Positions 1 through 41,138 of a stretch of DNA of 41,138 nucleotides are shown here, one piece after another. Positions within the stretch are counted from its first letter, which is position 1. The number at the start of each line of letters is the position of its first letter. A model generated the notes under the pieces. The model was not told the origin of the DNA and did not search any database. It saw only the letters and a list, made by a program, of their open reading frames with translations. The position numbers and the translations under genes are program-made. The DNA comes from Deltaproteobacteria bacterium (GTDB lineage: Bacteria > Myxococcota_A > Polyangia > JAAYKL01), in NCBI GenBank assembly GCA_016935665.1, contig JAFGQN010000125.1, forward strand, positions 1-41,138, given 5' to 3'.

Positions 1-9
1 GCAATCCAT
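1..9 (-). CDS. 5' end of a gene running off the left edge
   Basis: Only the first three codons (Met-Asp-Cys) are inside the window. The start is supported by a strong ribosome binding site, GAGGAGG, read on the minus strand at positions 22-16, six bases before the ATG at 9-7. Nothing can be said about the product. The ATG happens to be in frame with the PAS fragment upstream but is separated from it by a stop codon. Confidence 0.45.
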
Positions 10-51
10 TTTTTTCCTCCTCGGATTGCAATACAAAATTTTTCTGTATCT

Positions 52-327
52 TCAAAAAATCAGGCGCTTAAGTGATCGGCATTGCGTGTAGCCCAAAACA
101 CTATCCACATTATTGGTAACGTATTCGATGGGCCATCCCGGGGCGTTCTGCCATGTGATGGCCACCACTGAGCTGCTGCGAATAATATCGAGCACCTCAT
201 CGACTGTGCCGGAATCAACGCATTGGCTGGCCGTTTCCCTCTGGCGCTGTTCCAGATCCGCAATGCGATTTTTCAGGCGCTGCAGCTCATCGAGCAGCTC
301 TGATTGCGTTTTATTCTCTTCGTTCAT
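52..327 (-). pseudogene. Truncated PAS-domain signalling protein (N-terminal fragment)
   Basis: The ATG at 327 gives a 91-residue protein. It starts with a coiled-coil stretch (SELLDELQRLKNRIADLEQR), as often seen at the front of multi-PAS sensor kinases. It continues into the beginning of a PAS fold, ending near VTNNVDSVLGYT, where a PAS domain normally has some 70 residues more. After that the frame reads a short unrelated tail to a TGA at 54-52. Another frame continues as APDFLKIQKNF just downstream, so a frameshift in a once longer sensor gene is possible. There is no convincing ribosome binding site. A well-initiated gene begins only 40 bases downstream. I read this as a remnant; a very short free-standing PAS protein is the alternative. 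Confidence 0.5.
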
Positions 328-683
328 TGCACTTTTTATCTTTTGGGATAAGGGCTGTGTACATCTGATTTGTAAAGTATATAGGATGAATAAGCGACGA
401 CAAGTTTGGCTGCACTTCCTTAAGATGAGGACGCAAATTTCCATATTGGCTGGCGGGACATGAAAAGTGGCGCGTATTTATCGAAAACCGGTGCTGCACA
501 TCCCCAAAAGGAATGCGGGACTTTCTAAAATCACGTCGGACATACCCGGAATCGCGCTGGACTTGCTCAGATTTCATAAATATCAAAAAAGCGATACGTC
601 AAACGGCCATTATCGAATGTTGGCGTGTGATTTGGGTATGTTCCCACAACGATAATTGAATGCAGGGGGCGACATGCCGGATG
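328..683. other. Intergenic stretch without recognisable gene
   Basis: About 356 bases between the PAS remnant and the next minus-strand gene. Short open frames exist on both strands (for example a GTG-started 62-codon frame at 467-655), but none has a ribosome binding site or a recognisable protein. No hairpin terminator stands out. Confidence 0.5.
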
Positions 684-1454
684 TCAAACCGCTTCTGCCG
701 TGTCTATTTTGTCGGTAGCGGGTGCGTTAGACGCTTTTTTCCGGATGTTCTGGCGGTATTCACTCACGTAATTGTTGTAGCGAATCGTCCCCTCAAACGC
801 GAACTGCCCCACTTCCTTTACTTCGTCGGCTGCCAGTTTGTACCAGGTCCAGGCGCGGTTCATTGTGTCTTTGGTGACCTGCACCACCTGGGGATTTACG
901 CTGGCGCGGGCGAACAGGATGCCCAGGGTGTCGTACATTTCTTTGGCTTCGGCTATTTTGGTGAAATCAAACGCCGGAATTTCCCGCAGGGGGTCGGGGT
1001 GTTCCGTGCCCAGCACATGGAGGTCCAGCAAATCCGCAATCATGTCCCGATGGCCGCGCCCCTGACGTATTTCATCCATCCGGGCTAAGAGGTTTCGGTT
1101 TTTACGATACCCGAAAGACATAAAGCGCAGGAGATACCGACGCAGCTCATACCCCTTTGGATACTGTTCCTTCCAATTTGACAGCGCTTCGGGGTCGCCG
1201 GCCAGCACCGTGTGATGCCGGGCGACGGAATACGCAAATGCCTGAGCCCTGTCCATCAGCGAATCCACCAGTTCCGGCTTCAGCCCCATGCTGATGAGTA
1301 CCTCCCGATCCGCTTTGGCCGCCAATGCCAGTTCACGCCCTTCGGCGGTGGCCACCTCCGGCGGGGCGGTATTGTGCGAGATTTTTTCCTCTGGCAGGCC
1401 CATAAAGTCGTCGTAACAGCGGTTATATGCTTCTTCGCTTCCATATTCAGTCAT
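684..1454 (-). CDS. Hypothetical protein, 256 aa
   Basis: The start at 1454 is chosen because AGGAGG lies 7 bases upstream of this ATG; the open frame extends further up but without initiation signals. The protein is soluble, charged and mostly helical. It has no signal peptide, no membrane segment and only sparse Cys. A segment in the middle reads LLRFMSFGYRKNRNLLARM, and the C-terminal tail is Ala/Asp/Thr rich. I do not recognise a family. It stands alone, with its own consensus-like promoter 59-87 bases upstream of the start, so it is probably a genuinely expressed single-gene unit. It lies downstream of, and in the same direction as, the hybrid histidine kinase, but the separate promoter argues against an obligate operon. 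Confidence 0.8.
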   Translation of the reverse strand: MTEYGSEEAYNRCYDDFMGLPEEKISHNTAPPEVATAEGRELALAAKADREVLISMGLKPELVDSLMDRAQAFAYSVARHHTVLAGDPEALSNWKEQYPKGYELRRYLLRFMSFGYRKNRNLLARMDEIRQGRGHRDMIADLLDLHVLGTEHPDPLREIPAFDFTKIAEAKEMYDTLGILFARASVNPQVVQVTKDTMNRAWTWYKLAADEVKEVGQFAFEGTIRYNNYVSEYRQNIRKKASNAPATDKIDTAEAV

Positions 1455-1512
1455 GGTTTTTCCTCCTTCAGCTGAAGTAAACGGTGCGACGAATAGATTG
1501 TAGGTAAATAGA

Positions 1513-1541
1513 ATAACACCAGACCCGGGAATCGATGTCAA
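1513..1541 (-). promoter_or_regulatory. Sigma-70-type promoter of the 256-aa protein
   Basis: On the minus strand a perfect -35 box TTGACA (1541-1536) is followed after 17 bases by TGTTAT (1518-1513), which matches the -10 consensus in 4 of 6 positions. The resulting leader would be about 50 bases and contains the AGGAGG ribosome binding site. Found by eye; not tested. Confidence 0.5.
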
Positions 1542-1607
1542 GTCGGGAATTGCAGGAATGCTAAAAATTCCAGTAACGCGCCAGCGAATCCGCGCGTGAA
1601 AGGGGGC

Positions 1608-4256
1608 TTATTCTCCCTTTGCGGGCATCTGAAGGACGTCTGCGACCAGCCGGCTGAGTGCGCCAATACTGTAGGGCTTGGCGATATACTTAAAGTCATC
1701 GGTGTCCTGCATTGTTGTCAGTTCGTCGTTTTTTGAAAAGCCGGACGCCACAATCACGCGAACCTTTGGGTTGATTTGCTTCATTTTTTCGAAGCACTCT
1801 TTTCCGCCCATCACCGGCATAATCATATCCAGCAGAACCAAATCGATGTCTCTCCAGTGCTGCTTAAAGACGTCCAGCCCCTTTGCACCATTGTCCGCGA
1901 GCATGACTGTGTACCCCATCTGAGACAATGCCTGCGACGCAATTTCACGAATTATCTCTTCATCTTCGACAACCAGTATGGTGCCGGTTCCCTGTATCAG
2001 TCGGCTCTCGGATTTGGCGGTGATTTTTTTGACCGTTTCGGTTTCAAGCGGCAGTCGAATGGTCACCCGGGTCCCCTGCGCAAGCTTGCTGGCAATGGAA
2101 ATGTCGCCCTTTTGCCGGGTCACCGTGGCGTATACCGATGCCAGTCCCAGCCCCGTGCCTTTTCCGGTTTCTTTGGTGGTAAAAAACGGTTCAAACACTT
2201 TATCCAGCAATTGTTCCGGAATACCCACGCCGGTATCGGTGACATCAATGACGATATAGTCGCCGGCCGGCAACGGGGTTGATGCGGGTGCGGTGGACGC
2301 GTCGATGGTCCGCAGTTCGGTGCGAAACGTAAGTTCGCCGCCATCCATCATGGCGTGGGAAGCGTTCACCCCCAGATTCAGAAAAACGCTTTGCATTTCG
2401 GCATAGTCCCCGATGATCACATCCGCAGAGGATGTTAACTCGGTGGTGATTGCAATACGCTTATCGATGCTGCGTGTTAACAGGTTGACGGCGTCTTTGA
2501 TAGTGGCGTGCACATGCAGCGGCTCCGCTTTTCGGACCTGCTTTCGCGAAAATGTAAGTAGATTCTGGGTTAATCCGGCGGCGCGCAGAGCGGTTTCGTA
2601 AATGATTTTAACGCTTCGGAGGGCTTTTTCCGAGTTGTCGGTGCGGTTCTCCAGCAGCTGCGCGGAGGTGAGAATACCGGTGAGCATATTATTGAAATCG
2701 TGCGCAATTCCCCCGGCCAGATTGCCAATTGCATCCATTTTTCGGGTCTGTTGCAGCGTTTCTTCCAACCGGGTTCTTTCCGTGATGTCGTCGATTCGAA
2801 TAATGGTTGCCGAAAGCTCCCTGGGCAGAGGGTACGTGGCTATCTCGAAATACTGAATCCGCCCATCGCCAGATTCCAGCCGACAGTTTTTTTTGGACAT
2901 TTTTGGGGACGCAATATGCGTTTCCAGAAACGTCATTTCCGATTTAAATGGGGACAGCACCTGTGACACCGGTTGGCCAATGGCCCAGACAGCGGGGATT
3001 CCGGTGAATTTTTCGGCCTGTTCATTCCAGAATTCCACCGTTTTGTGCGTGTCGACCACCGCGAGAATGGAAGGGAGGGAATTGATAATACTGTTCAACT
3101 CCGTCAACAGCGTTTGAATTTGCTTTTCTGAACTCAATAATGAACGTGTTGTAGCCTCCACCTCCGCGCAAAGCTGATTCACTTCCAACACCGACCGCAT
3201 CGGCATTTGAAACAGCTTGCGTTCCATATTGAAATCCCGGATGCCCTGAAGCAAAAGGGTAAGCGGCCGTGTGAGTTGTCGACTGAAAACGGTAATCAGA
3301 ACTCCCAGCAGCAATGTCACCGACAGGATGAGGACATACCCCCATTGGGCCAATTGATGCATGGGTTTTCGGATGTCGTCCACATACCCGGTCGCCGCCA
3401 GATACCAGTTGAGATCGTTGAGTTTCTTTACATATGAAAATCGCTGTTGGCTCTGTTTTTCATGGGCGGTTTTCAGGCGATAATAGTAAAAATCACCCTC
3501 ATGCCGAATCATTTCCCTGGCCACAAAAACACCATCGCTGTTCCTGAAGTTCTTCATGCTTTGTCCCTCCAATTCGGGATGAATCAGCATGTTTAATTTG
3601 TCGTCGAGCACAAAAAAGTAACCACGGTCCAGTACCTTGAATTGCCCAATGGTCCGCTTCAAATCGTCGATGCGGGTGAGTTCGGTGAATTCATCCTTGT
3701 ATGAGGTGGCGCCAACCACCCAGTCCCAGGGCTCGAAGTATTCAAGGTATGCGACCTTTTTCCGCACGCTCTGATCTTTGGGATTTCGCCAGTTATATTC
3801 GGTATATCCAGATTTCTGACGGTCCCATATCCGGCATCCTTCGATGTCTGTGCAGTCCTCGCCGCGCATGTAGGGATGTATGGCCAGAAACAGTTTTTTA
3901 TTTTGTTCGTTGACCGCAACAATATATCCGCTTTTCCCAATGGAACGGCCCGAGACATATTCCTGAAACGCATCCTGGGCTTCGGGCAACGTCATCACGC
4001 CTTTTTGCACGTCATCGTTCAATGATTTGAGCCTGATGACATCCTGATGAACAATTCCACGCAGATAACTGCGAATCGAGGCATTGAGCATGGATTGGGT
4101 TGCGCTGCTGATGGATTCCACACTGCGCTTCAGATTGACATGTGCATTGCGCTCCAGCGATTGCTGAACAATGATGTAATTCAACGCCATAAAAACAGCG
4201 ACCACGACAATGATGAAACCACCAAAATACAGCGCGATTTTTTTACTCAACTTCAT
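1608..4256 (-). CDS. Cache-HAMP-PAS hybrid sensor histidine kinase with C-terminal receiver
   Basis: An 882-residue membrane sensor kinase. Layout: transmembrane helix at about 8-30; a double Cache-type extracytoplasmic sensor at about 35-300 (two similar halves, each with a GY[IF]xV segment, GKSGYIVAV and DRGYFFVL); second transmembrane helix at about 304-325; HAMP; a PAS domain at about 385-490; HisKA with phospho-acceptor His519 in GGIAHDFNN; HATPase with N-box NLGVNASHA, DTGVGIP and GTGLGLA; and a receiver domain from about 760 with Asp810 in LLDMIMP. Cache domains bind small molecules such as organic acids or amino acids, but the ligand cannot be read from sequence. No DNA-binding regulator lies next to it, so its partner is elsewhere or signalling ends in its own receiver. 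The start at 4256 removes 60 implausible upstream residues and places the first membrane helix properly; its ribosome binding site is weak. Confidence 0.93.
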   Translation of the reverse strand: MKLSKKIALYFGGFIIVVVAVFMALNYIIVQQSLERNAHVNLKRSVESISSATQSMLNASIRSYLRGIVHQDVIRLKSLNDDVQKGVMTLPEAQDAFQEYVSGRSIGKSGYIVAVNEQNKKLFLAIHPYMRGEDCTDIEGCRIWDRQKSGYTEYNWRNPKDQSVRKKVAYLEYFEPWDWVVGATSYKDEFTELTRIDDLKRTIGQFKVLDRGYFFVLDDKLNMLIHPELEGQSMKNFRNSDGVFVAREMIRHEGDFYYYRLKTAHEKQSQQRFSYVKKLNDLNWYLAATGYVDDIRKPMHQLAQWGYVLILSVTLLLGVLITVFSRQLTRPLTLLLQGIRDFNMERKLFQMPMRSVLEVNQLCAEVEATTRSLLSSEKQIQTLLTELNSIINSLPSILAVVDTHKTVEFWNEQAEKFTGIPAVWAIGQPVSQVLSPFKSEMTFLETHIASPKMSKKNCRLESGDGRIQYFEIATYPLPRELSATIIRIDDITERTRLEETLQQTRKMDAIGNLAGGIAHDFNNMLTGILTSAQLLENRTDNSEKALRSVKIIYETALRAAGLTQNLLTFSRKQVRKAEPLHVHATIKDAVNLLTRSIDKRIAITTELTSSADVIIGDYAEMQSVFLNLGVNASHAMMDGGELTFRTELRTIDASTAPASTPLPAGDYIVIDVTDTGVGIPEQLLDKVFEPFFTTKETGKGTGLGLASVYATVTRQKGDISIASKLAQGTRVTIRLPLETETVKKITAKSESRLIQGTGTILVVEDEEIIREIASQALSQMGYTVMLADNGAKGLDVFKQHWRDIDLVLLDMIMPVMGGKECFEKMKQINPKVRVIVASGFSKNDELTTMQDTDDFKYIAKPYSIGALSRLVADVLQMPAKGE

Positions 4257-4293
4257 ACAACAACATCTTTCGATACTTCGGGGAAGCCTTAAA

Positions 4294-4321
4294 ATTATAA
4301 TACATCGCGGTGGACAGGCAA
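4294..4321 (-). promoter_or_regulatory. Sigma-70-type promoter of the hybrid histidine kinase
   Basis: On the minus strand TTGCCT (4321-4316, 4 of 6 to the -35 consensus) is followed after 16 bases by a perfect TATAAT (4299-4294). The predicted start site is about 30 bases before the ATG at 4256, which supports that ATG over upstream alternatives. Confidence 0.5.
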
Positions 4322-4368
4322 AAAGGAGGCATGGATAATCTTTATTCTCTGTAAATTGTCCGGTTGCT

Positions 4369-5445
4369 TCAGAACAGATGCCGCGCCAGGCCCAGTATGC
4401 CCTGATTCCAGGGAACACGATGGGTGGTTTTGTCATATTCCCGTCCTGTGAATTGATATCGGTTGTCGAGGTACCACTGGTAGTTATCGAGCAGCGCGTC
4501 TTTGTTGGAAAATTTCGGATGAAAATTCAAAATCGCCTCCGCTTTTTCAATCGATACGAATGAGTCTTTAGTGGCGGTCTTGTACACCCACGGATAGAGT
4601 GGCGACAGTTTGAAAAACGCCAGCACCTCAAGCGCAAAGATAACCAGATGCGCCGGGGATTCTTTGATTTTTTTACCAAATCCCGCTCTGTCGAGCACCA
4701 CCTGATAGTCGTCGCGCATCGTAGAGAATTCTTTGGCGCCTATGTTGAATTCGGTGTTCACCGCGTTTGAATCTTCATGAGCTGCCGCCAGCAAAATGGC
4801 GTCGCATACATCGTACACGTGCAGCAGTTGATATAGATTGCGCCCCCGGCCAATCATTGGAAAACTGCGACCTTCGGCTGCCCACTGATAAAAAATGGCG
4901 AAAACGCCCAGACGTTCGGGGCCGATAAACGATTTGGGACGGATGGTGGTGATGCACATCCCTTTTTGCCGGTACTCCCGGACCCGTTTTTCGGCAGTAA
5001 TTTTGGTTTCCCCATATGGGCCGACACCCACCAATGGATCGTCTTCGTAAATGGGATGTTTTTTGGGGATTCCGTAAACGGCAGTGGAGGAAATATGAAT
5101 ACCACGATAAACGCCATTGGCGTATGCGGCGTCAAACACATTGGTGGCGCCTTCCACATTGGTAGAGTAAATGTCTTCTTTTTTATAGAGCGGCAATGCG
5201 GCAGCGCTGTGTACGAACACATCCACATTCTGACTCATGAAGTGATTCACCAGGCGTTTATTGCGGATGTCCACCACATGGTGCTCAATGCTTTCTTTTA
5301 CATCGGTGTAGGTAAATGGTTCAATATCGAGCGATATCACCTGGTGTCCCTGTGCCACGAGCTTCCGAATCAGGTTGATACCCAGAAAACCGGAACCACC
5401 GGTTACGAGCCATTTCTGTCCTGTTTTCGATTTATTCGTTTTCAT
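4369..5445 (-). CDS. NAD(P)-dependent epimerase/dehydratase (extended SDR family)
   Basis: A 358-residue extended short-chain dehydrogenase. The Rossmann motif TGGSGFLG is at 15-22, Asp40 follows beta-2 (VISLDIE), and the catalytic Tyr144-x3-Lys148 pair sits in PYGETK, with Ser119/Ser120 upstream. Such enzymes act on nucleotide sugars (4-epimerases, dehydratases), but some act on steroids or small ketones, and the substrate cannot be assigned here. The C-terminal third has a hydrophobic stretch (LVIFALEVLAFF). Length is typical or slightly long. The ATG at 5445 is preceded by GGAG at a 9-base distance. The gene follows the decayed FGE-like gene on the same strand and precedes the hybrid kinase, which has its own promoter. 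No other sugar-nucleotide gene is adjacent. Confidence 0.9.
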   Translation of the reverse strand: MKTNKSKTGQKWLVTGGSGFLGINLIRKLVAQGHQVISLDIEPFTYTDVKESIEHHVVDIRNKRLVNHFMSQNVDVFVHSAAALPLYKKEDIYSTNVEGATNVFDAAYANGVYRGIHISSTAVYGIPKKHPIYEDDPLVGVGPYGETKITAEKRVREYRQKGMCITTIRPKSFIGPERLGVFAIFYQWAAEGRSFPMIGRGRNLYQLLHVYDVCDAILLAAAHEDSNAVNTEFNIGAKEFSTMRDDYQVVLDRAGFGKKIKESPAHLVIFALEVLAFFKLSPLYPWVYKTATKDSFVSIEKAEAILNFHPKFSNKDALLDNYQWYLDNRYQFTGREYDKTTHRVPWNQGILGLARHLF

Positions 5446-5480
5446 TTATCTGTCTCCATTTTTGAATTTATCTTCCGCCA

Positions 5481-6092
5481 TTACAAGGCGCACCGAAAAC
5501 CAATATTAAAATCAGCTGTACCATGCCACCCTGTTTAAATCCTTTTTTGCATTGCCGCTGGAATATCGGCTGGTGGTGCCGGCCCGGCAGGCATATTCCC
5601 ATTCCGCTTCAGATGGCAACCGCAGTCCCGCCCAGTCACAATATCGTTTGGCGCTGTTGAAGTCGACGCCTGTAACGGGTTGTTCCGGTTGATTGTACGC
5701 GCTGTCTTCTAAATAGTCTGGATGGGGCACGTCCCGGTTTTCACTGAGAAAGAGTTGATACTCTCGATTGGTAACGGGATATGGCCCCAGTTGAAATGGC
5801 TGGATATGAACCACACGCACGGGACCTTCGTTATCCTGACGCCCCGGTTCGTCTGGCAACGATCCCATCATGATTCGTCTGCTGCTTTTTCATCGGGAAA
5901 GCGCCGTTGCAGCATGCCGGGCTTTTGCACCTGCACGACATATCCCGGAGCACCGACGCATGACGGTTTGAGGCCAACTGTGTCTGACCCTGGGTGATGT
6001 TGCGCGGCAGCTGTTCCCGGTATCATTTTCAAAAGTCCCGCAGTGGACGCGGCAGCACCCAGTTTTAAAATATCACGTCTGTGAATAGCCAT
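5481..6092 (-). pseudogene. Decayed formylglycine-generating-enzyme/SUMF1-like protein with Tat signal
   Basis: Three pieces of one gene lie in different frames. First, from ATG 6092 (AAGGAG ribosome binding site), a twin-arginine type signal, RRDILKLGAAASTAGLL, then about 45 residues to a TGA overlapping the next frame at 5871-5868. Second, from 5871 to 5512, the front of an FGE-sulfatase domain: MMGSLPDEPG, then GLRLPSEAEWEYACRAG, ending at AWYS with a TGA. Third, just one frame over, the exact family C-terminus NIGFRCAL followed by TAA (5483-5481). In intact members 100 or more residues lie between AWYS and GFRCAL, including the WEW-containing core. So there is an internal deletion plus a frameshift near 5868-5880. 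FGE-type proteins oxidise Cys to formylglycine in sulfatases or act in other ways (ergothioneine synthesis, phage receptor-like folds); this copy should be inactive. Confidence 0.8.
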
Positions 6093-6150
6093 TTCATTCT
6101 CCTTATTCGGCACGCTTATATGGCGACCGAGTAGGGTTTGCGAATAAAGT

Positions 6151-7245
6151 TCAGTACATCACCAGTTCAAATCCATTGGTGACGTATTTGCCAATGGCGG
6201 CGTGTTCCCTCATATCACCAATGAGTGGGAGGTTTTGCTCCCTGGCGAGGTCGACCACATTTCGGGCGGGGTCTCCGGTGGAACAGCCGTGGGCAGCGGT
6301 TTTGCATACCCCGGCGATGATGCCCTGTGCCTTTGCCAACGCAAACAGTTCGCCGAATTTGCCGTCGCGCTTTGCCAGACACTGTGTCGCCTCTCCCTCC
6401 AGAATGATTTTCACCTGATGGCCTTGTTGCTTTAAATCCAGCGCATGTAAAAAGGCGTGATTTTGTTTGCAGGGGTTGTTGGAAAAAACCACCAGCAGAA
6501 GCTTTCGCATGGCGTTGTTTCCGCCGAGCACGGCGCGCAATATCCCTGGGCGCTCTTTGAGAGTTCGGCTTCCCGCCCCGAATCCGACACGGATGGGGGT
6601 CATGGGTGGGATGGGGCCAAAGTGGGTGGCCAGTGCCTTAACAAACGCCGCACCGGTGGGGGTAGTGAGTTCATATGCCACTTCGGTTCCTTCTACGGGA
6701 ACACCTTCCAGGATAGTGAGTGTTGCGGGGGCGGGCAGAGGCAGCACGCCGTGTTGCGTGTTCACAAATCCCCGGCCCAGAGGCACCCGCGCGCAGGCGA
6801 CAGCGGCGTTCAAATGGTCAATTCCGGCAGCCGCGGCCACGACATCAATGATGGAATCCACTGCGCCCACTTCGTGAAAGTGCACTTTTTCAACTGTTGT
6901 ACCATGTACTTTGGCTTCGGCCTGCGCCAGCACTTCAAACACGGCGAGACTGATGTGCTTTACATGGTCGTTCAGCTTTGAATTTTCAATCATGTCTCGA
7001 ATGCACGAGAGGTGGCGATGGGGCTGCTGCTGCATTACATTCACATGGAAGCGACTGACCTCGATGGCGCTTCGAATCTCTTTTTCGTGCCTGATTGTGT
7101 ATCCTGTCAGGGGCAGTGCACTAACCGCCTGTTCAATCACACAAAAGGGGACTCCCACATCCAGCAATGCCGATACAATCATATCGCCGGAAAGGCCACT
7201 GAAACAATCCAGATAGAGCGTGAGTTTTGTTGGTTCGGTATTCAT
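6151..7245 (-). CDS. LarC N-terminal domain (nickel pincer cofactor) fused to DsrE-like domain
   Basis: A single 364-residue frame. Residues 1-243 match the first part of LarC/DUF111: YLDCFSGLSGDM at the N-terminus, FHEVGAVDSIIDVV around 123-136, LPLPAPAT, TPTGAA, and GFGAGSR before LRAVLGG. LarC inserts nickel into the pyridinium pincer cofactor of lactate racemase-type enzymes. The usual second half (LarC2, with the NIDDM-type start) is absent. Instead, from Met246 on, the sequence reads MRKLLLVVFSNNP, then ILEGEAT, and ends GKYVTNGFELVMY, which is characteristic of small DsrE/DsrF-like proteins. No stop or frameshift separates the parts. Met246 (ATG at 6510-6508) has only a weak GGCGG upstream, so internal initiation is possible but not obvious. 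No larA, larB or larE is in the window. It lies 133 bases downstream of hydA on the same strand. Confidence 0.85.
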   Translation of the reverse strand: MNTEPTKLTLYLDCFSGLSGDMIVSALLDVGVPFCVIEQAVSALPLTGYTIRHEKEIRSAIEVSRFHVNVMQQQPHRHLSCIRDMIENSKLNDHVKHISLAVFEVLAQAEAKVHGTTVEKVHFHEVGAVDSIIDVVAAAAGIDHLNAAVACARVPLGRGFVNTQHGVLPLPAPATLTILEGVPVEGTEVAYELTTPTGAAFVKALATHFGPIPPMTPIRVGFGAGSRTLKERPGILRAVLGGNNAMRKLLLVVFSNNPCKQNHAFLHALDLKQQGHQVKIILEGEATQCLAKRDGKFGELFALAKAQGIIAGVCKTAAHGCSTGDPARNVVDLAREQNLPLIGDMREHAAIGKYVTNGFELVMY

Positions 7246-7344
7246 TTAGAGTTTCCTTTTTGAAATAATATAAAGATGTAAATGTCACGACGAAATCCCC
7301 GGGACCATATGAGGGTGTTGTAAAAGTCGTTTCGAAATCCCCCC

Positions 7345-7367
7345 GGCCCCCTTTTTCAAAGGGGGCC
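7345..7367 (-). terminator. Strong hairpin after hydA, possible terminator
   Basis: GGCCCCCTTT and its exact reverse complement AAAGGGGGCC are separated by 3 bases. It lies 12 bases past the hydA stop on the transcribed side. The stem is long and G+C rich, but a clear run of T does not follow on the minus strand. It may therefore act as an attenuating or mRNA-stabilising hairpin between hydA and the larC-like gene rather than as a classical terminator. C-run/G-run elements of this kind can also be dispersed intergenic repeats. Confidence 0.45.
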
Positions 7368-7378
7368 CAGTATTCATC

Positions 7379-9244
7379 TTATATTTGGGGTTTGGAACTT
7401 TGGTCCGTGTAAGTCGTGTGCAGCAGATGATGGGCCTTTCGACCACCGATGCCGTCGGTCAGAAAGTCTTTGTATAGACGCAGAACGGCGTCGTTCAAAT
7501 GTGATTTTCGCACCGTGTAGGCCATGTCTTCGGCGTATATGGCTTCGGCCCGTTTGCCACGGATTTCGATGTCGGTGGGAATGGGCTGACCACCGCCCCC
7601 TAAACATCCACCGGGACACGCCATGAATTCGATGAAATGGCATTGGCTGAATTTGCCCCCTGCGCGAATATCGTCCATGACTTTTTTAGCATTGGCAGTG
7701 CCGTGACAGATGGCCACTTTCAATGTGGCGCCTTTAAGCCAGTCCCAGCTGGGCACGACGTTCTGCAAAATTTGGGGAACATCGCCGACGGTGGCAATGG
7801 GCAGCTCCGCGTAACGCACCCCTTCAAATCCGCGTACCGGAATCACGTTGGCGTGCGCAAACAAATCCTCAATCTGAATGCCGCATACCAGTTCCACAAC
7901 GGTGCGAATCGCCGATTCCATCACGCCACCCGTGGCGCCAAAAATAACCCCCGAGCCGGTAGCAGAGCCAAACGGTTCGTCGAAATCACTTTTGGGCATC
8001 TTTGGCAGTTCAATACCGGCTTCCCGAATCAGTTTTCCAAGTTCCCGGGTGGTCAGGACATGGTCAATATCCCTGAAGCCGCTATCGGCCATTTCGGGAC
8101 GTGCGCATTCGTATTTCTTGGCCGTGCAGGGCATCAGTGATACCGACACAATATCTTTGGCGTCCAGACCGTTCAATTTCGCATAGTACGTTTTAATCAG
8201 CGCGCCAAACATTTGCTGGGGGCTTTTGGCGCTGGATACGTTGGGCAGATACTCCGGGTAAAACTGCTCAATGTACTTTATCCAACCTGGCGAACAACTG
8301 GTGAATTGCGGCAATGCAACGGATGCGTCCTTTTGCACCAGCGCGCCGTAAAGACGTTTTATAAGCTCTGTGCCTTCTTCGAGAATCGTCAGGTCCGCTG
8401 TAAAGTTGGTATCGAACACTTTGTCAAAGCCCGCACGTTTGAGCGCCGTGTTCATTTCGAAAGTCATGGGCGTCCCTGGCGCTTCTCCAAAGCATTCGGC
8501 AATGGCCGCTCTGGGGGCCGGCGCGGTTTGGATCACCACATGTTTTTGCGGATCATCAATGGCCTTCCATACATCGCATGTGGCATCCACCGTTTGCAGC
8601 GCGCCGGTGGGGCAGCGATTGATGCACTGCCCGCAATTGATGCAGGTGGTGTCGCCCAATGGCTGATTCATGAATGTTTGAATTTCGGTTTCAACACCGC
8701 GATTGGCGCTGACCAGCGCATGGACGCCCTGAATTTCGGCACAGGTGCGCTCACAGCGTCTGCACAGAATACATTTGTTGTTGTCGCGGATGACTGAAAG
8801 GCTGGAATGATCTGTCGTATATTGGGGATGCGCCACTTTGCCCAGTTCATACGATGTCACACCGTATTCCGCCGCCAGTTCCTGCAGTTCGCAGGTTTGA
8901 TTTCGATTGCAGGTCATGCAATCTCCGGCGTGTTTGGAAAGCATCAGCTGTAAAATATTTTTACGCGCTTTTCTTACTTTGGCGCTGCTCGTTTTTATTT
9001 TCATGGGCTCGGTAATGGGGTAGGCGCACGACGCCTGAAGCGTTCGTTTGCCTTCCACGTCCACCACACAAATGCGACACAATCCACCTTCGCACAAATC
9101 GGTGTGATGACACAGCGTGGGTATGCGTATCCCCAGCTGTTTTGCCGCATCGAGAATGGTGGTTTTCAGGGGAACGCGAATATCGATGCCATCGATATTC
9201 ACCGGAATTGTTGCACCAATGGCGATTATCTGTTCTGCTGACAT
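7379..9244 (-). CDS. hydA: [FeFe] hydrogenase catalytic subunit HydA/HndD
   Basis: A 621-residue enzyme that interconverts H2 with protons and electrons. N-terminal [2Fe-2S] domain with Cys45, 56, 59, 73; His-ligated [4Fe-4S] with His105, Cys109, 112, 118; two ferredoxin-type clusters with Cys158/161/164/168 and 201/204/207/211. The H-cluster motifs are TSCSPGW (315-321), MPCTAKKYE (371-379) and MACPGGCLGGGGQP (541-554), supplying Cys317, 373, 543 and 547. The usual second Cys of TSCCP, the proton-transfer residue in well-studied monomeric enzymes, is Ser318. Length and cluster set match the catalytic subunit of NADH-linked multimeric enzymes. It begins 2 bases after hydB, so it is the last gene of the response regulator-hydC-hydB-hydA run. 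Maturases HydE, HydF and HydG are not in this window. No Tat signal, so it is cytoplasmic. Confidence 0.97.
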   Translation of the reverse strand: MSAEQIIAIGATIPVNIDGIDIRVPLKTTILDAAKQLGIRIPTLCHHTDLCEGGLCRICVVDVEGKRTLQASCAYPITEPMKIKTSSAKVRKARKNILQLMLSKHAGDCMTCNRNQTCELQELAAEYGVTSYELGKVAHPQYTTDHSSLSVIRDNNKCILCRRCERTCAEIQGVHALVSANRGVETEIQTFMNQPLGDTTCINCGQCINRCPTGALQTVDATCDVWKAIDDPQKHVVIQTAPAPRAAIAECFGEAPGTPMTFEMNTALKRAGFDKVFDTNFTADLTILEEGTELIKRLYGALVQKDASVALPQFTSCSPGWIKYIEQFYPEYLPNVSSAKSPQQMFGALIKTYYAKLNGLDAKDIVSVSLMPCTAKKYECARPEMADSGFRDIDHVLTTRELGKLIREAGIELPKMPKSDFDEPFGSATGSGVIFGATGGVMESAIRTVVELVCGIQIEDLFAHANVIPVRGFEGVRYAELPIATVGDVPQILQNVVPSWDWLKGATLKVAICHGTANAKKVMDDIRAGGKFSQCHFIEFMACPGGCLGGGGQPIPTDIEIRGKRAEAIYAEDMAYTVRKSHLNDAVLRLYKDFLTDGIGGRKAHHLLHTTYTDQSSKPQI

Positions 9245-9246
9245 AC

Positions 9247-10455
9247 TTATGCTCCCATCCGACAGTCGGCATCCGGTGTTGCATCCGACGTTAATTCAAA
9301 TTCAGTGTGAAAGTGTTTAATCACATCAAGGAATATATTGGGGCTGGACTGCCCCAGACCGCATCTGGATGCGAGCTGCATCGTTTCTGCCAAATTCAAC
9401 AATGATGTAAATCGTTGCTTTTTGCAGGCGCCGTTTTTCAGCATTCGAATGCCTTCGAGCAGTTTCGCGTTTCCGTCTCTGCACGGGGTGCATTGACCGC
9501 AGGATTCATCTTCAAAGAATTCCATGAAGTTTTCGGCAATATCGAGGGCTTTGCGATTTTGTCCAAAGATGATTACCGAACCGCCGGTAGCCATATCTTC
9601 AAAACAGATGTGCCTGCAAAATTCCGAAGCGGGAACAAGGTGTCCCGATGCGCCGCCAACCTGGACACATTTGGCATTCTCGCCGCCTGTCTGTGCCAGC
9701 AGTTCCAAAACGGAAATACCCAGTGGAAATTCGTATACGCCCGGTTTTGTGCAATCGCCTGAGACACTGAAAAGTTTCGGCCCAACAGAGCCTTCCGTGC
9801 CCTGTTCTTTGAACCAGGACGCGCCTTTTTCAAATATGCAGGTTATCCATGCCAATGTCTCCACATTGTTTACTACTGTGGGATGATTGAGATACCCCAT
9901 GTCAATTGGAAACGGGGGTCTGTTTCTGGGTTCGCCTCGTTTGCCTTCCAGTGATTCGATGAGCGCCGTTTCTTCGCCACACACATATGCGCCGCCGCCC
10001 ATAAATATATGAATATCGAAATTGAGGTTGCTGCCCAGTATCTGCTTTCCAAGCAGTCCGTCCTTTCTGCGCCGGCGCAATGCTTCTTCGAGCTTTTCTC
10101 GAAGGTACACATACTCTGCACGCAGGTAGAGTATGCCTTCACTGGCGCCCACCGCATAGGCGGCGATGGTCATTCCGTCGAACACCAGCGATGCGTACTC
10201 ATCCAGAATAACTCTATCCTTGAATGTTCCCGGTTCACCTTCATCGGCATTACACACCACGAATTTTCTGTCGCTGTGAGCGAGACCGCAAAGATTCCAT
10301 TTTACCGATACGGGAAATCCCGCGCCACCACGACCTCGAATTCCTGAAGCGGATACCTTTGAGATGACCTTTGCTCTGGACATTGATAGTGCATTTTTCA
10401 GCCCTGTGCCTTGGGAGAGCTCGCTGAATGACAGTTTGTTTTTCAGAGTGTTCAT
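9247..10455 (-). CDS. hydB: NADH-binding hydrogenase subunit HydB/NuoF-like
   Basis: A 402-residue flavoprotein subunit. RGRGGAGFP (40-48) with CNADEGEPGTFKDR (68-81) forms the FMN site; GAYVCGEETALIESLEG (155-171) belongs to the NuoF core. A [4Fe-4S] cluster is bound by Cys319, 322, 325 (SCGQCTPC) and Cys365. The protein is essentially the NuoF core. It lacks the N-terminal thioredoxin-like [2Fe-2S] domain and the C-terminal pair of ferredoxin-type clusters that many electron-bifurcating HydB subunits carry. With HydC it should pass electrons between NAD(H) and HydA. Whether the complex also uses ferredoxin cannot be settled by sequence. The gap to hydC is 13 bases, with GGAG before the start. 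Confidence 0.96.
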   Translation of the reverse strand: MNTLKNKLSFSELSQGTGLKNALSMSRAKVISKVSASGIRGRGGAGFPVSVKWNLCGLAHSDRKFVVCNADEGEPGTFKDRVILDEYASLVFDGMTIAAYAVGASEGILYLRAEYVYLREKLEEALRRRRKDGLLGKQILGSNLNFDIHIFMGGGAYVCGEETALIESLEGKRGEPRNRPPFPIDMGYLNHPTVVNNVETLAWITCIFEKGASWFKEQGTEGSVGPKLFSVSGDCTKPGVYEFPLGISVLELLAQTGGENAKCVQVGGASGHLVPASEFCRHICFEDMATGGSVIIFGQNRKALDIAENFMEFFEDESCGQCTPCRDGNAKLLEGIRMLKNGACKKQRFTSLLNLAETMQLASRCGLGQSSPNIFLDVIKHFHTEFELTSDATPDADCRMGA

Positions 10456-10468
10456 TCGTTTATCTCCT

Positions 10469-10966
10469 TCAATTTGATGCAGCAGGCATTTGCTTGTGAA
10501 TGGATTTCAGGATGTCTTTTACATTTGCCGTGTTGATCTTCGTATGGGCCGTTTCGCTCACCAGCATTGCCGGCGCCTCACTGCAAAGACCGAGACAGTT
10601 GGTACGTTCGAGTGTCACCAAACCATCCGCAGTGGTTTGTCCAAACTCAATTCCCAATTCTGATTTCAGCGCATCCGCTATCTCTGTCGCGCTGGACATT
10701 TTACACGATATGGTTTGGCATACGCGTATGACATATTTTCCTTTGGGGCGATGGTCCAGAAAACTGTAAAAGGAGACTACTCCGTAAATCGCCGACGGTG
10801 CAATCTGCAACGTTTCGGCCAGCATTTTCATGACAGTGGCATCCGGGGTGACATTGTCCATACGCAATCGGTTTAAAATGGGAATAAGTGCACTTCGGGG
10901 TGAACCGTGCTGTGCAATCAGCTCATCGGATATTTGCTTGAGGAGGTCTTTACTGATGCGTTGCAT
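10469..10966 (-). CDS. hydC: NuoE-like [2Fe-2S] hydrogenase subunit HydC/HndA
   Basis: A 165-residue NuoE family protein: helical N-terminal domain, then a thioredoxin-like fold binding one [2Fe-2S] cluster through Cys83, Cys88, Cys124 and Cys128 (RVCQTISCKM and TNCLGLCSEAP). IYGVVSFYSFL is the typical family core. It docks on HydB and relays electrons between the NADH/FMN site and HydA. The start codon lies 2 bases from the stop of the response regulator gene, with AGGAGG about 30 bases into the coding strand and GGGAGG directly in front of the start. The tight packing indicates one transcript with hydB and hydA. Confidence 0.95.
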   Translation of the reverse strand: MQRISKDLLKQISDELIAQHGSPRSALIPILNRLRMDNVTPDATVMKMLAETLQIAPSAIYGVVSFYSFLDHRPKGKYVIRVCQTISCKMSSATEIADALKSELGIEFGQTTADGLVTLERTNCLGLCSEAPAMLVSETAHTKINTANVKDILKSIHKQMPAASN

Positions 10967-10968
10967 AC

Positions 10969-11355
10969 CTATCTGCCTCCCTTTTCAGTGTTCAATAACC
11001 GATGGACCACCGCCAGCAGTTTATCGGGGGTTGCAGGCTTTTCGAGAAAGTCATTTACCGGCAGCAATTCGTCATCGATGCCAAACGAAAATCCCGTGAC
11101 ACGGCCAATACTTGTCATCATCAGGATGGGGGTGTCGATATGAGCCGCTCTCAGGTCCTGGGCCAGATGAAAGCCGTCATCCGGTTCATCCATCATTACA
11201 TCCAGAATAATCACGTCGGGTTTTTGGGCTACGACCGCCTTCATCCCCAAAAGACGCGAACTCGCGGAATGCACCTCGAATCCTGCTTTTTCCAGAACAA
11301 TGCGACTGGCGTCGATTACATCCGGATCATCGTCCACAACAAGAATCTTTTTCAT
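10969..11355 (-). CDS. Single-domain response regulator heading the hydrogenase operon
   Basis: A 128-residue stand-alone receiver. KILVVDDDPD holds the acidic pocket, Asp52 in ILDVMMD is the phospho-acceptor, then MMTS and the Lys in FLEKPATPDKL complete the active site. There is no output domain. The ATG at 11355 has AAGGAGAG five bases upstream; a TTG directly before it is ignored. An insert, SFGIDDELLPVNDFLEK, before the switch Lys is slightly longer than usual. Similar receivers occur in front of hyd/hnd operons in some anaerobes, but their role is unclear. As first gene of the operon it could tune hydrogenase or an associated kinase by protein contact. It has no kinase next door. Confidence 0.92.
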   Translation of the reverse strand: MKKILVVDDDPDVIDASRIVLEKAGFEVHSASSRLLGMKAVVAQKPDVIILDVMMDEPDDGFHLAQDLRAAHIDTPILMMTSIGRVTGFSFGIDDELLPVNDFLEKPATPDKLLAVVHRLLNTEKGGR

Positions 11356-11449
11356 CAAATCTCTCCTTTGTATTCTGATTTTATTCAGTCATTGAAAATG
11401 GATTAAAGAATGCTTCATGTCGGCGTCTCTTCGGTGCAGCGGATATGTT

Positions 11450-11486
11450 TTTCAGTAGCACGAATATTATATTCGTGCTACTGAAA
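11450..11486. promoter_or_regulatory. Perfect 17-bp inverted repeat in the hydrogenase/citrate synthase divergent region
   Basis: Left arm TTTCAGTAGCACGAATA (11450-11466), loop TTA, right arm its exact reverse complement (11470-11486). It lies 95 bases before the response regulator/hydrogenase start and 195 bases before the citrate synthase start. No gene runs into it from either side, so it is not placed as a terminator. It could be a large operator for a dimeric regulator acting on one or both operons, a structured leader RNA, or a small inserted repeat. The rest of the 325-base divergent region (11356-11680) shows no coding potential; weak promoter-like boxes exist but none is convincing. 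Confidence 0.6.
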
Positions 11487-11680
11487 TCACAATTCAGTGG
11501 GATATGTCAATAAAATTATGCGGACTGGCATGAAGACAAAAAGCTGCGTTCAGTGGACACTCCGGTGTCATTGGTTAAATTTGTTACTGGTGCTCCTCTT
11601 CCGTTCAATGCCCACCAATATGGGTTGATGGTGCAATGTTCGTTGCGGCAAGTTCATCTACAGACACACAAGGAGGTATT

Positions 11681-12820
11681 ATGGCTACTCAAAAGAAGTC
11701 TCCACCTGTTCGAGGCCTGGAGGGCGTCGTTGCCGGGGATACGGAAATAAGTTACGTGGATGGAGACAATGGCGAGCTGTACTATCGCGGTTATCACCTT
11801 GACGAGCTGGCCGGGAAAGTATCGTACGAGGAGCTGGTGTATCTGCTCTGGTATGGGAAACTGCCCAATAAAAAGGAATTGGAGGCCTTTGCGTCGTTCC
11901 TGACCAACAATATGAAACTGCCGCCGGAAATAGTGGAAATCATACAGTTGGCGCCGCCCAGAACAAATCTCATGACGCTGTTGCGAACGTGTCAATCTGC
12001 TCTTGGCATGTTTGATCCCGATGGGGGAAAAATTTCCGAAGAAGCCAATAATCGGAAATCGGTTCGCATTCTGGCGCAAAATGCGGCCATCGTGGCGGCG
12101 ATTCACCGCCTGGAAGTTGGAGAAAAGGTATTGTCGCCATCGGCGAAAATGGGTTTTGCCGAAAACTTTTTATATATGTTCTTTGGCAGAAAACCCAACA
12201 AACTCGATGTGCAGGTGTTTGATTGTCTGCTGGTGCTGCACGCGGATCATGGCCTGGCCGCATCGTCGTTTGCGGCGCGTGTCACCGTGAGCACACTGGC
12301 TGGAATGCATTCGGCCATTACCACCGCGCTGGCAACGCTGAAGGGACGTTTGCACGGTGGCGCCAACACCCGGGTGATGCAGATGCTCGAAGAAATTGAC
12401 AGTCCCACATCTGTAAAAAAATATATCAGTACAATGCTTTCGGATGGGAAGAAGGTGATGGGATTTGGACATCGTATGTACAAAGTGGAAGATCCGCGAA
12501 GCCGTCATCTGCGCAAGTATTCTCAGAAACTGGTCAGTCGACCGGGGGTGGCCAATCTGTACGAAATTTCTCAACGCATTGAAAAACAGGTCATGCAGGA
12601 GAAGGGCATTTTTCCCAATATCGACTTTTATTCTGCAACAGTGCAACATGCGCTTGGTATCCCCAAAGAGTATTTTACCTGTATATTCGCTGTGGCCAGA
12701 ACCGCGGGGTGGATTGCCCATATTCGCGAGCAGTTTGCCGACAATCGATTGATACGGCCCACATCCCGCTATATTGGTGGATATGGAAACAAATTCGTTC
12801 CCATTGATAAACGCGAGTAA
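11681..12820 (+). CDS. gltA: Citrate synthase (type II-like, about 380 aa)
   Basis: A 379-residue enzyme condensing acetyl-CoA with oxaloacetate to citrate in the TCA cycle. The active site is complete: His225 in RLHGGAN, His264 in GFGHRMYKVEDPR, Asp315 in NIDFYS, and substrate-binding His190 in LHADHGL. The short length and the N-terminal GLEGVVAGDTEISYVDG fit the Gram-positive/archaeal-type enzymes, which also include 2-methylcitrate synthase. With no prp genes nearby, plain citrate synthase is preferred, but the substrate is not certain. The start at 11681 is set by AGGAGG six bases upstream; an upstream in-frame start lacks such a signal. It is transcribed divergently from the hydrogenase operon and followed by about 220 bases without a gene. 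Confidence 0.95.
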   Translation: MATQKKSPPVRGLEGVVAGDTEISYVDGDNGELYYRGYHLDELAGKVSYEELVYLLWYGKLPNKKELEAFASFLTNNMKLPPEIVEIIQLAPPRTNLMTLLRTCQSALGMFDPDGGKISEEANNRKSVRILAQNAAIVAAIHRLEVGEKVLSPSAKMGFAENFLYMFFGRKPNKLDVQVFDCLLVLHADHGLAASSFAARVTVSTLAGMHSAITTALATLKGRLHGGANTRVMQMLEEIDSPTSVKKYISTMLSDGKKVMGFGHRMYKVEDPRSRHLRKYSQKLVSRPGVANLYEISQRIEKQVMQEKGIFPNIDFYSATVQHALGIPKEYFTCIFAVARTAGWIAHIREQFADNRLIRPTSRYIGGYGNKFVPIDKRE

Positions 12821-13042
12821 ATTTTCCCATTTGACCCACCTTTTTTGGCAGCTATATTCTTTTGGCAATTTCACAGAAATTGTATGTGTTGGGATTCCCG
12901 CCACATGATGTGACGGCGATCCGAATGGTTAACTGAAATCTGGATGGTCAGGTTTCAAATGTGAACACTTCGGCGAACTGACAGGACCGGTTGAAATGGC
13001 GCGGTTCCACCGGAGTAATTGACGACGACAGGAGTATCCGAA

Positions 13043-13447
13043 ATGAAAACAAAAACTGGCTTAATATTCGTATTTATTATGTTTATCGTTCTGGGATGCA
13101 GCAAGGATGATCAGGTATTGTCGTTTTGCAGCGATGTGGAAGGCATGAGCAAAGACATCGTGGCCGCAGTGGATGGCAACAGTGACAAATCCGCGGGCGT
13201 GGATGCGGCGCTAAAGATTTTAAATGAAAAAGGGCCAGCCATTAAAAACTCCTACACGGAAATGCAGGATATTCGTGGATTTCAGGTGAGTGAGGAGACC
13301 GTGGCCAAAATGACCGAGACCGTGACGTCCAGCGTGACCAATGTCATGAAACTCAAATTGACACTGGTGACGGCCACCATGAAAGATGAAGCGCTGTCCA
13401 AAAAAGTGGACGAACTGATGGATGGCTATCAGGGGTTGTTCATGTAA
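13043..13447 (+). CDS. Small predicted lipoprotein, 134 aa
   Basis: The N-terminus MKTKTGLIFVFIMFIVLGCS is a lipoprotein signal with lipobox VLGC and Cys19 as the lipidated residue. The residue after it is Ser, which favours outer-membrane sorting by the E. coli rule, though that rule may not hold in this phylum. The mature part is about 115 residues, helical, rich in Lys, Thr, Val and Met, with one further Cys, and has no recognisable family. The start at 13043 has AGGAG nine bases upstream; upstream in-frame codons would spoil the signal peptide. It ends 27 bases from the stop of the convergent VWA lipoprotein gene. Confidence 0.85.
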   Translation: MKTKTGLIFVFIMFIVLGCSKDDQVLSFCSDVEGMSKDIVAAVDGNSDKSAGVDAALKILNEKGPAIKNSYTEMQDIRGFQVSEETVAKMTETVTSSVTNVMKLKLTLVTATMKDEALSKKVDELMDGYQGLFM

Positions 13448-13474
13448 TTTATCGGACGCGACCTTTGGGATGTG

Positions 13475-14509
13475 TTACTCCACAATCAATTGCATTCCTG
13501 ATTCGAACGTCTCGGTTGAACTGTCGGAGGTATACGTGATTTCTTCGGCGGAACCTGCGGTCGTTTGGCCATCCTCCTGGAGTTCTCCGCCGCTGCCTAC
13601 CGCAGCAATATCAGAAAGGATTTGAGATGCGGAATCGGAGCCTGGCATTCCAATGACGGTAGTGGGAATCCCGTGGCTGTACCATTCTTCAATCAATCCC
13701 AGCGCTTCGGATTGATTCCAGTAATCGGGCATCCCGTCTGTTAAAAGAACCACTTCAAAAGGCTTGTTCAGCAGGCCCATCTCACAGGCGAGGCCAATGG
13801 CGTCGTCGGCGATGGTCAGCGCATCCATCAGCGGAGTTCCACCTCCGGCGCCGTACATCCCCATGTTTTCGTCCCAAATATCCAGAAATGTCGGTGCATC
13901 TGTGTAGTTGATTTGTTTTCCCGCATCAATTCGCGACACATCATCTATTCCGTCATCCAGCGAAAAAAAGATGGCGCCGGCGCTGGTGTACTCCTGATAG
14001 GGGGTTACCGCCTGGATCATGGTGTTTCGCGCAATTTCCCACTTGGAGCCGCCATCGTCGTTCCAGGCGTCGCCCATGCTGCCGGATTTGTCGAAAATAA
14101 ACAGAATCGTCTGCTCTTTGGCAGCAATTACGTTGGGGTCTGTCAAATCCCGATTTTCCATCGTGACGCCAAATCCGGCCATATATTCGTCGCGGTTGGG
14201 AGCGATACATTCTTCGGTGAGAAACCGCCTGGGCCCGGGAGTATACAGCACCGTGTCCGTCTCAGTTTCAATGGAAGCTGTATCTGAGTCAGTGTTATTC
14301 GCTGTTTGCGAATCCGGCGCAAGCTGCCCCGAACTGTCGGCTGTATCTACTGAAGCGATGGTTTCTTTGGACGTTTTGGTTTTCGACGAATCCTTTTCCG
14401 TGTCAATGGGGCTGCTGTCGTAGTCCATAAAGGCGCCGTCGCATCCAGACAGCAAAAAAATGCTGATGATGAACAGTGCTGGAATTTTTAGTATTGATTG
14501 GCGATTCAT
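13475..14509 (-). CDS. VWA-domain surface lipoprotein
   Basis: A 344-residue lipoprotein. The signal ends in FLLSGC with Cys23 lipidated. An Asp/Ser/Thr-rich linker (about 30-90) is followed by a von Willebrand factor A domain. The metal-ion-dependent adhesion site is complete: DKSGSMG (Asp140, Ser142, Ser144), Thr in GGGTPLMD and Asp in LLTDGMPD. VWA domains with this site bind divalent metal and usually a protein ligand. The domain is interrupted by acidic loops (FFSLDDGIDDVSRID). The function is unknown; adhesion or protein display at the cell surface is plausible. The ATG at 14509 has GGAGGG upstream, directly next to a tandem octamer repeat. Long acidic linkers of this kind are frequent in Myxococcota lipoproteins. 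Confidence 0.9.
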   Translation of the reverse strand: MNRQSILKIPALFIISIFLLSGCDGAFMDYDSSPIDTEKDSSKTKTSKETIASVDTADSSGQLAPDSQTANNTDSDTASIETETDTVLYTPGPRRFLTEECIAPNRDEYMAGFGVTMENRDLTDPNVIAAKEQTILFIFDKSGSMGDAWNDDGGSKWEIARNTMIQAVTPYQEYTSAGAIFFSLDDGIDDVSRIDAGKQINYTDAPTFLDIWDENMGMYGAGGGTPLMDALTIADDAIGLACEMGLLNKPFEVVLLTDGMPDYWNQSEALGLIEEWYSHGIPTTVIGMPGSDSASQILSDIAAVGSGGELQEDGQTTAGSAEEITYTSDSSTETFESGMQLIVE

Positions 14510-14524
14510 GAATTGTTCCCTCCG

Positions 14525-14556
14525 GTGTATGGGTGTATGGGTGTATGGGTGTTTGG
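14525..14556. repeat. Four tandem octamers upstream of the VWA lipoprotein
   Basis: The unit GTGTATGG (plus strand) is repeated three times exactly and a fourth time with one change (GTGTTTGG). It lies 16-47 bases before the ATG of the VWA gene, just upstream of the ribosome binding site, in what should be promoter or leader. Octamer arrays can change copy number by slipped-strand mispairing, which would alter spacing here but not a reading frame. Confidence 0.8.
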
Positions 14557-14617
14557 GAGAGTAAATTCCGCGCTGGATTTAAAAGAGAACCTCGAATGAA
14601 AAATAATTGGAGCAGGG

Positions 14618-15220
14618 CTATTTGGGGGAAAATATTCGGGGTTCCGTGCCGCTCGCAAGACGCTGCAGATTCTGCCGATGTGTCCAGATGCCCACTGCGC
14701 AAAGTACAAAGCACACCTGCCAGACGGACGATGGCGCAAGCAGGAACGCCGTTATTGCGGCAGACAACAGGAAACACAGGGACCCTGCAGAAACCCGTTT
14801 CCAAATAAGAATCATGGCGACGAGTGTCACAGCGCCCGCCAGCCCACCCCATGGACAAATTGCGAAAATGATGCCAATTGACATGGCGATACCTTTGCCG
14901 CCTCTGAATCCGTGGAACACCGGGAAAAGGTTTCCAAGGATTAACGAGAGCGCCATGAACGGCCAGAATGTCTCCATGGGGAGTATGGCGCAGCCCCGCA
15001 TCACCAGCCAGCCGCGCGCAATATCGAGCAGCAGTGCCGAAATGGCGACTTTTTTATTTCCAAGGCGCAGCAAATTCGTGAATCCGGGATTGCCCGACCC
15101 GGCGTCTCGCAGATTTCGTTTTAAAAACAGCGCAGCGGCGATGAGTGAAAAATTGATGGCGCCGATGAGATAACACGCCAGATAGACAGCACCAATGGTG
15201 ATGATTGACGTGACGGGCAC
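14618..15220 (-). CDS. plsY: Glycerol-3-phosphate acyltransferase PlsY
   Basis: A 200-residue integral membrane enzyme that moves an acyl group from acyl-phosphate to glycerol-3-phosphate, the first step of phospholipid synthesis. Family motifs in order: GSGNPGFTNLLR (motif 1), GNLFPVFHGFRGGKGIA (motif 2), and HRQNLQRLASGTEPR near the C-terminus (motif 3). Five hydrophobic segments are visible. The start is GTG at 15220, three bases after the stop of the upstream gene, so translation is probably coupled. No better start is available without losing the first membrane helix. The partner PlsX is not in the window. Confidence 0.94.
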   Translation of the reverse strand: MPVTSIITIGAVYLACYLIGAINFSLIAAALFLKRNLRDAGSGNPGFTNLLRLGNKKVAISALLLDIARGWLVMRGCAILPMETFWPFMALSLILGNLFPVFHGFRGGKGIAMSIGIIFAICPWGGLAGAVTLVAMILIWKRVSAGSLCFLLSAAITAFLLAPSSVWQVCFVLCAVGIWTHRQNLQRLASGTEPRIFSPK

Positions 15221-15223
15221 GGT

Positions 15224-15838
15224 TCAGCGCAGCTGATCTTCAGCCCAGTCGAGCACCTGCGAGGTACGGCTGAGGGAAGGATGTGGAAAACTTAATGTCT
15301 GCACGTCCACAATGGGCGTCGAACGAAAACTGGCGTCCACCAGACTTTTAACGCGTCGGATAAGCTGGGTTGTATTTTCTTCTGTGATATGCGGCAACAT
15401 CAGCATAATGCGCTGTCGAAACGTGAAGACCACGTCACTGGCGCGCAGTCTTTCGCGCAGCACATCGATGAGTGCGTCGTACTGTGAATTGGTGGTGCGA
15501 TTCGACAGCTTGATGGCTATCATGGAAAACGTCTCGCCGTATCGTTTGGTTCTCGAGAGTTGCTCCGATATGCGTCCGCGCATAAATTTGCCCTTCAGCA
15601 GTCGGACGCCGGATTTCTCTGTTTCCATGGCCGCATGGCAGATAGTGATCAAATCTTCGATTTTAAGTTTTCTGTCCGGTATGAGTCGCTCGCAATAACC
15701 AAGAATATGATGTACGAGTTCCGCCGCCAGCGCTCCCTGCGTGGTAACGGCCGAATAGGTCATTTGCGCTGCGATCTCGGTGTCCAGATTGGCGCCTAAC
15801 CCGGTAATCTCGGTGCGAGAAGTTCTTTTTTCGCTCAT
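15224..15838 (-). CDS. Degenerate GGDEF-like protein coupled to plsY
   Basis: A 204-residue soluble protein. The C-terminal two thirds follow the pattern of a GGDEF domain: GRISEQLSRTKRYGETFSMI in place of the usual F..L..E..RA.RYG..FSL, then VLRERLRASDVVFTFRQRIM, then LMLPHITEENTTQLIRRVKSL. Where active diguanylate cyclases have the GG[DE]EF loop, this protein has FRQRIM, and the metal-binding Asp of the first strand is also missing. It should not make cyclic di-GMP but might bind a nucleotide or a partner. The N-terminal 60 residues are helical and unrecognised. The ATG has AGGAG eight bases upstream. It is followed immediately by plsY, so the two are one operon. Confidence 0.75.
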   Translation of the reverse strand: MSEKRTSRTEITGLGANLDTEIAAQMTYSAVTTQGALAAELVHHILGYCERLIPDRKLKIEDLITICHAAMETEKSGVRLLKGKFMRGRISEQLSRTKRYGETFSMIAIKLSNRTTNSQYDALIDVLRERLRASDVVFTFRQRIMLMLPHITEENTTQLIRRVKSLVDASFRSTPIVDVQTLSFPHPSLSRTSQVLDWAEDQLR

Positions 15839-16095
15839 TCCTGCTCCTGCCCCCTATGCGAAGAGTGCGACCCTATAACCTCCTGACTGTAGAATGAATC
15901 TCCTTGAAAATAAAGCTCATTTTCGTTTACTTGGGTTTATGGTGGGCGGTATGAATGCATTCCTGGATTGATGAAAGACGGACAGGGGATTTGAGAGACG
16001 GTCTATTGGGACATCCGGTGATAAAGAATGAGGAACCGGGGGATACAAAACGAGAATGATGTGACTGCGAACAGCATTCAGGAGAACTTGAAAAT

Positions 16096-16626
16096 ATGAA
16101 TAAAATTCCTGTGATAGGGGTTATTGGCGCCAATTTTGCGGATACTGAGGTGCTGGAAATTGCATCGGCAGTGGGCGAAGCCATCGCCGACAGTGGATGT
16201 CATCTGGTATGTGGTGGGAAAGGCGGTGTGATGGCTGCTGCATGTCGTGGATTTCGGTTTGCCCGCAATGAATTAAACGCGGTGCGGGTGGTGGCCATTG
16301 GTATTTTACCGGAAGATACATCGGCGTCTGCCAATGAGTTTGTGGATGTGGTGGTTCCCTCCGGGGTTGGGATTGCGCGAAATGCCATTATTACGCGCAT
16401 GGCCGATGGCATCGTATCTGTTGGTGGTGCGAGCGGCACGTTGAGTGAGCTGGCATTTGCCTGGCAGATGGGAAAACCGATTGCCGCGATGGTGGGTTCC
16501 GGTGGATGGAGTGAAAAACTGGCCGGTTGTCGGATTGACGATACTCGTACCGATGAAGTGTACGCCGCCCAAAGCGCGGGGGATGCAGTGGGGTTCTTGT
16601 TGAGACGAACAGGGCAATCTGAATGA
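16096..16626 (+). CDS. TIGR00725 / LOG-like Rossmann-fold protein
   Basis: A 176-residue protein with the start VIGVIGANFAD, the nucleotide-binding loop VCGGKGGVMAAACRG, GVGIARNAIITR, and VGGASGTLSELAFAWQMGKP. These place it in the TIGR00725 group of the LOG/DprA-like SLOG superfamily. Related proteins hydrolyse nucleotide 5'-monophosphates or sense nucleotide ligands; for TIGR00725 members the role is not established. It lacks the PGGxGTxxE motif of true LOG phosphoribohydrolases (here GGASGTLSE), so enzymatic activity should not be assumed. The ATG at 16096 has AGGAG about ten bases upstream. It overlaps tilS by four bases (ATGA), which indicates translational coupling. The 257 bases between it and the divergent GGDEF-like gene show no coding potential. 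Confidence 0.87.
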   Translation: MNKIPVIGVIGANFADTEVLEIASAVGEAIADSGCHLVCGGKGGVMAAACRGFRFARNELNAVRVVAIGILPEDTSASANEFVDVVVPSGVGIARNAIITRMADGIVSVGGASGTLSELAFAWQMGKPIAAMVGSGGWSEKLAGCRIDDTRTDEVYAAQSAGDAVGFLLRRTGQSE

Positions 16627-18017
16627 AGACGCAGTCCGTACTCGAAACGATTCGCCAGTCGCTGGAAACACTGAATGTGTCTGGAGAACGGATTTTACTG
16701 GCGGTATCCGGTGGTTCCGATTCCATGGCCATGCTGCATCTGGTTCGAAAGTTATGTGAACCGGATATGTTGCGGGTCGCCTGTGTGGACCACGGATTTC
16801 GTCCCGAGGCAGAAAAGGAATGGCAGCTGGTTCGGCATCAATGCGATGGGTTGGGGGTGTCGTCAAAAAAACTTTGCATCACAGAAAAATACGACGAATC
16901 GCAGACGGGATGCGGCCTGCAGCAATGGGCCAGGGACCGACGATATGCGCTTCTTCGGGAAGAGGCCAACCGGTTCAACTGCAGAGCCGTTTTGACCGCA
17001 CATACCCTCGATGACCAGGCCGAAACGGTAATGCTCCGGTTGATGCGGGGAACTGGTCTGGATGGTCTGGGGGCGATGATGGCAAAACGTGATTTGGGCG
17101 AGGGCGTTTTTCTTTTTCGTCCATTGCTGGGAATTGAACGTGTTCGACTGCGGGAATGGCTTTGCGCGCAAGACATCCCATGGGTTGAAGATCCAAGCAA
17201 CGAAAATATGCGATTTGCCAGAGTGCAGGCGCGAAAGCTGCTTCCGGAACTGGCGAAAAGCAGTCCCCGGATACGACACCATCTCTGTGCTCTTGCTGGG
17301 GAAGCGCAGGCCGTCACAAACTGGTTGGACGTGACGCTGGCAATAAAGAATATGTGCACACCGTTGCTCTGCAATCATGGCATTCGGGTGGATAGGGATG
17401 TGTTTGCCCAAATTCCGTTGCCGCTGCATGGACGCATCGTTCGGCAGGCACTGCAGTATTCCGCAGGGCATTTGCGCCGATTTGAGAGAAATCACATAAT
17501 CGCGATTGTGAACGGTCTTCATTCATCGGGACGGACCAGAGAGTTCGATTTGCCCGGAGAGTTTCGCGCCTGCACGTCCTATGGGGAGCTGTATGTGTTT
17601 CCGCAAAAGTTTTCGCCAAGTGTATCATTTGCAGGGCAAAATATGTCTCAGGTGTCATCCAATGAATGGATGGGACACCATTCTGAAATGGGTGTTACAG
17701 TGAAAGTGAATTTTGCTTCTTCATTGGAAAGAATATTTGATGAAGAAATGGAAAGAATGGAAAATCGTGAATTGATTGTGAGGCCTCTGAAAAACGGGGA
17801 TCACGTTTACAAAAGTAGCCGAAAAGTGGCGAAATTGCTGGTTGAACATCGCATTCCTTCGTTTTACAGGCCTTTCGTTCCAGGGCTGGCGACAACGTCA
17901 GGTGAAATTATTTCTATCCCCGGGATATTGAAATCGCGCATTTCGGGATTACGTATGGAATGGCATTTGCACGCAAATTGCGTGTTGAAAGATCTGAGGC
18001 AATTTGCCTCAATTTGA
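16623..18017 (+). CDS. tilS: tRNA(Ile)-lysidine synthase TilS
   Basis: A 464-residue N-type ATP pyrophosphatase that attaches lysine to C34 of the tRNA-Ile with CAU anticodon, changing its codon from AUG to AUA. The PP-loop SGGSDS is at 29-34. Then come VACVDHGFRPEAEKE, QQWARDRRY, and TAHTLDDQAETVMLRLMRG, the core TilS signature. The C-terminal region (about 330-464) corresponds to the substrate-binding TilS C domain (VRPLKNGDHVYKSSRKVAKLL). The gene starts at the ATGA overlap with the LOG-like gene. It is followed by ftsH after 126 bases, a widely conserved neighbourhood, here without the hpt gene that often lies between. Confidence 0.95.
   Translation: MKTQSVLETIRQSLETLNVSGERILLAVSGGSDSMAMLHLVRKLCEPDMLRVACVDHGFRPEAEKEWQLVRHQCDGLGVSSKKLCITEKYDESQTGCGLQQWARDRRYALLREEANRFNCRAVLTAHTLDDQAETVMLRLMRGTGLDGLGAMMAKRDLGEGVFLFRPLLGIERVRLREWLCAQDIPWVEDPSNENMRFARVQARKLLPELAKSSPRIRHHLCALAGEAQAVTNWLDVTLAIKNMCTPLLCNHGIRVDRDVFAQIPLPLHGRIVRQALQYSAGHLRRFERNHIIAIVNGLHSSGRTREFDLPGEFRACTSYGELYVFPQKFSPSVSFAGQNMSQVSSNEWMGHHSEMGVTVKVNFASSLERIFDEEMERMENRELIVRPLKNGDHVYKSSRKVAKLLVEHRIPSFYRPFVPGLATTSGEIISIPGILKSRISGLRMEWHLHANCVLKDLRQFASI
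17996..18010 (+). terminator. Weak hairpin at the end of tilS
   Basis: GAGGCAA-T-TTGCCTC forms a short stem overlapping the last codons of tilS and is followed by an A/T-rich stretch (AATTTGATTTTATTAT). It could reduce read-through into ftsH, but the loop is too tight for the full stem and the T run is interrupted. Confidence 0.3.
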
Positions 18018-18143
18018 TTTTATTATAAATTGTAAAGGGCGAGAAGCCGTGTTAAACAATCGCCGATAAAGACCAACTAATAATATACAAGCCAGTGGTA
18101 TTTGGCTGCTCAGGCGATTTTAGTCAGGAAACAGAGAAGAATT

Positions 18144-20090
18144 GTGAATCAGAAGTTAAAAACCGTAGTTCTTTGGAGTTTGCTCATTGTTCTGGTAATC
18201 ATCGTGATTGCCCTCATCAACAGTGAGCCACATGATCGGACTGTGCCTTTCAGTGAGTTTCAGACGGATTTGAAAGATGGTCGTGTGGAGGAAGTCACGA
18301 TTCGGGGCCGCAAGTACAGCTATGTTCGCCGGACCGAAACAGGAACCAGGGAAGATGTCCAGACCCTTGGCGTTGAGCCCGACACCAAGTTTAACGAGAC
18401 GCTGATGGCGTCTAACGTTAAAGTCAATTATCGGGAACCCGAAGACGACGGGTTGTTTCAAAGCATGTTGCTCAGCAGTGTGCCGGTGATTTTACTGTTG
18501 GCCGCATTCTTTATCATCATGCGTCAGATGCAGGCCGGTGGGGGCAAGGCGATGAGCTTTGGGAAAAGCCGGGCGCGGATGATGAGTGATCATAGTAAAA
18601 AGGTGACGTTCAAGGATGTCGCCGGCATTGATGAGGCACGCGAAGAATTTGAAGAAATCATCGATTTCCTCAAAGACCCAAAACATTTTCAACGGTTGGG
18701 CGGCCGAATACCGAAAGGTGTGCTTCTCATGGGAAGTCCTGGCACCGGAAAAACACTGTTGGCAAGAGCCATTGCCGGAGAAGCAGGGGTACCGTTCTTT
18801 TCCATTAGCGGTTCCGATTTCGTGGAGATGTTCGTCGGTGTCGGTGCGTCTCGTGTAAGAGACCTGTTTGAGCAGGGAAAAAAGAATGCACCCTGCATTG
18901 TATTTATCGATGAAATTGATGCCGTCGGACGCCAGCGGGGAGCTGGTCTTGGTGGGGGTCATGATGAGCGTGAGCAAACTCTGAATCAGTTGCTGGTTGA
19001 GATGGATGGATTCGAAGCGAACGATGGCGTGATTATCATTGCGGCCACCAACCGTCCCGACGTGCTGGATCCCGCGTTGCTGAGGCCGGGGCGTTTTGAC
19101 CGGCGTATCGTTGTGCCGAGTCCGGACGTGAAAGGTCGTGAGGGCATTTTAAAGGTGCATACCAAGCGTACACCAATGGCGTCATCTGTGGATCTAATGC
19201 TCCTGGCGCGCAGCACTCCGGGTTTTTCCGGAGCCGATCTTGAAAATCTCGTCAACGAAGCCGCGCTGCTGGCTGCTCGCCGAAACAAAGATGTGGTTGA
19301 AATGGAGGATTTCGAGGACGCGAAAGACAAAGTTCTGATGGGAACAGAGCGTCGCTCGATGATCATCAGTGACCGCGATAAGAAAATTACGGCATACCAT
19401 GAGTCGGGACACACAATTGTGGCCAGACTCATCGAAGGAACCGATCCGGTTCACAAGGTGACTATCATTCCACGCGGCCGTGCACTTGGTTTAACCCAGC
19501 AGCTGCCCACTGAAGACCGTTTGAACCTGACCAAGAGCTATGTTCTGGGGAAGATTGCCGTACTTATGGGTGGGCGAATTGCGGAGGAACTGGAATTCGA
19601 CGAATTGAGTACTGGCGCGGGACAGGACATCAAAACCGCAACGGAACTGGCCAGGCGTATGGTTTGTGAGTGGGGGATGAACGAGGAAGTTGGACCGCTG
19701 TATCTCGGTGACCATCAGGAAACGGTCTTTTTGGGCAGAGAAATTGGTCAGGGCAAGGAGTATTCCGAATCCACCGCACAGTTGGTGGATGCTCAGGTAA
19801 AGAAGATAGTGATGGACCAGTATAAAAACGCTAGAAAAATACTGACCCACAATCGTGTGGCATTGAAAATGATGAGCGAAGAGTTGCTTATTTCCGAGAC
19901 AATTGAATCGGAAAAAATAAACGCGATTCTGCGCAAATGCAACGCAACAAGCGAAAAGGTGTCCTTCACCTCGGATTCGGGCAGCAGTTCCTCATCCTCC
20001 TCCTCCTCGTCATCATCGTCTGCCCCCTCATCATCGTCGTCGTCTTCCACGATGCCGCCCATGACACCCACACCGGTTCCTTCGGTCTAA
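18144..20090 (+). CDS. ftsH: ATP-dependent zinc metalloprotease FtsH with polyserine tail
   Basis: A 648-residue membrane-anchored AAA+ protease that degrades unassembled or damaged membrane proteins and selected regulators. Membrane helix at about 8-25, periplasmic domain, second helix at about 111-126, AAA module with Walker A GSPGTGKT (197-204), Walker B VFIDEID (253-259), second region of homology [21 protein letters not shown], and the zinc site HESGH (419-423) with Asp495. The start is taken as GTG at 18144 ([11 protein letters not shown]), with GAGAAG five bases upstream. A TTG 42 bases further up would add 14 residues that spoil the usual short N-terminus. After residue 612 the protein ends in two serine runs (13 and 7 residues) and a Thr/Pro-rich tail, unlike the usual FtsH C-terminus. 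Confidence 0.96.
19983..20048 (+). repeat. TCN trinucleotide tract coding the FtsH polyserine tail
   Basis: An almost uninterrupted run of TCC, TCA, TCG and TCT codons (plus AGC and AGT at the front), broken once by GCC-CCC. Such tracts are prone to in-frame expansion or contraction. Confidence 0.8.
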
Positions 20091-20338
20091 TCACCAACAT
20101 ATACAGATGCTCAGTCGAGTTAGTACTCCTGTTCCAGAATTCGTTCCTTAATTCATGACATATATCCCGTTGTTTGCGAAATGCCTGGAAGGACCGCGCT
20201 GCTGAGGAGATCGCATGCGAATTCCTCGAAGTGCGCACTGAAGAGCCCAGTTGCTGATTATTGGATCATGTGTGAATAATCTGCAGGCATGGGATATCTC
20301 CTGTTCATGACGCGTGGCAGACCTGCAATAAAAAGGAA

Positions 20339-20719
20339 GTGGCACTTCGAGATATTTGGACACAGCAATCACTTGCCGATGCGCTGTACGAGAAGGCAGG
20401 CGTTCGAATCAGTGGCAGCGACGTTTCCAAAATTCTAAACACAAAAGGTCTGCGCCCTCATCGGGTTCGCCAGTGGCTTCATAGTCAGGACCCCGAATTT
20501 AAACAGAAGGTATCGCGCATTTGTGAGCTGTACGTCTCCCCTCCCAAAGACGCGATATTGCTTTGCATTGACGAAAAGCCGATGCCGGTTCTCAAGAGAA
20601 AACACCCAACGAAGACAGGTCCTCGTGGAATTGACCACTGGAACCGGTTTGAGGCTCATCCATTCAACTGGAAATTTCGAGGAAATTTCGAACGGCCTCT
20701 ACTTGATGAGGCGATATGA
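20339..20719 (+). pseudogene. IS630-family transposase fragment
   Basis: The reading frame carries the N-terminal half of an IS630-type transposase: DIWTQQSLADALYEKAG and SGSDVSKILNTKGLRPHRVR (helix-turn-helix region), QWLHSQDPEFKQKVSRICEL, then LLCIDEKPMPVLKR, which contains the first catalytic Asp of the DDE triad. After TKTGPRG the similarity stops, and the remaining triad residues are missing. The frame is open for a few dozen bases upstream of the GTG at 20339 without a start codon, so the N-terminus is probably lost too. No terminal inverted repeats could be recognised. The 248 bases between ftsH and this fragment hold no gene. Confidence 0.75.
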
Positions 20720-21187
20720 GTTACCTTCTTTGTTATGGGAAACTACAAAAGCAGATGAATGGGACGCAGACAACGCGATGGCATTTCTGCACGAACACGG
20801 CCATAATGCACTTTGGGTAAAAAACGGGGCGCTCTTCCGACAATCGATTCCGGACCGCAGGACGCCCCCATTAAACACGCGCGGCTTCGGAGAGATACAG
20901 TGCACCTGTGGATTCTGGAAATTGCAGACTGTAGAGGCCGTTTCGAATCCACAGGATTTAGAGACCAGCGAAACAAATTGCAGGTTAAACCCCGCGACGC
21001 GAACTCCTCCGCAGCGCCGCTTACGACACTTCAATTACGGAACGAATTTAGGATCACCGGTACTGCGTTTCTGCGTTCGGAGCCGGTCATTTCATTTTCA
21101 CTGCAATATTTTTCTATTAATTGCGACCGCTCTCTGCCGGTTTGCTAAAATCTTGTGTTTTTTACTGATGGTAGTATTCGTATATGA
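20720..21187. other. Non-coding stretch after the IS630 remnant
   Basis: About 470 bases. Long overlapping open frames exist on both strands but look like random or decayed sequence: no ribosome binding site, no recognisable protein, and no continuation of the IS630 catalytic domain in any frame. The last 60 bases are A/T-rich and may hold the promoter of the signalling cassette, though no clear boxes are seen. Confidence 0.45.
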
Positions 21188-21604
21188 ATGATAGATTCCA
21201 AATGGACTCGGAAAGATGAATTGATCGACATTTTGCTGGATTTGAAACACGATTTTGGCAAATATCTTTTTTTGCACCTCTCACACCTCACGGCGGATTC
21301 TCCTGAAGATATGATTCGGGAGGCATTGCGTACAGCGCTGTTTGAAACGCGCAGGATCTCCGGTACCGTACGTACCGCAGAAGAAATCTGGGGACAGTAT
21401 CGCAGCGAAATAGACGCGTTGAAGTACGCGTTTAACGGTTATGACCGGCTGGTCCAATGTGTGGATGACGCACTGTCGCTGCATCGGTTTTTAATTCCGG
21501 AATCAGCGCCGCATCCTCCTCATGTGGGACACATTCACAAAGTGGCCCGGCAGGTTTCAGAAGTGATCGCGCAGATAATCGCGGAGGAAAACAGTGACCG
21601 CTAA
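21188..21604 (+). CDS. Small helical protein with HDxxK motif, first gene of signalling cassette
   Basis: A 138-residue all-helical, soluble protein of unknown family. Its first helix reads LIDILLDLKHDFGKYL. His21-Asp22-x-x-Lys25 resembles the phospho-acceptor His neighbourhood of histidine kinase dimerisation helices and phosphotransfer proteins. A possible phosphotransfer role is inference from that motif, the helical character and the company of a kinase and two receivers. The end overlaps the start of the activator gene by 11 bases, showing translational coupling. No ribosome binding site precedes the ATG, and a short or absent leader is possible. Alternatively it is a regulator or scaffold of the kinase. 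Confidence 0.75.
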   Translation: MIDSKWTRKDELIDILLDLKHDFGKYLFLHLSHLTADSPEDMIREALRTALFETRRISGTVRTAEEIWGQYRSEIDALKYAFNGYDRLVQCVDDALSLHRFLIPESAPHPPHVGHIHKVARQVSEVIAQIIAEENSDR

Positions 21605-23237
21605 AATTCGACTTTTGCTGATTGACGATGGCGATACCTACGCGCAGTTGATTCGCGAGCAAATGCCGGAGTGTGAATTGATTCGTCCCCCCGGTGCAGA
21701 TACCGATTGCGTGGGCGATGGCCCGGAGGCCATTTCATTTCTGGAAAAATACAAAGGTCCCATTGACCTGGTACTGCTGGACATGTTTTTTGATATTCCG
21801 GAGGATAAGCTGTTTCCCCTCGACGAAGGCGCCAGTTTGCGCCGTACCCGGCGTTTTCAGGGGGTGGCTATTCTAAGGGAAATTCATGCCCGATTTCCCG
21901 CGCTGCCTGTGGTTTTGCTTACATCCCTGGAGGATTTGTCTCTTGTGGACGCAGCAAAAGATCTTGTTTCTCAATCCATGACGTATGTTTTGGATGGTCA
22001 GGACGTGGATGCGTTGAGAGTTCGCATTGCCGCCGCAACCAAACGGTCCCGCGTTGAAGACGGGAGTCGCGTGCTCTGGGGCGAAAACTCCGTCATGAAA
22101 GCCATTCAGCGGCGACTCACCGTGTTGGCGCGCGGGGCAATGCCGGTGATTCTGGAAGGTGAAACCGGAACAGGAAAATCGTGGTTGGCCGAACAGTATG
22201 TCCATGTGAACAGTGGGCGTCCAGGACCGTTTATTGTGTTGGATTTGTCGACCATTCCCGAAAACCTGCTGTCGGCACACCTGTTTGGCGCTGTAAAAGG
22301 GGCTTACACGGGCGCTGTGGAAAGTCGAAAGGGTGTCTTCGAAATGGCCAATGAGGGCACGCTGTTTATCGATGAAATCCAAAACGCGCCTCTTGAAGTT
22401 CAAAAACAGTTGCTGCTGGTTTTACAGGACAAAAAAGTACGTCCCCTGGGGGCGAGTCGTGAAATCCTTGTTGACGTGAAAGTTGTGGCGGCCAGCAATC
22501 GACCTCTGGACGAAGCCGTGGCTCAGGGAACATTTCGACCGGATTTGTATATGCGGCTTTCCCCAGCCACGTGCGTACAGATTCCGCCGTTGCGGATGCG
22601 CCTGGAAGATTTATACTACCTGGCCAACCGATTTGCCCGTCGTGCGTTGCAGAACTCGGATATTGCATCACTGGTAAAAGAGGTGGCTACATCCATTGGC
22701 ATTTCCACCATCACTGATATTCGTCTCGTTATTGGACGCAACGACCATACTGACGTTTCGGGGTCATTGCAACTGGTCATTCCCAAACCCGTATGGAGAA
22801 TGATGGAGTCCCATTCCTGGCCCGGTAATATCCGCGAGCTTGAAATGATTATTTATAATCTGATTACCTTTACACTGGTGGATGCTATCGACACGGTTCA
22901 GCGGGGAATCCCCATTACCAATACCCGACTGCAGGTGGATGCAGGGTTGGTGGGCAATCTGCTTCTTGGCGCCAGGGCGTTGGAGCGAAAGCCCGAAAAT
23001 GGACAGGGAAGCGGGTCCATCGATGACAATCGCATTCCTGTTACCATTAACTCTGCCGGCACTTTGAACGATGTGGCCAACGATGTTGAACGGCAGTATT
23101 TTCTGACGCTGTTTCACTCGTGCAACAGGGATTTTGCACAGATGGCGCATAGACTGCTTGGGGACAGCAGCAAAGCCAGGGCCGTGCGACTGCGTTTTAA
23201 TCAGCTGGGTTTGCGTGTAAGGGATATAAAGTATTGA
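21594..23237 (+). CDS. NtrC-like activator: receiver, AAA+ and C-terminal helix-turn-helix
   Basis: 547 residues. The receiver (1-140) has IDDGD at the acidic pocket and Asp63 in LLDMFFD, with an insertion of about 25 residues after it (IPEDK to FQGVAIL). The AAA+ sigma-54 interaction domain (about 160-430) has Walker A GETGTGKS (189-196), the sigma-54 contact loop as GAYTGA (236-241; consensus GAFTGA, and Tyr is tolerated in some members), Walker B LFIDEI (257-262) and WPGNIRELE. A second insertion of about 30 residues lies before WPGN. The C-terminus (RDFAQMAHRLLGDSSKARAV and on) fits a Fis-type helix-turn-helix. It should open sigma-54 promoters after phosphorylation. Its receiver shares a feature with the stand-alone receiver downstream, suggesting a common phosphodonor. 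Confidence 0.9.
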   Translation: MTAKIRLLLIDDGDTYAQLIREQMPECELIRPPGADTDCVGDGPEAISFLEKYKGPIDLVLLDMFFDIPEDKLFPLDEGASLRRTRRFQGVAILREIHARFPALPVVLLTSLEDLSLVDAAKDLVSQSMTYVLDGQDVDALRVRIAAATKRSRVEDGSRVLWGENSVMKAIQRRLTVLARGAMPVILEGETGTGKSWLAEQYVHVNSGRPGPFIVLDLSTIPENLLSAHLFGAVKGAYTGAVESRKGVFEMANEGTLFIDEIQNAPLEVQKQLLLVLQDKKVRPLGASREILVDVKVVAASNRPLDEAVAQGTFRPDLYMRLSPATCVQIPPLRMRLEDLYYLANRFARRALQNSDIASLVKEVATSIGISTITDIRLVIGRNDHTDVSGSLQLVIPKPVWRMMESHSWPGNIRELEMIIYNLITFTLVDAIDTVQRGIPITNTRLQVDAGLVGNLLLGARALERKPENGQGSGSIDDNRIPVTINSAGTLNDVANDVERQYFLTLFHSCNRDFAQMAHRLLGDSSKARAVRLRFNQLGLRVRDIKY

Positions 23238-23255
23238 TGGAGAAGGGTATTTAAA

Positions 23256-26120
23256 ATGAATGGTCTTCCCGCAGTGTTGATAGTGCTGGTCACGCTTGCT
23301 CAGGGGGAAATCTTGCCGCCAGTCGATCAGCCCGCCATCGATACATCGGTGCCACTGCCTCTTCCCCCTGAAACCATAGCAGAAGATACCGAAGTGGCTG
23401 AGGATTTGGAAGCGGCCATTGTAAAGCTGGCCGAGGAAAAAAATGAACAGGGCAAGCGCCTGCTCAAAAAGCGAAACTATTCCGAATCGCTGGCGCTTTT
23501 TCGCGAAGCCTTTGAACTGGATCCCCAAAAAGCGGAAGTGGTGAACAATTACGCGTATGTTCATGCATTGCTTGGAAATTTCGAAGACGCGGAGAAATAC
23601 TACGAAGAAACTATCCGACTAGCCCCGGAAAGAGCAGTCGCCTATTTAAACTACAGCGATTTGCTGGTGGAATATTCTCCGGAAGACGGTCGCATGCTGT
23701 CCAGAGCCGCCGGGCTTCTGGTAAAGGCGCGGGAACTTTTGGGCAATAGTCCCAAAGTTATTTTGCGACAGGCCCGACTTGAAGTATTGCGCGGTCAACT
23801 GGTGGATGCCGAGCGATTTTACAAAGAATATCTGTCTCAGCGTCGCCCCACTGAACGACTCAAGCTGGAATTGGGAGACTTCTTCAGGGATTTGGGAAAA
23901 GCAGAAGAAGCGATTCACTGGTACGAGGATATTAAAGACGCTAAAGTGAAGGAACTGGCGGACGGTCGCCTTTGGGAAATGGAAGTGGCTGCTCAAAGTG
24001 TGCGCATGGGGTGGCCCGAGGTGAAGGTGTCGCCACAATCTGAACGTCTGGCACAAAGTGCGCGCAAGCTGTTTAATGCCAAAAAATACCGTCAAGCTGA
24101 GGCGTTGTACATGCAGGTGCTGAAGAGTTCACCCACGTACGCGGGGGCCATGCTCGGCTACGGCGATTTGCTGTATCGCACCGGGAGAGTTCGTACGGCG
24201 GAGATGTACTGGTTGCGCGCGCTGGTTATCGATAGAGATAATCCCACATTGTACACCAAGCTGGCGCAGCTCTATTTAACCCGGAAGAATCAAAGTCAGG
24301 CCAATTGGGCGATTGTTTTTCTGACACGCGCGCTGGAACTGAGACCCCAGTGGATTGATTTGGAGCTGGATTTGGCCATGGCCCTGCGTGAAACAGGAGA
24401 TCCACTTGGGGCATTGTCTCACGTAAAACGCTTTTTAAATCGCGTGGAGCTGTCTTCTGAAAAGCGGCAGGATGCCCTTAAAATGAAACGCGCCCTGGAA
24501 ACACTGGTACCACCGGAAGACTTGATTGACAGTGGCCTGGTGGACGGACAGCATTTGGAGGGAGAGTCCCTCAGCGACGAAGTCACTGAGTCGCTTCAGA
24601 TAGCCAAAGCGCATTTGAAGCGTGGAAATCTGAACGGCGCCATGACGGTGCTTGGAAATCTCGATGAAAAAGATCGCAGTCCGGTGGTGCTCAATCTGGA
24701 AGCACGAATACTGATGGGTGCTGGGAAAACTCGCGAAGCCGTTAAAGTGCTGGTGCAATCGCTTCAAAAAAATGAAAAGCAGCCCATCATTCACGAGCAG
24801 TTGGGAATGGCTTTTGTTGAGCTTGGAAAAAAGGACAAAGGACGCATTCACCTGTTACGTGCGGAACAACTGGGGTATACCGGGGCCACCTATCTTCTGG
24901 CGCAGCTGGATGCCGGTGAGCTCGACAACAGTCTGATTTCCATTTTTCGGGATTTGACTCGAATCAAACAATTGATAGCCGCGCGTAAACGCATTCGATC
25001 ATTTCTGTTAAATGATGCGGCATCCATCTATCGTTCCGAAGCGCGTGCGCTAAACGAAAAGCTCACGCAGCGGTTTGATGCATTTAACGCTATTGCCGCG
25101 TTGAGTCTGTTTTCCTTTTTACTACTTGTTGTTGTTGTATTTGTTCGAATTTGGGGCGGCACAGATTTGCGCCGATTAATTGCCCGTTATCCCGACGCGG
25201 GGATTCAGGTGCAGCGCATTCTTTCGGCGGTGCGTCATGAGGTGCTGAAACACAACACCATGATGCTGGTTGGGCTGGTGGAGGCCATGGATGACGATGA
25301 GAATGTGGCCAGCCGCATTTCCCATTTTCAAAAACAGATGTTGGGCGAAAACGGCGTTGGCGGCGTGTACGCTCGGCTGCAGCATTATGTGAACGAATTA
25401 AAGCAGATTGGGGATGCCCATAAAAAGCGATTGAACCTCAAACGGAAAGATGCGGTCACATCGCCTTTGCTTAAAGGGATGGAACTGGTGCGTCGCAATC
25501 GAATGAAGCTGACGCGTTATACGCAGTTGAATTACCCTTCCAAAGCATCCTTGAAACGGGAAATGAAACACGCTTCCGCTTTGCTGAATATTGAGGGATA
25601 CGAAGCGGTGAGAGATTTGCTCAACCAGCTGAGAACGCTTGAAGTGAATGAATCACTGTTGCGCGGCGTATATGAACAGTGCAAAATGGAACCCGCGTTT
25701 GCAGGCGTGTCGTTTGCGCCTCTTGAAATTTCACTGGAGAATCCCGACAACGGGTCCATCAATGTGGCCGTGCCCAGGGCGGCATTTGAAGACATTGTGA
25801 CAAATCTGATTCGCAATGCCATTCAATCTTCGGTGTTGTATACCGAGGATTTGGATGAAGTGGAGATAGGACTGATACTGGAAACCGAAGTGGATATGGT
25901 GACCGGCATTGAACGCGCGGTGTTGCTGGTCAAAGATCGCTCCCCCCGCGAATTGACAGCAGAGATGCTGCGTGGTCGTTACATCGAAGAAGGTCTCGGG
26001 CTGACAGCCGATTTGGTCACCCGTTATGACGGGACGCTGGATGTGTTTGGGGCTGAGGGCAAATGGGCCAAGGCGGTGGCGGTGAAATTGCCGGTGGCTA
26101 CGTATGGAGATGATACCTGA
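23256..26120 (+). CDS. TPR sensor histidine kinase
   Basis: 954 residues. A signal-peptide-like start (MNGLPAVLIVLVTLAQG) is followed by an acidic linker. A long tetratricopeptide array (about 60-590) includes NYAYVHALLGNFEDAEKYYE and GYGDLLYRTGRVRTAEMYWL. One membrane helix at about 609-632 leads to a cytoplasmic kinase. The kinase has His661 in SAVRHEVLKHN as likely phospho-acceptor, N-box DIVTNLIRNAIQSS (Asn850, Asn854) and a G-box EEGLGLTADLV. The D-box, normally DxGxG, reads KDRSPRE, so the kinase is atypical. TPR arrays bind proteins or peptides, so the signal is probably a periplasmic protein or complex. The stop overlaps the start of the following receiver gene by one base. Confidence 0.88.
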   Translation: MNGLPAVLIVLVTLAQGEILPPVDQPAIDTSVPLPLPPETIAEDTEVAEDLEAAIVKLAEEKNEQGKRLLKKRNYSESLALFREAFELDPQKAEVVNNYAYVHALLGNFEDAEKYYEETIRLAPERAVAYLNYSDLLVEYSPEDGRMLSRAAGLLVKARELLGNSPKVILRQARLEVLRGQLVDAERFYKEYLSQRRPTERLKLELGDFFRDLGKAEEAIHWYEDIKDAKVKELADGRLWEMEVAAQSVRMGWPEVKVSPQSERLAQSARKLFNAKKYRQAEALYMQVLKSSPTYAGAMLGYGDLLYRTGRVRTAEMYWLRALVIDRDNPTLYTKLAQLYLTRKNQSQANWAIVFLTRALELRPQWIDLELDLAMALRETGDPLGALSHVKRFLNRVELSSEKRQDALKMKRALETLVPPEDLIDSGLVDGQHLEGESLSDEVTESLQIAKAHLKRGNLNGAMTVLGNLDEKDRSPVVLNLEARILMGAGKTREAVKVLVQSLQKNEKQPIIHEQLGMAFVELGKKDKGRIHLLRAEQLGYTGATYLLAQLDAGELDNSLISIFRDLTRIKQLIAARKRIRSFLLNDAASIYRSEARALNEKLTQRFDAFNAIAALSLFSFLLLVVVVFVRIWGGTDLRRLIARYPDAGIQVQRILSAVRHEVLKHNTMMLVGLVEAMDDDENVASRISHFQKQMLGENGVGGVYARLQHYVNELKQIGDAHKKRLNLKRKDAVTSPLLKGMELVRRNRMKLTRYTQLNYPSKASLKREMKHASALLNIEGYEAVRDLLNQLRTLEVNESLLRGVYEQCKMEPAFAGVSFAPLEISLENPDNGSINVAVPRAAFEDIVTNLIRNAIQSSVLYTEDLDEVEIGLILETEVDMVTGIERAVLLVKDRSPRELTAEMLRGRYIEEGLGLTADLVTRYDGTLDVFGAEGKWAKAVAVKLPVATYGDDT

Positions 26121-26611
26121 TGACAAACAGAACAAGGCAAACAGTTGTGCTCATTATCGAAGACGGTGACGAATATCTGGACAGTCTAAGCAAATTTGTT
26201 CAGGGGCCCGTGTACCTGCAGGCCAAAAGCGGTGAGCAGGCAGTGCGAATGCTTCAGGAGAGCAGCGTCGATTTGATTTATCTGGATATGCGTTTCGATC
26301 GGATTCCCATGAGCGATTTGCTTGGGGATCACGTTAAAGCCACCAGGGAACACAATGGGGATCCATTGCGGGCATACAAATTTTTGCAAAACAATCAGGG
26401 TCTGTTCATTCTGGAAAAACTCCGCAAAGAAAATCTAACCCACATTCCAGTGATTCTGGCCTATGATTTTTCACGGCAGCAAAAGCGCTATGAACACCTT
26501 AAAAGCATTCACCCGTCGCTGCGCTGGGTTCCCGATGCCGTCACTCCCAGCGAAATTCGCAATCTCATGGAGGATTGCCAAAATAGTGGTGGAGGGCAGG
26601 GTGAGGATTGA
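26120..26611 (+). CDS. Stand-alone receiver protein of the cassette
   Basis: 163 residues with a receiver fold: LIIEDGDEY (acidic pocket), Asp56 in IYLDMRFD as likely phospho-acceptor, then a long insertion, then FILEKLRKENLTHIPVILAYDFS. The usual Thr/Ser of strand 4 is replaced in ILAYD, and the conserved Lys of strand 5 is not evident (RWVPDAVTPSE), so signalling may be atypical. The insertion after the Asp occurs at the same place as in the receiver of the NtrC-like activator. There is no output domain. The gene is coupled to the kinase (one-base overlap) and to the DUF3943 gene (11-base overlap). Confidence 0.83.
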   Translation: MTNRTRQTVVLIIEDGDEYLDSLSKFVQGPVYLQAKSGEQAVRMLQESSVDLIYLDMRFDRIPMSDLLGDHVKATREHNGDPLRAYKFLQNNQGLFILEKLRKENLTHIPVILAYDFSRQQKRYEHLKSIHPSLRWVPDAVTPSEIRNLMEDCQNSGGGQGED

Positions 26612-27284
26612 TTTTCCGCCGATTCGCGTTTTCGCTGTCGTAATGGTAACAGCCATATGCCTTTTGACACCACTGCCCGGCAAGTGCACGAATCATGTTG
26701 GTCCCCCAAAGCCATCATGCGAAACACTGCCTCAGGCGGCGCTTATATTGATGCCAATTGCCAGAACCGTCATTTTGAACGCGGGCATGTACGCCGGGCT
26801 GGTGATTTTGTGGCCCCACGCATTTGCGCCCAAACAGGGGACCACCGACTCGTTTCGCGAGAGCTTTTCCACGCCGCCATACATGAATTCCAAACAGGTT
26901 TTTTTTCAGCTGGACGATGACCCATGGTTTATCAATACGATCCTCCACGGCATCTATGGTTCGGAAGTATATCTCTCTGCCCGCACCTATGGTCACAATG
27001 CCATGATTGGATTTCTGTACGCCGCCTTTGCTTCAACCACCTGGGAATATCTGGTGGAATCCTGGTTTCATCGCCCCTCGGGAATCGACCTTATCTGGAC
27101 ACCGTTCGCCGGCGCCGTGATTGGTGAGTTGCGTTTTCAGTTGATGAGACTCATCCTTAGGCGCGTACCGTCCCGCGGGGTGCGCATCGCACTTGTATCA
27201 TTGCTTGATCCGTTGGGCCAACTGGAACGGTTGATGCTGGGGTGTCGATTGGGAGATGAGAACGGGTGTCAGATGGCGCGTTGA
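26601..27284 (+). CDS. DUF3943-type membrane protein
   Basis: 227 residues from the GTG at 26601, chosen because GGAGGG lies four to five bases upstream and because it leaves a plausible N-terminal signal or anchor (RVFAVVMVTAICLLTPLPG). The open frame extends further up only inside the previous gene. The core, PWFINTILHGIYGSEVYLSA followed by TTWEYLVESWFHRPSGIDLI and TPFAGAVIGE, matches DUF3943, a family of poorly characterised proteins thought to be outer-membrane or membrane associated. As last gene of the signalling cassette it may be the effector, or the envelope partner sensed by the TPR kinase; both are inference. Confidence 0.8.
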   Translation: MRIDFPPIRVFAVVMVTAICLLTPLPGKCTNHVGPPKPSCETLPQAALILMPIARTVILNAGMYAGLVILWPHAFAPKQGTTDSFRESFSTPPYMNSKQVFFQLDDDPWFINTILHGIYGSEVYLSARTYGHNAMIGFLYAAFASTTWEYLVESWFHRPSGIDLIWTPFAGAVIGELRFQLMRLILRRVPSRGVRIALVSLLDPLGQLERLMLGCRLGDENGCQMAR

Positions 27285-27299
27285 CTTTGCAAGTTCTTA

Positions 27300-27635
27300 T
27301 TAGAGGTTCCTGCTGTAATCTTGCAAACGCTCATTTTTATATAGATAAAAATTCTTTAGCTGTTTTTGGGTTTCCACCATGGCATCCATTTTGACAAATT
27401 GTGTCATGCTTTTTCCCTTGTGCGAGTAGCTGATTTGATAGTAAGGCCCGTGCTTCTTTGGATTCTCCGGGTCCTTGCAGCGACAGTTTGGATTTCCACA
27501 AACGTTGTATTTGCAGATGCTTTTGCTACCGGTACAGGATATGAAATTCCGTTTAATAGATACAGAAACAATCTCACGGATTTTGTCCTGCTGACCGAAA
27601 AACAGATCTGTCAGGGTATTGCTTTGGCTGGCCAT
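27300..27635 (-). CDS. DUF6788-like protein, transposon-associated
   Basis: About 111 residues from ATG 27635. The centre has a zinc-binding-like cluster, CKYNVCGNPNCRCKDPENPK, followed by KHGPYYQISYSHKGK and a helical C-terminus. This arrangement (CGxPxCRC then HGPYY) is typical of DUF6788 proteins, which commonly sit beside or inside transposase genes. No transposase accompanies it here and no ribosome binding site is clear, so it may be a leftover. A further ATG 33 bases upstream is an equally weak start. It converges with the DUF3943 gene, leaving 15 bases between stops. Confidence 0.6.
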   Translation of the reverse strand: MASQSNTLTDLFFGQQDKIREIVSVSIKRNFISCTGSKSICKYNVCGNPNCRCKDPENPKKHGPYYQISYSHKGKSMTQFVKMDAMVETQKQLKNFYLYKNERLQDYSRNL

Positions 27636-27950
27636 TATACAAACAATTTTCTTGTGGCGCTGGCGCATCGACGATTGTTGCAGCTATCAAACTAAAAAAA
27701 CAGTTGGAAGGAAAAAAGTGGTTCTCCAGTTCAGTGGATGCAATGCGTCACCCGATGAAAATAAAAAAGCATACGCTTTGGATCTGCTTTGGAAAATATC
27801 GCGCCATACCCGCCAATTCGTTACCTTATTCGTATCCTCTTGCCCCTTCAGGCATTTTGTCAATTGGGATGGTGCAGTCCCGGCCCGCGTTTGTGGAAGC
27901 GCCCGTGGGCCATTAAATGAAAGACGCCGATGTGTGGACACAAACTGAAA
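27636..27950. other. Stretch without supported gene
   Basis: About 315 bases between the DUF6788-like gene and the DUF2179-type gene. Overlapping short open frames on both strands show no ribosome binding site and no recognisable product; probably decayed mobile-element flank. Confidence 0.4.
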
Positions 27951-28511
27951 CTATTTTGCTTTTCGCCCCATGACGCGCCATCCGGTTCGCGGTGGGGCGA
28001 TTGGGCGCAAACTGTATCCAGAGTCGGCGCTTTCCACCACAATGAAGCAGCTTTCGTCTCTGTCTCTGGCTTGCTGCACGAGTGCTCTTACGCGTTTTCT
28101 GGGAACCTGGGCAAATAGCAGAGAAATGGGACCGTCCATTCCCGTACCTTTCAATTCAGTGACTGCAAAGCCTCCTGCTCGCAAAGTCAGGGAAACTTCC
28201 CTGCCTTTGCGGGTAAAGAGCATCACGGATTTGTCTCCGACCGCCAACCACTTTTCAATGGTAAGCCCCACAGCACTGCCTGTCGCAAATCCCAGCGCGT
28301 AAAAAACGGACAACCATGGTTCGGTTTTAACACCGTTAATCACCTCGGATACTACCCAAATCCATATCATTATTTCCACAAATCCCAGGCACCAGGACAC
28401 AAATCGGCTGCCACGGATAATGAACATGGTGCGCAGTGTACCCAGTCCCACGTCCAGAATGCGCGCCAAAAAGATGATTATGCCATTGATAAGCAGAGAT
28501 TCTGTCAGCAT
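27951..28511 (-). CDS. DUF5698/DUF2179 (UPF0316-type) membrane protein
   Basis: 186 residues from ATG 28511, with GGGAGAG five bases upstream; further upstream codons are ignored. Three hydrophobic segments (LLINGIIIFLARILDVGLGT, SWCLGFVEIMIWIWVVSEVI and FYALGFATGSAVGLTIE) precede a cytoplasmic domain of about 90 residues ending in the mixed alpha/beta pattern of DUF2179. GTLRTMFIIRGSR in the first loop is typical of the family. The function is unknown; DUF2179 is thought to be a small ligand-binding domain. It is a single gene on this strand. Confidence 0.85.
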   Translation of the reverse strand: MLTESLLINGIIIFLARILDVGLGTLRTMFIIRGSRFVSWCLGFVEIMIWIWVVSEVINGVKTEPWLSVFYALGFATGSAVGLTIEKWLAVGDKSVMLFTRKGREVSLTLRAGGFAVTELKGTGMDGPISLLFAQVPRKRVRALVQQARDRDESCFIVVESADSGYSLRPIAPPRTGWRVMGRKAK

Positions 28512-28984
28512 CACAACTCTCCCTATTAAAAATAATATCAAAAAAAAAATCGTCGTTATCGATATCACTGGGCAAATTATCAATACCACCTGATAAAATC
28601 GACAGAATAATCAACGTATTGCACTGGGCGTTTTATGTCGGATTACCCTTCAAAGGGACAACTCTGATCATTTTGTTTTTGGTCGATGTCGAGTATTTGA
28701 GTTGAAACAGTATATTGGCGAAAGCGGCAATCCTGGCAGCCAGCCCTCACTGGGACCAGCATGCGCTGGGATGACTGCGGGTACGTCATTGATTTCATGT
28801 TCATGCATTTTTCGTTAGATACCGCGAAACCTCGCCTCCGATGTTTACTTTTCACCCTGAACGTCGCTGTGTGACGGAAACATCATCTCTGTAACATTTT
28901 GCTGGTTTGCCGTTTGGCCGATTTCGTTGGGCCGGTTATGTGCTATGGAAGGGCAGAATCGTTTCGTTGACACTGGGATTGGCG
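28512..28984. other. Divergent intergenic region
   Basis: About 470 bases between two divergent genes. The first 100 bases are A/T-rich, including a run of ten A, and probably carry the DUF2179-type promoter (a TTGATA-17-GATAAC pair is present on the minus strand). The rest contains only short frames without initiation signals. No RNA gene was recognised. Confidence 0.4.
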
Positions 28985-31456
28985 ATGGGCCGAATATGGC
29001 GACGTACACTACTGTTGATGATGACTGCACTGGTGTCTGGTCAGCAACCGGAGCCGGGGAATCTGTTTTTTTTGCGCCAGATGAGACTTGTTGTGCCTGA
29101 TGTGTCAGACATTCCCGAAGATACACTGCCCACCCCTTTGCCGGCGTGGACTCCCCGCGCCATGGAGACCCGACAGCCGGTTCATCGCGTGTGTTTTGTT
29201 TTTGCCGAGGAGGTCCCCAATGTGCTGCAGGCGGAAGCGCTTTCGCTGCTTGGCAATGTGCCTGCACTCAAAACCGGTCAGACGTGCAGTGGGGATAACG
29301 ATTTGACAATTGTGGTGGGGACCAGCCAGACGCTTGAAGAAGAGGAAATTCTGCTGCAGTGTCCCGCTCACACCGGCGCTCGCATGTTGCATGTGTTGAG
29401 CGGCCAGGGGCGTGGTATGATTTCGCCCATCGGGATTGCCCTGTATCGCGCGCTGTCCCTTTTAGGAATTGCGTTTTTGCATCCTTTGTCGCCTCATATT
29501 CCAGATCAGGCCACATTGCCGATGGACGATATTTATATACGGGAAACACCCCATCTGCAGATTCGCGGCATTCATCTGCACACCATGCATCCTTTGGAAT
29601 TCACAGACTTTCTCAACGGGTGGGGCCCAGCGGGTATTGAGGATGAAACGGGGTTTGAAAACACAATGGGTAACTGGAAAAGCTTTCTGGTATGGATGCT
29701 GGCAAACGGCATGAACCGGGTGCAATGGGCACTGCTTTGGAACCAAAGGTGGGCCGATTTTGCCGACTCTCCACTGCGAAAAAAAAGGCTTGAACAAATC
29801 GTGGCGATGGCCCATCGCTTTGGTGTGGAGGTGGGCATTGATGCGCCGGTTTCCTTAAAGCAACAAAACGCGTATCGGCTGGTGCGTACGGTTGGAAGCC
29901 TGCCTGAGGAACTGGCGCAAATACGCGAACGTATTGATTATCTCATGGCTACCGGAATTGATTTTCTGGCGCTGGAAAGCGGCACTTCGGAGTTTACCCA
30001 CGCCAGCCCCCGTCGAATGCTGGAGAGGCTTAATTATATTGTGGCGTATCTGGACGAGAAATATGCAAAGACAGCCACCATTAAGGTGCACGTGTCGTCG
30101 GGACAACGGGCCGGTGACTTTGTGGACCCGGTTTTTAAGAACGCATTGAATGTGAACTTTCTGCCATCCGTTGCCGACCCCAGGCTGGGGGTGATGCCGC
30201 ACACTGTGGGCTACTATGGATTGTCGGATCCCGCTCCCGTCTATGGCAACCGCGATTTTACGCATATGGATGCCTACATTCAGGCCGAAGTGGGAAAACG
30301 GGAAGTGATTTGGTATCCCGAGTCGGCATACTGGTGCAGCATGGATGTGGACGTGCCGCTTTTTTTGCCCGTATATGCTGAACGCCGTATGCATGACCTG
30401 CGACATCTGGAACACCGTCGCCTCGCCCGCGCAGATGGCGTGGGAATTGACGGTGAAGTGATTTTTTCCTCGGGGTGGGAGTGGGGCTTTTGGCTGGGCG
30501 ATGTGGTGGCCGCCAGAGCCGCATGGAATCCCATGATGGAAATCACCGATGATGATACCGCATTTGTGGCGCAGCTGGAAAACGTGTTGGCCCCGTTTGA
30601 TGAGTCTGCCTGGCCCATGGCGGCGCTGGTGGCCCAGTTGGCCTTTGCGCAGAGAGAGCTGTTGATATGGGGGAATACTAAACAGGCAGGGGAATCGTTT
30701 GATTCCGCACTCGCCGGTCAGGCGTATCTTCAGGGAGTGGAGCCACTCGACGAAATGGCCATTTATCTGCAGCAGGTGCCGGGCGCCCCATTAACGGGCA
30801 CTCAGCCGGAACGTATTGCACTCTTCCCTGGTGGCCGCAAAGGGGGGCTGACATCGAGTCACGTCCAGCAGGTGGGAATGCTTCTGCGTCAAATGAAGTG
30901 GACATTTGCAACCCTGTATCATCGCCTGGCACAGTTGTCAGATGGGATTGATAAAGATGCCCGCTGGCTGTACAGCGAAATCAGTGATGGACTCAACATC
31001 ACGCATCTGCGCGCCGCACAAATGGAAGCATTGTTTCACTTCCAGCTGGCCTTTGCCAATGATGATTTTCAACGCACTACCCAAATGGCAGCACTCTCAA
31101 AGACGCTGATTGATGAGGCGTTGCGGGTGGTGCGACACAGAGAGCTGTTTTATCGCATGCCCGTATCTTTCCTTTCGAGTCGACGCGCCAATCCGACCGC
31201 ATACGAATTTGGTTATTTGTGGACTGTTCACGATTTGTATTACTGGCGTCGGGATCATCTGAAAGTGACCACCCAAAATGATAACCCATGCTTCGCCAAT
31301 ATTTACGATCCGTTTTTACTGGCATTTGGAACCCCGGCAGCCGAAAGTCGCGTATCGAAAGTGATAGCCCTGCTCAACCGGGTGACGAAACTGGACTGGC
31401 AATCCTGTTTAACCCTCGAACCTTTGCCGGAAAAATGGGTGGATAAAACGGAATGA
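28985..31456 (+). CDS. Large secreted protein, possible TIM-barrel glycoside hydrolase
   Basis: 823 residues. The start at 28985 gives a clean signal peptide (MGRIWRRTLLLMMTALVSGQ); earlier in-frame TTG and GTG codons exist, and the ribosome binding site is unclear in all cases. The N-terminal 170 residues form an alpha/beta segment (LTIVVGTSQ), like the leading domain of GH20 and GH67 enzymes. A region with TIM-barrel character follows: HLQIRGIHLHTMHP, ANGMNRVQWALLWNQRW, MAHRFGVEVGIDAPVSL, FLALESGTSEF. The C-terminal 300 residues are helical. Trp-rich motifs (SSGWEWGFWLGD) fit a carbohydrate site. I could not name the family or locate catalytic acids with confidence. It is a single gene converging on the 83-aa gene, and is close to another exported hydrolase. 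Confidence 0.75.
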   Translation: MGRIWRRTLLLMMTALVSGQQPEPGNLFFLRQMRLVVPDVSDIPEDTLPTPLPAWTPRAMETRQPVHRVCFVFAEEVPNVLQAEALSLLGNVPALKTGQTCSGDNDLTIVVGTSQTLEEEEILLQCPAHTGARMLHVLSGQGRGMISPIGIALYRALSLLGIAFLHPLSPHIPDQATLPMDDIYIRETPHLQIRGIHLHTMHPLEFTDFLNGWGPAGIEDETGFENTMGNWKSFLVWMLANGMNRVQWALLWNQRWADFADSPLRKKRLEQIVAMAHRFGVEVGIDAPVSLKQQNAYRLVRTVGSLPEELAQIRERIDYLMATGIDFLALESGTSEFTHASPRRMLERLNYIVAYLDEKYAKTATIKVHVSSGQRAGDFVDPVFKNALNVNFLPSVADPRLGVMPHTVGYYGLSDPAPVYGNRDFTHMDAYIQAEVGKREVIWYPESAYWCSMDVDVPLFLPVYAERRMHDLRHLEHRRLARADGVGIDGEVIFSSGWEWGFWLGDVVAARAAWNPMMEITDDDTAFVAQLENVLAPFDESAWPMAALVAQLAFAQRELLIWGNTKQAGESFDSALAGQAYLQGVEPLDEMAIYLQQVPGAPLTGTQPERIALFPGGRKGGLTSSHVQQVGMLLRQMKWTFATLYHRLAQLSDGIDKDARWLYSEISDGLNITHLRAAQMEALFHFQLAFANDDFQRTTQMAALSKTLIDEALRVVRHRELFYRMPVSFLSSRRANPTAYEFGYLWTVHDLYYWRRDHLKVTTQNDNPCFANIYDPFLLAFGTPAAESRVSKVIALLNRVTKLDWQSCLTLEPLPEKWVDKTE

Positions 31457-31465
31457 TGAAAATAT

Positions 31466-31717
31466 CTACTCCACCGGCAGTTTGCCGATGGTGCGCACGG
31501 AAATGATTTTTTCCCAGTCGTAGTAGGTATTGATTGCTGTCTCTTTGGTGGTTTCGGTGATGCGGACAAATTCTTCGCCCAGAAAAATAACGGCGTTGCT
31601 GTAGATTTTGTCTTCGTTGATTTGGCAGCTGATATCCTTGCGCAGTTTTCGCGACAAGGTGCCGTGGACGGGCATGGATGCATACTCAAATATTTTTTCC
31701 AGGGTTTCCTTTTTCAT
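31466..31717 (-). CDS. Hypothetical protein, 83 aa
   Basis: ATG at 31717 with AGGAG seven bases upstream. The open frame reaches further up, but the added residues lie across an inverted repeat and lack a start signal. The product is small, charged and soluble, with alternating strands (SNAVIFLGEEFVRITE and DWEKIISVRTIGKLPVE); it is not recognised. It could be a small regulatory or ligand-binding domain. It ends 9 bases from the convergent secreted-protein gene. Confidence 0.7.
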   Translation of the reverse strand: MKKETLEKIFEYASMPVHGTLSRKLRKDISCQINEDKIYSNAVIFLGEEFVRITETTKETAINTYYDWEKIISVRTIGKLPVE

Positions 31718-31738
31718 TGTTTTCTCCTGATGGTTTAA

Positions 31739-31768
31739 ATCAAAACACTTCAATTGGGGTGTTTTGAT
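31739..31768 (-). promoter_or_regulatory. 10-bp perfect inverted repeat before the 83-aa gene
   Basis: Arms ATCAAAACAC and GTGTTTTGAT around a 10-base loop, 22-51 bases before the ATG at 31717 and just before its ribosome binding site. Spacing and symmetry would fit an operator. On the minus strand a TTTAAA follows the stem, so a terminator for a transcript coming from the hydrolase gene is a second possibility. Confidence 0.45.
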
Positions 31769-31963
31769 GGGGGTTGTAAACCGATGCGTGATCAACACGA
31801 CCTGTTGGCTTGCAGCTATCGTGCCTCGATTTTGTGGACCGGAAACCCACCAATTTGTGGAATGCTGGAATAATAATTGTTTAATAAATCCACATTGGCG
31901 TTCAACGGCCCAATATTTGTGACATTTGGGTGCCTGTATTGGACCGTATTGTTGTGCGAGTTG

Positions 31964-34849
31964 CTATTGGGGCGATATGAGTTGCCAGTTTTTATCAAAG
32001 AAACCCGACGCCAGAACCTGGCGATCTTCGCTCAGTACATACCCTTCGGTATAGCCCCAGTCGGATGCGTCGTAGATGACGTAGTCGGGAATCATGTTGG
32101 GCAGGTGTGCGGTGAAGAAGATGGCTTCCCGTGAGTTGCCGGTGTGCACCACCACATATCGTTTGGGATTGAGGGGATTGGGGTAAATGAAGGATGCGGC
32201 GGTGCGCTTTGCGTTGAACGTTTTTTTGCCCATGTGAATCGCGCCGTCTTTTACCTGAATGGGCAGTTTGTCCGCCATGCGTTTAAGCAGCGCGTTGCCC
32301 GCCCTGGTGCCCACTATCACAATGGAGTAGCGCTCGATGTCCTCTGGAGTGACTTCCACATCGGCTTTGACTTTCCATTTGACGGTCATCCCGTAACGGG
32401 GCGTTTTTAAATGGCCGATGATTCGCTTTGCCAATGTACCTTCCCATTTGTCTTTGGTGCCGTATACGAACAGCAGGGAGTCGTATTCCGCATCTCCGAT
32501 GGGACCGGAGAGTCCGGCTGTTTTGGTGTGCGGCGAAGGTGTAAATGCTTCGGGGCGCCAATGCCCGTCGTGGCGTACGAAGGTATTCTCTTTCGATGTC
32601 AGGACATCCGGGGGGAAATGGTCGTTGTCGATGTCCAGCTGAAAGAGCGTCGCAGCCAGTTTTTCATCCCGCTCCACAGTGAACGCATCAATATTTTGAG
32701 TGTTTATCCGGATATGACCATCCTCCGGCCACTGGCCATCTATTTGAGCCCACGTGTTGGGATTGTCCCTGTCGTCGATGCGCAGCCACGCACTTTGGCT
32801 GTAGCGCAAACTGGCGGTTTTAAATTGTACATTTCTGGGGTGCGGATTGCGGTGATACCGCATGAAATGCCTGAATATCCATCCGTTTTTGTACGTGTCG
32901 TCCCATACGTTGTGACCGGCGTCCAGCAGAGTCAGCGTGGCGTCGTTGCCCTGCAGTTTGTAGTGCTCCAGTAAATCCTGCGACTGCCTGGGCTGGTCTT
33001 TGGTGCCGTGGACAATGTGCATGGGAATATGGGCGCCATTTTCCACCCAGCGAATATTGGAGTGGACATCGAGCAGATAGTCTTCAACCGGAGATAGCGG
33101 TTGTTGCCGCACCTGGGAGTAATATCTCATATTGTGATACCCGCACAGGGGCACTGCGGCAGCAAATAAATCGGGATAGTGGAGGGGGATTCGCGCCGCG
33201 CCAATCCCACCCATTGATGCGCCGGTGATGTAAATGCGTTTTTCGTCGATGCGATAACGCTCCTTAACAATATTTATCACATCAATCACGTCCCGCTCCC
33301 CAAGGGCGTAATACCCCGAATTCCCAAATCCCTCCGGCGCCACCACAAACATGGGTGCACGTCCAATGGAACCGGGATTGCGGACCCTCTGCTCCCGGGT
33401 TTCGTCTTCGCCCATGGGATTGCCAAACAGCGTGGAGATGGTTTTTACCGGGTGTCCGCCCAGTCCATGCAGCGCCACAATCATTGAATAGAGCTGGTCT
33501 CCATCTTCTTTCCACCCGGGCGGCACATACAGCGCGTAATGATGAAGAGCCCCATCGACCTGTGACCGATACCCGCGGCGTTGCAGCTGATTGCGCTTGC
33601 CCGCATAGGGGTCTTCGCCTTTTTCCATCGCAGCCACCATTTTTTCCGTATCGGCAAGTTCCCTCGAAATGTAATCGAATCCGGTGTCTCCCTGTTTAAA
33701 AAGCGAGGCCAAATACGAGATACGCCATTCCATGCTTTCGGTGGTGGATGATGGAAACTGGGACAGGTTTGTTGAAAAAAAACGGTGAGATACGGCCAGC
33801 AGTGTCTCCAATTGCGCGGGGCGAATGCGACCAAACGCCTGCCAGGTGGCGCCGTTAAACTGAAGTTGAACCTGCTCGGGGATTTCGCCTGCTCCGTTGA
33901 ACCGTTGGAGCAGATACTTGCTCTTTTGAGGGTGAAGTGTATTTGTCAGCGGCGCAGTGGCGGCGGTTGTGTTGATACCATCGACGCCTTTGATGGTTAG
34001 CGACCAGCTGTCCAGATGACTGAGCAGCGGTTTGGCGCCTTTGAATTCGAGCCAGCAGTCCATGCTGAAATTGCCGGGATGCGTCTGGACATGGCGCTGC
34101 AGTACTATCCGGGCGGCTTCCTGCAACACCTCCGTGCGTTTTTCGGCAGCGTTGGGCAATGATACTGTGATGGGCGCCCGTTGAAAATCCTTGTCCATAA
34201 AACGCAGATAGGTGCTCCAGCGTCCTGGCTTTTCCTTGAAAAGCTTTATAACCAGTAAATTCTCACCCGCATTGAGTGGCAGCGATGTCAGATTGACATC
34301 GCGTCTTATCCACCGTTTGTGTGAGGAATTCGATAGCAACTGTTGTCCGTTTAAAAACACCTGTATGCCGTCGGTGCTTGCGCTGGAAAGATAAATCTGC
34401 TGCTCTCGCTGGGAACGGACAACGGCTGCCAGATATGTCACAGTGCCGGTCAGTGGCTTTAAACCGATTCGTGTGCCATTTTCGGTCAGCACATCCACCT
34501 GTTTGCCCGCCATCCATGCGCCGAAGCGGAATACCTCTTTATTGTCGGTTGCCGCCGGATGCCAGTCTTTGAGAGCGCCCTCTTTGGCGGTGACATATTT
34601 GGGAGCGTGAATGGGACCCAGCTTCAACCATGTGGATAGAAAACCGCCCGAGCCCGGACTGAGCAGCAATTCGTCGGAGGATATGGACTGCCCGGATGCC
34701 TTTGGTGTTGCAGTGTCGCCAGATTGAGCCGTGCCTGAAGCGCTCCTGCTCACAAATGGAAGTGACCAGAGAGCGAGAAGGCATATCCACAAAACAGCAC
34801 GGGAAATGGGAAGGCGTTTCACTTTTAAGAATATGTTGAGCCGCTTCAT
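31964..34849 (-). CDS. Large exported alpha/beta hydrolase (esterase/PHB-depolymerase-like)
   Basis: 961 residues. The N-terminal signal or anchor is RAVLWICLLALWSLPFVSRS. A beta-sandwich-like region follows (LTSLPLNAGENLLVIKLFK), typical of modules in exported carbohydrate-active or protease-like proteins. The hydrolase domain starts near residue 430 with YALYVPPGW and IVALHGLGGHP (oxyanion region). The nucleophile elbow is TGASMGGIGAARI, the likely Asp is in HIVHGTKDQPRQS, and the likely His is in LLDAGHNVWDD. A C-terminal region of about 250 residues has beta character. The closest type is poly(3-hydroxyalkanoate) depolymerase/feruloyl esterase or S9-like peptidases; the substrate is open. 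The ribosome binding site is weak. The nearby secreted protein may act on the same polymer. Confidence 0.87.
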   Translation of the reverse strand: MKRLNIFLKVKRLPISRAVLWICLLALWSLPFVSRSASGTAQSGDTATPKASGQSISSDELLLSPGSGGFLSTWLKLGPIHAPKYVTAKEGALKDWHPAATDNKEVFRFGAWMAGKQVDVLTENGTRIGLKPLTGTVTYLAAVVRSQREQQIYLSSASTDGIQVFLNGQQLLSNSSHKRWIRRDVNLTSLPLNAGENLLVIKLFKEKPGRWSTYLRFMDKDFQRAPITVSLPNAAEKRTEVLQEAARIVLQRHVQTHPGNFSMDCWLEFKGAKPLLSHLDSWSLTIKGVDGINTTAATAPLTNTLHPQKSKYLLQRFNGAGEIPEQVQLQFNGATWQAFGRIRPAQLETLLAVSHRFFSTNLSQFPSSTTESMEWRISYLASLFKQGDTGFDYISRELADTEKMVAAMEKGEDPYAGKRNQLQRRGYRSQVDGALHHYALYVPPGWKEDGDQLYSMIVALHGLGGHPVKTISTLFGNPMGEDETREQRVRNPGSIGRAPMFVVAPEGFGNSGYYALGERDVIDVINIVKERYRIDEKRIYITGASMGGIGAARIPLHYPDLFAAAVPLCGYHNMRYYSQVRQQPLSPVEDYLLDVHSNIRWVENGAHIPMHIVHGTKDQPRQSQDLLEHYKLQGNDATLTLLDAGHNVWDDTYKNGWIFRHFMRYHRNPHPRNVQFKTASLRYSQSAWLRIDDRDNPNTWAQIDGQWPEDGHIRINTQNIDAFTVERDEKLAATLFQLDIDNDHFPPDVLTSKENTFVRHDGHWRPEAFTPSPHTKTAGLSGPIGDAEYDSLLFVYGTKDKWEGTLAKRIIGHLKTPRYGMTVKWKVKADVEVTPEDIERYSIVIVGTRAGNALLKRMADKLPIQVKDGAIHMGKKTFNAKRTAASFIYPNPLNPKRYVVVHTGNSREAIFFTAHLPNMIPDYVIYDASDWGYTEGYVLSEDRQVLASGFFDKNWQLISPQ

Positions 34850-34935
34850 CGATTGATCGTCTTTCTGACTGAAACGGGATTGTGAGTCGGCAAAAACGCG
34901 TTGTTAAAGAAATACGCTTTGGGTTTGCGTCAAGG

Positions 34936-35379
34936 TTATTCGCGTCCAAAAATCATGGTTCGCGGTCCCTCTTCGAACAAAACAGTGGCTTTATCGGTCG
35001 CGGTGATGGTCGTCACCACGCCGATGCCGAAACTTTTGTGTCGGATAACATCGCCTTCTGTAATCTGGATGCGAATATTATAGTCCACCGCTTCACTGAT
35101 GTCTTTGCCCTGAAGCAGTTGACGAAACGTCTGGCCGGGGTCTTCTTTGGGTTTGCGGGTACGTCTTTTGGGGGCGCCAGTAACGACTTTTTTTTGCAGC
35201 GCTGCCCGGAGGCCGGCTTTGGTTTTGTGTCTCGGCATGCGAAGCGGTCCTTCGTCGCCGCATTTCTCGCAACGGACCATCCGAACCTGTAATCCGCTGA
35301 CTTCGAGCACCGTTTGCACGGTGTCTCGTTTACATTCAAGACAATAACCTTCAACTGCATTTCCCGGTACGTATGGCAA
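34936..35379 (-). CDS. Zinc-ribbon protein with C-terminal CarD/UvrD-tudor-like domain, TTG start
   Basis: 147 residues. The N-terminus has a zinc ribbon (YCLECKRDTVQ then MVRCEKCGDEG), followed by a Lys/Arg-rich middle (PKRRTRKPKED). The end is a small SH3-like domain, GDVIRHKSFGIGVVTTI, as in UvrD C-terminal tudor or CarD-type RNA-polymerase-binding modules. This suggests a nucleic-acid or transcription-machinery protein; the exact role is unknown. The start is TTG at 35379 with GGGAGAG five bases before it; the only nearby ATG is in another frame. It sits alone, divergent from the glycosyltransferase gene. Confidence 0.8.
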   Translation of the reverse strand: MPYVPGNAVEGYCLECKRDTVQTVLEVSGLQVRMVRCEKCGDEGPLRMPRHKTKAGLRAALQKKVVTGAPKRRTRKPKEDPGQTFRQLLQGKDISEAVDYNIRIQITEGDVIRHKSFGIGVVTTITATDKATVLFEEGPRTMIFGRE

Positions 35380-35649
35380 AATAACTCTCCCTGCGCGTGT
35401 GTTCGCTATATTCGCTTGGTAATCGATATCGGTGATCCCGAGATCGAACGCACTCTAAGTGATATCGGTTGAAAAAACCAGTCTTCCAGACATAATTTTT
35501 CAGTTCTTGTAAATCCCTCAAAAATCCTTTCTTTGTGATAAAAAAAAATTAGTTTTCAACCAGTCGATTATTGCCTCAAAGCCGCTTCATGCAAGGTTGT
35601 ATCGTGTGTGTATCTGGACGGCATGGCGCTGCCGGGGGGGCTGTCAGAT
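35380..35649. other. Divergent intergenic region with short direct repeat
   Basis: About 270 bases without a gene. GATATCGGT occurs twice (35425-35433 and 35461-35469), 36 bases apart, a spacing near three and a half helical turns. It could be a paired operator for the zinc-ribbon gene, but the repeat is short. An A-rich stretch near 35535 is the only other feature seen. Confidence 0.35.
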
Positions 35650-35678
35650 TTGACACCCTGATGCCAAGGCTGTATTTT
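35650..35678 (+). promoter_or_regulatory. Promoter of the glycosyltransferase, likely near-leaderless transcript
   Basis: A perfect TTGACA (35650-35655), 17-base spacer, and TATTTT (35673-35678). Transcription would start about 7 bases on, near 35685, only a few bases before the ATG at 35689. There is no room for a ribosome binding site, and none is visible in the T-rich sequence before the ATG. Confidence 0.6.
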
Positions 35679-35688
35679 TTCTGTTATT

Positions 35689-37368
35689 ATGAACGATTCG
35701 GCTACAGTTAAAAGACCAAGAATTGCTTTGATCACAAATCATGGCTACGCAGGGGTAGAAATTCCAGTTGGCGGCGCCCCCGACACTGGCGGACAGAATT
35801 TCTATGTCAACTCTAAAGCCCGGGCGCTGGAAGCTCTGGGCATGGACGTTACGATTTTCACACGTGGCGGGTTTCCTTTTTATGGGAAGGATAAAATTCG
35901 CGAGGGAATTCAGCGGATGGGGGATCATATTCGATATGTTTATGTGCCCGGTGGCGGTTCGGAATTCATTCGTAAAGAAGACATTGCGCCGGTTCTGAAG
36001 GAGGAAGTGGCGTGGCTGGGCAGTTTCATTGAACAGCAGGCGGCCGCGGAAGGGTTGCCCGCCTGGCAATATTACGAGTGTATTGACACGCATTACTGGG
36101 ATGCCGCAATGATGGGCATTTTGCTGGTGGAGCGATGGCAGAACGAAGAGGCGTTTCGATTTTTTAACAATTGTCTGGATGGAAAAATTTGCGAGGAGCT
36201 GTCGCGGTTTGAGGGCGAAAACAAACACAAATATTCGTTGTATCGGGAGGCGGCGTTTCATTTTGGATTGATGGCGCGGGCGGTGTTCGATGGCGCTGTC
36301 AGTGGGGATATTCTGGGCAAGCTTCTGCCGGACGATACATTTACCGAACAACTTCGGGCATCTGCAAGTACCCCGCAATCGTACGCAATGCTTGAGGCGG
36401 ATTGTCTGCTGGGGCAGGCGTTATTGAATCATGTACAGGTAGATGGATTGACACTTCCCCAAAAGGCGTCTCGGATTAATCGGCATGTGTGGACGCCGCA
36501 CTCTCTTGGAATCATTAAAGAACGCAATTATTGGGACAAACATGTGGAACAGCTGCGCGTATTAAAATTTTGCGAACGAAACAGTCACGAGCAAATGGTT
36601 ACCCATCACGCGCCACTGTTTTGCTCCACATCTCCGGAAATCTGGGCGACACTGTACGCATATTACAATCAGAAAGCGGACGTGATATTTGATTTTCCGC
36701 CATGTTTGGATACAGAAATCTTCAGACCGAGAAGCCATTCCGAATTAACCGCCGCATATGCCTATCTGGCAGAAAAATCCGGGCTGACCGTGCATCAGTT
36801 AAAGGATGCAAAAATCGTGTTCGAGTCCTCCCGAATGGATAAAACAAAGCGAAAAGATATATTGTTGCGGGCGTTTGCCAAAGTTGCCCGGGAAACAGAT
36901 GATGCGTATCTGTTTATTGGTGGTGGGCCGGATGGCAACCCCGTTTTTAAAGATTTGAAAAAGGTGAGGGCGGAGTATCCCGAATTGGAAGGACGGGCGT
37001 TTTTGCTCGGGTTTATGCCTAGTTACATGGTGGGTGAGCTGTTTAGCGTGCCTGATTTGTATGTGTCCGCCTCTGAAATGGAGGGTTTCGGCATGAGTGT
37101 GTCCCAGGCGGCTTCGGCAGGAGTGGCGGTGATTTCGTCTGATTTGGTACCGTTTTCAACCCAGTTTGCCAGCGAAGCGGCAGTGGTTGTGCCCGCCGGT
37201 GATGTAGACGCGTTTGGCCTCGCCATGCTGGATATGTTATCGGATGACAAAAAACGCGAGACCAACGCAAAGAAGCTGTACGAGATAGCGCAGGAACTCA
37301 ACTGGGTGAACACGAGTCGAAAATTCATTGACTGGTATCGACGTCATCTGGATGTTAAACCGCAATAA
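35689..37368 (+). CDS. Glycosyltransferase, sucrose-phosphate-synthase-like (GT4)
   Basis: 559 residues. The N-terminal half has IALITNHGYAG and the APDTGGQNFYVNSKARALEALG motif, which corresponds to the SPDTGGQ-type acceptor loop of sucrose synthase and sucrose-phosphate synthase. A central insertion (about 130-270, helical) separates the Rossmann halves. The C-terminal GT-B domain has VFESSRMDKTKRKDILLRAF, LFIGGGPDGNP and EMEGFGMSVSQAASAG (the nucleotide-sugar E-x7-E-like region). The product may be a sucrose-like or other alpha-linked disaccharide or glycoside. No partner phosphatase of the HAD type is adjacent. It is probably translated from a near-leaderless mRNA. TatD begins 10 bases after its stop. 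Confidence 0.9.
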   Translation: MNDSATVKRPRIALITNHGYAGVEIPVGGAPDTGGQNFYVNSKARALEALGMDVTIFTRGGFPFYGKDKIREGIQRMGDHIRYVYVPGGGSEFIRKEDIAPVLKEEVAWLGSFIEQQAAAEGLPAWQYYECIDTHYWDAAMMGILLVERWQNEEAFRFFNNCLDGKICEELSRFEGENKHKYSLYREAAFHFGLMARAVFDGAVSGDILGKLLPDDTFTEQLRASASTPQSYAMLEADCLLGQALLNHVQVDGLTLPQKASRINRHVWTPHSLGIIKERNYWDKHVEQLRVLKFCERNSHEQMVTHHAPLFCSTSPEIWATLYAYYNQKADVIFDFPPCLDTEIFRPRSHSELTAAYAYLAEKSGLTVHQLKDAKIVFESSRMDKTKRKDILLRAFAKVARETDDAYLFIGGGPDGNPVFKDLKKVRAEYPELEGRAFLLGFMPSYMVGELFSVPDLYVSASEMEGFGMSVSQAASAGVAVISSDLVPFSTQFASEAAVVVPAGDVDAFGLAMLDMLSDDKKRETNAKKLYEIAQELNWVNTSRKFIDWYRRHLDVKPQ

Positions 37369-37378
37369 CAGGTGCGAT

Positions 37379-38167
37379 ATGGCCCACAAGTTAACCCTCC
37401 CGCCACTGGTCGATACCCATGCCCATCTGACATTTGACCCCATTTGGTCTCATCTGGAGGCGGTTCTTGATCGCGCGACCCAGACAGGCGTTGGGAGGGT
37501 GCTTGTGCCGGCGTTTGATTTGAACTCCTGGACGAAAATAAAAAGCCTGCTGTCCGTCAACGGCATTTATGGCGCATTTGGTATTCATCCGTGGAAAGCA
37601 TCAGAGAATCTCGATGTGGACGAACTGCGACATGTCATGCGTCTTCCCGATGCTGTGGCCATTGGCGAAGTGGGTCTGGATTTTAAAATCGAGACCTTTT
37701 CAAAGCAGCAGCAGATGGAATTATTGAAGGTGCAGCTCGATGTGGCCGTTTCCATGAACAAGCCGGTGATGTTGCATTGTCGTGGTGCGTTTATGGAGTT
37801 GCTGGAATTGATTAAGTCGTACGATGGGCGATTGCGTGGTGTGATTCATGCGTTTTCCCGCGGGCCCGACCTTGCTTTTGAATTTGTTCGCCTTGGATTA
37901 CATGTTGCTTTTGGTGGGGCTATTACCAGACCCAATGCCAAACGCGCGCGCAACGCAGCGACGATGGTGCCCTGGGAAAGCATCGTGCTGGAAACGGATT
38001 GCCCATCCATTGGCTTGAACGACGTGGCGCCGGCGCAGACAGAACCCATGCATGTGTCAGAAGTGGCATCGGAACTGGCGAAACTGCGGGATACGACTCA
38101 CGCATATGTGGCACAGATCACCACGCGGAACGCCGAGATGTTGTTTGGCCTGCCTGAAATTGAATAA
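37379..38167 (+). CDS. TatD-family metal-dependent hydrolase
   Basis: 262 residues. Metal ligands appear in order: DTHAHLTF at the start, GEVGLDFK (Glu in strand 4), PVMLHCRGA, VIHAFSRG, and ETDCPSIG near the end. This is the TIM-barrel amidohydrolase pattern of TatD deoxyribonucleases. The usual short form of HxHLD is DTHAHL here. The start is ATG 37379, after AGGTG, 10 bases past the glycosyltransferase stop; an upstream frame inside that gene is not used. It likely acts in DNA repair or 3'-end processing in the cytoplasm. Confidence 0.9.
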   Translation: MAHKLTLPPLVDTHAHLTFDPIWSHLEAVLDRATQTGVGRVLVPAFDLNSWTKIKSLLSVNGIYGAFGIHPWKASENLDVDELRHVMRLPDAVAIGEVGLDFKIETFSKQQQMELLKVQLDVAVSMNKPVMLHCRGAFMELLELIKSYDGRLRGVIHAFSRGPDLAFEFVRLGLHVAFGGAITRPNAKRARNAATMVPWESIVLETDCPSIGLNDVAPAQTEPMHVSEVASELAKLRDTTHAYVAQITTRNAEMLFGLPEIE

Positions 38168-38195
38168 CGGATGGTGCGCTTTTGCAAAGTATTTT

Positions 38196-38225
38196 TTGAC
38201 ACATCGGAAAATTTGCCTGTACATA
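38196..38225 (+). promoter_or_regulatory. Promoter of the histidine phosphatase, likely leaderless transcript
   Basis: TTGACA (38196-38201), 18-base spacer, TACATA (38220-38225, weak -10). The predicted start is near 38232, essentially at the ATG at 38233. An AAGG lies 4 bases before the ATG, so a weak ribosome binding site on a longer transcript from TatD is also possible. Confidence 0.45.
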
Positions 38226-38232
38226 AAGGCGC

Positions 38233-38769
38233 ATGACGTCTCCTCTTGAATTGTGGCTGGTACGCCACGGTGAAACCGAAGCCAATGCCAATCATCGAAT
38301 ATCCGGATGGACCAACGTTCAATTAACCCAGACGGGCATCACGCAGGCCATGTCCGTGCGCTCACGGCTGAATGGACATCGGTTTGACGGCGTGTGGTCA
38401 TCGGATTTGCAGCGCGCCATTGATACTGCCAGACTGGCCTTTGGCGAAGCCACAGTGGATGCCCGAATCAAGGAAATGAATTTTGGCGAGCTGGAAAATG
38501 TGTATTGGGAGGATGCCGACCCTGAACTTAGAAAAGCACTCCTCGCGTTTGAGTCCTTCTCCGCGCCCGGTGGCGAAGATTTGCATCAGTTTAAAAATCG
38601 ATTGCTCAGCTTTGTGGCCGATTTGCAGGTTGGCCGGCATCTGATTTTTACCCACGGCGGAGTTATCCGCATGCTGTGCAAACAGTTTGGCCTGGACCGT
38701 TTTTTAAAGAACGCCTCGCTCATTAAAATCGACTGGACAGGGCAGCGAATTTTATCCATCGACGAATAG
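38233..38769 (+). CDS. Histidine phosphatase family protein (phosphoglycerate mutase-like)
   Basis: 178 residues. LWLVRHGETEAN supplies the phospho-acceptor His; WSSDLQRAIDTA and MNFGELEN give the phosphate pocket, and IFTHGGVIRML the second His. Size and motifs fit the cobC/GpmB-like branch (alpha-ribazole phosphatase, broad phosphatases) rather than cofactor-dependent glycolytic phosphoglycerate mutase. No cobalamin genes are nearby, so the substrate is open. It may be co-transcribed with TatD 65 bases upstream as well as from its own promoter. Confidence 0.9.
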   Translation: MTSPLELWLVRHGETEANANHRISGWTNVQLTQTGITQAMSVRSRLNGHRFDGVWSSDLQRAIDTARLAFGEATVDARIKEMNFGELENVYWEDADPELRKALLAFESFSAPGGEDLHQFKNRLLSFVADLQVGRHLIFTHGGVIRMLCKQFGLDRFLKNASLIKIDWTGQRILSIDE

Positions 38770-38877
38770 ACGCTTTAGGGGACCATTGCAAAACAGTTGG
38801 TGTGAAAAACTTCATTTGCTGATATGGTTTAAAAATACAGAATATTCCCCTTCAACTTCATATGAACCTGGAGATGG

Positions 38878-41025
38878 ATGATGAAAAAAGGATTTCTTAT
38901 TTTTGGCGGTTTAATGCTTCTTCTTTCGGCAGGCGGCTGCAACGATGGCCCACACCTGGAGAAGGACACCGACTCTGAAAAAAACGCACGGTGTGCAGAC
39001 GGAAAAAGTCGCTGCAACGGTACGATGATTCAACACTGCACAGGAGGTGTGTGGGAAGATTACAGTGACTGCAAAGTGGTTCAGCAGGCGTGTGGTCTGC
39101 AGACAGGGACGGCGGTATGTTATGTTGAACAGGGCAGCGATTCCGAACAGAACGATTCTGCAACTACAGGAGAACCGGGCAAGGGCACAGATTCTTCCGG
39201 TGGTTCGGACAGTTCTGTGGACACACAAACAACATCCGCAGGCAGCGATGGCGATACGTCCACCTGGTCCGATATTGGCATCGATACGGACAGCGGGACT
39301 GATACGGGAACAGGTTTGATATCCACCGACGATACGAGTTGGATTGTCCCGGACGATACGGAATGCGGCAACGGCCTGCTGGGGGCGCTCGAAGCCTGTG
39401 ATGATGGGAATCGGGAGGGAAGCGACGGTTGCTCGGCCAATTGCCAGGAAGTGGAGGAAGGGTGGTCCTGTGTAAAAGGAGGCTGTCTTGAGTTATCTGT
39501 TTGCGGAGATGGAGATGTGACAGGGCCCGAGTTGTGCGATGATGGCAATCTGTTGGATAGTGATGGATGCAGTCATTTGTGCGCGGTGGAGATGGGATGG
39601 GATTGCTCCAACGCGGCTCTGGGTTGCAAAAAGGTGACATGCGGCAATGGAACGAGGGAAGGGACAGAGGCCTGTGACGACGGCAACATTTTGCCATTTG
39701 ACGGTTGCGACAGCAATTGTCAACTGGAGCCGGATTGTTTTGTTGGGGCCTGTGTGACGACGTGTGGGGATGGCTTTGTTCTGGGCAGTGAGGAATGCGA
39801 TGATGGCAATGTCATTAATGGCGACGGGTGTGACGGAAATTGCAGAGTTGAAGCGGGGTATGCGTGTGAAACGGCGTCGAAACTGGGGGAATTTATTGAA
39901 ATTCCAGTAATATACAAAGATTTTGAGGAAGGCGACGATGATTTTGACCAATTCTCCATGACTGAAGACGAAGAGGCATATGGCGGGTGCAAAGTTGAAT
40001 CCGAGGGATTAGTGATGGACCGGTTGAACAATAAGGGCAAACCGGTGCTGAATCCGGACTACGGAAATCCCATTGTGGGAAAAAATCCGGATAAATGCGA
40101 TGACATTACGGATACGAACAGTTTTGCTCGCTGGTACAACCACATCCCCAATGATGACGCTGTGGTTGCGTCGCACCTGGTGCTTTGGAATAACTATGAT
40201 GGCGAATATGTGAATCGCTGGCTCGATGACGGTACCGCGTGGTCCCGCATACTGGATTTTGAACCCGAAAAAGGGGACTACCAGGCGCTTTGGTGCGGGG
40301 AGGGGGGCAACAACAAAAGTTGCGACGACCAGCCTTGCGCGGATGGAGAGGATTTCGATGACGATGAAATGCTGTGCTTTTATCCCTGCGAGCCCTGGGA
40401 GGATAAGGATATATCCTGTGCTGTGCGATTTGAAGAGCTCGATGAACGAGAAGACTTCGATGGCAATCCTGTCTTTTTCCCCATTGATGATCAGGGGATA
40501 GATAACGACTCATACGAAGCAAAGATTCCCGACCCGGTCTACGAGGGAATGTACATATATGAAGAGAGCTTTTTTGAGGCCAATGAAGTGGCCGAACCGT
40601 TTGGCTACAGCCTGAATCACAATTTCTTTTTTACCAGCGAAACACGCATTCGATTCAAGTACGACAGCCGGGCAAACCAGAAATTTGAGTTTGCCGGAGA
40701 TGATGATGTGTGGGTTTTTGTGAACAACAAACTGGCCATTGATTTGGGGGGGATTCATGTTCCTCTGGAGGATGAATTCACTCTTGAGGATCTCGAAGGT
40801 AGCCACAACCTGATAGATGGTCAGATATACGAGATTGCGTTGTTTCATGCCGACCGGCGACGGGAGGTATCCACATTTAAAATTGTTCTGGGTGGTTTTG
40901 ATTCCGAGAGAAGCCAATGCAAGCCGACGTGTGGGGATGGTATTGTCAGCCTTGGAGAGGAATGCGACGACGGGAATAATTTCAACGATGACACCTGCTC
41001 GACCGCATGTCGACTGTTGCGGTAG
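38878..41025 (+). CDS. Surface lipoprotein: DUF4215 Cys-rich repeats and fibro-slime domain
   Basis: 715 residues. Two adjacent ATGs (38878 and 38881) follow GGAG. The lipoprotein signal is GFLIFGGLMLLLSAGGC, with the second Gly next to the lipidated Cys. A Cys pattern (CADGKSRC to ACGLQTGTAVC) leads into a long Asp/Ser/Thr linker. Four DUF4215/Myxococcus Cys-rich repeats begin near 162, 208, 254 and 295, each containing the CDDGN core. A fibro-slime domain of about 330 residues follows, ending TRIRFKYDSRANQKFEFAGD, DDVWVFVNNKLAIDLGG and HADRRREVSTFKIVL. A fifth repeat closes the protein. It is likely a disulfide-rich outer-surface protein; an adhesive or matrix role is known only by analogy. 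Confidence 0.92.
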   Translation: MMKKGFLIFGGLMLLLSAGGCNDGPHLEKDTDSEKNARCADGKSRCNGTMIQHCTGGVWEDYSDCKVVQQACGLQTGTAVCYVEQGSDSEQNDSATTGEPGKGTDSSGGSDSSVDTQTTSAGSDGDTSTWSDIGIDTDSGTDTGTGLISTDDTSWIVPDDTECGNGLLGALEACDDGNREGSDGCSANCQEVEEGWSCVKGGCLELSVCGDGDVTGPELCDDGNLLDSDGCSHLCAVEMGWDCSNAALGCKKVTCGNGTREGTEACDDGNILPFDGCDSNCQLEPDCFVGACVTTCGDGFVLGSEECDDGNVINGDGCDGNCRVEAGYACETASKLGEFIEIPVIYKDFEEGDDDFDQFSMTEDEEAYGGCKVESEGLVMDRLNNKGKPVLNPDYGNPIVGKNPDKCDDITDTNSFARWYNHIPNDDAVVASHLVLWNNYDGEYVNRWLDDGTAWSRILDFEPEKGDYQALWCGEGGNNKSCDDQPCADGEDFDDDEMLCFYPCEPWEDKDISCAVRFEELDEREDFDGNPVFFPIDDQGIDNDSYEAKIPDPVYEGMYIYEESFFEANEVAEPFGYSLNHNFFFTSETRIRFKYDSRANQKFEFAGDDDVWVFVNNKLAIDLGGIHVPLEDEFTLEDLEGSHNLIDGQIYEIALFHADRRREVSTFKIVLGGFDSERSQCKPTCGDGIVSLGEECDDGNNFNDDTCSTACRLLR

Positions 41026-41026
41026 C

Positions 41027-41043
41027 CAGGTTTAATAAACCTG
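41027..41043 (+). terminator. Short hairpin after the fibro-slime lipoprotein gene
   Basis: CAGGTTTA-A-TAAACCTG, starting directly after the stop codon. The stem is 8 bp on paper, but the one-base loop forces the inner pairs open, and no T run follows. A weak terminator or end-of-mRNA hairpin. The remaining 95 bases to the window edge hold no supported gene. Confidence 0.35.
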
Positions 41044-41138
41044 AACCATGGAAACTGCCCCGTATCAGACATTCCCACTGGACATGCCCGCTTGAAATTC
41101 GTATGAAATTGTGACCATGGCAGCCAGCGTGAAAAAAA

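Follow-up and report, generated by a model that had tools for sequence, protein, structure and literature searches.

A LarC1-DsrE fusion gene directly behind the [FeFe]-hydrogenase gene hydA in two genomes from a single genus

The locus and the fusion gene

The fusion gene is the last of a minus-strand gene run in the window, that is, the whole stretch of 41,138 nucleotides analysed. The run begins with a response-regulator receiver-domain protein (10969..11358), followed by NuoE/HydC-like (165 aa, 10469..10966) and NuoF/HydB-like (402 aa, 9247..10455) subunits, both assigned from sequence and gene order, and by a hydA-like [FeFe]-hydrogenase catalytic subunit (7379..9244; PF02906 and PF02256). 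The larC1-dsrE fusion gene itself (6151..7245, stop included) encodes a 364-aa protein in one unbroken ORF, which runs from an ATG at 7245 down to 6151 and has an AAGGA-type ribosome site upstream.

The initial annotation had proposed that an N-terminal LarC domain and a DsrE-like domain share this ORF, and both the profile matches and the predicted fold agree. The LarC1 domain covers residues 8-241 (6523..7224, minus strand). PF01969 (Ni_insertion) matches residues 10-247 with an E value of 8e-85, and TIGR00299 (LarC1) scores 204 bits against a cut-off of 90. The LarC1 motifs DCFSG..GDM, PHRH, VHFHEVGAVDSI and TPTGAA are all found in the fusion, and residues 10-245 match a solved full-length LarC in sequence. 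LarC2 is absent from the protein, as had been noticed from the sequence: the PF01969 match reaches only profile positions 1-241 of 375, and in an alignment with full LarCs LarC2 is replaced from the linker onward in the fused copies. The junction (nucleotides ~6510-6523) reads ...RAVLG(241)-GNNA-M(246)RKLLLVVFSNNPC. Its linker G-N-N-A-M (residues 242-246; 6508..6522, minus strand) aligns with the start of LarC2 in full-length LarC, placing the junction where the usual linker had been expected. The DsrE-like domain takes up residues 246-364 (6154..6510, minus strand). In a model of the whole protein, the LarC1 half was well predicted and the DsrE half poorly; the fold comparison of this model left LarC1 uncovered, and a joint alignment of the whole fusion was set aside, its DsrE fragments being misplaced.

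The fusion is found again in another genome of this genus of uncultured bacteria (G001; contig record JAFGWT010000475.1, Deltaproteobacteria bacterium ZodW_Metabat.284), where the junction falls at the same point and the protein is 78% identical over 364 residues. In G001 the start of the fusion overlaps the hydA stop by 4 bp, while in the window 133 bp separate the fusion from hydA and it is preceded by a ribosome site of its own. Met246 at the junction (ATG at 6510) is not conserved, G001 having no Met there. Separate translation of the DsrE half from this internal ATG is possible in the window but not conserved; because of the missing Met, G001 probably produces the DsrE half only within the fusion protein.

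The shared junction excludes chance and misassembly, the error that the initial annotation had feared at this point. An accidental, functionless fusion or an assembly artefact is thus extremely improbable. It could draw on the fusion being found in two genomes only, on the G001 record being a metagenome-assembled genome and on the window's genome being in 249 contigs, but the two proteins share the junction and 78% of their residues, the frame is open throughout with dN/dS values of 0.07-0.11, and the conserved residues are retained. The other arrangement that would have spoken against a genuine fusion, a LarC2 nearby in relatives together with a stand-alone DsrE gene, was not found; LarC2 occurs only within a full LarC on another contig.

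The DsrE-like half and its stand-alone relatives

The last 119 residues of the window protein have no match to the Pfam DsrE profile (PF02635). A stand-alone homologue (~49% identical) scored 24.6 bits against a cut-off of 22.7, the best score among 12 family members, 4 of which matched at E 0.1 or better. The AlphaFold2 model of the domain (pLDDT 86.6) gave Z scores of 10.6-13.4 with ten DsrE-type structures, including 3mc3 (13.4), YchN (12.3), TusD (2d1p_A; 10.8) and DsrE (2hy5_A; 10.6); the next entry scored 6.9. On this model, the 119 residues are a DsrE-type domain with a predicted alpha/beta fold. A PDB sequence search with the DsrE profile returned nothing useful and a profile comparison with TusD gave no reliable match, the likeness coming from the fold comparison only.

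Conserved cysteines, expected of a sulfur-transfer DsrE protein, are present. These are Cys259 (Cys14 of the domain; 6469..6471), Cys314 (Cys69; 6304..6306) and Cys321 (Cys76; 6283..6285), all on the minus strand, the last two forming a Cys-X6-Cys pair whose first member lies at the end of strand 3. The three are invariant in 12/12 aligned members, and six more members agree by eye. For the position of TusD Cys78, inspection by eye favours Cys69 at the end of strand 3, whereas the TusD sequence alignments place Cys76 there. DsrE3A has a Cys-X7-Cys arrangement, the first Cys being the established active site (PMC4175335), in contrast to the Cys-X6-Cys of the fused domain. Compared with the DsrE/TusD/YchN family (PF02635), fold and paired cysteines are common to both, but the fused domain has a third, N-terminal invariant Cys, and the window member is without a Pfam match and joined to LarC1. 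No candidate for a DsrF/DsrH or TusB/TusC partner gene was recognised among the ORFs around the fusion.

Stand-alone relatives of the domain occur in metagenome-assembled genomes of Myxococcota, Elusimicrobia and Spirochaetes (loci L085-L094). They are 45-54% identical and have the same three cysteines; unlike the fused domain of the window, they are unfused and have their own start codon. No recognisable lar genes stand beside them in the loci read. At E 1e-15 the family was detected in 5 of the 377 genomes of the phylum; in the class, 14 of 317 genomes gave matches at E 1e-12, of which the weaker ones belong to a neighbouring DsrE-like family. Within the genus, the fusion is the sole member of the family in the window's genome and in G001, and the third genome (G002) has none. 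Among the matches read outside the genus in these phylum and class genomes, none carries a LarC1; their frames open with the DsrE domain or shortly ahead of it, and a Met lies directly upstream in nearly all. Long open frames of 554, 453 and 313 aa, considered as candidates for a wider fusion, proved to be read-through without LarC1. A scan of 84,980 named genomes with two DsrE peptide patterns, which can miss divergent members, gave 11 loci, fused in the G001 record only.

LarC1-DsrE is a new domain architecture within the known LarC family, so far seen in two genomes of one genus. The fusion had been unfamiliar to the initial annotation, and no LarC-DsrE fusion is described in the literature searched.

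Two further observations concern DsrE-like genes. In the class, a second, more distant DsrE-like family with the signature ..FNGxPMCFxHVLLNALDM.. and another Cys pattern was seen at L106-L112 (G007, G008, G422, G507, G419, G417 and G028). At L033:622-1128 (G009), a C-GCAxxG-C-C redox-type protein lies directly upstream of a stand-alone DsrE gene.

Origin of the LarC1 half and the other lar genes

Both fused copies retain, unaltered, every one of the 49 columns that at least 95% of full-length LarCs conserve. Of the 75 family-invariant columns, 74 are kept in both, with one conservative change in one copy. The LarC1 tree groups the two fused copies in a single clade (0.974), next to the full LarCs of the window's genome and G001 (0.980); the order of the fused and full LarC clades relative to G002 has a support of only 0.312. 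NG86 dN/dS values between the window's genome and G001 were 0.068 for the fused LarC1, 0.111 for the fused DsrE and 0.074 for the LarC1 of the ordinary LarC, all approximate because dS (~1.6-1.8) is near saturation. Both halves of the fusion are under purifying selection and, judged from 0.068 against 0.074, the fused LarC1 is under as strong a constraint as its counterpart in the ordinary LarC.

The ordinary LarC is encoded elsewhere in the window's genome and is full length (PF01969 over 1-375). Its gene lies behind, and overlaps with, a larB-like gene; the LarB assignment is based on this overlap and on the general AIRC Pfam domain. A larE gene was also found, having the CXXC-C motif of cluster-type LarEs defined in PMC9283937. 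No larA (Lar_N, PF09861) was matched in the window's genome, G001 or G002, three assemblies that are 92-95% complete and agree with each other, while Lar_N matches were obtained in five other genomes of the family (G003, G004, G007, G008 and G012). The search for larA, larB and larE that the initial annotation had recommended was thus successful for larB and larE, and also for a full larC, but not for larA. Similarly, its statement that LarC2 is missing holds for the fusion and not for the genome, where a full-length LarC is found on another contig. Outside the ordinary full LarC, no second LarC2 or LarC2 remnant was detected in the window's genome or in G001.

A genome with LarB, LarC and LarE and no detectable LarA makes the fusion an extra paralogue, not the cell's LarC. 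We are nearly certain of this anatomy and origin: a duplicate of the 5' half of larC became linked, in frame, to an otherwise stand-alone dsrE. The partial duplication took place in the lineage of one genus, with the join exactly where LarC2 normally begins. Compared with LarC, the nickel-pincer nucleotide (NPN) cyclometallase (PF01969; PDB 12bi-12bl for the full-length protein, 6bwo for LarC2), the LarC1 of the fusion is complete, but DsrE stands in place of LarC2, the CTP site is lost and the genome has an ordinary larC in addition to this gene. In Lactiplantibacillus plantarum, larC is split into larC1 and larC2, and LarC2 follows by a programmed frameshift. LarC1 as a separate product is common to that system and the fusion, in contrast to the partner domain, which is unrelated, and to the lack of a LarC2 frame after the fusion. 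LarC1 can therefore be retained by selection without a LarC2 of its own, which suggests that it has its own function. Kept without LarC2 and tied to a sulfur-type domain, the fused LarC1 is a rare natural experiment.

Candidate functions of the fusion

We take the CTP site to lie in LarC2, as assigned in the 6bwo series. With LarC1 conserved and LarC2 gone, the fusion should not itself carry out CTP-dependent nickel insertion. LarC uses CTP for this step, and about 15% of the genomes analysed in the same work have larB, larE and larC without larA, a pathway with no known NPN-using enzyme, for which non-LarA NPN proteins were postulated (PMC11796402). The LarC1 half of the fusion would likely still bind the ligand of LarC1, be it nickel, the dithiocarboxylate precursor P2TMN or the finished NPN. 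The task of the DsrE domain and its Cys-X6-Cys pair would be to protect the thiocarboxylate sulfurs or to repair or resulfurate them; alternatively, the domain may pass the cofactor to a non-LarA acceptor. A link of sulfur handling with cofactor maturation, raised by the initial annotation, is still conceivable. A role of the fusion in carrying, repairing or handing on NPN or its precursor, with no CTP chemistry involved, seems possible but doubtful, and the genes co-located with it in both genomes are hydrogenase and not lar genes. The extra LarC paralogue together with such ligand handling is, as a whole, our best explanation, which we put forward tentatively. The more specific proposal of a CTP-independent NPN-handling protein (carrier, repair enzyme or direct NPN user) in an NPN-making genome without LarA is quite unlikely as it stands. 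If true, it would be a pointer to the non-LarA branch that is missing from NPN biology, and the fusion gives a concrete protein for seeking non-LarA NPN handling.

Other roles can be proposed for the two halves. The DsrE domain might be a persulfide relay for a [4Fe-4S]-type LarE, with LarC1 as the docking arm to the pathway intermediate. The invariant Cys-X6-Cys pair would suit such a sulfur donor, as would the motif in the genome's LarE, which is that of LarEs taking sulfur from IscS persulfide (PMC9283937), and the transfer of sulfur species to TusA by DsrE3A with its Cys-X7-Cys (PMC4175335). In vitro, however, a general cysteine desulfurase can serve LarE (PMC9283937). Moreover, G002 has LarC and LarE yet no DsrE of this family, and neither a tusA nor a desulfurase gene was recognised in the fusion's gene run, making this role unlikely. 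For the replaced domain, a structural role comes into question. LarC2 hexamerises, multimers are likewise formed by DsrE, YchN and TusBCD proteins, and the DsrE domain could take over this task, giving homo-oligomers or mixed complexes with the full LarC that tune LarC activity. LarC1 is intact at a clean domain boundary and the matches of the DsrE fold include a chain of the heterohexameric TusBCD, but the three cysteines are kept although a purely structural role does not need them, and we give this possibility little credence.

The position of the gene invites an explanation of a different kind, in which the fusion serves the adjacent [FeFe] hydrogenase in redox sensing or protection and LarC1 is a metal or nucleotide scaffold unrelated to NPN. 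The proximity to a hydrogenase operon had been remarked on in the initial annotation; the fusion is indeed directly behind hydA in both genomes, with the start/stop overlap in G001, but the hydrogenase is of the [FeFe] type (PF02906, PF02256) and so needs no nickel. Moreover, the same gene run occurs in G006, its HydA being 69% identical, yet hydA is not followed by a fusion there, so that the hydrogenase does not require the fusion. In addition, the window fusion is set apart from hydA by its 133-bp spacing with a palindrome in between, and unchanged LarC1-specific residues would not be expected of an unrelated scaffold. We regard this role, too, as improbable. In G002, no HydA closer than 49% was found.

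The palindrome between hydA and the fusion (7336-7365; CCCCCTTTTTCAAAGGGGG) is GC-rich, single in the window and absent from the G001 junction; a repeat element and a terminator are both conceivable. Neither promoter nor terminator scans rose above chance. In G001 (L034:2576-12000), the fusion is preceded by a TonB-dependent receptor with weak similarity to B12 receptors, a membrane protein with likeness to an ECF substrate component but no family match, a response regulator and hydCBA, and is followed by genes for a methyltransferase, a CbiQ-like protein and an ECF ATPase; cobalamin-type genes lie farther on. In the window, the fusion is not followed by any of these transporter genes. Behind it there is an FGE-sulfatase-domain protein on the minus strand (5512-6113) in two frames, a TAT-like leader (5868-6113) and the FGE part (5512-5871), which are possibly a frameshifted or decayed gene.
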